A stretch of 39,439 nt of DNA from Candidatus Roizmanbacteria bacterium (lineage in GTDB: Bacteria > Patescibacteriota > Microgenomatia > UBA1406 > GWC2-37-13): contig JACQCK010000020.1 of NCBI GenBank assembly GCA_016201695.1, positions 1-39,439 on the forward strand, read 5' to 3'. The notes below the pieces were generated by a model. That model worked only from the letters and a program-made list of their open reading frames with translations. It did no database searches and was not told the DNA's origin. A program made the translations under genes and the position numbers. Positions 1 through 39,439 of the stretch are shown here, in pieces; within the stretch, counting starts at the first letter, position 1, and the number at the start of each line of letters is the position of its first letter.

Positions 1-135
1 TATCCCGCCGAATCGTATCACCTGGACTACTACCAAAAAAACCCGAACCAACCTTACTGTACCCTGATCATCGGACCGAAACTAGAAAAGTTTCAAGAAA
101 AATTCGCCTCTCTTTTAGGGTCGGAGTCGGGTTAA
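1..135 (+). CDS. msrA: Peptide methionine sulfoxide reductase A, C-terminal end (partial)
   Basis: The window opens inside this gene; 44 residues and a TAA stop are visible. The stretch AESYHLDYYQKNPNQPYC matches the C-terminal MsrA signature (AExYHQxYxxKNPxxYC). MsrA reduces methionine-S-sulfoxide in oxidised proteins using thioredoxin-type reductants. The catalytic GCFW motif lies upstream of the window, so activity cannot be judged. It converges tail to tail with the next gene, 52 bp away, and no T-run hairpin is evident between them. Confidence 0.8.
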   Translation, partial: YPAESYHLDYYQKNPNQPYCTLIIGPKLEKFQEKFASLLGSESG

Positions 136-187
136 TGGCGGCGGCCTCAATTCTTACCGGTTTAGCGATAACTTTTAAGAAAGCCGG

Positions 188-2173
188 TCAGTTCATCGCC
201 CGTTTGCGATAGACGGCGAAAAAAAGCAGGTAAAAAACCAGGATAAAAAGAGTGAGGTTGCGGTAACCGAAAATGAGCGAGGAGTACTCAAAGATCCCGC
301 CGATAAACGAACCGAGAATATTGGCGCCGTAGGCTTCGGCGGGAATTTTACTGTGCTTGAAAAGAAGCGAAAAAATAACGTTCGCAATAAATACCGGTAA
401 AAAGTTAATGATAACCGCGGGAATAAGACGGAGAAGATAAGGAAGGCGAAGAAGTGTACTCTGCGGGAAAAAATAAGTAAAAATTAGCGAGAGACAGAGA
501 AAGATAAATAGGAGGGGAATACTAACCTTGACCGACCGTTCGGCAATTATGATTGCAATAAGTACGAGCGTGAGTAGACCCATAAAGACAAAAGCATTCG
601 TCAACCAGGTAGAGCCAAAAAGCAGCGTAAACTGGACGACGTTTTTTGTCTCAAGGAGCATAAAAGCCGCGCCCAGGAAAAACAATCCCCAAGCAAAACC
701 GCTTTTACTTTTTTGGCGAAGCAGAAGGATTATTATTATTACGGCGAGAACAATGATACTAAGGTAAGAAAGATAGAGCGAGGGAATTTCCCGGTTCTGC
801 AGGTATAAAAATGGCCAGTCGTCGGTTGGGACAGGGGGAAGGTCGGCCGGAAGTTTGGGGAGAGGTGGAGACCGGTCGGCAAAAACCATAATAATCGCCG
901 GATTAAGATTCCGATCGGTCTGCATAATGACTAAAGGGTCTTGGCGAAATTCCCGCTTGACGAGCGAGCTTAACTTATCAACAATCCACGGCGTCCGGTA
1001 GTAGTTGTAAAGGACGAGCGTGCCGTCTTTTTTGAGCAGCCGACGGGCCTGACGAATCGATTCTTGGGTAAAGAGATAACTTTCCAAACGCAGGCTTGAC
1101 GCCGACGAGGTCAGGGTAAGCGAGTCGGTCAGGGCAAAAATGATGAGGTCAAACTTCTCCCGGCTGTTCTGCAGATAGTCGCGGCCGTCGGCAACCACCG
1201 TTTGGACTTTTGGGGAAGAGTAGGGCCGGTTGGGATGAAAACGTTTGCCAAGATCAATGATGGTGGGATCAATATCGACCGCCACCACCCGTTCGGCGCC
1301 TTTTCTTAGCGCCTGGGTGACGTCGTTGCCGCCGCCGGCGCCAATCACCAGGACATTTTTGTACACCCGATTTTTCATGAGGCGGTAAGGAAATTGGTAG
1401 AAAATATCGGCCTGGCGATCGTTGGGGTCGATCATGATCTGATGACCGATATTGTTGACGTTCAAAGTATAGCCGACGTTTTTAGCCGGAAGAGCAAGGT
1501 CGGTGAGAGTGATTTTATAATACGGTGACCAGGTGAGGACGCGATATTGGGGGCTTGAGAAATTGGCCATCTCAAAGACAAAAGAAAAGAGGACGATTGC
1601 CACTCCCAGAAGAACCGTCTTCTTGTTTGCCGCCGGCAAAAAGAAAAGAGACAGTAGCAAAAGCAACGGAAACCAGATAAAAGGCCCGGCATGGACAAAA
1701 GACAGCGCGGTAAAGGCGGCGATACCGGTCAGACTGCCGAGGATGTTGATTTTATAAGTCTGTAGGGGCGGTCCGTTTTGAAAGAGGCGGCCCATGACTG
1801 CGGCGGGCAGAACAAAAATAAAGGCCGTCAAAAAGAAAATAACCGGCAAAAGAAAGATCGGTTCGGCGCTGAAACTGCCGCGATTCATGCCGAAATAAAT
1901 GACCTGATCGGAAGCGATGACAAGGTCATACTTGAACAAATAAAGAATAAATTCAAAGCCGACGATGGTCAAGGGCATGAGGATGGCCGGGAAACGGAGC
2001 CGTTGCCAAAAAGAAGCGCCGAGGCCGATGCCGACAAACGAAGCAAGGAGAATTATATTGGAAAAGTAACCGACGTAGCGGATTTGGGCGGGAATGAAGC
2101 GGATAAAAACAAGTTCGGCAAAAAGAATCAAAAAGCTTATTAAAAATAACTGCCTTTTTGCGGTTTGTTTCAT
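188..2173 (-). CDS. Membrane-embedded spermidine-synthase-like protein
   Basis: This 661-residue protein has about six hydrophobic segments in residues 8-205, a soluble Rossmann methyltransferase-fold domain at about 270-440, and another membrane bundle at about 470-660. The soluble part carries the spermidine-synthase nucleotide-binding signature: VIGAGGGND (276-284), AVDIDP (299-304), and an ADGRDYL motif (328-334) followed by D350 at the usual catalytic position. Known polyamine synthases transfer aminopropyl groups from decarboxylated SAM. Membrane-fused homologues are common in bacteria but their substrates are mostly unknown, and no SAM decarboxylase is seen here. The start ATG has TATAAG (2188-2193) 14 nt upstream. 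It is divergent from uppP. The fold is confident; the reaction is not. Confidence 0.8.
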   Translation of the reverse strand: MKQTAKRQLFLISFLILFAELVFIRFIPAQIRYVGYFSNIILLASFVGIGLGASFWQRLRFPAILMPLTIVGFEFILYLFKYDLVIASDQVIYFGMNRGSFSAEPIFLLPVIFFLTAFIFVLPAAVMGRLFQNGPPLQTYKINILGSLTGIAAFTALSFVHAGPFIWFPLLLLLSLFFLPAANKKTVLLGVAIVLFSFVFEMANFSSPQYRVLTWSPYYKITLTDLALPAKNVGYTLNVNNIGHQIMIDPNDRQADIFYQFPYRLMKNRVYKNVLVIGAGGGNDVTQALRKGAERVVAVDIDPTIIDLGKRFHPNRPYSSPKVQTVVADGRDYLQNSREKFDLIIFALTDSLTLTSSASSLRLESYLFTQESIRQARRLLKKDGTLVLYNYYRTPWIVDKLSSLVKREFRQDPLVIMQTDRNLNPAIIMVFADRSPPLPKLPADLPPVPTDDWPFLYLQNREIPSLYLSYLSIIVLAVIIIILLLRQKSKSGFAWGLFFLGAAFMLLETKNVVQFTLLFGSTWLTNAFVFMGLLTLVLIAIIIAERSVKVSIPLLFIFLCLSLIFTYFFPQSTLLRLPYLLRLIPAVIINFLPVFIANVIFSLLFKHSKIPAEAYGANILGSFIGGIFEYSSLIFGYRNLTLFILVFYLLFFAVYRKRAMN

Positions 2174-2259
2174 ACCTCGCGTCCCATCTTATAACACCGC
2201 CGGGTTGCTTTGCAAGAGTAAAATGGTGTTTTTGGGAGAATTGTGTATCATATATCCAT

Positions 2260-3042
2260 ATGAATATTTTTCAGGCGTTGATTTTGGGACTGGTTGAAGG
2301 CCTGACCGAGTACCTGCCGGTTTCTTCCACTTTTCATCTCATTTGGGCGGCCAAATTTTTGGGTCTTGGTCAAAGCGAGTTTCAGAAAGTCTTTGAGGTC
2401 GTGATCCAGTCAGGCGCGATTGCGGCCGTCTTGGCCCTGTACTTCAAAGATATTATCAACGACCGTAAACTTTTTACTAAAGTGCTAGTTTCTTTCGTGC
2501 CAACGGCCACTGTCGGTTTGGTTTTTTACAAAGTCATCAAAAATTTTTTCTTCGGCAACCTCTTTTTGCAGCTTACGGTCTTTGCCCTGGTCGGTCTAAT
2601 TTTTTTGGCGGTTGAGAAAAGCCAACTTTCAAACAAACTCTCACGTTCGTTAAAAGAGATCACTTATTCAGACGCTTTTTTTGTCGGCTTGATACAGGCT
2701 CTTGCCGTCTTGCCTGGGGTGTCGCGGGCCGGCGCAGTGATCCTAAGCTTAATGTATCTGAAAGTAAAACGACAAGACGCGGCGAAGTACTCGTTTATTT
2801 TGGCGATACCAACACTTCTCGCCGCATCGGTTTTTGATTTGATAAAATCACGTCAGACGTTATTGTCCGATAGCGGAAATCTTACTTTAATCGCGGTTGG
2901 CCTCATCACCTCTTTTGTCTCGGCCCTCGTCGTCGTCAAGTGGTTTGTCAGGTTTTTGCAAAGCCATGATCTTAGGGTATTTGGTTGGTACCGTCTCGCA
3001 GCGGCCGGCCTGTTAGGCTTGTTTATTCTTTTTTCTCGATAA
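2260..3042 (+). CDS. uppP: Undecaprenyl-diphosphatase (bacitracin-resistance type)
   Basis: This 260-residue polytopic membrane protein dephosphorylates undecaprenyl diphosphate to recycle the lipid carrier for peptidoglycan and surface glycans. Box I EGLTEYLPVSST (13-24) and box II PGVSRAG (152-158) with the catalytic Arg156 are present; family members are about 265-275 residues. The usual SSTGHL is SSTFHL here. The reading frame is open further upstream, but the ATG at 2260 begins exactly at the family N-terminus (MNIFQALILGLVEG) and has TATCAT at 2246-2251, 8 nt ahead, suggesting a leaderless message. No Shine-Dalgarno is seen. The gene is divergent from the spermidine-synthase-like gene, 86 bp away. 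Confidence 0.93.
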   Translation: MNIFQALILGLVEGLTEYLPVSSTFHLIWAAKFLGLGQSEFQKVFEVVIQSGAIAAVLALYFKDIINDRKLFTKVLVSFVPTATVGLVFYKVIKNFFFGNLFLQLTVFALVGLIFLAVEKSQLSNKLSRSLKEITYSDAFFVGLIQALAVLPGVSRAGAVILSLMYLKVKRQDAAKYSFILAIPTLLAASVFDLIKSRQTLLSDSGNLTLIAVGLITSFVSALVVVKWFVRFLQSHDLRVFGWYRLAAAGLLGLFILFSR

Positions 3043-3060
3043 AGCTAGCGTTTACCCCGT

Positions 3061-3089
3061 TTGGATTTTGGTGGCGGATTGGGTATAAT
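3061..3089 (+). promoter_or_regulatory. Probable sigma-70-type promoter ahead of the tRNA remnant
   Basis: TTGGAT (3061-3066), a 17-nt spacer, and TATAAT (3084-3089). It lies 24 nt before the tRNA-like fragment at 3113 and is oriented towards it and the intact tRNA-Asn. The match is good but function is inferred. Confidence 0.5.
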
Positions 3090-3112
3090 TACGGCGTACT
3101 TTTAAAATCTTT

Positions 3113-3156
3113 TCCCCTGTAGCTCTCCGCCAGCTGGCGGAGGTAGACTGCCGCGA
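3113..3156 (+). pseudogene. tRNA-like 5' fragment interrupted by a palindrome
   Basis: Bases 3113-3125 repeat the first 13 bases of the intact tRNA-Asn at 3184 (TCCCCTGTAGCTC: acceptor strand and 5' D-stem). The D-loop is then replaced by the 16-bp palindrome at 3126-3141, after which the tRNA-like GGTAGA resumes and decays. No anticodon arm, T arm or 3' acceptor strand follows, so it cannot be a functional tRNA. It is probably the remnant of a duplicated tRNA gene. Confidence 0.5.
3126..3141. repeat. Perfect 16-bp palindrome TCCGCCAGCTGGCGGA
   Basis: A perfect self-complementary sequence embedded in the D-loop position of the tRNA-like fragment. It appears only once in the window, but its clean insertion between tRNA-matching flanks suggests a dispersed palindromic element. 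Confidence 0.6.
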
Positions 3157-3166
3157 TAACCTTTGA

Positions 3167-3172
3167 TATAAT
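3167..3172 (+). promoter_or_regulatory. -10 box of tRNA-Asn
   Basis: Perfect TATAAT ending 11 nt before the first base of the tRNA, so transcription would start within a few bases of the mature 5' end. No clear -35 is seen at 17 nt. Confidence 0.55.
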
Positions 3173-3183
3173 TTAGTTGATAT

Positions 3184-3258
3184 TCCCCTGTAGCTCAACG
3201 GTAGAGCAGGATCCTGTTAAGATCAAGGTTCGTGGTTCGAATCCACGCGGGGGAGCCA
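3184..3258 (+). tRNA. trnN: tRNA-Asn (anticodon GTT)
   Basis: A 75-nt tRNA with CCA encoded. The acceptor stem pairs TCCCCTG with CGGGGGA; the D arm is GCTC/GAGC with loop AACGGTA; the anticodon loop CTGTTAA gives anticodon GTT; the T arm is CGTGG-TTCGAAT-CCACG; the discriminator is G followed by CCA (3256-3258). The outermost anticodon-stem pair (G27-A43) is mismatched. The minus-strand recombinase remnant reads into its 3' half and stops at 3223. Confidence 0.95.
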
Positions 3259-3984
3259 ATCAAGACGAGAGGCATAAAGTGCTATCTTGTCAAAGGGGTT
3301 TACCCAGTCATAGCGGACTGTTTTACCTTCAAGTCTCAAGTGCTGAAGTGTCATCTTCAAAAGTAGTCGTTTTTCCTGCGCTTCAGAACTTTCAAACAAC
3401 TCTTTAGCGTGTGATGCTATTTTTAGCAGGTATTCTGAGTTTAAATAGTATTCTTCATCAGCAACATGTAACCTAGACATCTTACTACTAAGAACCTTCT
3501 GTTTATCCCGATACTCTTTACGCTTTTCCTCATAGTAACTCGTAGTAATACTACCGTCTAATTTGTCTTCATACATCTTTTCAATACGGTTTTCATAGGT
3601 TTTATATTCGGTCTGGTATCGTTCTAGGAGGTCGCTATGAAAATTGACCTTATCTTTATGAGAGCCTTTGAGAGTAGCAACTATATCCTCAACTACATCT
3701 TGAGGCATTTGAAGTTTACTAAATAGCTTTGAAAATTGTTTTGTTAGGTCATCTTCTGATAACCATTTTGCCCCGTGTTTGCCTTTATATTGTGTGCAAT
3801 GATAATAACGGTATGTTTTACCATTTGGCTTTGTTTTCTTTTCAGGAGTTACCATACAACCACAATCTGCACATGGAATAAGCCCACGATACGCAAAAGG
3901 TAATCCTGCAAACTTGAAATGTTTTTTATGATAACCAGCTCTTACCGCTTGGACTTTATCGTATAAATCTTGAGAGATGATGCG
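3223..3984 (-). pseudogene. Large serine site-specific recombinase, 5'-truncated remnant
   Basis: The open frame (253 codons plus stop) starts straight after an in-frame TAG at 3985-3987. It covers the end of the recombinase DNA-binding domain (ISQDLYDKVQ), the zinc beta-ribbon (YRGLIPCADCGC, then YYHC) and the coiled-coil C-terminal region. The N-terminal resolvase domain with the catalytic serine is missing, and no continuation is seen in the DNA to 4138. An ATG at 3855 could start an internal product lacking half of the zinc ribbon. The last residues (RVDSNHEP) are encoded by the strand opposite the tRNA-Asn T arm and anticodon arm, the arrangement expected when an integrase gene sits at an attachment site in a tRNA 3' end. 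It is probably a decayed integrative element. Confidence 0.8.
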
Positions 3985-4144
3985 CTAATAGAATTAAAAT
4001 TAGCCGTATCTAAATAGTTTTGAAGCGTAGGAAGAAGAATACCAATTATAATTCTCCTTTTCCTAAACAAGTCAACTAACGGGAGTTTGTTTTATTTTAG
4101 AGCCGTATAACAATATATTTTTAGTTATATGCTATAATTTGTGC

Positions 4145-4603
4145 ATGACAAGTTTAAATAGAATTTTATTAACTTCTAGTGATCTGGAACTATTTAAAAA
4201 TATTGGTATCGGTTCTTTTTTGTTTGGTAACCCTCCAACAGCTGAGAAACCAGAGCTTGATGTTGCTCTAATTTTTCCTAACTCGACTAATATCGAGGAA
4301 GAAAGACGACTTCTTGAGGAAAAAGTGAGACAATTTGAAGAAAAACATGGTTTAAAAGTAGATGGATGGATAATGACTTTATTGGGATGGATTGATAGAC
4401 AGTCAAGGATATTTGGATCGTTTCCCCACGAACCTATGTACGTTGATGATTTAGAGACTTGGGATAAACCAGCTTATCTACCTTTATGGGGAAAAGAATT
4501 AATTATGGCCCAAATGAATTATTGCAAAACTCATCCAGTTAAAGAAGGAATATTACCCCCTGCTCCTGAAAATAGATTTGGGTCTGGCACCGAAGCAAAA
4601 TGA
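4145..4603 (+). CDS. Hypothetical protein, possibly a degenerate nucleotidyltransferase
   Basis: I do not recognise a family for this 152-residue soluble protein. An early GIGSFLFGN...PELDVALIF stretch resembles the GSx(n)DxD hairpin of the nucleotidyltransferase fold, but only one Asp of the pair is present, so catalysis is doubtful. The middle is Glu/Lys-rich and helical; the C-terminus is Pro-rich. The start is taken as ATG 4145 because TATAAT lies at 4133-4138, exactly 6 nt ahead; a TTG at 4139 would be adjacent to the promoter. The gene is AT-rich and lies between the recombinase remnant and the hydrolase, flanked by two copies of AAGTCAACTA (4069-4078 and 4658-4667), so it may be recently acquired. 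Confidence 0.6.
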   Translation: MTSLNRILLTSSDLELFKNIGIGSFLFGNPPTAEKPELDVALIFPNSTNIEEERRLLEEKVRQFEEKHGLKVDGWIMTLLGWIDRQSRIFGSFPHEPMYVDDLETWDKPAYLPLWGKELIMAQMNYCKTHPVKEGILPPAPENRFGSGTEAK

Positions 4604-4810
4604 AATTTACGTAGTTAATTTAAAGTAATATTTATCTCAACCGTTCTACTTCTGAATAAGTCAACTAGGGTGAGCAAAAGTGTTAATGGGCAATTAATAG
4701 CGAATCAATATTGTATGAACCAGAGTTTTTTGTCACTTAATAATAGATCGTTACTTATTGGAATCATCTTGTGACTGCTAAATATTTATCGATCCTGATA
4801 TAATTTCTGC

Positions 4811-5557
4811 GTGGATTTAATCAAGACTAAATCGTTTGAGTTGGCGGTAAATACGAAAGGAAATCAAGACTCGAATAAGTTGGCCATTGCTCTTCCCGGC
4901 AGGCTTGATACGAAAGACTACATCAATTTTTCTTCTCATCTTGAATATTTAGCAAACAGGGGTTTCTTTTCCATATCTTTTGATCCACCAGGCACCTGGG
5001 AAAGCCCGGGGGGAATTGAAATGTTTACAACAACTAACTATCTGAAAGCGGTCAGTGAATTGATTGAATATTTTGGTAATAAACCTACTCTGCTTCTTGG
5101 GCATAGTCTTGGAGGAACCGTCTCAATACTGGCCGGAACTTCTTATCCGGCCGTAAAAGCATTAGTCGTGATTATGGCGGCCTATGGTTCTTCTTTAACT
5201 AGCGGCCGGGAAGCGATCCGAAACGGAGTCAAGACATCATATAGAGATCTTCCGCCAGGTAACTTTAAAACCAATAAACGGAAAAAGTTTGCTTTGCCGA
5301 CAAATTATTTTAAAGACGGAGAGCAATATGACAGTGTTGCGGCTCTGAAATCATGCTCAAGGCCCAAGTTATTATTCTATGGAACGCGTGATGTATTTAC
5401 TACACCGGAAAAAGTGATGGAGGTTTACGACTCTATTCCAGAGCCAAAAATGATCCACAAACTAGATTCAGATCACGACTATCGCTATCATCCAGGGATA
5501 ATTAACGAAATAAATGAAGCAATCGGGCAATTCGTGGAGCGTTATCTGATTACGTAG
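4811..5557 (+). CDS. Alpha/beta-fold hydrolase
   Basis: A 248-residue cytoplasmic serine hydrolase. The nucleophile elbow is GHSLGG with Ser99, the acid is Asp194 in GTRDVF, and the base is His222 in DSDHDYR, in the canonical order and spacing. The oxyanion region is ALPGRLDT (27-34). There is no signal peptide, and the lid (about 130-170) is short and basic. Relatives include esterases and acyl hydrolases; the substrate cannot be read from sequence. It is a single-gene unit: TATAAT at 4799-4804 ends 6 nt before the GTG start, so the message is probably leaderless. Confidence 0.85.
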   Translation: MDLIKTKSFELAVNTKGNQDSNKLAIALPGRLDTKDYINFSSHLEYLANRGFFSISFDPPGTWESPGGIEMFTTTNYLKAVSELIEYFGNKPTLLLGHSLGGTVSILAGTSYPAVKALVVIMAAYGSSLTSGREAIRNGVKTSYRDLPPGNFKTNKRKKFALPTNYFKDGEQYDSVAALKSCSRPKLLFYGTRDVFTTPEKVMEVYDSIPEPKMIHKLDSDHDYRYHPGIINEINEAIGQFVERYLIT

Positions 5558-5661
5558 TCCGAACTTGGCCCAATCGCCGGAGCGATCGATCGTCACAAGA
5601 TATTACCTTAATCAGGTTTATCTAACTAATAATTTTATTCCCATAGTATAATGTGCATAAA

Positions 5662-6903
5662 GTGGCCATAGAAAAAGTAACCTTTGATCAATCGGTGTCT
5701 AATACTGGACAACGTAAGGAAGACCCTGTAGCCTTTTTTGTTACTGCTTATCAGTTGTATCTGCGCTCAAGAAATGGTTTACATGCCGCAGAAATGAGCC
5801 GACGAGGCGTGGCGACTTCTTCATTATTAGAAAAAGTTTTATCAGATAAAGAAGAACTGGGTAATGTTGCGTTGCAGATGTATCAAGAATCGCCAACGTT
5901 AAAGGGTCTAGATAATAATTTGAGAACCGCATTTAATACAGAACCAAGTCTACAAGAGGATACGCTTAAGTTTGCCATTGACGATCCATATCTTGCCGCC
6001 TGTCTTCATCCCTTATCTCTTAATCGTAATGATTTAAATTCTCCTGCTGAATCCATCAGAGCAACCGTGGACAATCTTAAGATTGTAGAACAATTTGTTG
6101 AAATCGGAGTAAGAAGCATGGATTCAATGCTTATTTCTGGAGCAAACGCTTGGGGACCTTTTTATGCCGTCAGGGGTCGTGTACCGGCAGAATTAACCGA
6201 CGCAGGCATAAACCAAATACAGTACAGGGAATTTTCCGACATAGATTTTTTGGCGGTATCAGGATCGATAGCGGGCTTTCAACATTTTATTGAAGACTGC
6301 GTAAGAGAAGGCTTAATTTCCGCCAAAGAATTGAATCGTTATAAGGTTTTTGAACGACTTTATCGGGAAAAAAAGGCTGATATTTTCTCTATGCGAGCTC
6401 ATGTTCGGGGAGTTGAAGAAAGTTTTCATTTAGTTCCATTTGATACTCTTCATAAAATATGCGGGCTTGAAAAAGTACATACGCCTAAAAACTGGATAGA
6501 CTATGTTTTGGATTTTAGACCGAATATACCAGCAAACGTTATTAAGAATGGTGGCTATCCGACTCAAGATTTGAAAGGATTAAAGAAGGTTTTATTCAGA
6601 CCCTTAATGGTTAAGGTATATTATCCCGATGATGCAGAAATCGCCGGTTATATTTCGGAAACGACGATAGGTGGGCAGGTATCAATACTTAGAGAAGATA
6701 CATACTTCGTTGGCGTTATCCCTTTCTTTTTATCGATTGCTCCGGCCATTCTATTTGACAGAGACGGCGGATTAACTGACGAAGTTTCAAGATTAAAAGA
6801 AAGTATAAGAAGAATAATGGTTGGTCAACCTGTCCGATTTATTCCCCGTCAAGACAGAATGGCCAAAGGGACACTCCACCGTATTAAACAGACCCTCATA
6901 TGA
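5662..6903 (+). CDS. Uncharacterised protein with nucleotidyltransferase-like motif
   Basis: A 413-residue soluble protein I cannot assign to a named family. An SDIDFL motif (192-197) preceded by SGANAWGPF (159-167) resembles the G[GS]...DxD active-site hairpin of the nucleotidyltransferase superfamily, although the gap is longer than usual. The N-terminal 140 residues are helical; the C-terminal part has alternating basic and hydrophobic stretches. The GTG at 5662 is chosen over the GTG at 5653 because TATAAT occupies 5647-5652 and the latter abuts it. Neighbours are all separate transcription units. A role in modifying a small molecule or RNA is only a guess. Confidence 0.6.
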   Translation: MAIEKVTFDQSVSNTGQRKEDPVAFFVTAYQLYLRSRNGLHAAEMSRRGVATSSLLEKVLSDKEELGNVALQMYQESPTLKGLDNNLRTAFNTEPSLQEDTLKFAIDDPYLAACLHPLSLNRNDLNSPAESIRATVDNLKIVEQFVEIGVRSMDSMLISGANAWGPFYAVRGRVPAELTDAGINQIQYREFSDIDFLAVSGSIAGFQHFIEDCVREGLISAKELNRYKVFERLYREKKADIFSMRAHVRGVEESFHLVPFDTLHKICGLEKVHTPKNWIDYVLDFRPNIPANVIKNGGYPTQDLKGLKKVLFRPLMVKVYYPDDAEIAGYISETTIGGQVSILREDTYFVGVIPFFLSIAPAILFDRDGGLTDEVSRLKESIRRIMVGQPVRFIPRQDRMAKGTLHRIKQTLI

Positions 6904-6982
6904 ATGAATCGACAAAAAACCTGTATAAATTGGCCGACGAATTTCTTTCTTTTTAAATAATAAATATTTCTGTTTTTTTATC

Positions 6983-7648
6983 TTACCCTAAATTTGCCGC
7001 ACCTGATAAAGCTTGAGCAACTGTTCGCACTATATGCAATTCAGAAGGGTTAACTACCCCAGCTCTTTTCATTAAGCTAGGATTTACTGCCAAACCGCCA
7101 TTGACAATATAGGCAACTTTTTGTCTACCTGGAGTGGTTGTTTTTAATAAGGCATGACCAGCAAGCGGATCGTCGTCGATGTGGACGTAGATATGGCAAG
7201 GGAAAAAGGTATCTGACAGATGATTTTTCCAGCCCGGCGAACTATAGCCTGCTGGTCGGAGATAATAGGCGTCAAACAAGTTACCGTAACCTGCTGTTTC
7301 TATTTTGCCTTGAGTCAATCTAGTCAGCCTTGAAGATCGACCAGAAGCAACAATTAATGATGTTTTTAAATTAGGTTTTTTTAATTGACTTTCTTTAAAA
7401 TCAGCTATTTGCTCTAATACCTCAACATTCATCGTACGAACAGCATGTTTAATATATTCTCCTAGCCATGGCAGAACTAGTAACATGGTGGTAATTTCTT
7501 TAGCTTCTTTACTTTTCGAAAAGTCTCCCGAGATATGAGCGAGCTTATCATTAAATTTTTTTCTCAAAAATAAGGTCGCGGTCTCTAAAGTTGTCCCTTT
7601 ATTTAAGATCCCGTCGACATCAAAAGCCACGACCAGATCTTCATTCAT
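6983..7648 (-). CDS. HAD-superfamily hydrolase
   Basis: A 221-residue protein with the HAD motifs: motif I FDVDGIL (9-15) with nucleophile Asp10 and acid Asp12, motif II VASGRSS around residue 103, and acidic motif IV HIDDDPLAG around 157. These enzymes are mostly Mg-dependent phosphatases acting on sugar phosphates, nucleotides or lipids; the substrate is unknown. A helical cap of about 80 residues lies between motifs I and II. TATAAT (7655-7660 on the minus strand) ends 6 nt before the ATG, so the mRNA should be leaderless. Confidence 0.75.
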   Translation of the reverse strand: MNEDLVVAFDVDGILNKGTTLETATLFLRKKFNDKLAHISGDFSKSKEAKEITTMLLVLPWLGEYIKHAVRTMNVEVLEQIADFKESQLKKPNLKTSLIVASGRSSRLTRLTQGKIETAGYGNLFDAYYLRPAGYSSPGWKNHLSDTFFPCHIYVHIDDDPLAGHALLKTTTPGRQKVAYIVNGGLAVNPSLMKRAGVVNPSELHIVRTVAQALSGAANLG

Positions 7649-7696
7649 TGGGTAATTATAGCAAACTAGACTATTAAGAGGTGCTAAATATTTCTA

Positions 7697-7803
7697 AAAC
7701 AGGTAAGAACTTGCCAAGCCACAGAGCAAAATCTTCAAACAAAGAAAATTAGATTGTCACGGCAACATATTGAATTCCGGTGGTTTCAAATCATGTTAAT
7801 ACA
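7697..7803 (+). pseudogene. Degenerate copy of the small ORF at 10910
   Basis: The frame through 7697-7803 reads ...TEQNLQTKKIRLSRQHIEF..., closely matching AETNLQVRKIGLSLPDIEL in the intact ORF at 10910-11086; nucleotide similarity is about 70% by eye and differences often fall at third positions. There is a stop just upstream and no ATG or GTG before the match, so this copy is probably not translated in full. It lies in the gap between the HAD and aminotransferase genes. Confidence 0.5.
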
Positions 7804-7858
7804 TCTGCTTAAGCTATTTATAATAACCAGTCAAGCGAACTTATCTTACTTTAGATTG

Positions 7859-8830
7859 TTAAAACAGTGCTTTTCTCAAACTATCCGTCTGTGCCGAAGT
7901 TCCGACAACAAAACCGACAAGTGTATCATCGTTGCCTACTTTTCCGCCACCTTCGCCCTGATTGACCGAAATACGTTTTTCGGCCAAATATTGAACGAAT
8001 TGAGTCGCATCCTTTACAGACGGGAATTTCAAGGTAATAGTATTGATAAGGGAGGGAATTATCTTTAGTTTCCGTTTTTCAAGAAGCTTTGTTAGTCCTT
8101 TCTTTCTTTTTAAGATAGTTAATCTTAACTTGGCGTAATATTCTTTATGTTCTAAGGCTATTTGACCGATACCACAGGAAAGATAAGAAACGTTGGACCA
8201 GGTAGTTTTCTCCATTAATTTTTTAACAAGGTCTGGCTTACCGAGAATATAACCGAGCCTGATTCCGGCCAAACCATACGATTTCGAAAATCCTCTGAAT
8301 ATAATAAGATTGTTGAATTTTGGTAATAAATCTACGACTGATAGTTTTGGGGCATATTCGCCATAAATTTCATCTATCGCAACGATTGCTTGAGGATTAT
8401 TTTTCAACAGTTCCACGATGGAAGCTTTATGGGTGTAGCCGACGGGATTATTAGGATTGGCCAGAACGAAAAAGGTGGCACCGTTAATCAGTGACGTATC
8501 AATTTGGTAGCGATCGTCTATGAGGGAATAATGCGTTGTCAAATAAGGACAGAATTGAAACGCAGTCGTATACTCGGTTGGAGTAAATAGATGAGCATTT
8601 TTACCAAATGCCTCTAAAGAAATTCGCAGAGCCTCATCAACGCCATTAGTGAGCAATACCCAATCAGAAGAAGGCAAATTAAACACCCGGGATAAGCTGT
8701 TTCTTAAAAATAGAGGTTGGGGATAATAAGTATTGCATCTGACAATATATTTTTTTAAACTTTTATAGACAAAATCAGGAACTTCTTCTTGAATTGTTGT
8801 AAACTTTAAATCGATGATTGGGTCTTTCAT
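7859..8830 (-). CDS. PLP-dependent aminotransferase, HisC-like (class I/II)
   Basis: A 323-residue fold-type I aminotransferase. Recognisable elements are the NPNNPVG motif (about 125-131), the AIDEIYGEY segment with the PLP-contacting Asp (about 151), and FSKSYGLAGIRLGY (about 180-193) with the Schiff-base lysine. The overall pattern fits histidinol-phosphate aminotransferase and related threonine-phosphate decarboxylases, but no other his or cob genes are here, so it may use another amino acid. It is slightly shorter than typical HisC (about 350). TATAAT (8839-8844) ends 8 nt before the ATG, and a 12-bp palindrome follows at 8848. Transcribed away from the TrmB-like gene side as its own unit. 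Confidence 0.8.
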   Translation of the reverse strand: MKDPIIDLKFTTIQEEVPDFVYKSLKKYIVRCNTYYPQPLFLRNSLSRVFNLPSSDWVLLTNGVDEALRISLEAFGKNAHLFTPTEYTTAFQFCPYLTTHYSLIDDRYQIDTSLINGATFFVLANPNNPVGYTHKASIVELLKNNPQAIVAIDEIYGEYAPKLSVVDLLPKFNNLIIFRGFSKSYGLAGIRLGYILGKPDLVKKLMEKTTWSNVSYLSCGIGQIALEHKEYYAKLRLTILKRKKGLTKLLEKRKLKIIPSLINTITLKFPSVKDATQFVQYLAEKRISVNQGEGGGKVGNDDTLVGFVVGTSAQTDSLRKALF

Positions 8831-8847
8831 CTTAGAATATTATACAG

Positions 8848-8859
8848 AACAGTACTGTT
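8848..8859. promoter_or_regulatory. Palindrome AACAGTACTGTT upstream of the aminotransferase
   Basis: A perfect 12-bp palindrome just upstream of the TATAAT at 8839-8844, in the spacer/-35 zone of the minus-strand promoter. The position suits a repressor or activator operator. No cognate regulator is identified; the TrmB-like gene next door is one candidate. Confidence 0.4.
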
Positions 8860-8918
8860 TGTAGTTTTAAAATAGCGAAAGACACATTTACCTCAACTGT
8901 AAAAAATGTAATTTAGGG

Positions 8919-9641
8919 TTAAATTTTATCTGCTATTTGCCACCACTGATCAAACAACTGCGAAAGAATAGTAGCAAAAGGAGGGTAACTAATTTTCATT
9001 CCAAGATCTTTTTCAGAGTGAGCGTGTTTGTATGACATAAAGTAGACGATTCTTGAGTCATAAAGCATAAGCCTGATATGACGAAGAGCGGTTTTTCGTA
9101 CCAATATGCCGTTTTGTTGCCAATAAGTCACCTGGTCGGCGTTTTCCAGAGAAAAGTCCTGGATCAACATACGAGTGACGACACCCCGTCTTTTCGCTTT
9201 GATCAAAGACAGCATGACGTCCGCCGGTATTTCGTGGCCGGAGCGCAAGAGATCGACTGTTTTATTGGCTATATCAATTTCTCCGACTGAAAGATTCATG
9301 AGTTCGTCGCGACTCTGAATAAACAACAATTTTATTTGTTTTGATTGAGGGACTTCACTGTTATTACTTAAGCCTGTTTTTGCGATTGACCGGGAGAACT
9401 GTTGAGAGAACCAATCATTCTGATAAAGCAGAAATAAAGATAAGCCTTCATCGATGGGTTTCGCGTTGAATTGGCATGGATACCGGTTGGTTTTGGTGAT
9501 TAAGCCTATCTGAGTGAGCGGTTCAGCCAGACGGTAAACGGTATTTGGAAAGATGTGAAGTTTTGTCGCCAGCTGTTTAGCCGAAAGAGGCTTACCCGAG
9601 GCAAGAAGAGCGAGATAAAGAGATTGTGACTGGGGACCCAT
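8919..9641 (-). CDS. TrmB-like transcriptional regulator
   Basis: A 240-residue protein with an N-terminal winged helix-turn-helix (about 1-60: QSLYLALLASGKPLSAKQLA followed by NTVYRLAEPLTQIGLI) and a C-terminal domain resembling the effector/phospholipase-D-like part of TrmB regulators (about 95-235). TrmB proteins sense sugars or related metabolites and repress or activate neighbouring genes. It is divergent from the PLP gene at 9717 across 75 bp that hold an inverted repeat (9648-9669). A TAAAAT at 9647-9652, 5 nt before its ATG, overlaps that repeat, so autoregulation is likely. Confidence 0.7.
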   Translation of the reverse strand: MGPQSQSLYLALLASGKPLSAKQLATKLHIFPNTVYRLAEPLTQIGLITKTNRYPCQFNAKPIDEGLSLFLLYQNDWFSQQFSRSIAKTGLSNNSEVPQSKQIKLLFIQSRDELMNLSVGEIDIANKTVDLLRSGHEIPADVMLSLIKAKRRGVVTRMLIQDFSLENADQVTYWQQNGILVRKTALRHIRLMLYDSRIVYFMSYKHAHSEKDLGMKISYPPFATILSQLFDQWWQIADKI

Positions 9642-9647
9642 AGTCTA

Positions 9648-9669
9648 TTTTAGCATTTTTTTGCTAAAA
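9648..9669. promoter_or_regulatory. Inverted-repeat operator between TrmB-like and PLP genes
   Basis: TTTTAGCA, six T, then TGCTAAAA form a perfect 8+8-bp inverted repeat; a further half-site TTTAGCAA follows at 9671-9678. It overlaps the -10 of the regulator (9647-9652) and the -35 of the PLP gene (TTGCTA 9661-9666, 16-nt spacer, TACAAT 9683-9688). It is the likely binding site for the divergent TrmB-like regulator. Confidence 0.55.
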
Positions 9670-9716
9670 CTTTAGCAATGCATACAATATGGTTAAATTA
9701 CTTGTTATAGAGGCCT

Positions 9717-10853
9717 ATGTCAGAAGCCAAAATACTTTTACGTCAAAGAGAGCCATTATTCAGAGAAGCGAAGCAAAAACTTTGTCACCGGGCACAGGTA
9801 TATCCTTTGGGCGAAAGGTTTGAAGGTCTTTCTCCGGCATTAGCCCGCATAGTTATGCTTGATGTCAGTGGTATTCCTGGTTGTCATTATGGCCTAAAAA
9901 ATGTCTTCGTTCCGATTATTGAAAACTTGGAACTTCGCGGAACAGTTATTGCTGGAAGAAGTGTTCCGGTGTCACCAGAGACAGCAATTTTAGTTGAACC
10001 AAGTACAGGTAACGGTTGGGTCGCTTTCAGCGATGCGGCTAATTGTTTGGGATACGAACATATCGTAGTCATACCCGACGGTTTGCCGGAGGCCAGATAT
10101 AGGCATCCGGAGCAAAGAGAGGTAAGGATGATTAAAACTCCGGCAGAAGACTACGCGGCCGGAATGCCCAAACAGATGAGGCGATTAATGATAGAAAATC
10201 CCAAGCGATTAACTCGAGGCGAAAAAATATACATAACTCCAAACCACGCTATAAGCGGGGCGGAAATAACAGTTAGGACAATGAGTGAGTTAGGTAGGCA
10301 ATTATTGCAACAGATCGGTGAACAACACCTGCCTCTTCGGGTTGTTGTTTCGATGGGCAATGGTGCCAGTGTTTGTGCCCTAGGTGAACATGTCAAAGAA
10401 AAGGTTCCAGGCTCGTTAGTTGTGGCAACGGAATCATTTGTTTACGGAGCCGGTTATGATAAATTTGCCCGGCTCAAGAATCTGCCTCGATATGAGGAGC
10501 TGTATGGTATTGAACCGGCAAATAAAGATTTGATGGTGGTTTTTTCCGCATATGGAACCAACGCCCCGATCGGGATAGAACTTCCTCTTCAGGAAAGAGC
10601 AATGAACTTGCTAGATGATTTTTTGTTGTTTACCAACGCGGCTGCCCTGCACGTATTTAAAGAATTAACTTCTTCAGAAAAATTTTTGGAATGCGCAAGA
10701 CAGCTTCCGAATTACAGCATTCTGCCAAGAGCTCTTTATGAACAATTTGGAAACTCTACTTTAGCAAATATAATTAGCGCTTCCCGGTTTACAGAAAAAG
10801 CTAATGAATTGGTTGTCGCCATGGCTTACGATGGAAGAGGAAATTATAGTTAA
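9717..10853 (+). CDS. Cysteine-synthase-fold PLP enzyme (fold type II), divergent
   Basis: A 378-residue protein with the layout of the CysK/TrpB family. HYGLKNVFVPIIENLELRG sits where family members have SVKDR plus helix, placing a likely PLP lysine in GLKN. EPSTGNGWVAF corresponds to the substrate loop EPTSGNTG. VSMGNGASVCALGEHVKE corresponds to the phosphate-binding GSGGT loop. These motifs are altered enough that classical O-acetylserine sulfhydrylase activity is doubtful. A short SD-like GAGG (9710-9713) precedes the ATG, and a promoter at 9661-9688 would give a leader of about 20 nt, unlike most genes here. The regulator faces it. Possible role: making or degrading an unusual amino acid. 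Confidence 0.65.
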   Translation: MSEAKILLRQREPLFREAKQKLCHRAQVYPLGERFEGLSPALARIVMLDVSGIPGCHYGLKNVFVPIIENLELRGTVIAGRSVPVSPETAILVEPSTGNGWVAFSDAANCLGYEHIVVIPDGLPEARYRHPEQREVRMIKTPAEDYAAGMPKQMRRLMIENPKRLTRGEKIYITPNHAISGAEITVRTMSELGRQLLQQIGEQHLPLRVVVSMGNGASVCALGEHVKEKVPGSLVVATESFVYGAGYDKFARLKNLPRYEELYGIEPANKDLMVVFSAYGTNAPIGIELPLQERAMNLLDDFLLFTNAAALHVFKELTSSEKFLECARQLPNYSILPRALYEQFGNSTLANIISASRFTEKANELVVAMAYDGRGNYS

Positions 10854-10909
10854 TAGGTAAGCCCTCGGGATTGAAAAATGCACTATAAAAAAGCTCTCTC
10901 CGTACCCAT

Positions 10910-11086
10910 ATGAATAATATAAAGGATTACGGGTTAATTTTTAACAAAAATAAAAAGTCCGAACGTGAACTAATCGCTGAAACAAATCTACAAGTAAGGA
11001 AAATTGGATTATCATTGCCAGATATCGAACTCCGGAGGTTGCAAATCACTGTGATTAAGTATTCAGACGTTGAGATGAAAGTATAG
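10910..11086 (+). CDS. Small hypothetical protein (58 residues)
   Basis: ATG to TAG encodes a short charged protein that includes AETNLQVRKIGLSLPDIEL. No family is recognised. Support comes from the related but broken copy at 7697-7803, where the reading is kept at the amino-acid level. No Shine-Dalgarno and only a weak upstream AT stretch are seen. It ends 7 nt before the TATAAT of the lycopene-cyclase-like pair. It may be a real small gene or a repeated non-coding element that happens to be open. Confidence 0.4.
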   Translation: MNNIKDYGLIFNKNKKSERELIAETNLQVRKIGLSLPDIELRRLQITVIKYSDVEMKV

Positions 11087-11104
11087 GACAATTATAATGT
11101 GAGT

Positions 11105-11410
11105 ATGTTGAGCTATCCATTGTGGCTATTCTTATTTTGTGTTCTTCCCATAGTCGTTGTATGCCTTTTGGAATTTAAGACCATCAAGAAGTATAAAAAA
11201 GTAATCGCTTTGGCAATAACAGGGTCAATTATATTTTCTTTTCCTTGGGATTTTATCGCAATCCATGAGAAGATTTGGTACTTCACAAAACCACATATTG
11301 TTGGAATTTGGCTGGGAGGACTGCCGATAGAGGAGTGGTTTTTTATTACGCTCGAAACAGTATTATTTACGACAGTTACTATCGTGCTTTGGGAAAAGTA
11401 TCAAAACTAA
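11105..11410 (+). CDS. Lycopene cyclase domain protein, CrtYc-like subunit
   Basis: A protein of about 100 residues with three membrane helices. The conserved core FPWDFIAIHEKIWYF and then GIWLGGLPIEEWFF matches the lycopene cyclase domain pattern (WDxxAxxxxxWxF ... GIxxxxxPxEExxFF). In actinobacteria two such small subunits, CrtYc and CrtYd, form one heterodimeric cyclase that closes the ends of lycopene; the MPLEELLFF-type motif here fits CrtYc. The ATG at 11105 is used because TATAAT (11093-11098) ends 6 nt before it; a GTG at 11099 abuts the box. It is followed after 4 nt by the partner gene. No phytoene synthase or desaturase is in the window. Confidence 0.7.
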   Translation: MLSYPLWLFLFCVLPIVVVCLLEFKTIKKYKKVIALAITGSIIFSFPWDFIAIHEKIWYFTKPHIVGIWLGGLPIEEWFFITLETVLFTTVTIVLWEKYQN

Positions 11411-11414
11411 TTTT

Positions 11415-11738
11415 ATGTTCGGGAAATTTTCTTACTTAATCTACATGTTGATTTTTACCTTAATACCTATCTCTATTTTATGGACTAAATATTACAGTCC
11501 ACTCAAAAAAAATATAAAAATAGTTTTAACGGTTATGATTATTGCCATTATTTATCAACTTATAGCCGACCCATTTGCAGAAGCTTGGCACGCCTGGTTC
11601 TTTTCGGAAAATAAGGTAATGGGACTGTGGCTATTCAATTTCCCAGTTGAGAATATAATTTTTTTCGCGTTGGTTTCAATTGCAATTTCATCAGCTGTAA
11701 TTGCCTTTATATATCACGAACAAAAGAACAAGAACTAA
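11415..11738 (+). CDS. Lycopene cyclase domain protein, CrtYd-like subunit
   Basis: A protein of 107 residues with three membrane helices. ADPFAEAWHAWFF followed by GLWLFNFPVENIIFF follows the same template as the upstream gene, with the PVExxxFF form typical of the CrtYd half. It begins 4 nt after the stop of the first subunit with no Shine-Dalgarno, so the two are co-transcribed and probably assemble into one membrane enzyme. In fungi and archaea the equivalent halves are fused in one chain. Activity on lycopene is inferred from the family. Confidence 0.68.
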   Translation: MFGKFSYLIYMLIFTLIPISILWTKYYSPLKKNIKIVLTVMIIAIIYQLIADPFAEAWHAWFFSENKVMGLWLFNFPVENIIFFALVSIAISSAVIAFIYHEQKNKN

Positions 11739-11899
11739 GAATGAGCCGTTAGCATATTATTCTTAAACGTCCGTAAATAATCTGCTTCCATAAAGTCTTT
11801 AATTATTTAAGTAAGTAACGAAATACATCCAATTTTAGATAGTTATAAGGCTAGCTTTTAAGTATATTTATTTCTTTTTACAAACAATAAAAAATTTCA

Positions 11900-12307
11900 T
11901 CATTTTCTTCTGCCGGCTCTAAATGTAGACAAAAGGGCATTAAGTTCTTTATCGCTGGCCGGTACTTTTTCTTCTTTAACAGGTTCTGCAACCACCGCAC
12001 TAGTTTGAGCTGATGAAGTTTCCGCTTGCGGTCTTAATTTTTTCTGTTCTCTGAATAGCCATAGCGGATTTGGCACCTCACGTATTTTAAGTTCCGGGAA
12101 ATGTTCCTTTAGTAATCCAGCGCCATAATCTACATGTTGATCGCAGACCAGAGCCTGACCTGCAGTAGAAATATAACGTCCTATATGGTCAGTCCTAATA
12201 CTGTCTAACTCCATATTCGGTACTCTATTACAGTTTGGCTCAAGGCATTTCGCTATAGATGAGTTTAGCCTATACATAGTACATGATACTATATTAGGAA
12301 ACGCCAA
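11900..12307 (-). CDS. Hypothetical protein with Cys/His pairs
   Basis: A 135-residue protein without a recognised family. Residues 20-60 contain AKCLEPNCNR and later ALVCDQH, a C-x4-C ... C-x2-H arrangement that could bind zinc. The second half is Ala/Glu/Lys-rich and probably disordered, ending in a helical, basic tail. The TTG start at 12307 is uncertain; an ATG ten codons downstream (MYRLNSS) is possible. About 160 bp between this gene and the cyclase pair hold nothing I can identify. Confidence 0.5.
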   Translation of the reverse strand: MAFPNIVSCTMYRLNSSIAKCLEPNCNRVPNMELDSIRTDHIGRYISTAGQALVCDQHVDYGAGLLKEHFPELKIREVPNPLWLFREQKKLRPQAETSSAQTSAVVAEPVKEEKVPASDKELNALLSTFRAGRRK

Positions 12308-12451
12308 ATGTAAATTTAAGTGAAAGAAAGATAGTTGATCGGCAGAAGAAAAATTAGAAACGTATATGCGCTGTATCTTCTTCCGGTATAAAACACCCGG
12401 CCGTCGAAAGTCTTGTAAAAGGAACTTGAAAGGGTTATATTAATTTTGTAC

Positions 12452-12754
12452 ATGACAAAAAATCCATTCGCCAATGCCTTAGCCGCAACAATCTATATCG
12501 TTATCGTCGCCTCAATTATGTTTTATGGGGCGGCTTACCATTTCGGCCGTAACAACTCGGTGATAATTCCGATTACGTTTATCTCGCTCTTTACTCTCTC
12601 GGCGGCGGTGATGGGCTATCTTTTTCTCTATCAACCGATCCAGCTTTACCTTGATGGGAAAAAGAAGGTGGCGGTAAATCTTTTTCTTCAGACGGTTGCT
12701 TTTTTTGCGGTTGTTACCTTTCTCATCCTTCTCGTATTTTTCTCAAGGATTTAA
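12452..12754 (+). CDS. Small membrane protein, hypothetical
   Basis: A 100-residue protein with three predicted membrane helices (about 12-30, 37-60 and 77-98) and a short basic loop LDGKKKV. No family is recognised. The ATG at 12452 is preceded by an AT-rich TATATTAAT stretch (12436-12444) 7 nt ahead. A hairpin overlaps its stop codon. The next gene, 102 bp downstream, has its own TATAAT. Confidence 0.6.
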   Translation: MTKNPFANALAATIYIVIVASIMFYGAAYHFGRNNSVIIPITFISLFTLSAAVMGYLFLYQPIQLYLDGKKKVAVNLFLQTVAFFAVVTFLILLVFFSRI

Positions 12755-12777
12755 TTTCTAGTCTAAAAGACGAAATT
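12753..12777 (+). terminator. Possible terminator-like hairpin
   Basis: AATTTC-TA-GTCT-AAA-AGAC-GAAATT folds into a 10-bp stem with a 2-nt bulge, starting in the stop codon of the small membrane protein. There is no downstream T-run, so termination is uncertain. Confidence 0.3.
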
Positions 12778-12856
12778 TCCAAACCGGGTTTAACCGCCGG
12801 AGCGATAGAACTTATAGTATTGAAAACCACCTGCCTTTTATTTATAATACTTTTTT

Positions 12857-13861
12857 ATGCCTGAAATACAAAAACCAGTCCCAAGGGGTGTTTATTTTGG
12901 CGACAGGCCATCGAAATGGTATCAACAATTAAACACGCCAAATCTAGATTTTAGCGCTAGGCAGCTGCCCTCACTTGGAGAACATCTTGCTCGGCGGATA
13001 ATCGAACCGGAGGGGACGATTGATAGGACGTGGTACCAACAGGAAGGAAATGAAACAGGTTTAGATGGAGCCGTGAAGATAGTGCCTCTGCCCGTTTGTA
13101 TTCCTCCGGCTTTAAGTAAAAGCGCCATCAAAGAAATGCAGAAGTTACGAGCCGAAGGCCTATTGACCTCGCTACGCGGCGGGCGACCGACCGATTTGGC
13201 CCGCCCACTTACGCCTAAAGTCAGGGCCAGAATAGCAGACGGCAGCCCTGATTTAGTTAATCTTATCAGACGGGTTGAGGAAGGAATAAAAGGCGGACCG
13301 TTATTTATTCGCACCCTCAAATTTGACGAAGCCCGTGCCTCTACTACCCAAGGAGAAGCAGATAAAAGCAAGCCAAATCTTCATTTCGACGCAGAGGGGA
13401 GCAGCCGAAACGATTATGGCGGGCCAGTGTATCAATTTTACGCCAATGTTTCCAGAGTGCCAAGGCAGTTTAACGTTTTGCCGATTCCTTTGGGAGAAAT
13501 GATCTTTCTTCTTAAGCAAAATGGCTTGGTTACCGATCAAGAAAGCCAGAGCCTGCCTCTTAAAGGTATTCTGGCAAGATTTACACAGCGCTTTAATGTT
13601 CCTGTCGAACAAATTATTGTCGAATCCGGCCAGCTGGCCATTTTTAACGGTCGGGTTTACGCCCATGACGCGGGTAAAGGCCAAATCAGATTTTTAAGAA
13701 ACGGAGAGTTTCGTCCAAGTCACGAGCCAGATTTTGTTTTGGCGCTGGATACGGTGACAACACGATACTATGAAGGATATTATGATCCAGGTCAATCTAT
13801 ACTCGAAGATCCCGGCACCGACGCTTGGTGGGCGATGATGAACAAATCAAACCGAAGTTAA
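12857..13861 (+). CDS. 2-oxoglutarate/Fe(II)-oxygenase-like protein
   Basis: A 334-residue soluble protein. The HxD of a double-stranded beta-helix oxygenase is seen as LHFDAEG (His176, Asp178); the distal ligand is His270 in GQLAIFNGRVYAHDAG, and Arg278 follows at the usual spacing for binding the 2-oxoglutarate carboxylate. This parallels GQMVIIDNTRVVHGR of the convergent neighbour, although overall similarity is low. Such enzymes hydroxylate, desaturate or cyclise small molecules or amino acids. The substrate is unknown. TATAAT (12843-12848) ends 8 nt before the ATG. Its last 15 bases overlap the end of the gene at 13847 on the other strand. Confidence 0.6.
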   Translation: MPEIQKPVPRGVYFGDRPSKWYQQLNTPNLDFSARQLPSLGEHLARRIIEPEGTIDRTWYQQEGNETGLDGAVKIVPLPVCIPPALSKSAIKEMQKLRAEGLLTSLRGGRPTDLARPLTPKVRARIADGSPDLVNLIRRVEEGIKGGPLFIRTLKFDEARASTTQGEADKSKPNLHFDAEGSSRNDYGGPVYQFYANVSRVPRQFNVLPIPLGEMIFLLKQNGLVTDQESQSLPLKGILARFTQRFNVPVEQIIVESGQLAIFNGRVYAHDAGKGQIRFLRNGEFRPSHEPDFVLALDTVTTRYYEGYYDPGQSILEDPGTDAWWAMMNKSNRS

Positions 13862-14722
13862 TTCTTTGACGAGCTCGGTCCGAAAACAATCAATGTCGGC
13901 AACAGCCGCTTCCAATCCAAACATAAACTGATAGATTTCCTTTGCCGCGCGTTTACCGAATCGGCCATGGACCACCCGGGTATTGTCAATAATAACCATT
14001 TGGCCGGGCAAAAGCTCGACGCCTGTTTCGATTTTATCAAGATAAATACCTCTTTTTTCGTAGAATAACTGTTCATTTTTCAGACTTTGTGAGCCGTTTG
14101 CATTTTTACCGCCTTTGAACCATTGGGCCATGGTTTTATCCCGATAATTAGCCAACTCGTTAGTACCGTTGACGGCATCAACAACGCGAGCAAAGCACTG
14201 CAAACGATAGGTGTTTGTGTCAGCCCAACCGTCTCCATAGTGCTTGACATAACTGATGAGCTTTTTTTCTACCGCTTCAGCTTCTTTGTGTTTAGGTTGG
14301 GAAAAAAGGCCCTTAAGAGATAATATTCTTGTCTTCGTACCGCTGGCCGGCGTACCAAAAGGATGGTATAAAGCCACGGCGCTAATCATGAGCTGTGGTT
14401 GTTCGCTTATAATCGGCTGCCCCATATCAAAGTGGAGAGCCTGAAATGAAGTTTCGACCGAGTCCCCACACATGGGGATCGCGTCGGCTTTAACGAGCTG
14501 AATTCGGTCCTGAATGTTTGTGAGTAAAGGCAGGCGTTCAGTATCCAAATTAGCCAAAAACAATTCCGCCGTTTGCTGGGCTTTTTCAGGAGAGCTAATC
14601 GAGTCGAAAACGGTAAAACCCTTGTCGTAAAAATCTCTTGGCACCGGTAATGGCCGGGTCTTATATCGGGCGACCGGTTGTGTTTGAGAGAATAATAGCT
14701 GTTGGGAATTGTAGAGGTTCAT
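13847..14722 (-). CDS. TauD/CAS-type 2-oxoglutarate/Fe(II) oxygenase
   Basis: A 291-residue protein in the TauD/clavaminate-synthase-like group. Iron ligands are His97 and Asp99 (ALHFDMG) and His252 (NTRVVHGRF); a downstream Arg (254 or 258) would bind 2-oxoglutarate. The typical LLPGQMVIIDN strand precedes the distal His. I start it at ATG 14722 (MNLYNSQQ) because the open frame further upstream lies inside metK. It follows metK by 67 bp on the same strand and may share its transcript. It converges with the other oxygenase-like gene with a 15-bp overlap. Substrate unknown; an amino acid or amino-acid-derived compound is plausible. Confidence 0.72.
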   Translation of the reverse strand: MNLYNSQQLLFSQTQPVARYKTRPLPVPRDFYDKGFTVFDSISSPEKAQQTAELFLANLDTERLPLLTNIQDRIQLVKADAIPMCGDSVETSFQALHFDMGQPIISEQPQLMISAVALYHPFGTPASGTKTRILSLKGLFSQPKHKEAEAVEKKLISYVKHYGDGWADTNTYRLQCFARVVDAVNGTNELANYRDKTMAQWFKGGKNANGSQSLKNEQLFYEKRGIYLDKIETGVELLPGQMVIIDNTRVVHGRFGKRAAKEIYQFMFGLEAAVADIDCFRTELVKELTSV

Positions 14723-14789
14723 TTTTTTGCGTATCGTCAGTTTACAGAAGCGGGAATAATTTTTCAATACCGTCTTTACTGGCCGATCT

Positions 14790-15755
14790 TTACTCAAATT
14801 TCTCCCACGCCAGTGCCCTGCCCCGGCCGAAGTGACCGTTTCTCGCAAGATCAAGATAGATCGGTTTTCGTAGGGCAAAACGTTCGATGATCGCCGGTGG
14901 TCGGCAGTCATAGTCAAAGTCTGTTTCGGCCCCGTCAACTAAAGCGATCTGCATAACCGGCTCGGCCCGGCCGATGACGTAGCCGATTTTTACCAGCGTC
15001 TCTTTTGCTCCGTACTTTTTTAGAAGCCGCAAGGCAATCCAGCGGGCCATATAGGCGGCGCTTCTGTCGACTTTGGTCGCATCCTTGCCGGAAAAGGCGC
15101 CGCCGCCGACTGGGATACGCGGGCCGTAGGCGTCAACGACTATTTTTCTGCCGGTACAGCCGCTGTCGGCGGCAAAACCGCCAATGTCAAAGGCGCCGGT
15201 ATAATTGGCAAATATTTTTTGTGGGTCAATGGTTAATCCACAGTTTTTAACATGTTTTTTGAGTTGGTTCTGGGTTTTGCCCTGAACCGATAGTACGACT
15301 GACGTGAGTTTATTATTCTCTATGGTTACTTGCGACTTACCGTCAACGGCAAACCCGCGCAGCAGTTTTCGGGCCAAATACATTTCTTGGGGCATATAGG
15401 CGGCATTTTCGCGACAGGCATAACCAATCATGATGCCCTGGTCGCCGGCACCACCCGTATTAACGCCTTGAGCAATCTCCGGCGACTGCGCTGAAATATG
15501 GGAAATAACACCGATATCCTGACCGGTAAGCTTTTTATAATATTTTTTGACGACCGTCTTATGATCGACCTTTCCCTTTGTGGTAATTTCGCCAAACAGA
15601 GCCACGTACCCGTGTCCGCCAACCGTCTCGACCGCCACTCGGGAAAATGGATCCTGCTTTAAGTACTCATCCAGTAAGAGATCAGAGATTTGGTCGCAAA
15701 TTTTATCAGGATGCAGATAAGTGACTGATTCAGCGATAAGTCTGGTGTTTTTCAT
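14790..15755 (-). CDS. metK: S-adenosylmethionine synthetase, short form
   Basis: MetK makes SAM from methionine and ATP. Signature elements are HPDK (15-18) with the catalytic His, GAGDQGIMIGYA (102-113) and GGGAFSGKDATKVDRSAAY (217-235). At 321 residues it is about 60 shorter than typical bacterial MetK (about 385): the segment after GYACRE is contracted and internal loops are trimmed, but the ATP and methionine site motifs are kept, so it is probably active. It ends upstream of the oxygenase on the same strand and starts 9 bp after the end of the phosphate transporter gene, so co-transcription is possible. Confidence 0.92.
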   Translation of the reverse strand: MKNTRLIAESVTYLHPDKICDQISDLLLDEYLKQDPFSRVAVETVGGHGYVALFGEITTKGKVDHKTVVKKYYKKLTGQDIGVISHISAQSPEIAQGVNTGGAGDQGIMIGYACRENAAYMPQEMYLARKLLRGFAVDGKSQVTIENNKLTSVVLSVQGKTQNQLKKHVKNCGLTIDPQKIFANYTGAFDIGGFAADSGCTGRKIVVDAYGPRIPVGGGAFSGKDATKVDRSAAYMARWIALRLLKKYGAKETLVKIGYVIGRAEPVMQIALVDGAETDFDYDCRPPAIIERFALRKPIYLDLARNGHFGRGRALAWEKFE

Positions 15756-15764
15756 AAAAGAGCA

Positions 15765-16754
15765 TTATTTAAGTATCAATTTTAACGGAAAAAAGATCAA
15801 AGCGGAGATAAACGCACTGGCGGGAACGGTCAGAACCCACGCCCAGAATATCTTGCGGGCCACTACCCATCTGATGGCAGCCGGGTTTTTTACCGAGCCA
15901 ACGCCGATCACGGCGCCGGAAATGACATGGGTGGTCGAGACAGGTATGCCAGCCAAAGCGGTAAACAACAAAACCAGTCCGCCGCCGGTTTCCGCGCAGA
16001 AACCGTCGACCGGTCGTAAGCGTTTGATTTTTGTTCCCAAGGTTTTGACGATACGCCAGCCGCCAAAATAGGTACCGGCGGCAATCGCCGCGTGTGCCGA
16101 TAAGATGACCCAGATCGGAATGTAAAAATGGTTGAGATAGTGGCTTGAGACGAGGACGGCGGCAATAATGCCCATGGTTTTTTGGGCATCGTTGGTCCCG
16201 TGGGAAACGGCATAAAAAGTCGAAGAAATGAGTTGAAGTTTGCGAAAATGAGTATCAATGCCGGCCGGTCGCCGGTTACGGACAATAAAAAAAACAATCA
16301 GCGTAAAAATAAAGGCGCCGATTGCGCCAAGAAGCGGAGCAATAACGATAAACTTAGTCGTCGTCAGTACGCCCGGCCAATGGATGACGTTTGTTCCCCT
16401 GGTCATAAGCGCCGCTCCCAGCAGGCCGCCGATTAACGCGTGTGAAGAGGACGTTGGCAAACCTAAAATCCAGGTGAGCAAATCCCAGATAATGGCCCCC
16501 AGTAAAGCGGCGACGATCACATCGATGGAAACGACTTGAGGATCAATGATTCCTTTGCCGATCGTCGTTGCCACCGCAACCGGAAAGAAAAAAGCGCCGA
16601 TAAAGTTACCCAAAGCGGCAATCAGGACGGCCTGATGGGGAGTCAGAACGCGGGTGACGACGATCGTTGCTATCGCGTTGGCGCTGTCATGAAAGCCGTT
16701 GACAAAGTCGAAAACCAGCGCGATTGCGATCGTCAAAACGACTATCCAGATCAT
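15765..16754 (-). CDS. pit: PiT-family inorganic phosphate transporter
   Basis: A 329-residue polytopic inner-membrane protein with about ten helices. The two inverted family signatures are DFVNGFHDSANAIATIV (near residues 11-27) and VSHGTNDAQKTMGII (near 187-201). PiT proteins import metal-phosphate with protons or sodium at low affinity. The gene starts 3 bp after the DUF47 gene with no Shine-Dalgarno, so translation is coupled. metK follows 9 bp downstream on the same strand. Confidence 0.9.
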   Translation of the reverse strand: MIWIVVLTIAIALVFDFVNGFHDSANAIATIVVTRVLTPHQAVLIAALGNFIGAFFFPVAVATTIGKGIIDPQVVSIDVIVAALLGAIIWDLLTWILGLPTSSSHALIGGLLGAALMTRGTNVIHWPGVLTTTKFIVIAPLLGAIGAFIFTLIVFFIVRNRRPAGIDTHFRKLQLISSTFYAVSHGTNDAQKTMGIIAAVLVSSHYLNHFYIPIWVILSAHAAIAAGTYFGGWRIVKTLGTKIKRLRPVDGFCAETGGGLVLLFTALAGIPVSTTHVISGAVIGVGSVKNPAAIRWVVARKIFWAWVLTVPASAFISALIFFPLKLILK

Positions 16755-16757
16755 AAA

Positions 16758-17396
16758 TTAAGAGTATTTGACGGCTACATTTTCGATAATTAAAGAAGCC
16801 TCATGGATTTTATCGACGATTTTTTCCAGCGAGGAGTAAAGATCCTTAAACTTAATGATGGCGATCGGCGAGAGCGAGTCGGAAAATAACCGTTCGAGAG
16901 CATCAATATAGGTCTGATCGCCCTTCTGTTCAAGTCTCCTCATTTCTAAGCAATATTTCTCGACCTCGTCTTCGTTGCGGAGAGAAAAAATCAGCTTTTC
17001 GATGGTCTCAAATCCCGTTCGGATAATTTCGGCCTGTTCTTTGACCGGCGGCGACATTTTTTCGATCCGGAAAATAGCTATTTTACGGGCCACTGTTTCC
17101 AGAGTGTCAATAATTAAGTCAAAAGTAGACACCAGTTGCAGCAGGTCTTCCCGATCAATCGGAGTGATAAAGGTGCTTTTCAGCGCCCTGACCATTTCGG
17201 TATATAGGCGATCGTCTTCCTTTTCCTTCCAACTGATATCGGCAACGATCTTTTTTCTTGAAGAAGGAGACAGTTTTTCGTAGTGATTGATTAATGAATG
17301 AAACTGATTGACCGCCGAACCGACCAGGACGACTTGTTTTTCCACCATGCGGTAGAATTTTTTTTCTTTCGGAAATAATACGGCGAGAATATCCAT
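16758..17396 (-). CDS. DUF47 (PhoU-like) partner of the phosphate transporter
   Basis: A 212-residue all-helical cytoplasmic protein of the DUF47/TIGR00153 family, related to PhoU. Features include an FPKEKKFY start, paired acidic helices (WKEKEDDRLYTEM; RLEQKGDQTY) and the C-terminal SLEKIVDKIHEASLIIENVAVKYS region, which resembles PhoU metal-binding helices. Such proteins accompany and control PiT transporters. It is the first gene of the pit operon. A TATAAG lies about 12 nt before the ATG, partly within the left end of the 93-bp repeat at 17410-17502. Confidence 0.88.
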   Translation of the reverse strand: MDILAVLFPKEKKFYRMVEKQVVLVGSAVNQFHSLINHYEKLSPSSRKKIVADISWKEKEDDRLYTEMVRALKSTFITPIDREDLLQLVSTFDLIIDTLETVARKIAIFRIEKMSPPVKEQAEIIRTGFETIEKLIFSLRNEDEVEKYCLEMRRLEQKGDQTYIDALERLFSDSLSPIAIIKFKDLYSSLEKIVDKIHEASLIIENVAVKYS

Positions 17397-17409
17397 ATTT
17401 ATCGGTACT

Positions 17410-17502
17410 TATACCCGTCTTACACTGGTTTGCCCGGCTTAGCGGGGTCAAAGCAGTTTAGAGGGGTATATACTCGAGCAAATTCATTTGCGAGTGGTAT
17501 AT
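17410..17502 (+). repeat. 93-bp dispersed repeat, copy 1
   Basis: Matches 29184-29276 in inverted orientation with 3 differences in 93 bp. The ends are inverted repeats (TATACC ... GGTATA). Inside are a 15-bp CCCGGCTTAGCGGGG stem-loop (imperfect here, perfect in copy 2) and GCAAAT-TC-ATTTGC. It lies between divergent genes (DUF47 on the left, glycosyltransferase on the right) and its TATA-like ends contribute to promoter-like sequence on both sides. It may be a MITE-type element or a shared regulatory site. Confidence 0.85.
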
Positions 17503-17526
17503 TATACAACTTTGATAAACTGGGAT

Positions 17527-19041
17527 ATGGTTTCCGCTATTCTAAGTCGGCGCCGCGCTTTCTGGTGGCGTAAATTTACCTCCCGCAACGTCCTATTACT
17601 GTTGATTTTTCTTTTTATTATTCTTCTTCGTTTTTGGAAAGTGGCCGATCTGTTTAACTTCACCTTCAGCGAAGAGCACCAAGCCCATCTCGCCTGGGAA
17701 CAGGTCAAAAACTTTCACCCCATTTGGATCGGAGTCAGCGCCGCCAATATTAATTATTACCTCGGCCCCGGTGTCACTTATCTTAATGCCCTGCTTTTTT
17801 TCTTATCAAAAGGTGATCCGGTTATACTGGCCTATTTTTCCGCGATTCTTGGTTTAGCCACGACCATAAGCCTTTATTATCTTGTTAAAGAATTATTTTC
17901 CAAAGAAGCCGCTCTTTTTACCACCATCATCTACGGAGGTTCAACTTTGATCAATTTTCACGATAGAAGATTCTGGAATCCGACGCCAATACCATTTGTG
18001 ACCGTGTGGTTTATTTTTAGCCTGATTAAAGCACAAAAAGACACCCGCTGGTTTATCTTGACAGCGATACTGGTGGGGACGGCTTTTCACACCCATTTAA
18101 CGCTTCTTTTATTTTTAGTTCCGGCAGCATTTACCGCGGTTAGAAACATAAAAAAAATAAAATTGAGTACCTGGTTGGCGATTGTAGGCTGTTATCTCAT
18201 CATTACCTCACCCCTGATTGTCTTTGACTTAGTTCATAATTTCGACAATATCTTAATGCCGTACCGGGTTTTAACCGGTAAACAAAGGCCGGCTTTAGAA
18301 ACCTTCACCCGCCAAAATACTATTAGTCATATCAAAGAGCTATTATCGGCGACGGGGCGCATCTGGTTTATCAAGTTTAATACTAACCCGCAAGACCAGA
18401 TAGTGCTTGAGTCGCACGCGGACAAGGCGCCGGGGAATATAGCGCTGTCTTTACTATCTTTTTTGGCTCTTGGATCGTTTCTTCTAAAAAACCGACGGAA
18501 AGGATATGAAAGTTTTTTTATTTCATTTTTTGTCATTTTGACGGCCTTTATTCTTTATCCAAGCTACAACCCGGAATATTATTTGATGAGCTTTCTTACT
18601 CTTTTGACCGTTGCCATTGGTTTTTGGCTTAATGAGATACCTAAACCGTTAGCTTTTGTGGTGGTCGTTTTTTTTCTGATCGTTAACCTGGTGACCGTTC
18701 TGACCATGTCAACAAAGTATGGCCTGATGGCCAAAAAAAAGCTCATACGAGCAACCATGAACACAATTAAAAATCAAAGCTTCACACTGCAGACAGACGG
18801 AGCATTAGTAGAAAAAGATTTCACTTATGCCGGCTGGAGATATTTGTTTAAGGCTTACGGTAAGACTCCGACTCAAAGCAATATTGACAAAGTTTTAGGG
18901 TGGATTTATCCGGATGAACTAAGCCAAAAAAAGTCAAAGCTAAAAGTGATCGTCGCCGACACGGTCGAGCTGAATTTGAGCGAAAAGCCATTGGCTGTTT
19001 ATCAAGTCGGAGTCTATCGCGCCTACGTTTTTCGTAATTAA
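17527..19041 (+). CDS. GT-C-fold membrane glycosyltransferase (PMT/ArnT-like, GT39/83 type)
   Basis: A protein of about 504 residues with about ten membrane helices. After the first helix comes the acidic loop FSEEHQAHLAWEQ, the DE-type catalytic loop of PMT_2-like enzymes that move sugars from polyprenyl-phosphate to lipid or protein acceptors outside the membrane. The later FHDRRFWNPTPIPF loop is typical. The soluble C-terminal stretch (about 415-504) is small. The ATG at 17527 is chosen; a TTG at 17512 sits 6 nt after a TATTAT box and could be a leaderless alternative. The 93-bp repeat lies directly upstream. Confidence 0.78.
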   Translation: MVSAILSRRRAFWWRKFTSRNVLLLLIFLFIILLRFWKVADLFNFTFSEEHQAHLAWEQVKNFHPIWIGVSAANINYYLGPGVTYLNALLFFLSKGDPVILAYFSAILGLATTISLYYLVKELFSKEAALFTTIIYGGSTLINFHDRRFWNPTPIPFVTVWFIFSLIKAQKDTRWFILTAILVGTAFHTHLTLLLFLVPAAFTAVRNIKKIKLSTWLAIVGCYLIITSPLIVFDLVHNFDNILMPYRVLTGKQRPALETFTRQNTISHIKELLSATGRIWFIKFNTNPQDQIVLESHADKAPGNIALSLLSFLALGSFLLKNRRKGYESFFISFFVILTAFILYPSYNPEYYLMSFLTLLTVAIGFWLNEIPKPLAFVVVVFFLIVNLVTVLTMSTKYGLMAKKKLIRATMNTIKNQSFTLQTDGALVEKDFTYAGWRYLFKAYGKTPTQSNIDKVLGWIYPDELSQKKSKLKVIVADTVELNLSEKPLAVYQVGVYRAYVFRN

Positions 19042-19071
19042 CAGATAAGGTATCCCGACGGTTGGAGAGAT

Positions 19072-21930
19072 TTATTGGGGAGGAGTGGAGGGGGCGGGAG
19101 GGGGAGAGGTAGGCTGTTGGGGTGGCGGTTGGGTTGGTTGAGAAGTCGGCGCCGGTTGGGAATTTGAGCTCCCGGTATGTTCACAACCGCAGGCATTATT
19201 TACCCAACTGATACAGGTGCCACCGCTTGCCTTGCAGGCCGCTTCCTGACTGTCATGACTTGGGCCGGAATTTTCTCCGGAAGAAGTTTGATTATTAACA
19301 CAACTGGACCCGTTCCAATACTGCCCGGACGAACAAGATCCATAACCTGAAGGCGGCGAAGTAGTGCCGCCGGTCGGAGGAGTGTTACTATTGATACAGT
19401 AACTACCATTCCAAGAGGTGCCGGAACCACAAGGTGGTCGACAGGCACAGGTTCCCTGATCCCAAGAATACCCCGCTTGACAGCCGCTGGACGGAGGAGT
19501 ACAGGCCGATGGATAAGAATAATTATCTCGACAGGCGCAAGATCCTTGATCCCACCATTTTCCCGCTTCGCAGCCTCGATCGGGCGGTCGACAGCTGGTA
19601 TTATCGGTGTTGCCTGACCATTGTTGTGAGCTTCTTTCGCAACCACAGGCTCCGTTTGACCAACTGACACAAACTCCGCCACCGGCCCGACAGGCTGCTT
19701 CCTGACTTTCACGACTGGGCGAGTAATCTCCCGGTCGTGACGAATTGGCATTAAAGCCTGAACATTTGCCCGGATTAGCCTTACACCAGTCGTAACACTC
19801 ACCGGGAGTCCGGCAGTTGCCCATTTGCGAATTGGGTACGCCGCCGCTGCCGCCACTGGTGCAGGAACGGTTGAAAGACTCATAAGTTTGACCGGTTGGG
19901 CAGGAGACCGAGCCGGCGTTGGGGGCCGAATCCTTGCAGTCTTTGCCGTCCCAAAATTTGCCGCTCTGGGAACATTTCCAGGCTTCCGATGATTTTTCTC
20001 GGGGCGTACAGATACCGCCGGGACCGAAGTACTGATCGGACGGACAACCGCCGCCGGTTTGGCTGTAGTTATAGCTGTCTCCAGCGCAGTAACCGCCTTG
20101 GGGGCTAATTGGTTCCGGCACCCAGTGCTGACCGCTCGAACAGCGTTGCACCGGCGGATAGAAAGGTTGGGGATAAGGTCCGGGGTTAATACTAATTGGG
20201 GGCAGGGGACCGGTTAAAAAATTAGTCGTTGTATCGGGTAGACAACCGCCGCCCTGATAATTACGGTGATAGCCTACCGGACAAGCGAAGTCGGCTAAGT
20301 TACCGCGATCATCCCGCTGCTCATAAATTGGGGTGTAGTTGGGGATACAGTAACCGCCCGACGGGTCATAAGGCACTGAGACAAAATGAGTGTTGCTGGA
20401 ACAGTTGATTTTAGCGGGGCCTCCTTGAAAGGTTGTTGGGGTAGTGTTGTTGATGCAGGAGTTGACAACGGTCCAACCGGTCGGTAAACAATCGGCCGGG
20501 TAGGCGCTGCAGGCGCCGGTTTGCGAGCTTTTGGCCGAGACGATATTACCAGTACAGTTTACGGGATTGGAGTTGATGTTGGGTGGCTGCGGCGATAGGT
20601 CTGGTTTAAAGTTTTCGGGAGCGCAGTAGCCACCGGTACTATCAGATCCGGACCCGTTCAGTGATTTGAACCATTTTTGGCCGGTGCCGCAGGCGGCGCC
20701 GTAAACATTACCCAGATTATACATCCGCTGATATTCTGGCGGCAGATCGTCAACGCTCGTTTTATTTTTGCTCAAATAGTTTCCCAAAAAAGCCAGATCC
20801 TGCGGCCTGGGTTTCAACCGTTCGACGATTTCGCTAAACTTTTTTTGGTCGTCCTGATTGTTTTGAAATAAATCCGAACTGATGAGATCCGGCCTGAAAG
20901 TGGTTTGAATTTCCTCAAGATGAACGATCGGACCCCAGTACCTGCGGATGTCAGGCGGGACGGTGTCGCCCGGTTTATAAGTTTTGGCAAACTCCTGCAC
21001 TTTCTTTAAGGTTGTTTCGGACGGTTTTTCTTCTTCTAACTGTTTAAGAGTATAAAATCTTTTTATCTCGTGGATTTCGTAGAAGTCCTTCGGAAAGTAA
21101 TTCTTGACATTTTCATCCATTCTTAGAAAGTCGGCTTCCGGCATGATGCCTCCCTGGACAAATTTCTTCAGTTCCTCCCTGGCCTCGGTGCGGGTTTTCA
21201 GCGCGATTATTTTACTTACCTCTTCCTCGGTTAACAGCCCCTGGGCCTTTAAAGCGGAGAGGCGGTCAACCATGTCTGTCGGCAAGGCCGGGCGATTGGT
21301 CAGATCCGCCAACTTATCGCTACTTGATTCGCTAGAGGAAACGGCTTTCAGCACCGCTTGTTTAGCTTGCTGCGGGGCTAAAACGGCTACTTTTTCCAAA
21401 GCAACGGTGTGTTTGGCGGTTTCCACGTCAACGAGCTTGATCAGATCGTCAACATTTTGTTTGTTTTTCTTCATCTTTTCAATTTCGGTCGCCACCGTAC
21501 TCATCGTTTGTTCATAGCCTTGCGCTGCCGCCTGAATCGCCCGACTATCACCCTTCTTAGCCATTTTTTGGGCTTCATCAAGCCTTTCTCCCGCAATGTT
21601 AACTTTCAATTTCTCCTTATCCTGTGCATTGAAAGTGGTCGCCAGTTGGATTTCTTCCTGAACGGTTTTTAAGAAATGAAAGGGATTATCGGGGGTAAGA
21701 TTGCCGAAAATAAGATAACGGTTAAACTGGAGGAAATTTTGGGAGCTACTTGGGGTGGATTCTTTGCCGGTTTCCCGGGCAGAAACGGACAGGCCCAACA
21801 CTTTCTGATTTTCCAGTTCCAGGGTTGTACTCCAGTCATAAAAGCGCCGGGGCGATTGGGCGAAGGCCGGAGGAACAAGCCACAGAAAAAAAATAACCAA
21901 ACCGACAACGACGACAGAGTATCGGCGCAT
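19072..21930 (-). CDS. Large secreted Cys-rich repeat protein with DUF5667-like region
   Basis: A 952-residue exported protein. A signal peptide (MRRYSVVVVGLVIFFLWLVP..., cleavage after PAFA at about 24) is followed by a helical region at about 80-200 (NPFHFLKTVQEEIQLA ... GERLDEAQKMAKKGDSRAI) matching DUF5667, seen in many CPR surface proteins. A charged helical part (to about 385) leads to a long Cys-, Gly- and Pro-rich half with repeated CxxGxxW(D/N)Gxx C units. A 24-residue unit beginning SQEAAC occurs at about 740 and 892. The tail is Pro/Gln/Ser-rich. It is probably cell-surface and disulphide-bonded, perhaps adhesive. A near-consensus promoter lies upstream. Confidence 0.8.
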   Translation of the reverse strand: MRRYSVVVVGLVIFFLWLVPPAFAQSPRRFYDWSTTLELENQKVLGLSVSARETGKESTPSSSQNFLQFNRYLIFGNLTPDNPFHFLKTVQEEIQLATTFNAQDKEKLKVNIAGERLDEAQKMAKKGDSRAIQAAAQGYEQTMSTVATEIEKMKKNKQNVDDLIKLVDVETAKHTVALEKVAVLAPQQAKQAVLKAVSSSESSSDKLADLTNRPALPTDMVDRLSALKAQGLLTEEEVSKIIALKTRTEAREELKKFVQGGIMPEADFLRMDENVKNYFPKDFYEIHEIKRFYTLKQLEEEKPSETTLKKVQEFAKTYKPGDTVPPDIRRYWGPIVHLEEIQTTFRPDLISSDLFQNNQDDQKKFSEIVERLKPRPQDLAFLGNYLSKNKTSVDDLPPEYQRMYNLGNVYGAACGTGQKWFKSLNGSGSDSTGGYCAPENFKPDLSPQPPNINSNPVNCTGNIVSAKSSQTGACSAYPADCLPTGWTVVNSCINNTTPTTFQGGPAKINCSSNTHFVSVPYDPSGGYCIPNYTPIYEQRDDRGNLADFACPVGYHRNYQGGGCLPDTTTNFLTGPLPPISINPGPYPQPFYPPVQRCSSGQHWVPEPISPQGGYCAGDSYNYSQTGGGCPSDQYFGPGGICTPREKSSEAWKCSQSGKFWDGKDCKDSAPNAGSVSCPTGQTYESFNRSCTSGGSGGVPNSQMGNCRTPGECYDWCKANPGKCSGFNANSSRPGDYSPSRESQEAACRAGGGVCVSWSNGACGCERSSQQWSGNTDNTSCRPPDRGCEAGKWWDQGSCACRDNYSYPSACTPPSSGCQAGYSWDQGTCACRPPCGSGTSWNGSYCINSNTPPTGGTTSPPSGYGSCSSGQYWNGSSCVNNQTSSGENSGPSHDSQEAACKASGGTCISWVNNACGCEHTGSSNSQPAPTSQPTQPPPQQPTSPPPAPSTPPQ

Positions 21931-21937
21931 TTACTTT

Positions 21938-21966
21938 ATAGTAAATAACTAGTTTTACTTTGTCAA
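21938..21966 (-). promoter_or_regulatory. Promoter of the large secreted protein
   Basis: On the minus strand: TTGACA (21961-21966), a 17-nt spacer, TACTAT (21938-21943), then 7 nt to the ATG. Consensus -35 and spacing together with the 7-nt gap indicate a leaderless transcript. Confidence 0.7.
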
Positions 21967-22063
21967 CAGATAATAGAGGTACATATACCATGAACTCATG
22001 TAAAATTACCATATATCGTCACGTCATGTAGTATTTTCTTCTTGCATTCTATACCATATAAAC

Positions 22064-24586
22064 ATGGATACTTCAATTCTTCTTAAAGATGGATATATTT
22101 TGGATAAAGCAACTAGCAAGTCTGTTGATTTTAAAAAACCAGAAGAAGCGGTCAGACAAGAATATGAAGAAATTCTATATAAAGATTATGGTTATAACTA
22201 TGCCCAAATGGATATTGAAGTTAAAATTCAGAGAGGTGAAATTAACAATAAAAAGAATGAAAAAGAAAGAGCAGATATTGTAATTTATAACTCAATAAAT
22301 ACAACTCTAAGAGATCAAAATAATGATATTCTTGGAATTGTTGAAACTAAAAAGCCGACAAAAAAAGAAGGAATAAAACAACTTATGAGCTATATGACAG
22401 CTACTTCCGCTCTTTGGGGAGTTTGGACAAATGGACAAGAAATTGAGTATGTGTATAGAGACCCCAAAACAGGTGGAGTGAAATCAGACTACATTTTTCA
22501 GATACCACATGAAGGGGAAACGTTTGAGGATATAGGGAGAATAACAAAAGACGACTTAAAACCTGTTAAAAATCTCAAACCTGTTTTTAGAAGAATTTTC
22601 TATACGCTTTACTCTAATACGAATATTAGCCGTAAAGAAAAACTTGGAAGCGAGATGACACGACTTATTTTCTGCAAAATTTATGATGAACTATACGATA
22701 CTGATAAGGCTCCAAAATTCAAAATAGGCTTTGAAGATAGTCCAGAAGAAGTTAAAAAAAACGTTGAAGAACTATGGCAAAGGGTTAAAGGTTCTCTTGT
22801 AGATGAAGGTGTTTTTGAAAAACATGAAAAAATAGTCTTAGATCCAAAGTCCATAATGTATATTGTTGGAGAGCTTGAAAGATACAGTTTGACCAAAACT
22901 AATAAAGATGTCGTAGGAGACGCTTTTGAAGTTTTTGCTGAAAGGCAATTTGTAGGCGACAAGGGAGAGTTTTTTACACCTAGACAGGTGGTTAAAATGG
23001 CGGTAGAGATAGTTAATCCACAACCAGAGGAAAAAGTGTTAGACCCAGCATGCGGAAGCGGTGGCTTCTTAATCTACGCATTAGAACATGTTTGGGGCAT
23101 TATGGATAACAGCTCACGTTATAAAGGTAGTAACCTAGAAAATGCTAAAAAAGAATTTGCTCAAAAGCACTTTTTTGGAATAGATAAAGAAATTGACTTG
23201 GTTAAAATCTGTAAGGCTTATATGTCAATTATAGGAGATGGAAGAAGTAATATCGTAAAAGCGGACAGTCTCAAAAATCCAGATGAGTGGGAAAATGTAG
23301 CCCGCACAGTATTAACTACAGATGGAAAAGACGATATGAAGAAGTTTGATGTAATTTTGACCAATCCGCCCTTCGGAAGTAAAATAAAAGTAAAGCACGA
23401 TTATATATTAAAAAAGTACGACTTAGGTTATAAATGGGAGCAAAAGAATGGAAGATGGGTAAAAACAAATCAACTAAAAGAAAAGGGGGCTGAACCACAA
23501 ATACTTTTTATTGAACTTTGTCTAAATCTCCTTAAAGATGGCGGAAGACTTGCCATTGTATTACCAGATGGTATTTTCGGTAATCCGACAGACGGCTATA
23601 TTCGGGAATGGATAAAAGATAAAGCAGAGATATTAGCAATAATTGATTGTCCTCATAATACTTTTATGCCACACACTCATACAAAAACAAGTCTTTTAGT
23701 CCTTAAGAAGTGGGAAAAAACAAAACAAAAAAACTATCCAATTATGATGAGCGTAGTTAATAAATGTGGACACGATACTCGTGGAAATGAACTATATAAA
23801 AAAAATAATAAAGGAGAAGAAGTTTTAGACGAAGAATTTTCAAACAGTACAGAAATTTATAAAATAAATAAAAACAGAGTTATTAAGGGTTTTGACCGCC
23901 TTGGTTTTACTTTATATGAAAGTCATTTAAAGAATGGTATTTTAATACCTCGTTATTATGATCCTGATACGATAAAAGAGCTTGATGCTATAAAATCGTC
24001 TGGTAAGTATGAAATAAAATCTGTTCAAGAATTGATTGACGAGAAAATTTTACAGATAAAAGGAACTGGTGGGACAGCTTCAAGTAATGAATATAACATT
24101 TATGATACTATTCCCTTCCTTAGAACTTCTGATATTGGAGCTTGGGAAACACGTAATTATGCTGTTCAAAACGTCAACGAATTAACATATTTGAAATATA
24201 AAGAAAAGCAGGATATACAAGAAGGTGACATTCTCTTTATAAAAGATGGGACATATAGAATTGGAGAAACAATAATACTTACTGAATACGATTTGAAAAT
24301 GCTGGTTCAAAGCCATTTCTTAAAAATAAGGTCACTTGATAAAAGTAAATTAGACCCTTATCTATTTCTATATCTTTTATATGTTCCCATTGTTAGAAAA
24401 CAAATAGACGAAAAAACCTTCGTTCAAGCAACTTTATCAACAATAGGAGATAGACTAAACGAAGTAATTATTCCAATTCCTAAAGAAGAGAGCGTAAAAA
24501 AAAGAATTACAAAAGACATAAGAGAAAGATTGCTAAATAGGGCAAAATTAAGAGTAGAGATAAATACAATTTTACATGCAGTATGA
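22064..24586 (+). CDS. Single-chain restriction-modification enzyme (HsdR-N nuclease + HsdM + HsdS-like TRD)
   Basis: An 840-residue protein with three parts. The N-terminus (1-150) resembles the HsdR N-terminal PD-(D/E)xK nuclease: Asp71, then GIVETKKP (Glu94, Lys96) and Gln107. The centre (about 170-560) is an HsdM-like adenine-N6 methyltransferase with DPACGSGGF (327-335) and NPPFG (434-438). The C-terminus (about 630-835) is one HsdS-like target-recognition half with FLRTSDIGAWE and GDILFIKDGTYRIG. This matches Type IIG/IIL-style enzymes that cut and methylate in one chain. It is clearly more AT-rich than its neighbours and is followed by an IS, so probably acquired. TATACC (22050-22055) ends 8 nt before the ATG. 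Confidence 0.85.
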   Translation: MDTSILLKDGYILDKATSKSVDFKKPEEAVRQEYEEILYKDYGYNYAQMDIEVKIQRGEINNKKNEKERADIVIYNSINTTLRDQNNDILGIVETKKPTKKEGIKQLMSYMTATSALWGVWTNGQEIEYVYRDPKTGGVKSDYIFQIPHEGETFEDIGRITKDDLKPVKNLKPVFRRIFYTLYSNTNISRKEKLGSEMTRLIFCKIYDELYDTDKAPKFKIGFEDSPEEVKKNVEELWQRVKGSLVDEGVFEKHEKIVLDPKSIMYIVGELERYSLTKTNKDVVGDAFEVFAERQFVGDKGEFFTPRQVVKMAVEIVNPQPEEKVLDPACGSGGFLIYALEHVWGIMDNSSRYKGSNLENAKKEFAQKHFFGIDKEIDLVKICKAYMSIIGDGRSNIVKADSLKNPDEWENVARTVLTTDGKDDMKKFDVILTNPPFGSKIKVKHDYILKKYDLGYKWEQKNGRWVKTNQLKEKGAEPQILFIELCLNLLKDGGRLAIVLPDGIFGNPTDGYIREWIKDKAEILAIIDCPHNTFMPHTHTKTSLLVLKKWEKTKQKNYPIMMSVVNKCGHDTRGNELYKKNNKGEEVLDEEFSNSTEIYKINKNRVIKGFDRLGFTLYESHLKNGILIPRYYDPDTIKELDAIKSSGKYEIKSVQELIDEKILQIKGTGGTASSNEYNIYDTIPFLRTSDIGAWETRNYAVQNVNELTYLKYKEKQDIQEGDILFIKDGTYRIGETIILTEYDLKMLVQSHFLKIRSLDKSKLDPYLFLYLLYVPIVRKQIDEKTFVQATLSTIGDRLNEVIIPIPKEESVKKRITKDIRERLLNRAKLRVEINTILHAV

Positions 24587-24624
24587 AAAAAAGGGGTAAA
24601 AGAACACTATCTAAAAAGGCTATA

Positions 24625-24647
24625 ATCTCAAAAAAAAGGTTTGAGAT
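24625..24647. repeat. Hairpin between RM gene and transposase
   Basis: ATCTCAAA and TTTGAGAT form a perfect 8-bp stem around a 7-nt loop. Related TCTCAAAA words recur at 24651 and 24671. It lies between the convergent RM and transposase genes, but neither strand has a following T-run, so terminator function is unproven. Confidence 0.35.
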
Positions 24648-24664
24648 ACTTCTCAAAAAAGCTG

Positions 24665-25509
24665 TCACGATCTCAAAACCTTAACTAAGGCTACTTGAGA
24701 AAGAAGAACATTAAACATTCTATTTTCATTTTTACGATTATTGTATCTAAATGCAAATTCATCTACATATGCTTGTAAATGTTTTTTACTAACGTGACGA
24801 TAAACTCCATAAATTCCCCGCTTTAGATGACTCCAGACATTTTCAGCATTTTGAGTATAAATATCTCCTACTCTAAAATTCTTTTTATGATTTATGCTGT
24901 AATGGTTATAACCCAACTTTTTAAGTTGATAATAACCTGCATATTCATCTGTCATAATTCTTGCTTTTGGTGAAACAAATTTATTTATTTGTTCAATTAC
25001 TTTCCACCTTTTTTAATCATTCCCATAACTACTTCTTTTGGTTTTTCATTTCCATGCCAAACTTTCATTCGGTTATAGCCTTTTCCGCCAACAAACGTTT
25101 CGTCAATTTCAACATCTCCTTCAAGAGGAGTTATATCCATGTCTGCCATCAATTTTCTGATTTGATGAAACATTCTCCATGCGGTTTTATAGGTTACACC
25201 CAATTCTCTTTGTAATTGTTTAGCCGATACACCCGCACGAGTATTTATCATTAGAAACATAGCATAAAACCATGAAGTTAAAGGAGTAGTTGTTTTTTCA
25301 AGGACTGTTCCTGCAAGTGGAGAGATTTGATGATTACCACCAAATTCACATTCGTACACAGGTCGCCCTTTTACCTTGTAATACTTTGTTATTTTCTCAC
25401 ATTGTTTACAGAAAATTCCATTAGGGAAACGGGTATTTTTTATCGCTTCTAAACATTTCTCGTTAGAGCTATAAACCTTTAGAAAGTCAGAGTAAGTAAA
25501 TCTATCCAT
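24665..25509 (-). pseudogene. IS1595-family (ISXO2-like) transposase, split by a frameshift
   Basis: Two frames together make one transposase. The first (24997-25509, 170 residues) has the N-terminal zinc ribbon (FCKQCEKITKYY), the HTH-like SAKQLQRELGVTYKTAWRM, and the first catalytic Asp in VEIDETFVGG. The second (from about 25000 down to 24665) has TDEYAGY with the second Asp and NAENVWSHLKRGIYGVYRHV, then FAFRYNNR. The switch falls at or after ATT-AAAAAA-GGTGG (near 25012-25022), and a -1 shift restores VIEQINKFVSPKARIMTDEYAG. The run is not in the classic A-AAA-AAG phase, so I favour a disabling mutation, though slippage is possible. Confidence 0.85.
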
Positions 25510-25626
25510 ATATCCTTATCTTAACATATTATTTACATGTTGTCAAGGGATAAGTGCCATAATAGATAATAAGATATCGATCTGGTAAGGACATTATCAG
25601 AGGGTCGGTAAGACAGCCTTTTTCAG

Positions 25627-26193
25627 TCAAGGGCGTTTGAGTATAATCGTACTATGCGCACGAGGAATCCATTTTTCGCCGGGATACCGCTCTTCTTTAT
25701 AGACGCTCGGAACGCTTAGTGAAAAAGCAACTGAAGGTACTCTCACCGGAGTGCTTAGCTTCCATAAGGCGTTATGGAAGTCTTGATCATGTCGCAGTAG
25801 TTGACCGGCCGATTTCAGATTATCAACAGTAGATAGGTCGAACTGAAGATCTACATCAGAGGTTGGTATTACGAATCCAGTTATTGACGAGCCCCAATTA
25901 CGAGCAGAAATTAGTTGTGTCTGTCGAGAAGTTAACGCGCCGATCGTAAAGGTCAAAATTATACTGGCTGCTTGAGCAAACTTTACGGCCAGTTCAGGGC
26001 TAAGTATACGGATGTCGTTAAAGTATCTTATTTGCTTAATGCCTTTTTCTTGCAAAGCGTTAATTAATCTAGCCACTTTTTCCGGATCAACCCGAACGAC
26101 ACTTATTGGCCCGTTTTGCTCGGTAATAGTCGTTTGTTTTAAATCGTCAGTCAGAAGGTCAAAAATATTTGCTCCGCCTTCATTATCAATCAT
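25627..26193 (-). CDS. Nucleotidyltransferase-superfamily protein, uncharacterised
   Basis: A 188-residue protein. RNWGSSITGFVIPTSDVDLQF (99-119) is a good match to the nucleotidyltransferase hairpin hG[GS]x(9-13)Dh[DE]h with Asp113 and Asp115. The remaining N-terminal helices and the C-terminal VPSVAFSLSVPSVYK segment are unfamiliar. Such proteins adenylylate small molecules, proteins or RNA ends. The ATG directly abuts a TATAAT (26194-26199); another AT-rich box (GATAAT 26206-26211) lies upstream, so the promoter assignment is open. It is followed on the same strand by the IS and lies downstream of the Doc pair. Confidence 0.6.
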   Translation of the reverse strand: MIDNEGGANIFDLLTDDLKQTTITEQNGPISVVRVDPEKVARLINALQEKGIKQIRYFNDIRILSPELAVKFAQAASIILTFTIGALTSRQTQLISARNWGSSITGFVIPTSDVDLQFDLSTVDNLKSAGQLLRHDQDFHNALWKLSTPVRVPSVAFSLSVPSVYKEERYPGEKWIPRAHSTIILKRP

Positions 26194-26280
26194 ATTATAC
26201 GCATAATTATCTCATTTTTTTTTCGTCTTATTCTTTGTCGATATTCTTCATTATTAAGATAGGCTAAGGACCCTACTTTA

Positions 26281-26676
26281 TTATAATTGATGCCATGACA
26301 GAAAAGAAGGTAATAATTCACGCTTCAGAATACGAGGGTGGTTGATAAGAAGCTTTCGTCCCTCCCCGCTATTAAGAACTTCTTTTTTTGAACACTGTAT
26401 TTCATATCCATTTAAATTAAGAAATCTTAGAGAGGTAAAAAATCCGGTTCTTTTGTTTCCGTCATTAAAGGGATGGTTTTTTATCAGTGAATGAATCAAG
26501 GATGCGGCCTGTTTCCATACTGTTTCATAAAGTAACTTTCCTCCAAAAGTTACTTTCGGTAGTTCAACCGCGGAATGCAGAAGACTGAAATCGCGGATTC
26601 CTGCTCTTCCGCCGCCGACCGCAAGCATCTTCTCATGTATGAGATAGGTTTCGGTAAGATCAACATATCTGGTCAT
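26281..26676 (-). CDS. doc: Doc-type Fic toxin
   Basis: A 131-residue Fic-fold protein with the Doc signature HPFNDGNKRT (about 68-77) and the preceding helix KQAASLIHSLIKN. Doc proteins phosphorylate EF-Tu and stop translation; classic Fic enzymes transfer AMP. The Lys in GNKR is the Doc variant. The C-terminal 35 residues (from about CSKKEVL) do not look like the usual Doc ending and may reflect drift or a late frameshift. It starts 1 nt after the antitoxin stop, so the two are coupled. Confidence 0.85.
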   Translation of the reverse strand: MTRYVDLTETYLIHEKMLAVGGGRAGIRDFSLLHSAVELPKVTFGGKLLYETVWKQAASLIHSLIKNHPFNDGNKRTGFFTSLRFLNLNGYEIQCSKKEVLNSGEGRKLLINHPRILKRELLPSFLSWHQL

Positions 26677-26677
26677 A

Positions 26678-26923
26678 TTACCTATTGGCCAGTTCTTTTA
26701 TCACGTTCTCGTATTTCTTCGCGGTGTTTTCCAGCCAATGAAAAAATTCAGGAGTTAAACTTTTCATTCCGCTAGCCTCTTTAGGTTTAACAAGCAACAT
26801 TTTGTGTTCGATATCGTGTTCAACTACAACCTGATCGCCGACTTTATAACCGGTTTCTTCAATAAAGGATTTGGGTATGGTTAAAGCGACCGAGTTACCG
26901 ACTCTAATTATTTTCTGGGTCAT
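26678..26923 (-). CDS. AbrB/MazE-fold antitoxin of the Doc pair
   Basis: An 81-residue protein. Residues 1-50 (KIIRVGNSVALTIPKSFIEE, then KVGDQVVVE) form an AbrB/SpoVT swapped-hairpin DNA-binding domain. The C-terminal helix (LTPEFFHWLENTAKKYENVI) is the likely Doc-neutralising segment, equivalent to the Phd tail. It is the first gene of the pair. A palindrome at 26939-26955 overlaps its promoter and is the probable autoregulatory operator. Confidence 0.85.
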   Translation of the reverse strand: MTQKIIRVGNSVALTIPKSFIEETGYKVGDQVVVEHDIEHKMLLVKPKEASGMKSLTPEFFHWLENTAKKYENVIKELANR

Positions 26924-26937
26924 ATTATTAACAATTA

Positions 26938-26975
26938 ATTATAACAATGTTATAACAAGGCCAATCGCTTGTCAA
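26938..26975 (-). promoter_or_regulatory. Promoter and palindromic operator of the AbrB-Doc operon
   Basis: TTATAAC-3 nt-GTTATAA (26939-26955) is a 7+7-bp inverted repeat just upstream of the antitoxin. On the minus strand TTGACA (26970-26975) precedes TATAAC (26949-26954) at 15 nt, and TATAAT (26938-26943) lies 14 nt before the ATG. The palindrome covers both possible -10 boxes, as expected for repression by the antitoxin. Confidence 0.6.
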
Positions 26976-27010
26976 GTTTTTTTTGTTTTTGTTTGATATA
27001 ATAGTCTAAA

Positions 27011-27580
27011 GTGAGAATCGACGCCAGATATTATCAAACTGTTAGAGATATCAACAGAGTTTTCCACTTGGAAAAAAGAACTCCGTTAACCGAAGCCGAA
27101 ATGCTTAGTTGTCTAAAAGATCCTGCCGCCGGCAAATTCCCGTCCCTAGAGACGGCCTTAGAGGCAAGAAAAGCCACGCTGCCGAAATCTTGGAGTGTTG
27201 CCAATGTTCTCGCGGCGACCTGTGCAGGAGTCGCCGGTATTTTAAGAGCAGATATGAGATTGCTTTCGTTGGTACCGCAAGAAGTCAGTCTGATAGTCGA
27301 TAGTGATAGTGTACAACCAAACAAAATCCATGAACCGATTGAGATGGCGGCTTTTGTGGTGAGTTATGCCGATGGAAAAGATTTTCAAGGTAATGTCCGT
27401 GTCTTTCCTCCTTATGATTATTATAGAGGCTATACCGGCCTACCTCATTCCTGTATTCCGGTTAGTGGTTATCCGCCGGGATGTTATGATTCCTCTTTAT
27501 TCAATCTTGAGACAAGAATGTTTACGCCAATCGGAGCAAGATTGGTTGACTTTGTCGCGAGGACAGTCGAGGCAAGATGA
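27011..27580 (+). CDS. Hypothetical protein
   Basis: A 189-residue protein without recognisable family motifs. The N-terminus is basic and helical; there is a short hydrophobic stretch (VANVLAATCAGVAGIL, about 63-78) too short to call a firm membrane helix; the C-terminal half is Tyr/Pro-rich. TATAAT (26997-27002) ends 8 nt before the GTG start, giving a leaderless message. It is divergent from the AbrB-Doc operon. Confidence 0.55.
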   Translation: MRIDARYYQTVRDINRVFHLEKRTPLTEAEMLSCLKDPAAGKFPSLETALEARKATLPKSWSVANVLAATCAGVAGILRADMRLLSLVPQEVSLIVDSDSVQPNKIHEPIEMAAFVVSYADGKDFQGNVRVFPPYDYYRGYTGLPHSCIPVSGYPPGCYDSSLFNLETRMFTPIGARLVDFVARTVEAR

Positions 27581-27617
27581 GTCAATCAGAGAAGCGCGCG
27601 TAGGTCTTCTTAATAAG

Positions 27618-28505
27618 TTAAGTCCATAACCGTATATTCTTTTTTGTTTCTTCAACAAGTTTATTGGAAAAATATTTGTTTAGATCAACCAGTATTTTCC
27701 TGGTGCCATAGATCGGATTGCCGTTAAGAATGCTTAGCAATTCTTTTTTGTCTTTAAATAAGCTTTCTTGAGTGTTTTTAACAAGACTGCTTAGCATATT
27801 CCAAATCTTAAAACCGGTCGTGAAAACAACACTGTCCATGTTTTTACCGGTGAAGAGTTTATTTTCTTCCTGCTGCACCTGTTGATAAATCTGAAGGGCG
27901 TGAAACGAGGCTTGGAGGTTGTTTATCTGATCCTGTTTTAAATATGGTTTTAGGTTTTTAATAAGGGTCAACCCATTTTTACTAAGTAAAATTAGTACTT
28001 TTTCGCTGATCCAGCTTCTTCTATCGGTAATGTGCAGTCCGGCCGCAAGCACCCTAACGATGTTTTCCGCCCGCAAATAATGCCAGCCGAGGGGGCTTCG
28101 AGGATACTCTTCGAGGTCAAGAGGATAGTCGTATTTATAGTAATGACTGTCCATGGCCGATTGAAAAAGAAAAAGCAGGACGATGAGAGAGACCATTTTG
28201 TCGCTGTCTGATAGCAGTTCTAGCCTAGGCAAGGTCTTGGCAACTGCCTGGCAGAATTTGAGGTAGAGGCGAAGATTGTTTAGTAAATCCCGCCTGAATT
28301 TTGCCGGGTGATTAATATACGTTGCCAGTTCCATTGGTGAGAGCGGGGGAGCGAACTCATCTTTGGCCCAGTTGATGAAGGCTTCGTCTTTGGTGTGCGG
28401 ATTGTCTTTATAATGCGTCATTTTAGGACTGATGACGATCTTGTTTAACGCCGGCAGGTTTTTTTTGGTGAAGCCGATTTTTTCAAGGACGAGTCGGGTT
28501 AGCAC
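27618..28505 (-). CDS. Hypothetical helical protein
   Basis: A 295-residue, Leu/Lys-rich, mostly helical soluble protein; no family is recognised. SHYYKYDYPLDLEEYPRSP (about 122-140) is its most distinctive stretch. It uses a GTG start with TATAAT (28514-28519) ending 8 nt ahead, so it is probably leaderless. It converges with the gene at 27011 and follows the methyltransferase on the same strand, with its own promoter. Confidence 0.55.
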   Translation of the reverse strand: MLTRLVLEKIGFTKKNLPALNKIVISPKMTHYKDNPHTKDEAFINWAKDEFAPPLSPMELATYINHPAKFRRDLLNNLRLYLKFCQAVAKTLPRLELLSDSDKMVSLIVLLFLFQSAMDSHYYKYDYPLDLEEYPRSPLGWHYLRAENIVRVLAAGLHITDRRSWISEKVLILLSKNGLTLIKNLKPYLKQDQINNLQASFHALQIYQQVQQEENKLFTGKNMDSVVFTTGFKIWNMLSSLVKNTQESLFKDKKELLSILNGNPIYGTRKILVDLNKYFSNKLVEETKKNIRLWT

Positions 28506-28556
28506 ACAGGGAAATTATACTATATTGCGGTTAAGTAAAATCTCCTCGCCTGTTTT

Positions 28557-29138
28557 TTACCTTTTGACTGCCGAGATTTCGTGAATAGAGATCAAAGACT
28601 CGTCTAGTTTGGTAAGACCGGTAACCAGATATTGCGAAAAGTCCGTTCCATAACCTTCGATCTGACGAAGCTTGAGCGTTCTTTGCTTAACGGAAAATCC
28701 GGCGTTTTTGGCGAGTAAAGACGCTTTTTTAGGCCCGCCGTATAGTCTATCAGGACTGAGTAAGCGCTCAAGTAAAGATTGGGGCGGATCAATATCTTCG
28801 AGCAAGAGGTGAACGCTACCCGTTCTTTTTAAGACTCTATGTAATTCCAACCAAAATCCTTGTTGTGTCGCTAAGGCGAGTAAAAGACTGTCGTAAGGGA
28901 AAAGTATTTCCACTTTATTAACGCTCTCGTTGCCAACCGGTAACGATCTGATTCCTCCATCAATAAAGGCGTTAGCAACAACTGGTGGAGTACCATATGT
29001 TTGTTGACAACTAATGAGTCGTTCCGGATTTATATCGACTCCAATCCGTAAGGTTGACGATGGATCGCCGTTGATATAATTACCGCCAAATCCGATACCA
29101 AGGTCAAGGACGCGTGTTTTACAGCCTTCTGCCGACAT
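28557..29138 (-). CDS. Class I SAM-dependent methyltransferase-like protein
   Basis: A 193-residue protein with motif I VLDLGIGFGGN (10-20) and motif II IGVDINPERL (32-41), then VEILFPYDSLLLAL at the position of motif IV and a post-motif WLELHRVLKRTGSVHLL. This is the class I methyltransferase core without extra domains. The catalytic substrate-specific segment is not diagnostic. Its promoter (TTGACA/TATACT) lies between the gene and the second copy of the 93-bp repeat. Confidence 0.7.
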   Translation of the reverse strand: MSAEGCKTRVLDLGIGFGGNYINGDPSSTLRIGVDINPERLISCQQTYGTPPVVANAFIDGGIRSLPVGNESVNKVEILFPYDSLLLALATQQGFWLELHRVLKRTGSVHLLLEDIDPPQSLLERLLSPDRLYGGPKKASLLAKNAGFSVKQRTLKLRQIEGYGTDFSQYLVTGLTKLDESLISIHEISAVKR

Positions 29139-29148
29139 AAAGAAGAAA

Positions 29149-29177
29149 AGTATATCGTTTCACAAAAAAGATGTCAA
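29149..29177 (-). promoter_or_regulatory. Promoter of the methyltransferase gene
   Basis: Minus strand: TTGACA (29172-29177), 17-nt spacer, TATACT (29149-29154), 10 nt to the ATG. The -35 begins 6 nt outside the 93-bp repeat. Confidence 0.65.
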
Positions 29178-29183
29178 ACTGAT

Positions 29184-29276
29184 ATATACCACTCGCAAAT
29201 GAATTTGCTCGAGTATATACCCCTCTAAACCGCTTTGACCCCGCTTAGCGGGGCAAACCAGTGTAAGACGGGTATA
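29184..29276 (-). repeat. 93-bp dispersed repeat, copy 2 (inverted)
   Basis: Inverted relative to copy 1 at 17410-17502, with 90 of 93 positions identical. Here the inner stem-loop CCCCGCTTAGCGGGG is perfectly self-complementary. It again lies between divergent genes: the methyltransferase promoter on one side and the pfpI fragment on the other. Confidence 0.85.
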
Positions 29277-29303
29277 CTTTAAATACAGATACATTATACA
29301 GTC

Positions 29304-29527
29304 GTGAAAAAAGCACTCATTCTTACCGCCGATCAGTTTGAAGATATGGAAGTCATGTATCCATTGTTCCGTTTGCAAGAGGCGGGTTGGTCGGTAGTCG
29401 TTGCGGCGCCAAAAAAAGACAGTTTATCCAGGAGCGAATTGCAGAGTATAAGAAGATTCTACATAGTTCTCAATGATGTGAATTGACCACAAGCGGACGA
29501 TTAGATTTTTTGGTAATATTACCTGGT
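29304..29527 (+). pseudogene. Truncated DJ-1/PfpI duplicate
   Basis: The first 38 codons (MKKALILTADQFEDMEVMYP, then LFRLQEAGW) are nearly identical to the intact gene at 30643. After AAPKKD the frame is lost, but decayed similarity continues: DVN, a stop, then DDY(D)FLVI.PG near 29498-29527 matches VNPDDYDLLVIPGG of the full gene. The catalytic Cys region is absent. Similarity ends where the dehydrogenase start codon begins, so a duplication joint lies here. A 60-codon product could be made from GTG 29304 but would be non-functional. Confidence 0.7.
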
Positions 29528-30482
29528 GAAGATATTTATTACCCGTCCGATCCCCGGCCAATTTAATAATCTTCTGACCGATAAGAATTATGAGCTCGAT
29601 GTTTACGAGAAGGATGAAGTTTGCCCGAGGGAGATACTGCTTGAGCGAATTAAAAATTCAGATGCGGTCCTTACTCAATGGGAAGATTATGTGGACAAAG
29701 AGTTTTTCGACGCAGCCGGCGACAATTTAAAGATTGTCGCAAATTTTGGCACGGGAGTAGACAGAATAGATCTAAACGAAGCCGCCAGAAGGAATATAGT
29801 CGTTACCGACACGCCGACTGACTCTGTATTTTTGGCGACTGCCGAGGGCGCGGTGGCTTTACTGGCGAGCGTTGCCAAACGCGTAACCAAGCTCTATGCA
29901 AAATTACTAAAAAATGATCTTCCGGAGTATTCCCCAATTGGCGAAATGGGTCTTTCTTTAAGAAATAAAACAACGGGAATAGTCGCCTTGGGGAATATAG
30001 GAAGTAAAGTTGCGGCGATGATGGCTAAGGGCTTTAACAATAAAATTCTTTATATAAGTCGCACCCACAAAGAGGCTCTGGAGAAAGAACTGCCTACAAA
30101 AAAAGTAGAGTTAACTGAACTTTTTTCTCAATCTGATTTTATCTTTATTACGATTCCTTATACTCCGCAAACAGCAAAGATAGTTAGTTCTGAACTTTTA
30201 AACTCTATGAAACCGACGGCGATTTTAGTGAGCGTATCGCCAGCCGAAGTGATCGATGAACAGGCATTGCTTTCTCTACTTACTCAAAAAAAGATTTATG
30301 GTGCGGCGCTGGATATCTCTCAGAATATTTCCCGGCCGCTGGAAACCGACAACGTAATATTGACCTCGCATATGATCAATATGGAAAGCGATGTCACTTT
30401 AGAAATGACCAGGATTTGCCTGCAAAATATCGCCAACGTCTTAAGCGGGCAGAAGCCTCTTAGCCCCGTAACGAAGCACTAA
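29526..30482 (+). CDS. D-isomer 2-hydroxyacid dehydrogenase
   Basis: A 318-residue NAD(P)-dependent oxidoreductase. NFGTGVDRIDL (73-83), the dinucleotide loop GIVALGNIGSK (151-161) and His282 of the C-terminal LTSHMIN are typical. LYISRT (175-180) has Ser-Arg where NAD enzymes carry Asp, which favours NADP. The usual substrate-binding NxxRG segment reads SVSPAEVID (236-244), lacking the Arg. The substrate could be glyoxylate, hydroxypyruvate or a 2-ketoacid, but the missing Arg makes this uncertain. TAATAT (29514-29519) ends 6 nt before the GTG start and lies within the pfpI remnant. Confidence 0.8.
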   Translation: MKIFITRPIPGQFNNLLTDKNYELDVYEKDEVCPREILLERIKNSDAVLTQWEDYVDKEFFDAAGDNLKIVANFGTGVDRIDLNEAARRNIVVTDTPTDSVFLATAEGAVALLASVAKRVTKLYAKLLKNDLPEYSPIGEMGLSLRNKTTGIVALGNIGSKVAAMMAKGFNNKILYISRTHKEALEKELPTKKVELTELFSQSDFIFITIPYTPQTAKIVSSELLNSMKPTAILVSVSPAEVIDEQALLSLLTQKKIYGAALDISQNISRPLETDNVILTSHMINMESDVTLEMTRICLQNIANVLSGQKPLSPVTKH

Positions 30483-30642
30483 TTGTATAAAAGTTCAAAC
30501 CTCATCATTTTTCAGGGTAAAATATTTTTGAGGATTTTTTCTCCCGTCTAAATGGTCCATCTTCAATTAAGGCTCAGCCTTGAAAAGACTAGGTGCTGAT
30601 TTTCTCGTAGTGTGTTTGCATATCAGGGAGTATAATAAAAGC

Positions 30643-31167
30643 ATGAAGAAAGCGGTTATTTTGACTGCGGATAAATTTGAGGACATGGAAGTAATGTATC
30701 CTCTGTTTCGCCTCCAGGAGGCGGGCTGGCAAGTCGATGTCGCCGCGCCAAAAAAGGAAGCGATTCACGGAGAATTTGGCTACGGCGAGCTCAAGCCCGA
30801 TATTCTGATTGAAAAAGTTAATCCTGACGATTACGATTTACTCGTTATCCCCGGCGGTTCACCGGAGGGCGCGCCGGCGATCGTGCGAAAAATAAAAAAG
30901 GCGCAGGAAATTACCCGGTCATTCTTCGATAAGAATAAACCAGTGGCCTCCGTCTGCCATGGGCCGTGGTTGTTGGCTGATTCGGGTGTAATCAAAGGCA
31001 AACGCCTCACGTCATACTGGCACGACGGCGTGCCGGAAAGCGTCAAAGCCGCCGGCGGCAAATGGGAAGATAAAGAAGTCGTCGTTGATGGCAATCTGGT
31101 GACTTCCCGCTGGCCGGCCGACCTGCCGGCCTTCATGCGCGAAGTGATGAAGTTGGTGAGTAAGTAA
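30643..31167 (+). CDS. pfpI: DJ-1/PfpI-family protein (glyoxalase III/deglycase-like)
   Basis: A 174-residue DJ-1/PfpI protein. The nucleophile elbow ASVCHGPWLL has Cys105 followed by His106, as in PfpI proteases and glyoxalase III enzymes; the acidic FEDME (12-16) supplies the conserved Glu. The IPGGSPEGAP loop is also conserved. Members hydrolyse peptides or detoxify methylglyoxal and glycated products. The open frame extends upstream, but ATG 30643 is right because TATAAT (30631-30636) ends 6 nt before it and the truncated copy starts at the same residue. It is full length for the family. Confidence 0.88.
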   Translation: MKKAVILTADKFEDMEVMYPLFRLQEAGWQVDVAAPKKEAIHGEFGYGELKPDILIEKVNPDDYDLLVIPGGSPEGAPAIVRKIKKAQEITRSFFDKNKPVASVCHGPWLLADSGVIKGKRLTSYWHDGVPESVKAAGGKWEDKEVVVDGNLVTSRWPADLPAFMREVMKLVSK

Positions 31168-31212
31168 TCCTTTCGTCTTTGCTCAACCTAACATCCAATT
31201 GCCAGGAGACAA

Positions 31213-31482
31213 TTAATAGCGCCTATATTTATCATGTGATCCAATATCTATAAATAGAGCTTGCGAACTATCTATCCAATAAAAGAAGATCCGATCGCCT
31301 TTACTTATCCTTATTGTCCAAACGTTGGAGCCTTTCAGTTTTTCCAAATGCAAGCCGGGATGACGAGCGTTTTTCAGAAAAAGTTTAATTTTGGAAATGA
31401 CTGTCTCAACTAGTTTGGACTTATTCTTTAAATACTTTTTTCTTTGTGAAAGATAATAATCAGAGTAATGGATAGTGGTCAT
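31213..31482 (-). CDS. RelE/YafQ-type mRNA interferase toxin
   Basis: An 89-residue basic protein. The pattern Lys-rich helix, HPGLHLEKLKGSNVWTIRI, then GDRIFFYW and a C-terminal GSHDKYRRY fits RelE/YafQ-like ribosome-dependent RNases. The terminal His/Asp/Lys/Tyr group carries likely catalytic residues. Its ATG overlaps the antitoxin stop (TAATG), indicating coupling. Confidence 0.78.
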   Translation of the reverse strand: MTTIHYSDYYLSQRKKYLKNKSKLVETVISKIKLFLKNARHPGLHLEKLKGSNVWTIRISKGDRIFFYWIDSSQALFIDIGSHDKYRRY

Positions 31483-31754
31483 TACTTTAAACCCGCTTCT
31501 GACCTCATCGACTCCTGGTCCGCTTCCAGTTCCTCTAAATTAGAAATAGGTTTTGCCTTCCCCGCCTGATATTCTTTAAGGGCTTTTTTCAAAACTTCCT
31601 CAAGTTGAATTTTTTCCAGAAGATCTAGGCCAATCACGGCCCCTTGGGGTTTGTTATTTACCATGACAACAATAGGCTCTCTAATTTTATTAGCTTTATT
31701 TAGGATTTTTTTATATTCTCGCTGGATTTGTCTTGCCGACACGGTGTTGTACAT
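31482..31754 (-). CDS. Phd/YefM-type antitoxin
   Basis: A 90-residue protein. NTVSARQIQREYKKIL followed by REPIVVMVNNKPQGAVIGLD is the Phd/YefM DNA-binding fold; the acidic C-terminal helix neutralises the toxin. The ATG at 31754 (MYNTVSA) is chosen: the frame is open further upstream but TATATT (31762-31767) ends 7 nt before this codon. A 19-bp palindrome covers the -35 box. Confidence 0.82.
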   Translation of the reverse strand: MYNTVSARQIQREYKKILNKANKIREPIVVMVNNKPQGAVIGLDLLEKIQLEEVLKKALKEYQAGKAKPISNLEELEADQESMRSEAGLK

Positions 31755-31761
31755 GTAATTG

Positions 31762-31800
31762 AATATACCACAATAATAGGAGTATGTCAAGTTGACATAC
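31762..31800 (-). promoter_or_regulatory. Promoter with 19-bp palindromic operator for Phd-RelE
   Basis: GTATGTCAA-G-TTGACATAC (31782-31800) is a perfect palindrome. On the minus strand its TTGACA (31785-31790) is the -35, with a 17-nt spacer to TATATT (31762-31767). Antitoxin binding here would block the promoter. Confidence 0.72.
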
Positions 31801-31832
31801 CTTAACTTTCAAAGATTAAAAACCCAATCGCT

Positions 31833-32105
31833 TTGATATTTAAGGTGAGAAGTTTCTGGTGGTCATTCGGCTATTTTAAATATGCCAGAGCAATGACGAT
31901 TGGACACATTATTTTAATGGGCCCGAAAGAATTAAAAAATGGTTTAATGCATGAAACAATCCATGTGAGGCAGTGGGAAAGATACCCGGTGGTTTTTCCG
32001 CTACTATACCTTTATGAACTTTTGACAAAAGGAGTCAGACAAAATCGTTTTGAAGACGAAGCAAATACGATGTCCAAAAGCGTTTACAAAAGCTACCGAA
32101 GTTAG
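31833..32105 (+). CDS. Small protein with HETIH metallopeptidase-like motif
   Basis: A protein of about 86-90 residues. The segment GLMHETIHVRQWERYPVV contains HExxH, followed about 30 residues later by FEDEAN, whose Glu could be the third zinc ligand of a gluzincin. It is very short for a peptidase and a hydrophobic stretch follows the motif, so it may be a membrane-associated minimal domain. Start is TTG 31833 or GTG 31845. The family is not named here with confidence. Confidence 0.55.
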   Translation: MIFKVRSFWWSFGYFKYARAMTIGHIILMGPKELKNGLMHETIHVRQWERYPVVFPLLYLYELLTKGVRQNRFEDEANTMSKSVYKSYRS

Positions 32106-32175
32106 TGAAAGTCTCCAAAAAGTAGTAGGATTTGCTTAGAAATATGGCAGTTTGGAAGAAAAAAGAGAGATCAGT

Positions 32176-32739
32176 TCAATGAAGTTTTTTGTAGGCAAGC
32201 CTTTTTTGGAGTAGCTTTTCATTATAACCGCCTTCTTTCCGATGTTTTTCTTCAACAGCGTTAATTTGTTTATCAAGGAGATAGCCGTTTCTGGTTAGCA
32301 GATCGATTAAATAGTTGATGACCGCTTCTAATCCGTCCAACGCTTGAGTAACCGCCTTAACGGAAGGGAGAAGGGGAACAGAAGAATTAGAAGGATAAGA
32401 TGGGTAACCCTCAAAAAGTTGACGCAATGTTTTGAGTCTGGGATCGTCTTTACCCCAGCGGCTAAGCTGTTCTCTTCGCAGAATATCTTCAAAATCCTCT
32501 AGTGCCTCCATTCCAGAGGCTTTGGCAACGTCATAGAGTTTCAATTTGGAAGACAGGCTTCTCTCAGATGAGCCCTCGACAATGTTTTGCTTGTCAGAGC
32601 GAAGTGCTTGTTTGATTTGATCCCGTTGGCGGGAATCCTCAATTTTAGAGTAATACTTTGGCACAAAGTCCCAACCTAAATCAAAAGCAATTTGGGACAG
32701 TTTGTAACTTATTAATTTCTTATAGCCCGACTCGGCCAT
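32176..32739 (-). CDS. Four-helix-bundle protein (S23/Avd-like)
   Basis: A 187-residue helical protein. DQIKQALRSDKQNIVEGSSER and KLKLYDVAKASGMEALEDFEDIL match the S23/avd-like four-helix-bundle family (cf. SIxxNIAEG ... FLxxAxGSxxE). Members occur as rRNA-intervening-sequence products and as accessory proteins of diversity-generating retroelements, and here there is neither an rRNA nor a reverse transcriptase nearby. Nucleic-acid binding is likely; the role is unknown. Confidence 0.65.
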   Translation of the reverse strand: MAESGYKKLISYKLSQIAFDLGWDFVPKYYSKIEDSRQRDQIKQALRSDKQNIVEGSSERSLSSKLKLYDVAKASGMEALEDFEDILRREQLSRWGKDDPRLKTLRQLFEGYPSYPSNSSVPLLPSVKAVTQALDGLEAVINYLIDLLTRNGYLLDKQINAVEEKHRKEGGYNEKLLQKRLAYKKLH

Positions 32740-32831
32740 AAAATTAACATACCATAGTTTAAAGTATTTTTATTGATGATGATAAGTGTTGATGCCGTCT
32801 TGCAGACCGAAGGATTTGATAAAATCACAGT

Positions 32832-33704
32832 ATGGCTAAGCCTTCTTTGCGCTGGAGTGTCGGCGCAGTCGAAATAATTCAGATCGTCGAGATGGAGGAC
32901 AACGAACTCTTTTCCACTTTTATTCCCGAGGCAAAACAAGAAAAGATTAGAGAAATAAAATGGTTGTTTCCTCATTTTGCCAAAGAGAACGGCAAATTAA
33001 GGGCTCTAATCCAAAGCTTCTTAATCAAGTCTAACGGCAAGAATATTGTGATAGATACCTGCAATGGCAATGGTAAAGAACGTCCAAACATGCCGACCTG
33101 GGGAAATCTAAAAACAGATTTTCTAAAACGATTTACAGACAGTGGCGTTGCTCCTGAAAGTATTGACATTGTCGTTTGTACTCATCTTCACTTTGACCAT
33201 GTCGGGTGGAATACCAAACTGAAAAAGGACAAATGGGCGCCCACTTTCCCCAATGCCAAATATCTTTTTTCTAAAGAAGAATATGAATACTGGATCAAGA
33301 AACCGGAGAAGGAGATGATCGATGATTTTAATGGAATCGACGATTCGGTGACACCGATCGTTCAAGCGGGGCTGGCGGAATTTGTAGCCGACGACTATAG
33401 AATCGACGAGAATACGCGACTTATGCCCACTCCGGGACACACTCCTCACCACATTAGCGTTGTGATTGAATCCCAGGGGAAGAAGGCAATTATTACTGGT
33501 GACGTCATGCACCACCCTTGCCAAATTGCCCGTCAAGAGTGGACAACTTTGGTAGATACGTATCCCGATCAAACCATTGAAACGCGCAAGAGGTTCTTAA
33601 ACGGAGTTAAAGATACAGAAACTTTAGTAATCGGCTCACATTTTGCCAGTCCGGTAGCCGGTCGCGTAGTGAGTTCGGAACAAGGACTAGAATTTAGAGT
33701 ATAA
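32832..33704 (+). CDS. Metallo-beta-lactamase-fold hydrolase
   Basis: A 290-residue MBL-fold protein with the zinc motif CTHLHFDHVGW (HxHxDH), a later PGHTPHH His, GDVMHHP with the bridging Asp, and the final GSHFA His. The set indicates a two-metal hydrolase. Its sequence resembles the AHL-lactonase/glyoxalase-II side of the family; the substrate is not defined. TAAAAT (32820-32825) ends 6 nt before the ATG. It is divergent from the four-helix-bundle gene. Confidence 0.85.
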   Translation: MAKPSLRWSVGAVEIIQIVEMEDNELFSTFIPEAKQEKIREIKWLFPHFAKENGKLRALIQSFLIKSNGKNIVIDTCNGNGKERPNMPTWGNLKTDFLKRFTDSGVAPESIDIVVCTHLHFDHVGWNTKLKKDKWAPTFPNAKYLFSKEEYEYWIKKPEKEMIDDFNGIDDSVTPIVQAGLAEFVADDYRIDENTRLMPTPGHTPHHISVVIESQGKKAIITGDVMHHPCQIARQEWTTLVDTYPDQTIETRKRFLNGVKDTETLVIGSHFASPVAGRVVSSEQGLEFRV

Positions 33705-33814
33705 AAGATTATTGAATCATATTTTGTCGGAGAAAATAGTTGTTTCAAGAAAATTGCAATTATATTACTTAAGTCAAATTGATTTAAACTGAAATTTACA
33801 GTACTATCATAAAT

Positions 33815-33991
33815 ATGAAAAAGTCCGTTGACCTTCCGGTAATCAAGAATAAGAAAAAAATATCAAAATCCGTCTTTAAGGAGCTCGCCAGGAAAGTTAG
33901 AAAATACCTTGAAGAAGAGGAAAGTTATGTGGAAGATAAAAGGAGCAGAAATGAAAATAGAAACTCATCCCGATTTTCCCCGAATTATTGA
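33815..33991 (+). CDS. Small antitoxin-like protein ahead of a PIN-domain remnant
   Basis: A 58-residue, strongly charged protein (VFKELARKVRKYLEEEESYV) placed directly before, and overlapping by 41 bp, the PIN-domain remnant, the usual antitoxin position of VapBC pairs. No DNA-binding motif is recognised. TACTAT (33802-33807) ends 7 nt before the ATG. Confidence 0.5.
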   Translation: MKKSVDLPVIKNKKKISKSVFKELARKVRKYLEEEESYVEDKRSRNENRNSSRFSPNY

Positions 33992-34441
33992 AGGTAAATG
34001 GCTTCTTTTAAACACGTGTGTCTTTATAGATGCTTCCAAACAATCCACAGTGTTTTCTGATTTTTTTATATGTTGAAAGACCTAAACGTCACGCTTGTGA
34101 CTATAAAGCCAGTGGTCATAGAATTTACATCGGGTTCTGCTGATAAAGAACGTGCTAGGGTAAAAAGAGAGTATTTGGACAAAATAGTCGAGTCGCTTCT
34201 GCCAATTACTGAAGAAATATATGATAAAGCTATTAGTTTAGTCGTTGAGTACGGCCTAGCGGGAAAAGATCTAGGCGTAACTAACTTTTTATTGGGATCT
34301 TTACTTCAGAAATATAGTGGTAATCTCCTGCTCTTTTCGAGAAATACAAACGATTTCTTAACTAATTTGTTTTCAGTTAAGACCATTGTCAATATGATCC
34401 ACAAAAGAGCGATTTGGAGCTATGGACTATACTCAGGTTGA
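33951..34441 (+). pseudogene. PIN-domain (VapC-like) toxin, frameshifted at a T-tract
   Basis: The first frame (33951-34076) reads MKIETHPDFPRIIEGKW LLLNTCVFIDAS, the PIN N-terminus; the second (from 34070) continues MLKDLNVTLVTIKPVVIEF ... GLAGKDLGVTNFLLG ... LLFSRNTNDF. They meet at a run of seven T (34061-34067); one extra T joins them into a protein of about 163 residues. The first catalytic Asp of LLDT is Asn here, and only part of the acidic set is clear, so it was probably decaying already. It could also reflect slippage. Confidence 0.75.
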
Positions 34442-34587
34442 AAATATATGAGATAAATAATTGCTTCCGAGCTTGCGACAGGTATCGTTCTTCTTTGCTA
34501 TTCACAATGTCAGGATAGAATGTTATCTAATATGGGGGTAAATCAACGTTAGATTTGTGACTATTCACTAAATTACCTTAATTATAA

Positions 34588-35175
34588 TCAAGCCGTCTTT
34601 ATTCTTTTTCCTAATTTAAACTTAATCAGCAGAAAAGCTGTCGAGTCAAAAATCAAGATATATAGAGGGAAGCCGTATGAAGGAAACGTCCAGGTTTTTA
34701 TGGTCAGCAGAGCGATGCTGATGCTGATAATTGAAAACATATATGCTATCCAATTTTCTGTTTCGGGATACTTATACGACTTAACAAGCGTCGGTATGCC
34801 GGCCATGAGGTCCGCAAATATACTAAACGCAATCGCTATATTTCCGACCTTGGTGATGTACCATAAGACTAGCCCAACGACGGAAAGCGCTCCGCACCAC
34901 TTATCGAATGTACTTATTTTCCAATAGGATTTTTTATTTACGAACGAAGCGAGAAAAATTAAAAGCGGGCCGAAGCCAACCATAAAGGTAGCCAAAGACA
35001 GAATCCCTACTCCCTGGGCTAGCTCTGCTAAAAACGCAATCATGGCAGCCGCGGTCCACAGCCCCCAACTGACCCGGTTTGGTTTTACCTTGCCTTTAAT
35101 TGTGTTTTTTATATAGCTGGCCGCCCCAAGCAAATTAATTAAAGCCGCCAGGATAACAAAATTTTCATTTAGCAT
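34588..35175 (-). CDS. PQ-loop/SWEET-like membrane protein
   Basis: A 195-residue protein with six or seven hydrophobic helices in two similar halves: NLLGAASYIKNTIKGKVKPN with RVSWGLW, and GIPTLVKSYKYPETENWIAYMF. The pattern of a Pro-containing helix followed by a short basic loop and Trp resembles PQ-loop (SemiSWEET-like) transporters. The substrate is unknown. TATACT (35182-35187) ends 6 nt before the ATG. Confidence 0.55.
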   Translation of the reverse strand: MLNENFVILAALINLLGAASYIKNTIKGKVKPNRVSWGLWTAAAMIAFLAELAQGVGILSLATFMVGFGPLLIFLASFVNKKSYWKISTFDKWCGALSVVGLVLWYITKVGNIAIAFSIFADLMAGIPTLVKSYKYPETENWIAYMFSIISISIALLTIKTWTFPSYGFPLYILIFDSTAFLLIKFKLGKRIKTA

Positions 35176-35237
35176 ATCTGGAGTATATCAGAAAGGAGGC
35201 TGGATAATATCTCACCAATTGCTTAGAATCTACTAAT

Positions 35238-35759
35238 ATGGAAGACAAAGAAGTAGTTGCTCTATATAGGCAATTAAAAGAAAAAGGGATTGAGATTTGG
35301 ATTGATGGGGGTTGGGGAGTAGACGCTCTTTTGGGAATCCAGACGCGGGAGCATGAGGACGTCGATATTGTCATTCAACAAAAAGATGTACCGGAGCTAC
35401 GTATATTATTAACGGAAAAAGGTTACAAAGATGTGCCAAGAGACGATACGAGTACTTGGAATTTTGTTTTAGGCGACAGCGATGGACACCTAATAGACGT
35501 CCACGCGATTATTCTTGACGCCAAAGGCAACGGCCTATATGGACCGGCAAAAAAAGGAGTCATGTATCCGGCGAGGTCGCTTATCGGAATCGGGAAAATT
35601 GTTGATCAAACAGTCCGATGCATTGCTGCGGAGTACCTGGTGGAATTTCATAGCGGATATAAGTTAAAAGAGAAAGACTTCAAAGATGTTACGGCGTTGT
35701 GCGATAAATTCAAACTAGATTTACCTGAACAATATAGGGGAAAAAGTTATTCCACTTGA
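35238..35759 (+). CDS. Lnu/LinA-like nucleotidyltransferase
   Basis: A 173-residue protein. WIDGGWGVDALLGIQTREHE followed by DVDIVI (residues 21-46) matches the lincosamide nucleotidyltransferase/ANT(2'')-like family (DGGWxVDxLLGxxTRxHxDxDI); Asp41 and Asp43 would bind the metals, and LIDVHAI adds the third Asp. Known members adenylylate lincosamides or aminoglycosides, but many chromosomal homologues have unknown substrates, so resistance is not implied. TAGAAT (35224-35229) ends 8 nt before the ATG. Confidence 0.78.
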   Translation: MEDKEVVALYRQLKEKGIEIWIDGGWGVDALLGIQTREHEDVDIVIQQKDVPELRILLTEKGYKDVPRDDTSTWNFVLGDSDGHLIDVHAIILDAKGNGLYGPAKKGVMYPARSLIGIGKIVDQTVRCIAAEYLVEFHSGYKLKEKDFKDVTALCDKFKLDLPEQYRGKSYST

Positions 35760-35784
35760 CAAGATGTACATAGTATTGTACATT
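35756..35784 (+). promoter_or_regulatory. Promoter and inverted-repeat operator of the second Phd-RelE pair
   Basis: TTGACA (35756-35761), 17-nt spacer, TACATT (35779-35784), 8 nt to the ATG. ATGTACA (35764-35770) and TGTACAT (35777-35783) form an inverted repeat with a 6-nt gap inside the promoter, a likely antitoxin operator. Confidence 0.65.
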
Positions 35785-35792
35785 TAACAGTT

Positions 35793-36053
35793 ATGAATAC
35801 TACCAATCAATTGCCAATATCTGTTGCGCGAGCTAATCTTCCTGAACTCGTTGATAAGGTCAGTAAATATCTTGACCGTGTTATTATTACGGTAAAAGGA
35901 AGGCCAAAAGCGACCTTGGTGAGTACTGAAGAGCTTGGATCTTTGGAGGAGACAGCCAAGATTATGGCAATCCCGAACATCAAAAAAGATATTGTCAAAA
36001 GCAGAAAACAAATTAAAAAAGGACAATATATCTCCCTCGCTGATCTAAAATAA
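35793..36053 (+). CDS. Phd/YefM-type antitoxin
   Basis: An 86-residue protein. LPISVARANLPELVDKVSKY with VIITVKGRPKATLVSTEEL is the Phd/YefM fold; the C-terminal helix is Lys/Ile-rich. It precedes the RelE gene by 11 bp. It probably represses its own promoter through the TGTACA repeat. Confidence 0.85.
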   Translation: MNTTNQLPISVARANLPELVDKVSKYLDRVIITVKGRPKATLVSTEELGSLEETAKIMAIPNIKKDIVKSRKQIKKGQYISLADLK

Positions 36054-36064
36054 CAATCCGAGAT

Positions 36065-36313
36065 ATGCTAGTCATTCTCTCTAAAGATGCACAAAAACAA
36101 TACGAACATCTGCCTAAAATAGAACAAGTTAAAGTGTATAAGAAGCTCCGGTTTTTAGAGGTGTACCCAACTGCCGGAAAGAAACTTGCTGGCGAATTAA
36201 GCGGTATTCGTTCCATCCGAGTCTGGCCTTATAGAATCATTTATGAAATAAATGGGACAAAAAAAAGAGTTGAAATTCTTAAGATTGCCCACAGACAGGG
36301 TGTTTACCGGTAG
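36065..36313 (+). CDS. RelE/ParE-type toxin
   Basis: An 82-residue basic protein. KDAQKQYEHLPKIEQVKVYK, then GELSGIRSIRVWPYRIIYEI and the ending ILKIAHRQGVYR, is the RelE/ParE superfamily pattern (G.RRxRxGxYRIIYxI ... HRxxxYR). A ribosome-dependent mRNA cleavage or gyrase-inhibiting role is expected; the RVWPYRIIYE core is closer to RelE. It is paired with the preceding antitoxin. Confidence 0.85.
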   Translation: MLVILSKDAQKQYEHLPKIEQVKVYKKLRFLEVYPTAGKKLAGELSGIRSIRVWPYRIIYEINGTKKRVEILKIAHRQGVYR

Positions 36314-36357
36314 ATATGGAGTAGAAAACGACAATAAGTTTGTTATAATTAAATATT

Positions 36358-36720
36358 GTGCTAAATCTTAATTCACTGATGATCGGGTCGATGCAGCCTA
36401 AGGTTCTTGCCGATTTTTACCAAAAAGTACTCGGCAAACCGGCCGATATGGTCGAGGGAGAGTGGTACGGGTGGCAAGTTGGCGGGACATTTTTTGCCGT
36501 CGGCCACCACTCGAAGATGAAAGGCAAGACAAAAGACGCCGGCCGGGTGATATTTAATTTTGAAACAAAAGAAGTCAAAGAAGAGTTCAAAAGGATAAAA
36601 AATCTGGGAGCCAAGGTCGTCAAAGAGCCTTACCAGATGGAAAGCGCTTGGATCGCCACCTTTGCTGATCCTGACGGCAACTACTTTCAGCTCATGAGCC
36701 CGTGGGAAAGTAAAAATTGA
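36358..36720 (+). CDS. VOC-family (glyoxalase/bleomycin-resistance fold) protein
   Basis: A 120-residue VOC protein. VLADFYQKVLGKPADM at the start and TFADPDGNYFQLMSPWE at the end are the paired beta-alpha-beta module signatures, with the C-terminal Glu-type metal position replaced by Gln-Leu. Such proteins act as isomerases, dioxygenases or binding proteins. TATAAT (36344-36349) ends 8 nt before the GTG start. It overlaps the SET gene by 1 nt (TGATG), so both are in one transcript. Confidence 0.85.
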   Translation: MLNLNSLMIGSMQPKVLADFYQKVLGKPADMVEGEWYGWQVGGTFFAVGHHSKMKGKTKDAGRVIFNFETKEVKEEFKRIKNLGAKVVKEPYQMESAWIATFADPDGNYFQLMSPWESKN

Positions 36721-37124
36721 TGAGATTAATGCCTTCTGATAAAGTCTACGCCGCTCTTTCCGCTATTCCCAAAGCGGGCCGGGGAGTATTTGCCAGTGAA
36801 AAGATTAAAGCCAACGGAATCATCGAAAGGTGTCCGGTACTGGTTCTGCCCAAAAAAGACTATCGGACCCTCAAACAAACAGGCTTGAGAGAGTATTATT
36901 TTATGTGGGGCAAGGTCACGGTTGGAATATGTTTTGGATTCGGATCTTTATATAACCACTCGTATAAGCCAAACGCCACTTACGAAAAATACATAAATGA
37001 GCAGATAATTGAGTTTAGAGCGATAAAAAATATTGAAAAAGATGAAGAAATAACGGTCAATTATAACTATGGTTATCCCAATGACAACAAAAAACTATGG
37101 ATTAATTCGATCGCTCCGGCGTAA
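36720..37124 (+). CDS. SET-domain protein (putative protein-lysine methyltransferase)
   Basis: A 134-residue minimal SET domain. AGRGVFASEKIKAN is the first SET motif, GSLYNHSYKPNATY holds the SAM-binding NHSxxPN, and IEKDEEITVNYNYG contains the EEITxxY with the catalytic Tyr region. These are the three hallmark parts, without pre- or post-SET zinc clusters. Bacterial SET proteins methylate ribosomal or DNA-binding proteins, or host histones in pathogens; the target here is unknown. The ATG overlaps the VOC stop. Confidence 0.8.
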   Translation: MRLMPSDKVYAALSAIPKAGRGVFASEKIKANGIIERCPVLVLPKKDYRTLKQTGLREYYFMWGKVTVGICFGFGSLYNHSYKPNATYEKYINEQIIEFRAIKNIEKDEEITVNYNYGYPNDNKKLWINSIAPA

Positions 37125-37133
37125 AAGTAACCC

Positions 37134-37180
37134 GTCTTTTTTTAGGCAGCGCCACTTCGGAGGTGGCGGAAAAAAAGAGT
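37134..37180. repeat. Nested inverted repeat downstream of the SET gene
   Basis: CTTTTTTT ... CGCCAC-TTCGGAG-GTGGCG ... AAAAAAAG: a GC hairpin (6 bp) inside an outer T-run/A-run pair. The T-run precedes and the A-run follows on both strands, so it is not a standard intrinsic terminator. It ends 8 nt before the TATACT (37188) of the next gene. Confidence 0.45.
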
Positions 37181-37203
37181 TCTGTGCTATACTAGCCTAC
37201 GAA

Positions 37204-37704
37204 ATGGAGACAGAAAACTGGATAACGCGGCTCAACTACAGCCCGCGAGCCAAGGGAGTTTTGGCGATGGCCGTATTCGGACTGGCGGCTCTCTACGGGA
37301 AATCACGGGAACGAAATTCGGCCACTAAGTCATTATTGGCTCCGGCAATGGTCGGTCACGTCTATGACTTATTTGCCGGTTTGGTAATCGGCCCAATTGT
37401 GAAAGTAATGACGCACAGGGACAATCTTTTTGAAGAAACAAAGACGACTTTCTTGAGCACTTTTATCGTGGAGTTACTTCAGGCAACTCCTCTAAATATT
37501 GATGGGGGGAAATTTGACCCGTCAGATTATCCGGATTATATAAAAAGCGCCGCGGCCTGGATCGCTTTTGACGTTTCGGCCAGGCTGCTCTACGATTCAG
37601 GTCTGACTGGTGGGTTGTATAGATTGTTACATATCCAGGACCGCCGGTTGCCGAAAAACACAGGGCAACAATCCGTCCACCAGCCGGTGCGCCCGACCGT
37701 TTAA
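37204..37704 (+). CDS. Hypothetical protein
   Basis: A 166-residue protein with one or two short hydrophobic segments (AKGVLAMAVFGLAALYG, about 16-32; LLAPAMVGHVYDLFAGLVIG, about 44-63) and a Pro/Arg-rich tail. No family is recognised. The open frame extends back to 37069 into the SET gene, but ATG 37204 has TATACT (37188-37193) 10 nt ahead and marks the start of the plausible protein. Confidence 0.5.
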   Translation: METENWITRLNYSPRAKGVLAMAVFGLAALYGKSRERNSATKSLLAPAMVGHVYDLFAGLVIGPIVKVMTHRDNLFEETKTTFLSTFIVELLQATPLNIDGGKFDPSDYPDYIKSAAAWIAFDVSARLLYDSGLTGGLYRLLHIQDRRLPKNTGQQSVHQPVRPTV

Positions 37705-37757
37705 CAGAATATAAACGATCGTTAAAAAAATCAACATCTGCTATAATCTCTGGGTAT

Positions 37758-38126
37758 ATGAGTGAATTTCTCACGTTCGCAGATCTTGTTCCTCAAGAGG
37801 ATCTAGAATTTAGAATAGAAGCTCTCCGTTCCGGGGTCGCTCGGCTAGAGAATGAAGCGAGTAGCCTTTATCCACGATTAGAAACGCTTTTAAGAAAATA
37901 TGAAGCTATTGCCCGAGAGGTTTCCAGAACGAAGCAAGAACAGGCAGAGCTTAGCCGCATTCGTGAAAGTGAAAATCCACAGAAAGTCCGGAGAGTTTTA
38001 GCCGCCACCGCGGACCGGATAGAGGATACCGCTCAAGCCGACAGTCCGCTTGCGGCGATGGGGGGAGTGTTACGGCGGCTTCTGGTTTCCCAAGAAATTG
38101 GGCCCTATTTACCTGACCTTAATTGA
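37758..38126 (+). CDS. Coiled-coil hypothetical protein (possibly 5' part of a split gene)
   Basis: A 122-residue protein, mostly helical with a coiled coil at about 25-75 (LENEASSLYPRLETLLRKYE, IAREVSRTKQEQAEL). The end, LRRLLVSQEIGPYL, seems to run on into TLIERSVADYF in another frame, so this and the next gene may be one broken gene. TATAAT (37742-37747) ends 10 nt before the ATG. Confidence 0.55.
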   Translation: MSEFLTFADLVPQEDLEFRIEALRSGVARLENEASSLYPRLETLLRKYEAIAREVSRTKQEQAELSRIRESENPQKVRRVLAATADRIEDTAQADSPLAAMGGVLRRLLVSQEIGPYLPDLN

Positions 38127-38181
38127 ACGAAGTGTTGCTGACTATTTTACCGGCCGGCATGGCCACAGAGTGCGAATAGAA

Positions 38182-38550
38182 ATGTCGGGAAGAAGTTGTG
38201 TGATAATTATTGCCGGCGACGGACTGGCGGCGGTTTATGTGCCGCCTTTTCTGGCCCGCCCGCCTGACGACTTGAGACGAGCGGTCAGAGCGGTTGAAGA
38301 AAGCCTGAAACAGAGTTCAGAACATGCACGGCCCACAGTAAACGGAAAACTTTTTGGACTGCACATGCCGGCGCTTACGTCGCCCGCTGATATTCCGAGC
38401 GTTACTCCGTTTATGTTTGCCCGGGCGACCGGTGACCGGTGTGCCCGTTTGATTCCGGTTCCTGCGGATCTGGCAGCCGGTCTGGAAGAAACGACGCGCG
38501 ATATTCTCAACGGCGGCGTCATTCGTTATACCCCACCACACAAAAAATAA
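38182..38550 (+). CDS. Hypothetical protein (possibly 3' part of a split gene)
   Basis: About 122 residues from ATG 38182 (MSGRSCVIII); the frame is open and protein-like from about 38110 (LTLIERSVADYFTGRHG), where there is no ATG, GTG or TTG in frame. No family is recognised. Composition (Arg/Ala/Pro-rich) is like the upstream part. Either the start is 38182 or it is fused to the preceding reading frame by a shift near 38095-38115. Confidence 0.45.
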   Translation: MSGRSCVIIIAGDGLAAVYVPPFLARPPDDLRRAVRAVEESLKQSSEHARPTVNGKLFGLHMPALTSPADIPSVTPFMFARATGDRCARLIPVPADLAAGLEETTRDILNGGVIRYTPPHKK

Positions 38551-38573
38551 ACGGCTTTTTTTTTAAGACAAAC

Positions 38574-38894
38574 CTATTGTTTTTGGAAAAAGTAGAGCGA
38601 CATCGGGTTGATTTTCGCTGCCGAAGTAAAGAGGACCCCCTCTTTTTTAAGCAGAATTTTTTTCTTTTGTAACGCTTCGCCTCGGGTTTTTCCTATATAG
38701 CCGCCAAGCGTCAGGTCCGTCTTGACGACCCGGTGGCAGGGAACGGTTGGGGCGTCGGGATTTTTTTTCAAGATTTGGCCGACGGCGCGGTAGGCTTTTG
38801 TACCCGCGGCTTGACTTAAGGCCTTATAGGTCGTTACCTTACCGGTTGGAATTCGGGTGAGGAGTTGATATACTTTCTTGGACAGTTGAGACAT
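38574..38894 (-). CDS. MGMT-domain alkyltransferase-like protein (short form)
   Basis: A protein of 106 residues equal to the DNA-binding domain of O6-alkylguanine-DNA alkyltransferase. VYQLLTRIPTGKVTTYKALS is the helix-turn-helix and VPCHRVV carries the reactive Cys; ATL proteins lack this Cys, so repair activity is possible. The N-terminal domain of Ogt is absent, as in many small genomes. ATG 38906 overlaps its TATAAT (38905-38910), so ATG 38894 (MSQLSKKV) is preferred. It is divergent from the GT9-like gene with a shared promoter core. Confidence 0.8.
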   Translation of the reverse strand: MSQLSKKVYQLLTRIPTGKVTTYKALSQAAGTKAYRAVGQILKKNPDAPTVPCHRVVKTDLTLGGYIGKTRGEALQKKKILLKKEGVLFTSAAKINPMSLYFFQKQ

Positions 38895-38904
38895 AATTAT
38901 TTTC

Positions 38905-38912
38905 ATTATACA
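38905..38912. promoter_or_regulatory. Overlapping divergent -10 boxes
   Basis: TATAAT on the minus strand (38905-38910) and TATACA on the plus strand (38907-38912) share four bases, serving the MGMT-domain gene (10 nt to ATG 38894) and the GT9-like gene (5 nt to ATG 38918). Both transcripts would be leaderless. Confidence 0.5.
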
Positions 38913-38917
38913 CGATT

Positions 38918-39325
38918 ATGACGGAAAGAGTGCTTTCGCAGGAAGTTAGCGTCAAAATAGGGACGCTGGCGGTGGCGCCAGTGCATCAAATTGACAGTAT
39001 CTTACAAAGTAGTCCTCACGATTTAGCCGGGTATAAAAAATTACTTCCTCGTGAACTTGATCCGTTGCAACAAGCAGAACAAGTGATTATTGAGTGCGGT
39101 TCGAAGGGACTGGGCGATGGTATTATGCAACTGCGGCCTGCTTTTGCCATGGCCCGCCGGCTTCCCCGGAAAAAATTCGTTTTGACGGTACCGCCTCCGT
39201 TCGCCACAATTGCCTATTGGCGCCGGCCGGATAACGTTTCACTGGCAGTTGATTTTAGTCCGGAAGAGCTTTTTAAAGAGGGAAATTTTTATATCTCTTT
39301 TGGGTCTAGTCTAGCAAACTTCTAA
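38918..39325 (+). CDS. GT9-like glycosyltransferase N-terminal part, probably truncated
   Basis: A 135-residue protein. EQVIIECGSKGLGDGIMQLR with PAFAMARRLPRKKFVLTV resembles the N-terminal Rossmann start of family-9 (heptosyltransferase-like) glycosyltransferases (GxxGDxxxxxPAxxxLRxxxP). A full member has about 300 residues, so the C-terminal sugar-nucleotide domain is missing. The last residues (GSSLANF) probably derive from an IS end; the partial transposase begins just after the stop. Likely a broken gene. Confidence 0.5.
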   Translation: MTERVLSQEVSVKIGTLAVAPVHQIDSILQSSPHDLAGYKKLLPRELDPLQQAEQVIIECGSKGLGDGIMQLRPAFAMARRLPRKKFVLTVPPPFATIAYWRRPDNVSLAVDFSPEELFKEGNFYISFGSSLANF

Positions 39326-39439
39326 CTATAAGACATATTTTCTCATGAGTTTCTGAAACGATATTTTCATGTTTCTGCGGTGATTAAATCTCCACTCCGA
39401 TTCTTTCAAGTATAACAAGAACTTTGCTTTAGGTACTCC
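39326..39439 (-). CDS. IS1595-family transposase, C-terminal end (partial)
   Basis: The minus strand from the window edge is open for 37 codons to TAG (39326-39328). FLLYLKESEWRFNHRRNM resembles the C-terminal helix of ISXO2-like transposases (HLxxYLxExxFRYNxR). It is only the tail; the catalytic part is beyond the window. It lies directly behind the truncated GT9-like gene. Confidence 0.55.
   Translation of the reverse strand, partial: GVPKAKFLLYLKESEWRFNHRRNMKISFQKLMRKYVL

Follow-up and report, generated by a model that had tools for sequence, protein, structure and literature searches.

Why does a bacterium with no recovered route to lycopene carry two adjacent genes for lycopene cyclase-like proteins, and what might these proteins do? 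The question is raised by a 39,439-nucleotide stretch of DNA from a Candidatus Roizmanbacteria bacterium (the window), which is contig C16 of a genome whose 57 contigs were all recovered and sum to 985,006 bases. An earlier note, made from the letters alone, had described the two products as small three-helix proteins that fit a CrtYc/CrtYd heterodimer.

The gene pair and its genome

As the earlier note suggested, both ORFs (Table 1) were compared with the lycopene cyclase domain profile of NCBIfam, TIGR03462 (CarR_dom_SF), which has a curated cut-off of 39.4 bits. Both exceed it, with 47.5 bits (E = 1.9e-12) for subunit 1 and 43.5 bits (E = 3.4e-11) for subunit 2. In Pfam PF18916 (Lycopene_cyc), subunit 1 passes the gathering cut-off of 27 with 30.8 bits, and subunit 2 falls under it with 23.5 bits. 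The profile searches found no competing family for either ORF. The observation of two adjacent, co-oriented genes for small proteins with this domain therefore stands, and by these scores both ORFs are members of the lycopene cyclase domain superfamily. The ATG at 11105, chosen in the earlier note, is an alternative start for subunit 1.

The motifs named at the outset were also seen. Subunit 1 has PWD (P49, W50, and D51), W60, and PIEE (E78 and E79), and subunit 2 keeps PVEN. An AlphaFold2 model of subunit 1 (mean pLDDT 94.3, pTM 0.82) has three long helices. The third, which begins with the PxEE motif, is preceded by a short pair of strands. A hydropathy plot of subunit 2 has three hydrophobic segments, in agreement with the proposed three-helix form. 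Within the clade of orphan pairs that includes the window pair, W, G, and P-x-E-E occur without exception in the c subunits (9/9). The PxE glutamate is found in all nine first subunits and in 9 of the 10 second subunits, having been lost from the second subunit of genome G124 (L158). Differences between the window pair and the related pair at L163 are far lower at codon position 2 (0.14-0.16) than at position 3 (0.50-0.55), and therefore the pair appears to be under purifying selection. The G+C content of the pair is 0.338, with 0.34 in the intergenic DNA upstream and 0.25 downstream, compared to 0.445 for the genome and 0.438 for the PALP gene upstream.

Table 1. Coordinates of the gene pair and of other features in the window
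Feature	Position	Strand	Basis or remark
Subunit 1 (c-type), 103 aa	11099..11410	+	GTG start; TIGR03462, PF18916, AlphaFold2
Subunit 2 (c-prime type, not CrtYd-like), 107 aa	11415..11738	+	ATG start; TIGR03462, motif counts, tree
Gene junction: subunit 1 TAA, subunit 2 ATG, 4 bases between	11408..11417	+	sequence
AT-rich patch around the pair	10854..11899	.	G+C figures
Restriction-modification-like enzyme, single chain, 840 aa	22064..24586		HSDR_N_2 and N6_Mtase
IS1595-type transposase	24665..25509	-	spans two ORFs
Nucleotidyltransferase (aminoglycoside 2''-adenylyltransferase family)	35238..35759		PF10706, 108 bits

Three other features of the window are listed in Table 1. The restriction-modification-like gene lies in a patch with a G+C content of about 0.30-0.37. 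The transposase is probably broken because it is split over two ORFs. The third feature is the nucleotidyltransferase gene.

The assembly has a completeness of 96.4%, a contamination of 0.01%, and a bacterial SSU rRNA (698 bits to RF00177). This rRNA and the small size of the genome fit membership in the CPR, which the earlier note considered probable, and they fall short of proving membership by name. The remark that no other carotenoid genes lie nearby is true locally and extends to the whole recovered genome. There is no match to phytoene synthase (SQS_PSY), and HMMs built from the operons of relatives found no crtB, crtE, or photolyase gene. The sole crtI-like match is weak (21.5 bits), and the same protein is better placed as a PRK07233-type oxidoreductase (332 bits). 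These same searches recovered complete operons in relatives. Since the genome has no lycopene pathway genes, any carotenoid substrate would have to come from outside the cell. An IDI-like NUDIX gene (L098:1302-1922) is present though a prenyl synthase was not found; it scores 48 bits with TIGR02150, which is below the cut-off, and 151 bits with the operon-linked family.

The earlier note also raised the possibility that the pair supplies retinal to a rhodopsin, which the gene content of the genome does not support. Heliorhodopsin (PF18761) is absent, and the same search was positive for G119 and G173 of the same class. No type-1 rhodopsin (PF01036) was found either, though this search lacked a true positive control, and nothing beyond a broken 13.7-bit match represents Blh/BCD (PF15461).

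Origin and relatives of the two subunits

The CrtYc/CrtYd proposal fits the data only in part. The WD, W, and PxEE motifs of subunit 1 are those of the c type, but subunit 2 lacks the signature of CrtYd, [ND]xx[LI][TS]x(x)[PK] (also given as [ND]xx[LI][TS]xRP-like). This signature was derived from crt-operon relatives in the same bacterial class, none of them characterized in the laboratory, and it is carried by 13 of 13 operon d-domains versus 0 of 10 orphan-pair second subunits. At the site of subunit 1 W60, operon d-domains have V or I, and nine of the 10 orphan second subunits have W. Profile-profile comparisons gave subunit 2 a score of 113 against the first subunit, 55-58 against operon c-domains, and 34-40 against operon d-domains. 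Subunit 2 retains the tryptophan of the c type and groups with its partner rather than with operon CrtYd.

We also built a maximum-likelihood tree from an alignment of 80 domains. First and second subunits (PAIRc and PAIRd) are sister groups with support of 99/93, and the pair clade has support of 100/98 in a tree of a reduced set. AU tests of alternative placements gave borderline p values of 0.088 and 0.11, and of 0.079 and 0.046 with the reduced set. Because the subunits are each other's sister group, a duplication specific to this pair, separate from that of CrtYc/CrtYd, is favored by the tree, although it is not proven because the alignment has only about 100 columns.

The domain is present in 17 of the 83 genomes of the same bacterial order and in 37 of 372 genomes sampled from the class. 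Phytoene synthase is missing from 30 of the 44 domain-bearing genomes that were checked, and the remaining 14 mostly carry operons. The relatives are of four types. Type (a) consists of operons with a prenyl synthase, CrtB, CrtI, and split or fused CrtYcd, some of which have photolyase and IDI-like genes as neighbors. The other types are orphans: (b) single domains of ~100 aa, (c) fused proteins of ~260 aa, and (d) split pairs such as that of the window. Type (a) occurs in the window's own family as well as elsewhere. The carotenoid operons of that family (L028:7263-11415, L029:297-3359, and L032-L036) are found in genomes of ~0.8-1.8 Mb, and the literature library that we searched had no paper on them. 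One operon relative, L147 (genome G118), has its phytoene synthase split in two frames, with PF00494 matches in ORFs of 51 and 236 aa, which suggests decay or a sequencing error. The orphan fused loci are L037, L039-L043, L161, L162, and L174, the last from a genome of the Woesearchaeota order. Several of these loci have gatA/gatB close by, together with an adenosine-specific kinase family gene (PF04008).

The two genes stay together in about nine genomes, where the junction varies between a gap of 4 bases and a short overlap. Six of the seven genomes of other bacteria with orphan pairs have no phytoene synthase; the exception, G103, has only a 27-bit match with an internal stop. Apart from the pair itself, no neighbor that might point to a substrate is conserved among the orphan-pair loci, and an O-antigen ligase gene (Wzy_C) adjoins the pair solely in two genomes of one family.

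A scan with subunit 1 across about 85,000 species genomes yielded one relative, in Candidatus Woesearchaeota archaeon Meg22_1012_Bin_199 (tblastn, 61% over 99 residues). Besides the full pair, its contig encodes apparent archaeal ribosomal and RNA-modification proteins. The domain occurs in 14 of 353 genomes of the same archaeal order, 13 of which have no phytoene synthase match. A second Woesearchaeota genome, G744 (L168), has the same pair, and the gene divergent from it reads as an archaeal TFIIB homologue. The genes of the Woesearchaeota pairs overlap or almost touch, and phytoene synthase is absent from both genomes.

A transfer of the pair between domains of life is well supported because its nearest relatives are the pairs of these two Woesearchaeota genomes (49-68% identity). 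The window pair is 59% (c) and 68% (d) identical to L163, compared to 52% (c) and 49% (d) for L168. In the tree, the second subunit of the window joins L163 (100/97) and L168 falls outside (99/89). The window pair is nested among the archaeal pairs, and bacterial pairs form the deeper branches of the clade. The archaeal locus has a G+C content of 0.34, near that of the window pair. Transfer from Woesearchaeota to the bacterium is the simplest direction for the window copy, though it is not proven.

Searches of other collections returned nothing further. Viral contigs held no relative of subunit 1, neither three operon cyclases nor the neighboring PALP gene matched anything in a plasmid collection, and a sequence search of the PDB found no match for the orphan clade or a fused operon homologue. 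We found no literature on lycopene cyclases in CPR bacteria or Woesearchaeota. A different gene set, the bacterioruberin genes lyeJ, crtD, and cruF, has been described in Patescibacteria of Lake Baikal (PMC9948471).

Possible functions of the pair

We tentatively propose that the pair is a co-translated heterodimer of c and c-prime subunits, derived from its own duplication, that closes rings on a scavenged linear isoprenoid. This proposal may well be correct, but we hold it with slightly more doubt than confidence. The two half-proteins would associate into a complex with six membrane helices in total. Inside the membrane they would bind a linear isoprenoid lipid that originates in a host or neighbor, such as lycopene or a different acyclic carotenoid or polyprenyl chain. 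The conserved PxE glutamates would then protonate a terminal double bond, and a ring would be closed at the end of the chain. From the near-touching junctions and the conservation of the pair in about nine genomes of two domains, we infer that the six-helix heterodimer is obligate. Likewise, the near-invariant glutamates would suit a ring closure initiated by acid, by analogy with the known cyclases of the family. The cyclase activity of the orphan clade is nevertheless putative, and a cyclase of a known type is not assured, given the missing CrtYd signature of subunit 2 and the lost glutamate in G124.

Uptake of host compounds has been documented or proposed for ultra-small symbionts. The DPANN archaeon Ca. 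Nanohaloarchaeum antarcticus is selective in the host lipids that it takes up, and its biomass contained bacterioruberins at 0.2% (PMC11035636). Saccharibacteria have been proposed to obtain retinal from their hosts (PMC9296517). Carotenoid uptake is not a given, however, because host bacterioruberins are under-represented in the Nanohaloarchaeum symbiont (PMC11035636).

A non-catalytic role, in which the pair holds an isoprenoid or glycerolipid in its cavity as a lipid-binding, sensor, or scaffold protein and no cyclization takes place, is somewhat unlikely. This idea draws on a model (pLDDT 87) of the fused operon homologue at L033:9054-9722. Among solved structures, this model best matches MvINS (PDB 4xu4 and 4xu6), a mycobacterial homologue of Insig. 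Foldseek gave this match a probability of 1.00 and an E value of 0.06, and VIA-align gave a Z of 9.3 with an rmsd of 3.4 over 156 aligned residues at 10% identity; the next unrelated row has a Z of 3.8. The match is a lead only because such Z values can arise by chance in helical bundles, and a common fold would reveal no function in any case. When structures were searched with just the 101-residue model of the window protein, the match did not appear. The orphan single-domain and fused forms in many genomes that lack phytoene synthase, and the one second subunit without the glutamate (L158), would also suit a non-catalytic role. By contrast, the near-invariance of the PxE glutamate in all groups suits catalysis. 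Separately, the L033 model raises the possibility that the Insig and lycopene cyclase families are linked, and none of the papers listed in our literature searches connects the two.

It is unlikely that the pair is a conventional CrtYc/CrtYd lycopene beta-cyclase that makes beta- or gamma-carotene from host lycopene to stiffen the membrane or protect against light. Although both subunits match TIGR03462, subunit 1 has the complete CrtYc motifs, and relatives in the same family with full operons place carotenoids in the neighborhood of this lineage, the signature counts, the profile-profile scores of subunit 2, and the sister-group placement of PAIRc and PAIRd in both trees all speak against this explanation.

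Two further alternatives appear very improbable. The organism could make lycopene itself from crt genes that fall in the missing few percent of its genome, as the incomplete assembly in 57 contigs and the IDI-like NUDIX gene might allow. However, the whole pathway would have to be missing, a genome that is about 96% complete makes a missing crt cluster unlikely, if still possible, and phytoene synthase is also missing from nearly all other orphan-pair genomes (6/7 bacterial and 2/2 Woesearchaeota). Finally, the low G+C content of the pair and its archaeal nearest relatives might reflect contamination from an archaeal bin, which is scarcely credible for a 39-kb contig with bacterial-type genes (e.g., BacA/UppP and the IS1595-type transposase) in an assembly with such low contamination and a bacterial SSU rRNA, all the more as pairs of this clade, though more distant ones, are also present elsewhere in the bacterial class.

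Most sampled genomes with a lycopene cyclase-like protein appear unable to make lycopene. Either these minimal and probably host-dependent cells modify pigments or isoprenoids derived from their hosts, or the fold has a role outside carotenoid metabolism. The practice of naming anything above the TIGR03462 cut-off "lycopene cyclase domain-containing" can mislead metabolic reconstructions. The pair also provides a clean example of two linked genes common to both domains: the bacterial and Woesearchaeon copies are 59-68% identical. A broader idea, which is conceivable although we lean against it, is that a family of isoprenoid-modifying or -sensing proteins built on the lycopene cyclase fold acts apart from carotenoid synthesis and remodels host lipids in ultra-small, probably host-dependent bacteria and DPANN archaea. 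The window pair would then be a duplicated two-subunit form that crossed between domains.

Comparison with known systems

One resemblance is to MvINS, which shares the arrangement of membrane helices with the modeled fused operon homologue but has only 10% identity and is not known as a cyclase. The fused CrtYcd proteins of crtE-crtB-crtI-crtY operons (L032-L036, L147, L149, L150, L154, and L157) belong to the same superfamily and class as the window pair and have two three-helix domains. They differ in that they lie beside carotenoid genes and carry the d-signature, neither of which applies to the window pair.

The orphan single-domain homologues of the class (L030, L031, L143, L145, L146, and L151) and of Woesearchaeota (L166, L167, and L170) share the c-type motifs WD, RGHW, and PIEE with the window and also occur in genomes without phytoene synthase. 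Unlike the window pair, they have one domain, which is why they are probably homodimers, and they form a separate clade in the tree.

Further known counterparts are the heterodimeric lycopene beta-cyclases CrtYc/CrtYd (also CrtYe/Yf and LitAB; TIGR03462/PF18916), which have been classified (Klassen 2010, PMC2889829). A CarRP E78K variant has been used to build a lycopene-producing strain (PMC8803881). The window pair shares with CrtYc/CrtYd the domain family, the PxE glutamates, half-proteins of ~100 aa with three membrane helices, adjacent co-oriented genes, and, in subunit 1, the complete CrtYc motifs. It departs from them in its c-like second subunit, a pair-specific duplication favored by the tree, a genome without a carotenoid pathway, and closest relatives in Woesearchaeota. 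The pair is an orphan, probably independently paired form of the superfamily that ultra-small bacteria and Woesearchaeota have in common.

Follow-up and report, generated by a model that had tools for sequence, protein, structure and literature searches.

A probable IS630-type MITE family with paired hairpins in Candidatus Roizmanbacteria

Two nearly identical segments of a Candidatus Roizmanbacteria contig are, with a probability that we put at about 0.93, copies of a non-autonomous IS630 (Tc1/mariner-like) transposon, i.e., a MITE. The window analyzed here (39,439 nucleotides) is the whole contig C16 of a 985-kb genome in 57 contigs. The first-pass annotation had described an inverted pair of 93 bp with three differences, and re-alignment gave the same count: 17410–17502 (+) differs from the reverse complement of 29184–29276 (−) at exactly three positions (27, 31, and 46), whereas the flanks of the two segments are unrelated to each other. 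The true unit is 92 bp long (17410–17501 and 29185–29276), with TA at either end of an 88-bp core. The 93rd base is common to the pair by chance, because other copies in the genome end at GGTATA. These boundaries were set by the eight full genomic copies and an empty site (see below). The unit has the termini TATACC...GGTATA and no coding content. The second window copy was matched with an E value of 2e-39; with eight full copies in 985 kb, chance is excluded. The features are as follows.

17410–17501 (+): MITE copy 1, 92 bp including one TA per end, 88-bp core; defined by the eight copies and the empty site
17410–17436 (+): left terminal inverted repeat of IS630 type (TATACCCGTCTTACACTGGTTTGC...); best window of the element class with the profile of ten IS630 ends
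17478–17501 (−): right terminal inverted repeat of IS630 type (TATACCACTCGCAAATGAATTTGC); second-best profile window of the element class
17410–17470 (no strand): hairpin 1, 61 bp, includes the left end; fold and covariation
17469–17501 (no strand): hairpin 2, 33 bp, includes the right end and shares a TA with hairpin 1; fold and covariation
29185–29276 (−): MITE copy 2, inverted relative to copy 1 and differing from it at 3 positions; sequence match
29250–29276 (−): left terminal inverted repeat of copy 2; homology to copy 1, copy class profile-tested
29185–29208 (+): right terminal inverted repeat of copy 2; homology to copy 1, copy class profile-tested

Copies in the genome and in its relatives

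The genome (G000) contains eight full copies on six contigs, 89%–100% identical and with unrelated flanks: the window and C11 carry two each, and C5, C53, C42, and C36 carry one each. A solo hairpin 2 is present on C34. Identity to copy 1 reaches 97% or more in six of the eight, which suggests a recent spread of the element. Similar DNA was found in 14 of 72 family genomes with a patchy distribution, and a covariance model gave matches in 20 of 83 order genomes, with 44 matches in the genome G005 alone. The matches in G005 and in another genome, G059, include sister subfamilies of 92–104 bp that are built in the same way. Among named records, the carriers are Candidatus Roizmanbacteria and, in one case, Gottesmanbacteria; both belong to Microgenomates. 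No match to the element was found in the phage, plasmid, and viral records searched, and comparison with Rfam families gave only tRNA matches in the sources scanned, with no structured RNA family.

The further copies that the first-pass annotation proposed to look for thus exist: six more full ones in the genome and many in relatives. They leave virtually no probability for a local duplication without mobility, for which nothing speaks beyond the two window copies themselves. It is also very unlikely that the pair is a recombination switch inverting the 11.7-kb segment, or forms the ends of a composite transposon. The two near-identical inverted copies would fit such a role, as would the low-GC stretch (0.33–0.34) with a restriction-modification-like gene between them and a second inverted pair on C11. 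However, inverted pairs are expected among eight randomly oriented copies, 92 bp is a short substrate, and the opposite order was seen in no relative (just 4 further family genomes have PhoU-type homologues).

Target site, outer ends, and candidate partner transposases

The empty-site comparison rests on loci of G005, not on the two window copies. At one filled site (L037), the element lies inside another repeat as GGCATC-[TATACC...GGTATA]-GTCTGTCATTCCC, and at a second (L038) it lies inside a copy of that repeat as GGTTTC-[TACACC...GGTATA]-GTCTGTCATTCCC. A third copy of the host repeat (L112) is unoccupied and reads GGTATC-TA-GTCTGTCATTCCC. Because this unoccupied repeat has one TA, TA is the target and is duplicated on insertion, in agreement with the target duplication suggested by the first-pass annotation, which had also called for a search for empty sites. 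The net gain of the filled over the empty site is 90 bp, i.e., the 88-bp core and the duplicated TA, and the insertion consensus of the host repeat is GGYWTC-TA-GTCTG. If the host repeat was itself mobile, the two filled sites may go back to one ancestral insertion. Nesting at TA was likewise observed among sister elements, one inside another. The host repeat is a dispersed sequence, AATGAACTACCTCGCAGCAGAGCTGCGAGGTATC...GAGGAATTAAACCACTAAGGT, observed at L112, L114, L115, and L117 of G005 and at L108 of the genome G002.

Both outer ends of the MITE match the ends of IS630-family insertion sequences from the same class. An end profile (a weight matrix of positions 7–27 of ten IS630 ends, with TATACC left out) was run on ten exemplars from six subfamilies. 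In 8 of the 10, the two top windows were exactly the two outer ends; in the remaining two, the right end was one base off in one, and the other (L025) fitted at its right end only. The inner arms of the hairpins did not fit the profile. The IS630 end pattern had 113 matches in G005, compared to 0 for the reversed-pattern control. The exact outer inverted repeat is merely 6 bp long, and further inward each end is closer to the IS630 profile than to the other end.

The search for full-length parents, another item proposed for checking, gave full-length relatives with matching ends in other genomes. IS630-family transposases (PF13358) are rare, with matches in 2 of 17 genomes. One of the relatives, L120 in G059, encodes an intact 353-aa transposase (DDE_3/PF13358, E value 1.4e-30), which was matched in 10 of 373 class genomes. 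It begins at base 1 of its contig, has the boundaries TATACCC...GGGGTATA, and carries the ends TATACCCTTCTCAACTAAGATTGCAAC and TATACCCCTCGTCAATTGAATTGCAA. The ends of the other IS630 relatives consist of TATACC, about 14 bp, and TTGCAA. A decayed relative in the genome G067 (L121, 931–1662) has two in-frame TAG codons and lies at a contig end; its left end, TATACCCATCTTACTCCAGTTTG, is common to MITE subfamily C.

The PF13358 search of G000 and G005 returned no IS630 transposase. Multi-copy insertion sequences tend to end at contig edges in short-read assemblies, and several partner insertion sequences do so in the relatives. Because they break there, little weight attaches to the absence of IS630 from the own assembly, and IS630 genes may have been lost from the assemblies. 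Judging from the shared ends, the enzyme that acts in trans is most likely one of the IS630-family transposases present in relatives; it remains a candidate because the own genome gave no transposase match. By analogy with the IS630 family, from which the cut-and-paste chemistry is borrowed, such a transposase would bind and cut the two outer ends of the MITE, and the 88-bp core between the TA dinucleotides would move to a new TA, which would become duplicated. Taken together, the dispersed copies, the TA empty site, the IS630-like outer ends, and the insertions into another repeat, into sister elements, and in frame into a gene (see below) bear out the MITE reading that the first-pass annotation had offered.

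Another IS630-ended element, ~150 bp long and with a longer interior (TATACCACTCTGCTTTGATTTTGCAAC...GGGGTATA), was observed at L199 (genome G004) and at L190 and L210 (G002). At L190, two left ends of this element lie 175 bp apart as a direct repeat.

Paired hairpins

The TATACC inverted ends and two palindromes noted in the first-pass annotation are both present. The element folds as two adjacent hairpins, with a DNA folding energy of −22.3 kcal/mol compared to −8.3 kcal/mol for shuffled sequences (z −6.75), and, unusually, each outer end is a palindrome of its own as well. Across 21 sequences, 94.9% of the pairs are standard, and both partners are altered in 12 pairs, of which 11 belong to hairpin 1. 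Covariation scored 0.277, compared to 0.132 in shuffles (0 of 500). The arms of hairpin 1 change jointly among copies, also within a single genome: the tip stem is AACCC/GGGTT in the C36 copy and CCCGC/GCGGG in the other copies of G000. Possible sources of this covariation are selection on the hairpin, recombination of variants, or repair-driven correction of palindromes. These features could indicate a distinct MITE architecture, in which each terminal repeat is made palindromic and the hairpins are maintained because a cruciform, single-stranded, or RNA form serves movement or spares the host; we consider this unlikely.

Two strong covarying hairpins would also be expected of a REPIN- or IS200/IS605-like palindromic element, with the hairpins as its ends and single-stranded movement by a Y1 transposase (RAYT). 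Y1_Tnp genes were indeed present in all 15 genomes tested. However, a significant copy of the element was located near only 1 of the 30 Y1/RAYT loci scanned, and the RAYT at that locus is bordered by a different palindrome of its own (GCCGACCGATGTACAACCTCGG). The IS630-like outer ends and the TA duplication at the empty site argue in the same direction, which makes this explanation highly improbable. A Y1/RAYT partner was rejected from the search of the 15 genomes and the surroundings of these transposase genes, as the sole neighboring case has its own repeat. In the genome G021, a RAYT gene (L055, 1140–1930) has the palindrome GCCGACCGATGTACAACCTCGGAGGTTATGCAAAGGTCGGC on both sides and likely represents a REP system in Roizmanbacteria.

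The two hairpins were also considered as independent mobile modules, but this reading was dropped: the whole 92-bp unit is missing at the empty site, and the outer ends alone fit the IS630 profile. When solo hairpin 2 copies were viewed as possible ends of a larger element, the copy at L012 proved to have a convergent gene pair around it and no transposase in its vicinity.

Gene context and comparison with known repeats

Copy 1 has a PhoU-like/phosphate transporter pair on one side and a PMT_2 glycosyltransferase on the other. The neighbors of copy 2 are a methyltransferase and a DJ-1-like fragment, the latter followed by a 2-hydroxyacid dehydrogenase. Adjoining copy 2, 29305–29490 (+) encodes what we take by eye to be the N-terminal third of a DJ-1/PfpI-type protein (VKKALILTADQFEDMEVMYPLFRLQEAGWSVVVAAPKK...); it ends early and looks like a gene remnant. 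As the first-pass annotation stated, each window copy is flanked by divergent genes, but this setting applies to only two of the eight genomic copies and is therefore a coincidence. Others have tandem genes around them, adjoin a tRNA, or, in one case of the eight, sit inside a coding gene. The one strong promoter-like match (TTGACA-17-TATACT, 29177–29149, −) was found on the methyltransferase side, just outside copy 2, whereas none was found at copy 1, and in neither window copy does a match fall inside the element. For the window copies, the suggestion that the MITE supplies promoters thus found no support.

The other suggestion, a shared operator or promoter of a regulon that is under selection at divergent promoters, would be in line with the divergent genes around both window copies, the TATA-like ends, and the covariation in hairpin 1. 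It is extremely unlikely given the tandem, tRNA-side, and in-gene settings of the other copies, the lack of a promoter match inside the element at either window copy, and the patchy occurrence across the family.

The in-gene copy (L005, on C11) is inserted in frame and adds 90 bp, i.e., 30 stop-free codons, to an O-antigen-ligase-like gene whose 418-aa product carries a Wzy_C (O-antigen ligase) domain. Homologues occur in 64 of 72 family genomes and mostly align to either side of residues ~190–220. The inserted stretch is missing in 8 of 9 aligned homologues; in the ninth (L175), the insertion place is taken by a different sequence of about the same length. In the same reading frame, copy 1 has a stop that results from its own substitutions. 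The in-frame copy is a testable example of a mobile repeat that lengthens a cell-envelope protein.

Mobile repeats that carry no gene and borrow a transposase are well known in other bacteria. In open-licence literature, part of which was judged by title and abstract, we found no description of a MITE in Patescibacteria, a group of ultra-small uncultured bacteria; the kind is already known, and in that literature neither the family nor its presence in Patescibacteria seems to have been described. By description, the element is most like RUP of Streptococcus pneumoniae, which is 107 bp long and linked to IS630-Spn1 (PMC2229807). The two have a similar length, TA ends and a TA target, IS630-like ends, many copies, and insertion into other mobile elements. 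They differ in host group, and in the present element the ends are also palindromic and no IS630 transposase is present in the assembly. Correia elements of Neisseria (about 100–155 bp, with TA ends and long terminal repeats; PMC2229807) are similar in size, TA ends, and terminal repeats, but they include proven promoters (PMC10969869), whereas no promoter was detected in the window copies. Rickettsia palindromic elements (about 100–150 bp) occur as in-frame insertions within protein genes (PMC10969869, PMC2229807); in the present genome, a single copy of the eight lies in a gene, and the ends are of IS630 type with a TA target. REPIN/RAYT systems are likewise short, dispersed, and rich in hairpins, but the present element has IS630-type ends and a TA duplication, and the RAYT examined has its own repeat.

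These results add a well-supported family of small mobile repeats, together with candidate IS630 partners, to Patescibacteria. Genomes near 1 Mb are often viewed as streamlined; in contrast to this picture, G005, at about 1 Mb, carries over 100 IS630-type ends.

In the low-GC stretch (0.33–0.34) that separates copies 1 and 2 of the window, 22064–24586 (+) encodes a restriction-modification-like protein with HSDR_N_2 and N6_Mtase domains, and a Fic-domain protein is encoded nearby at 26281–26676.
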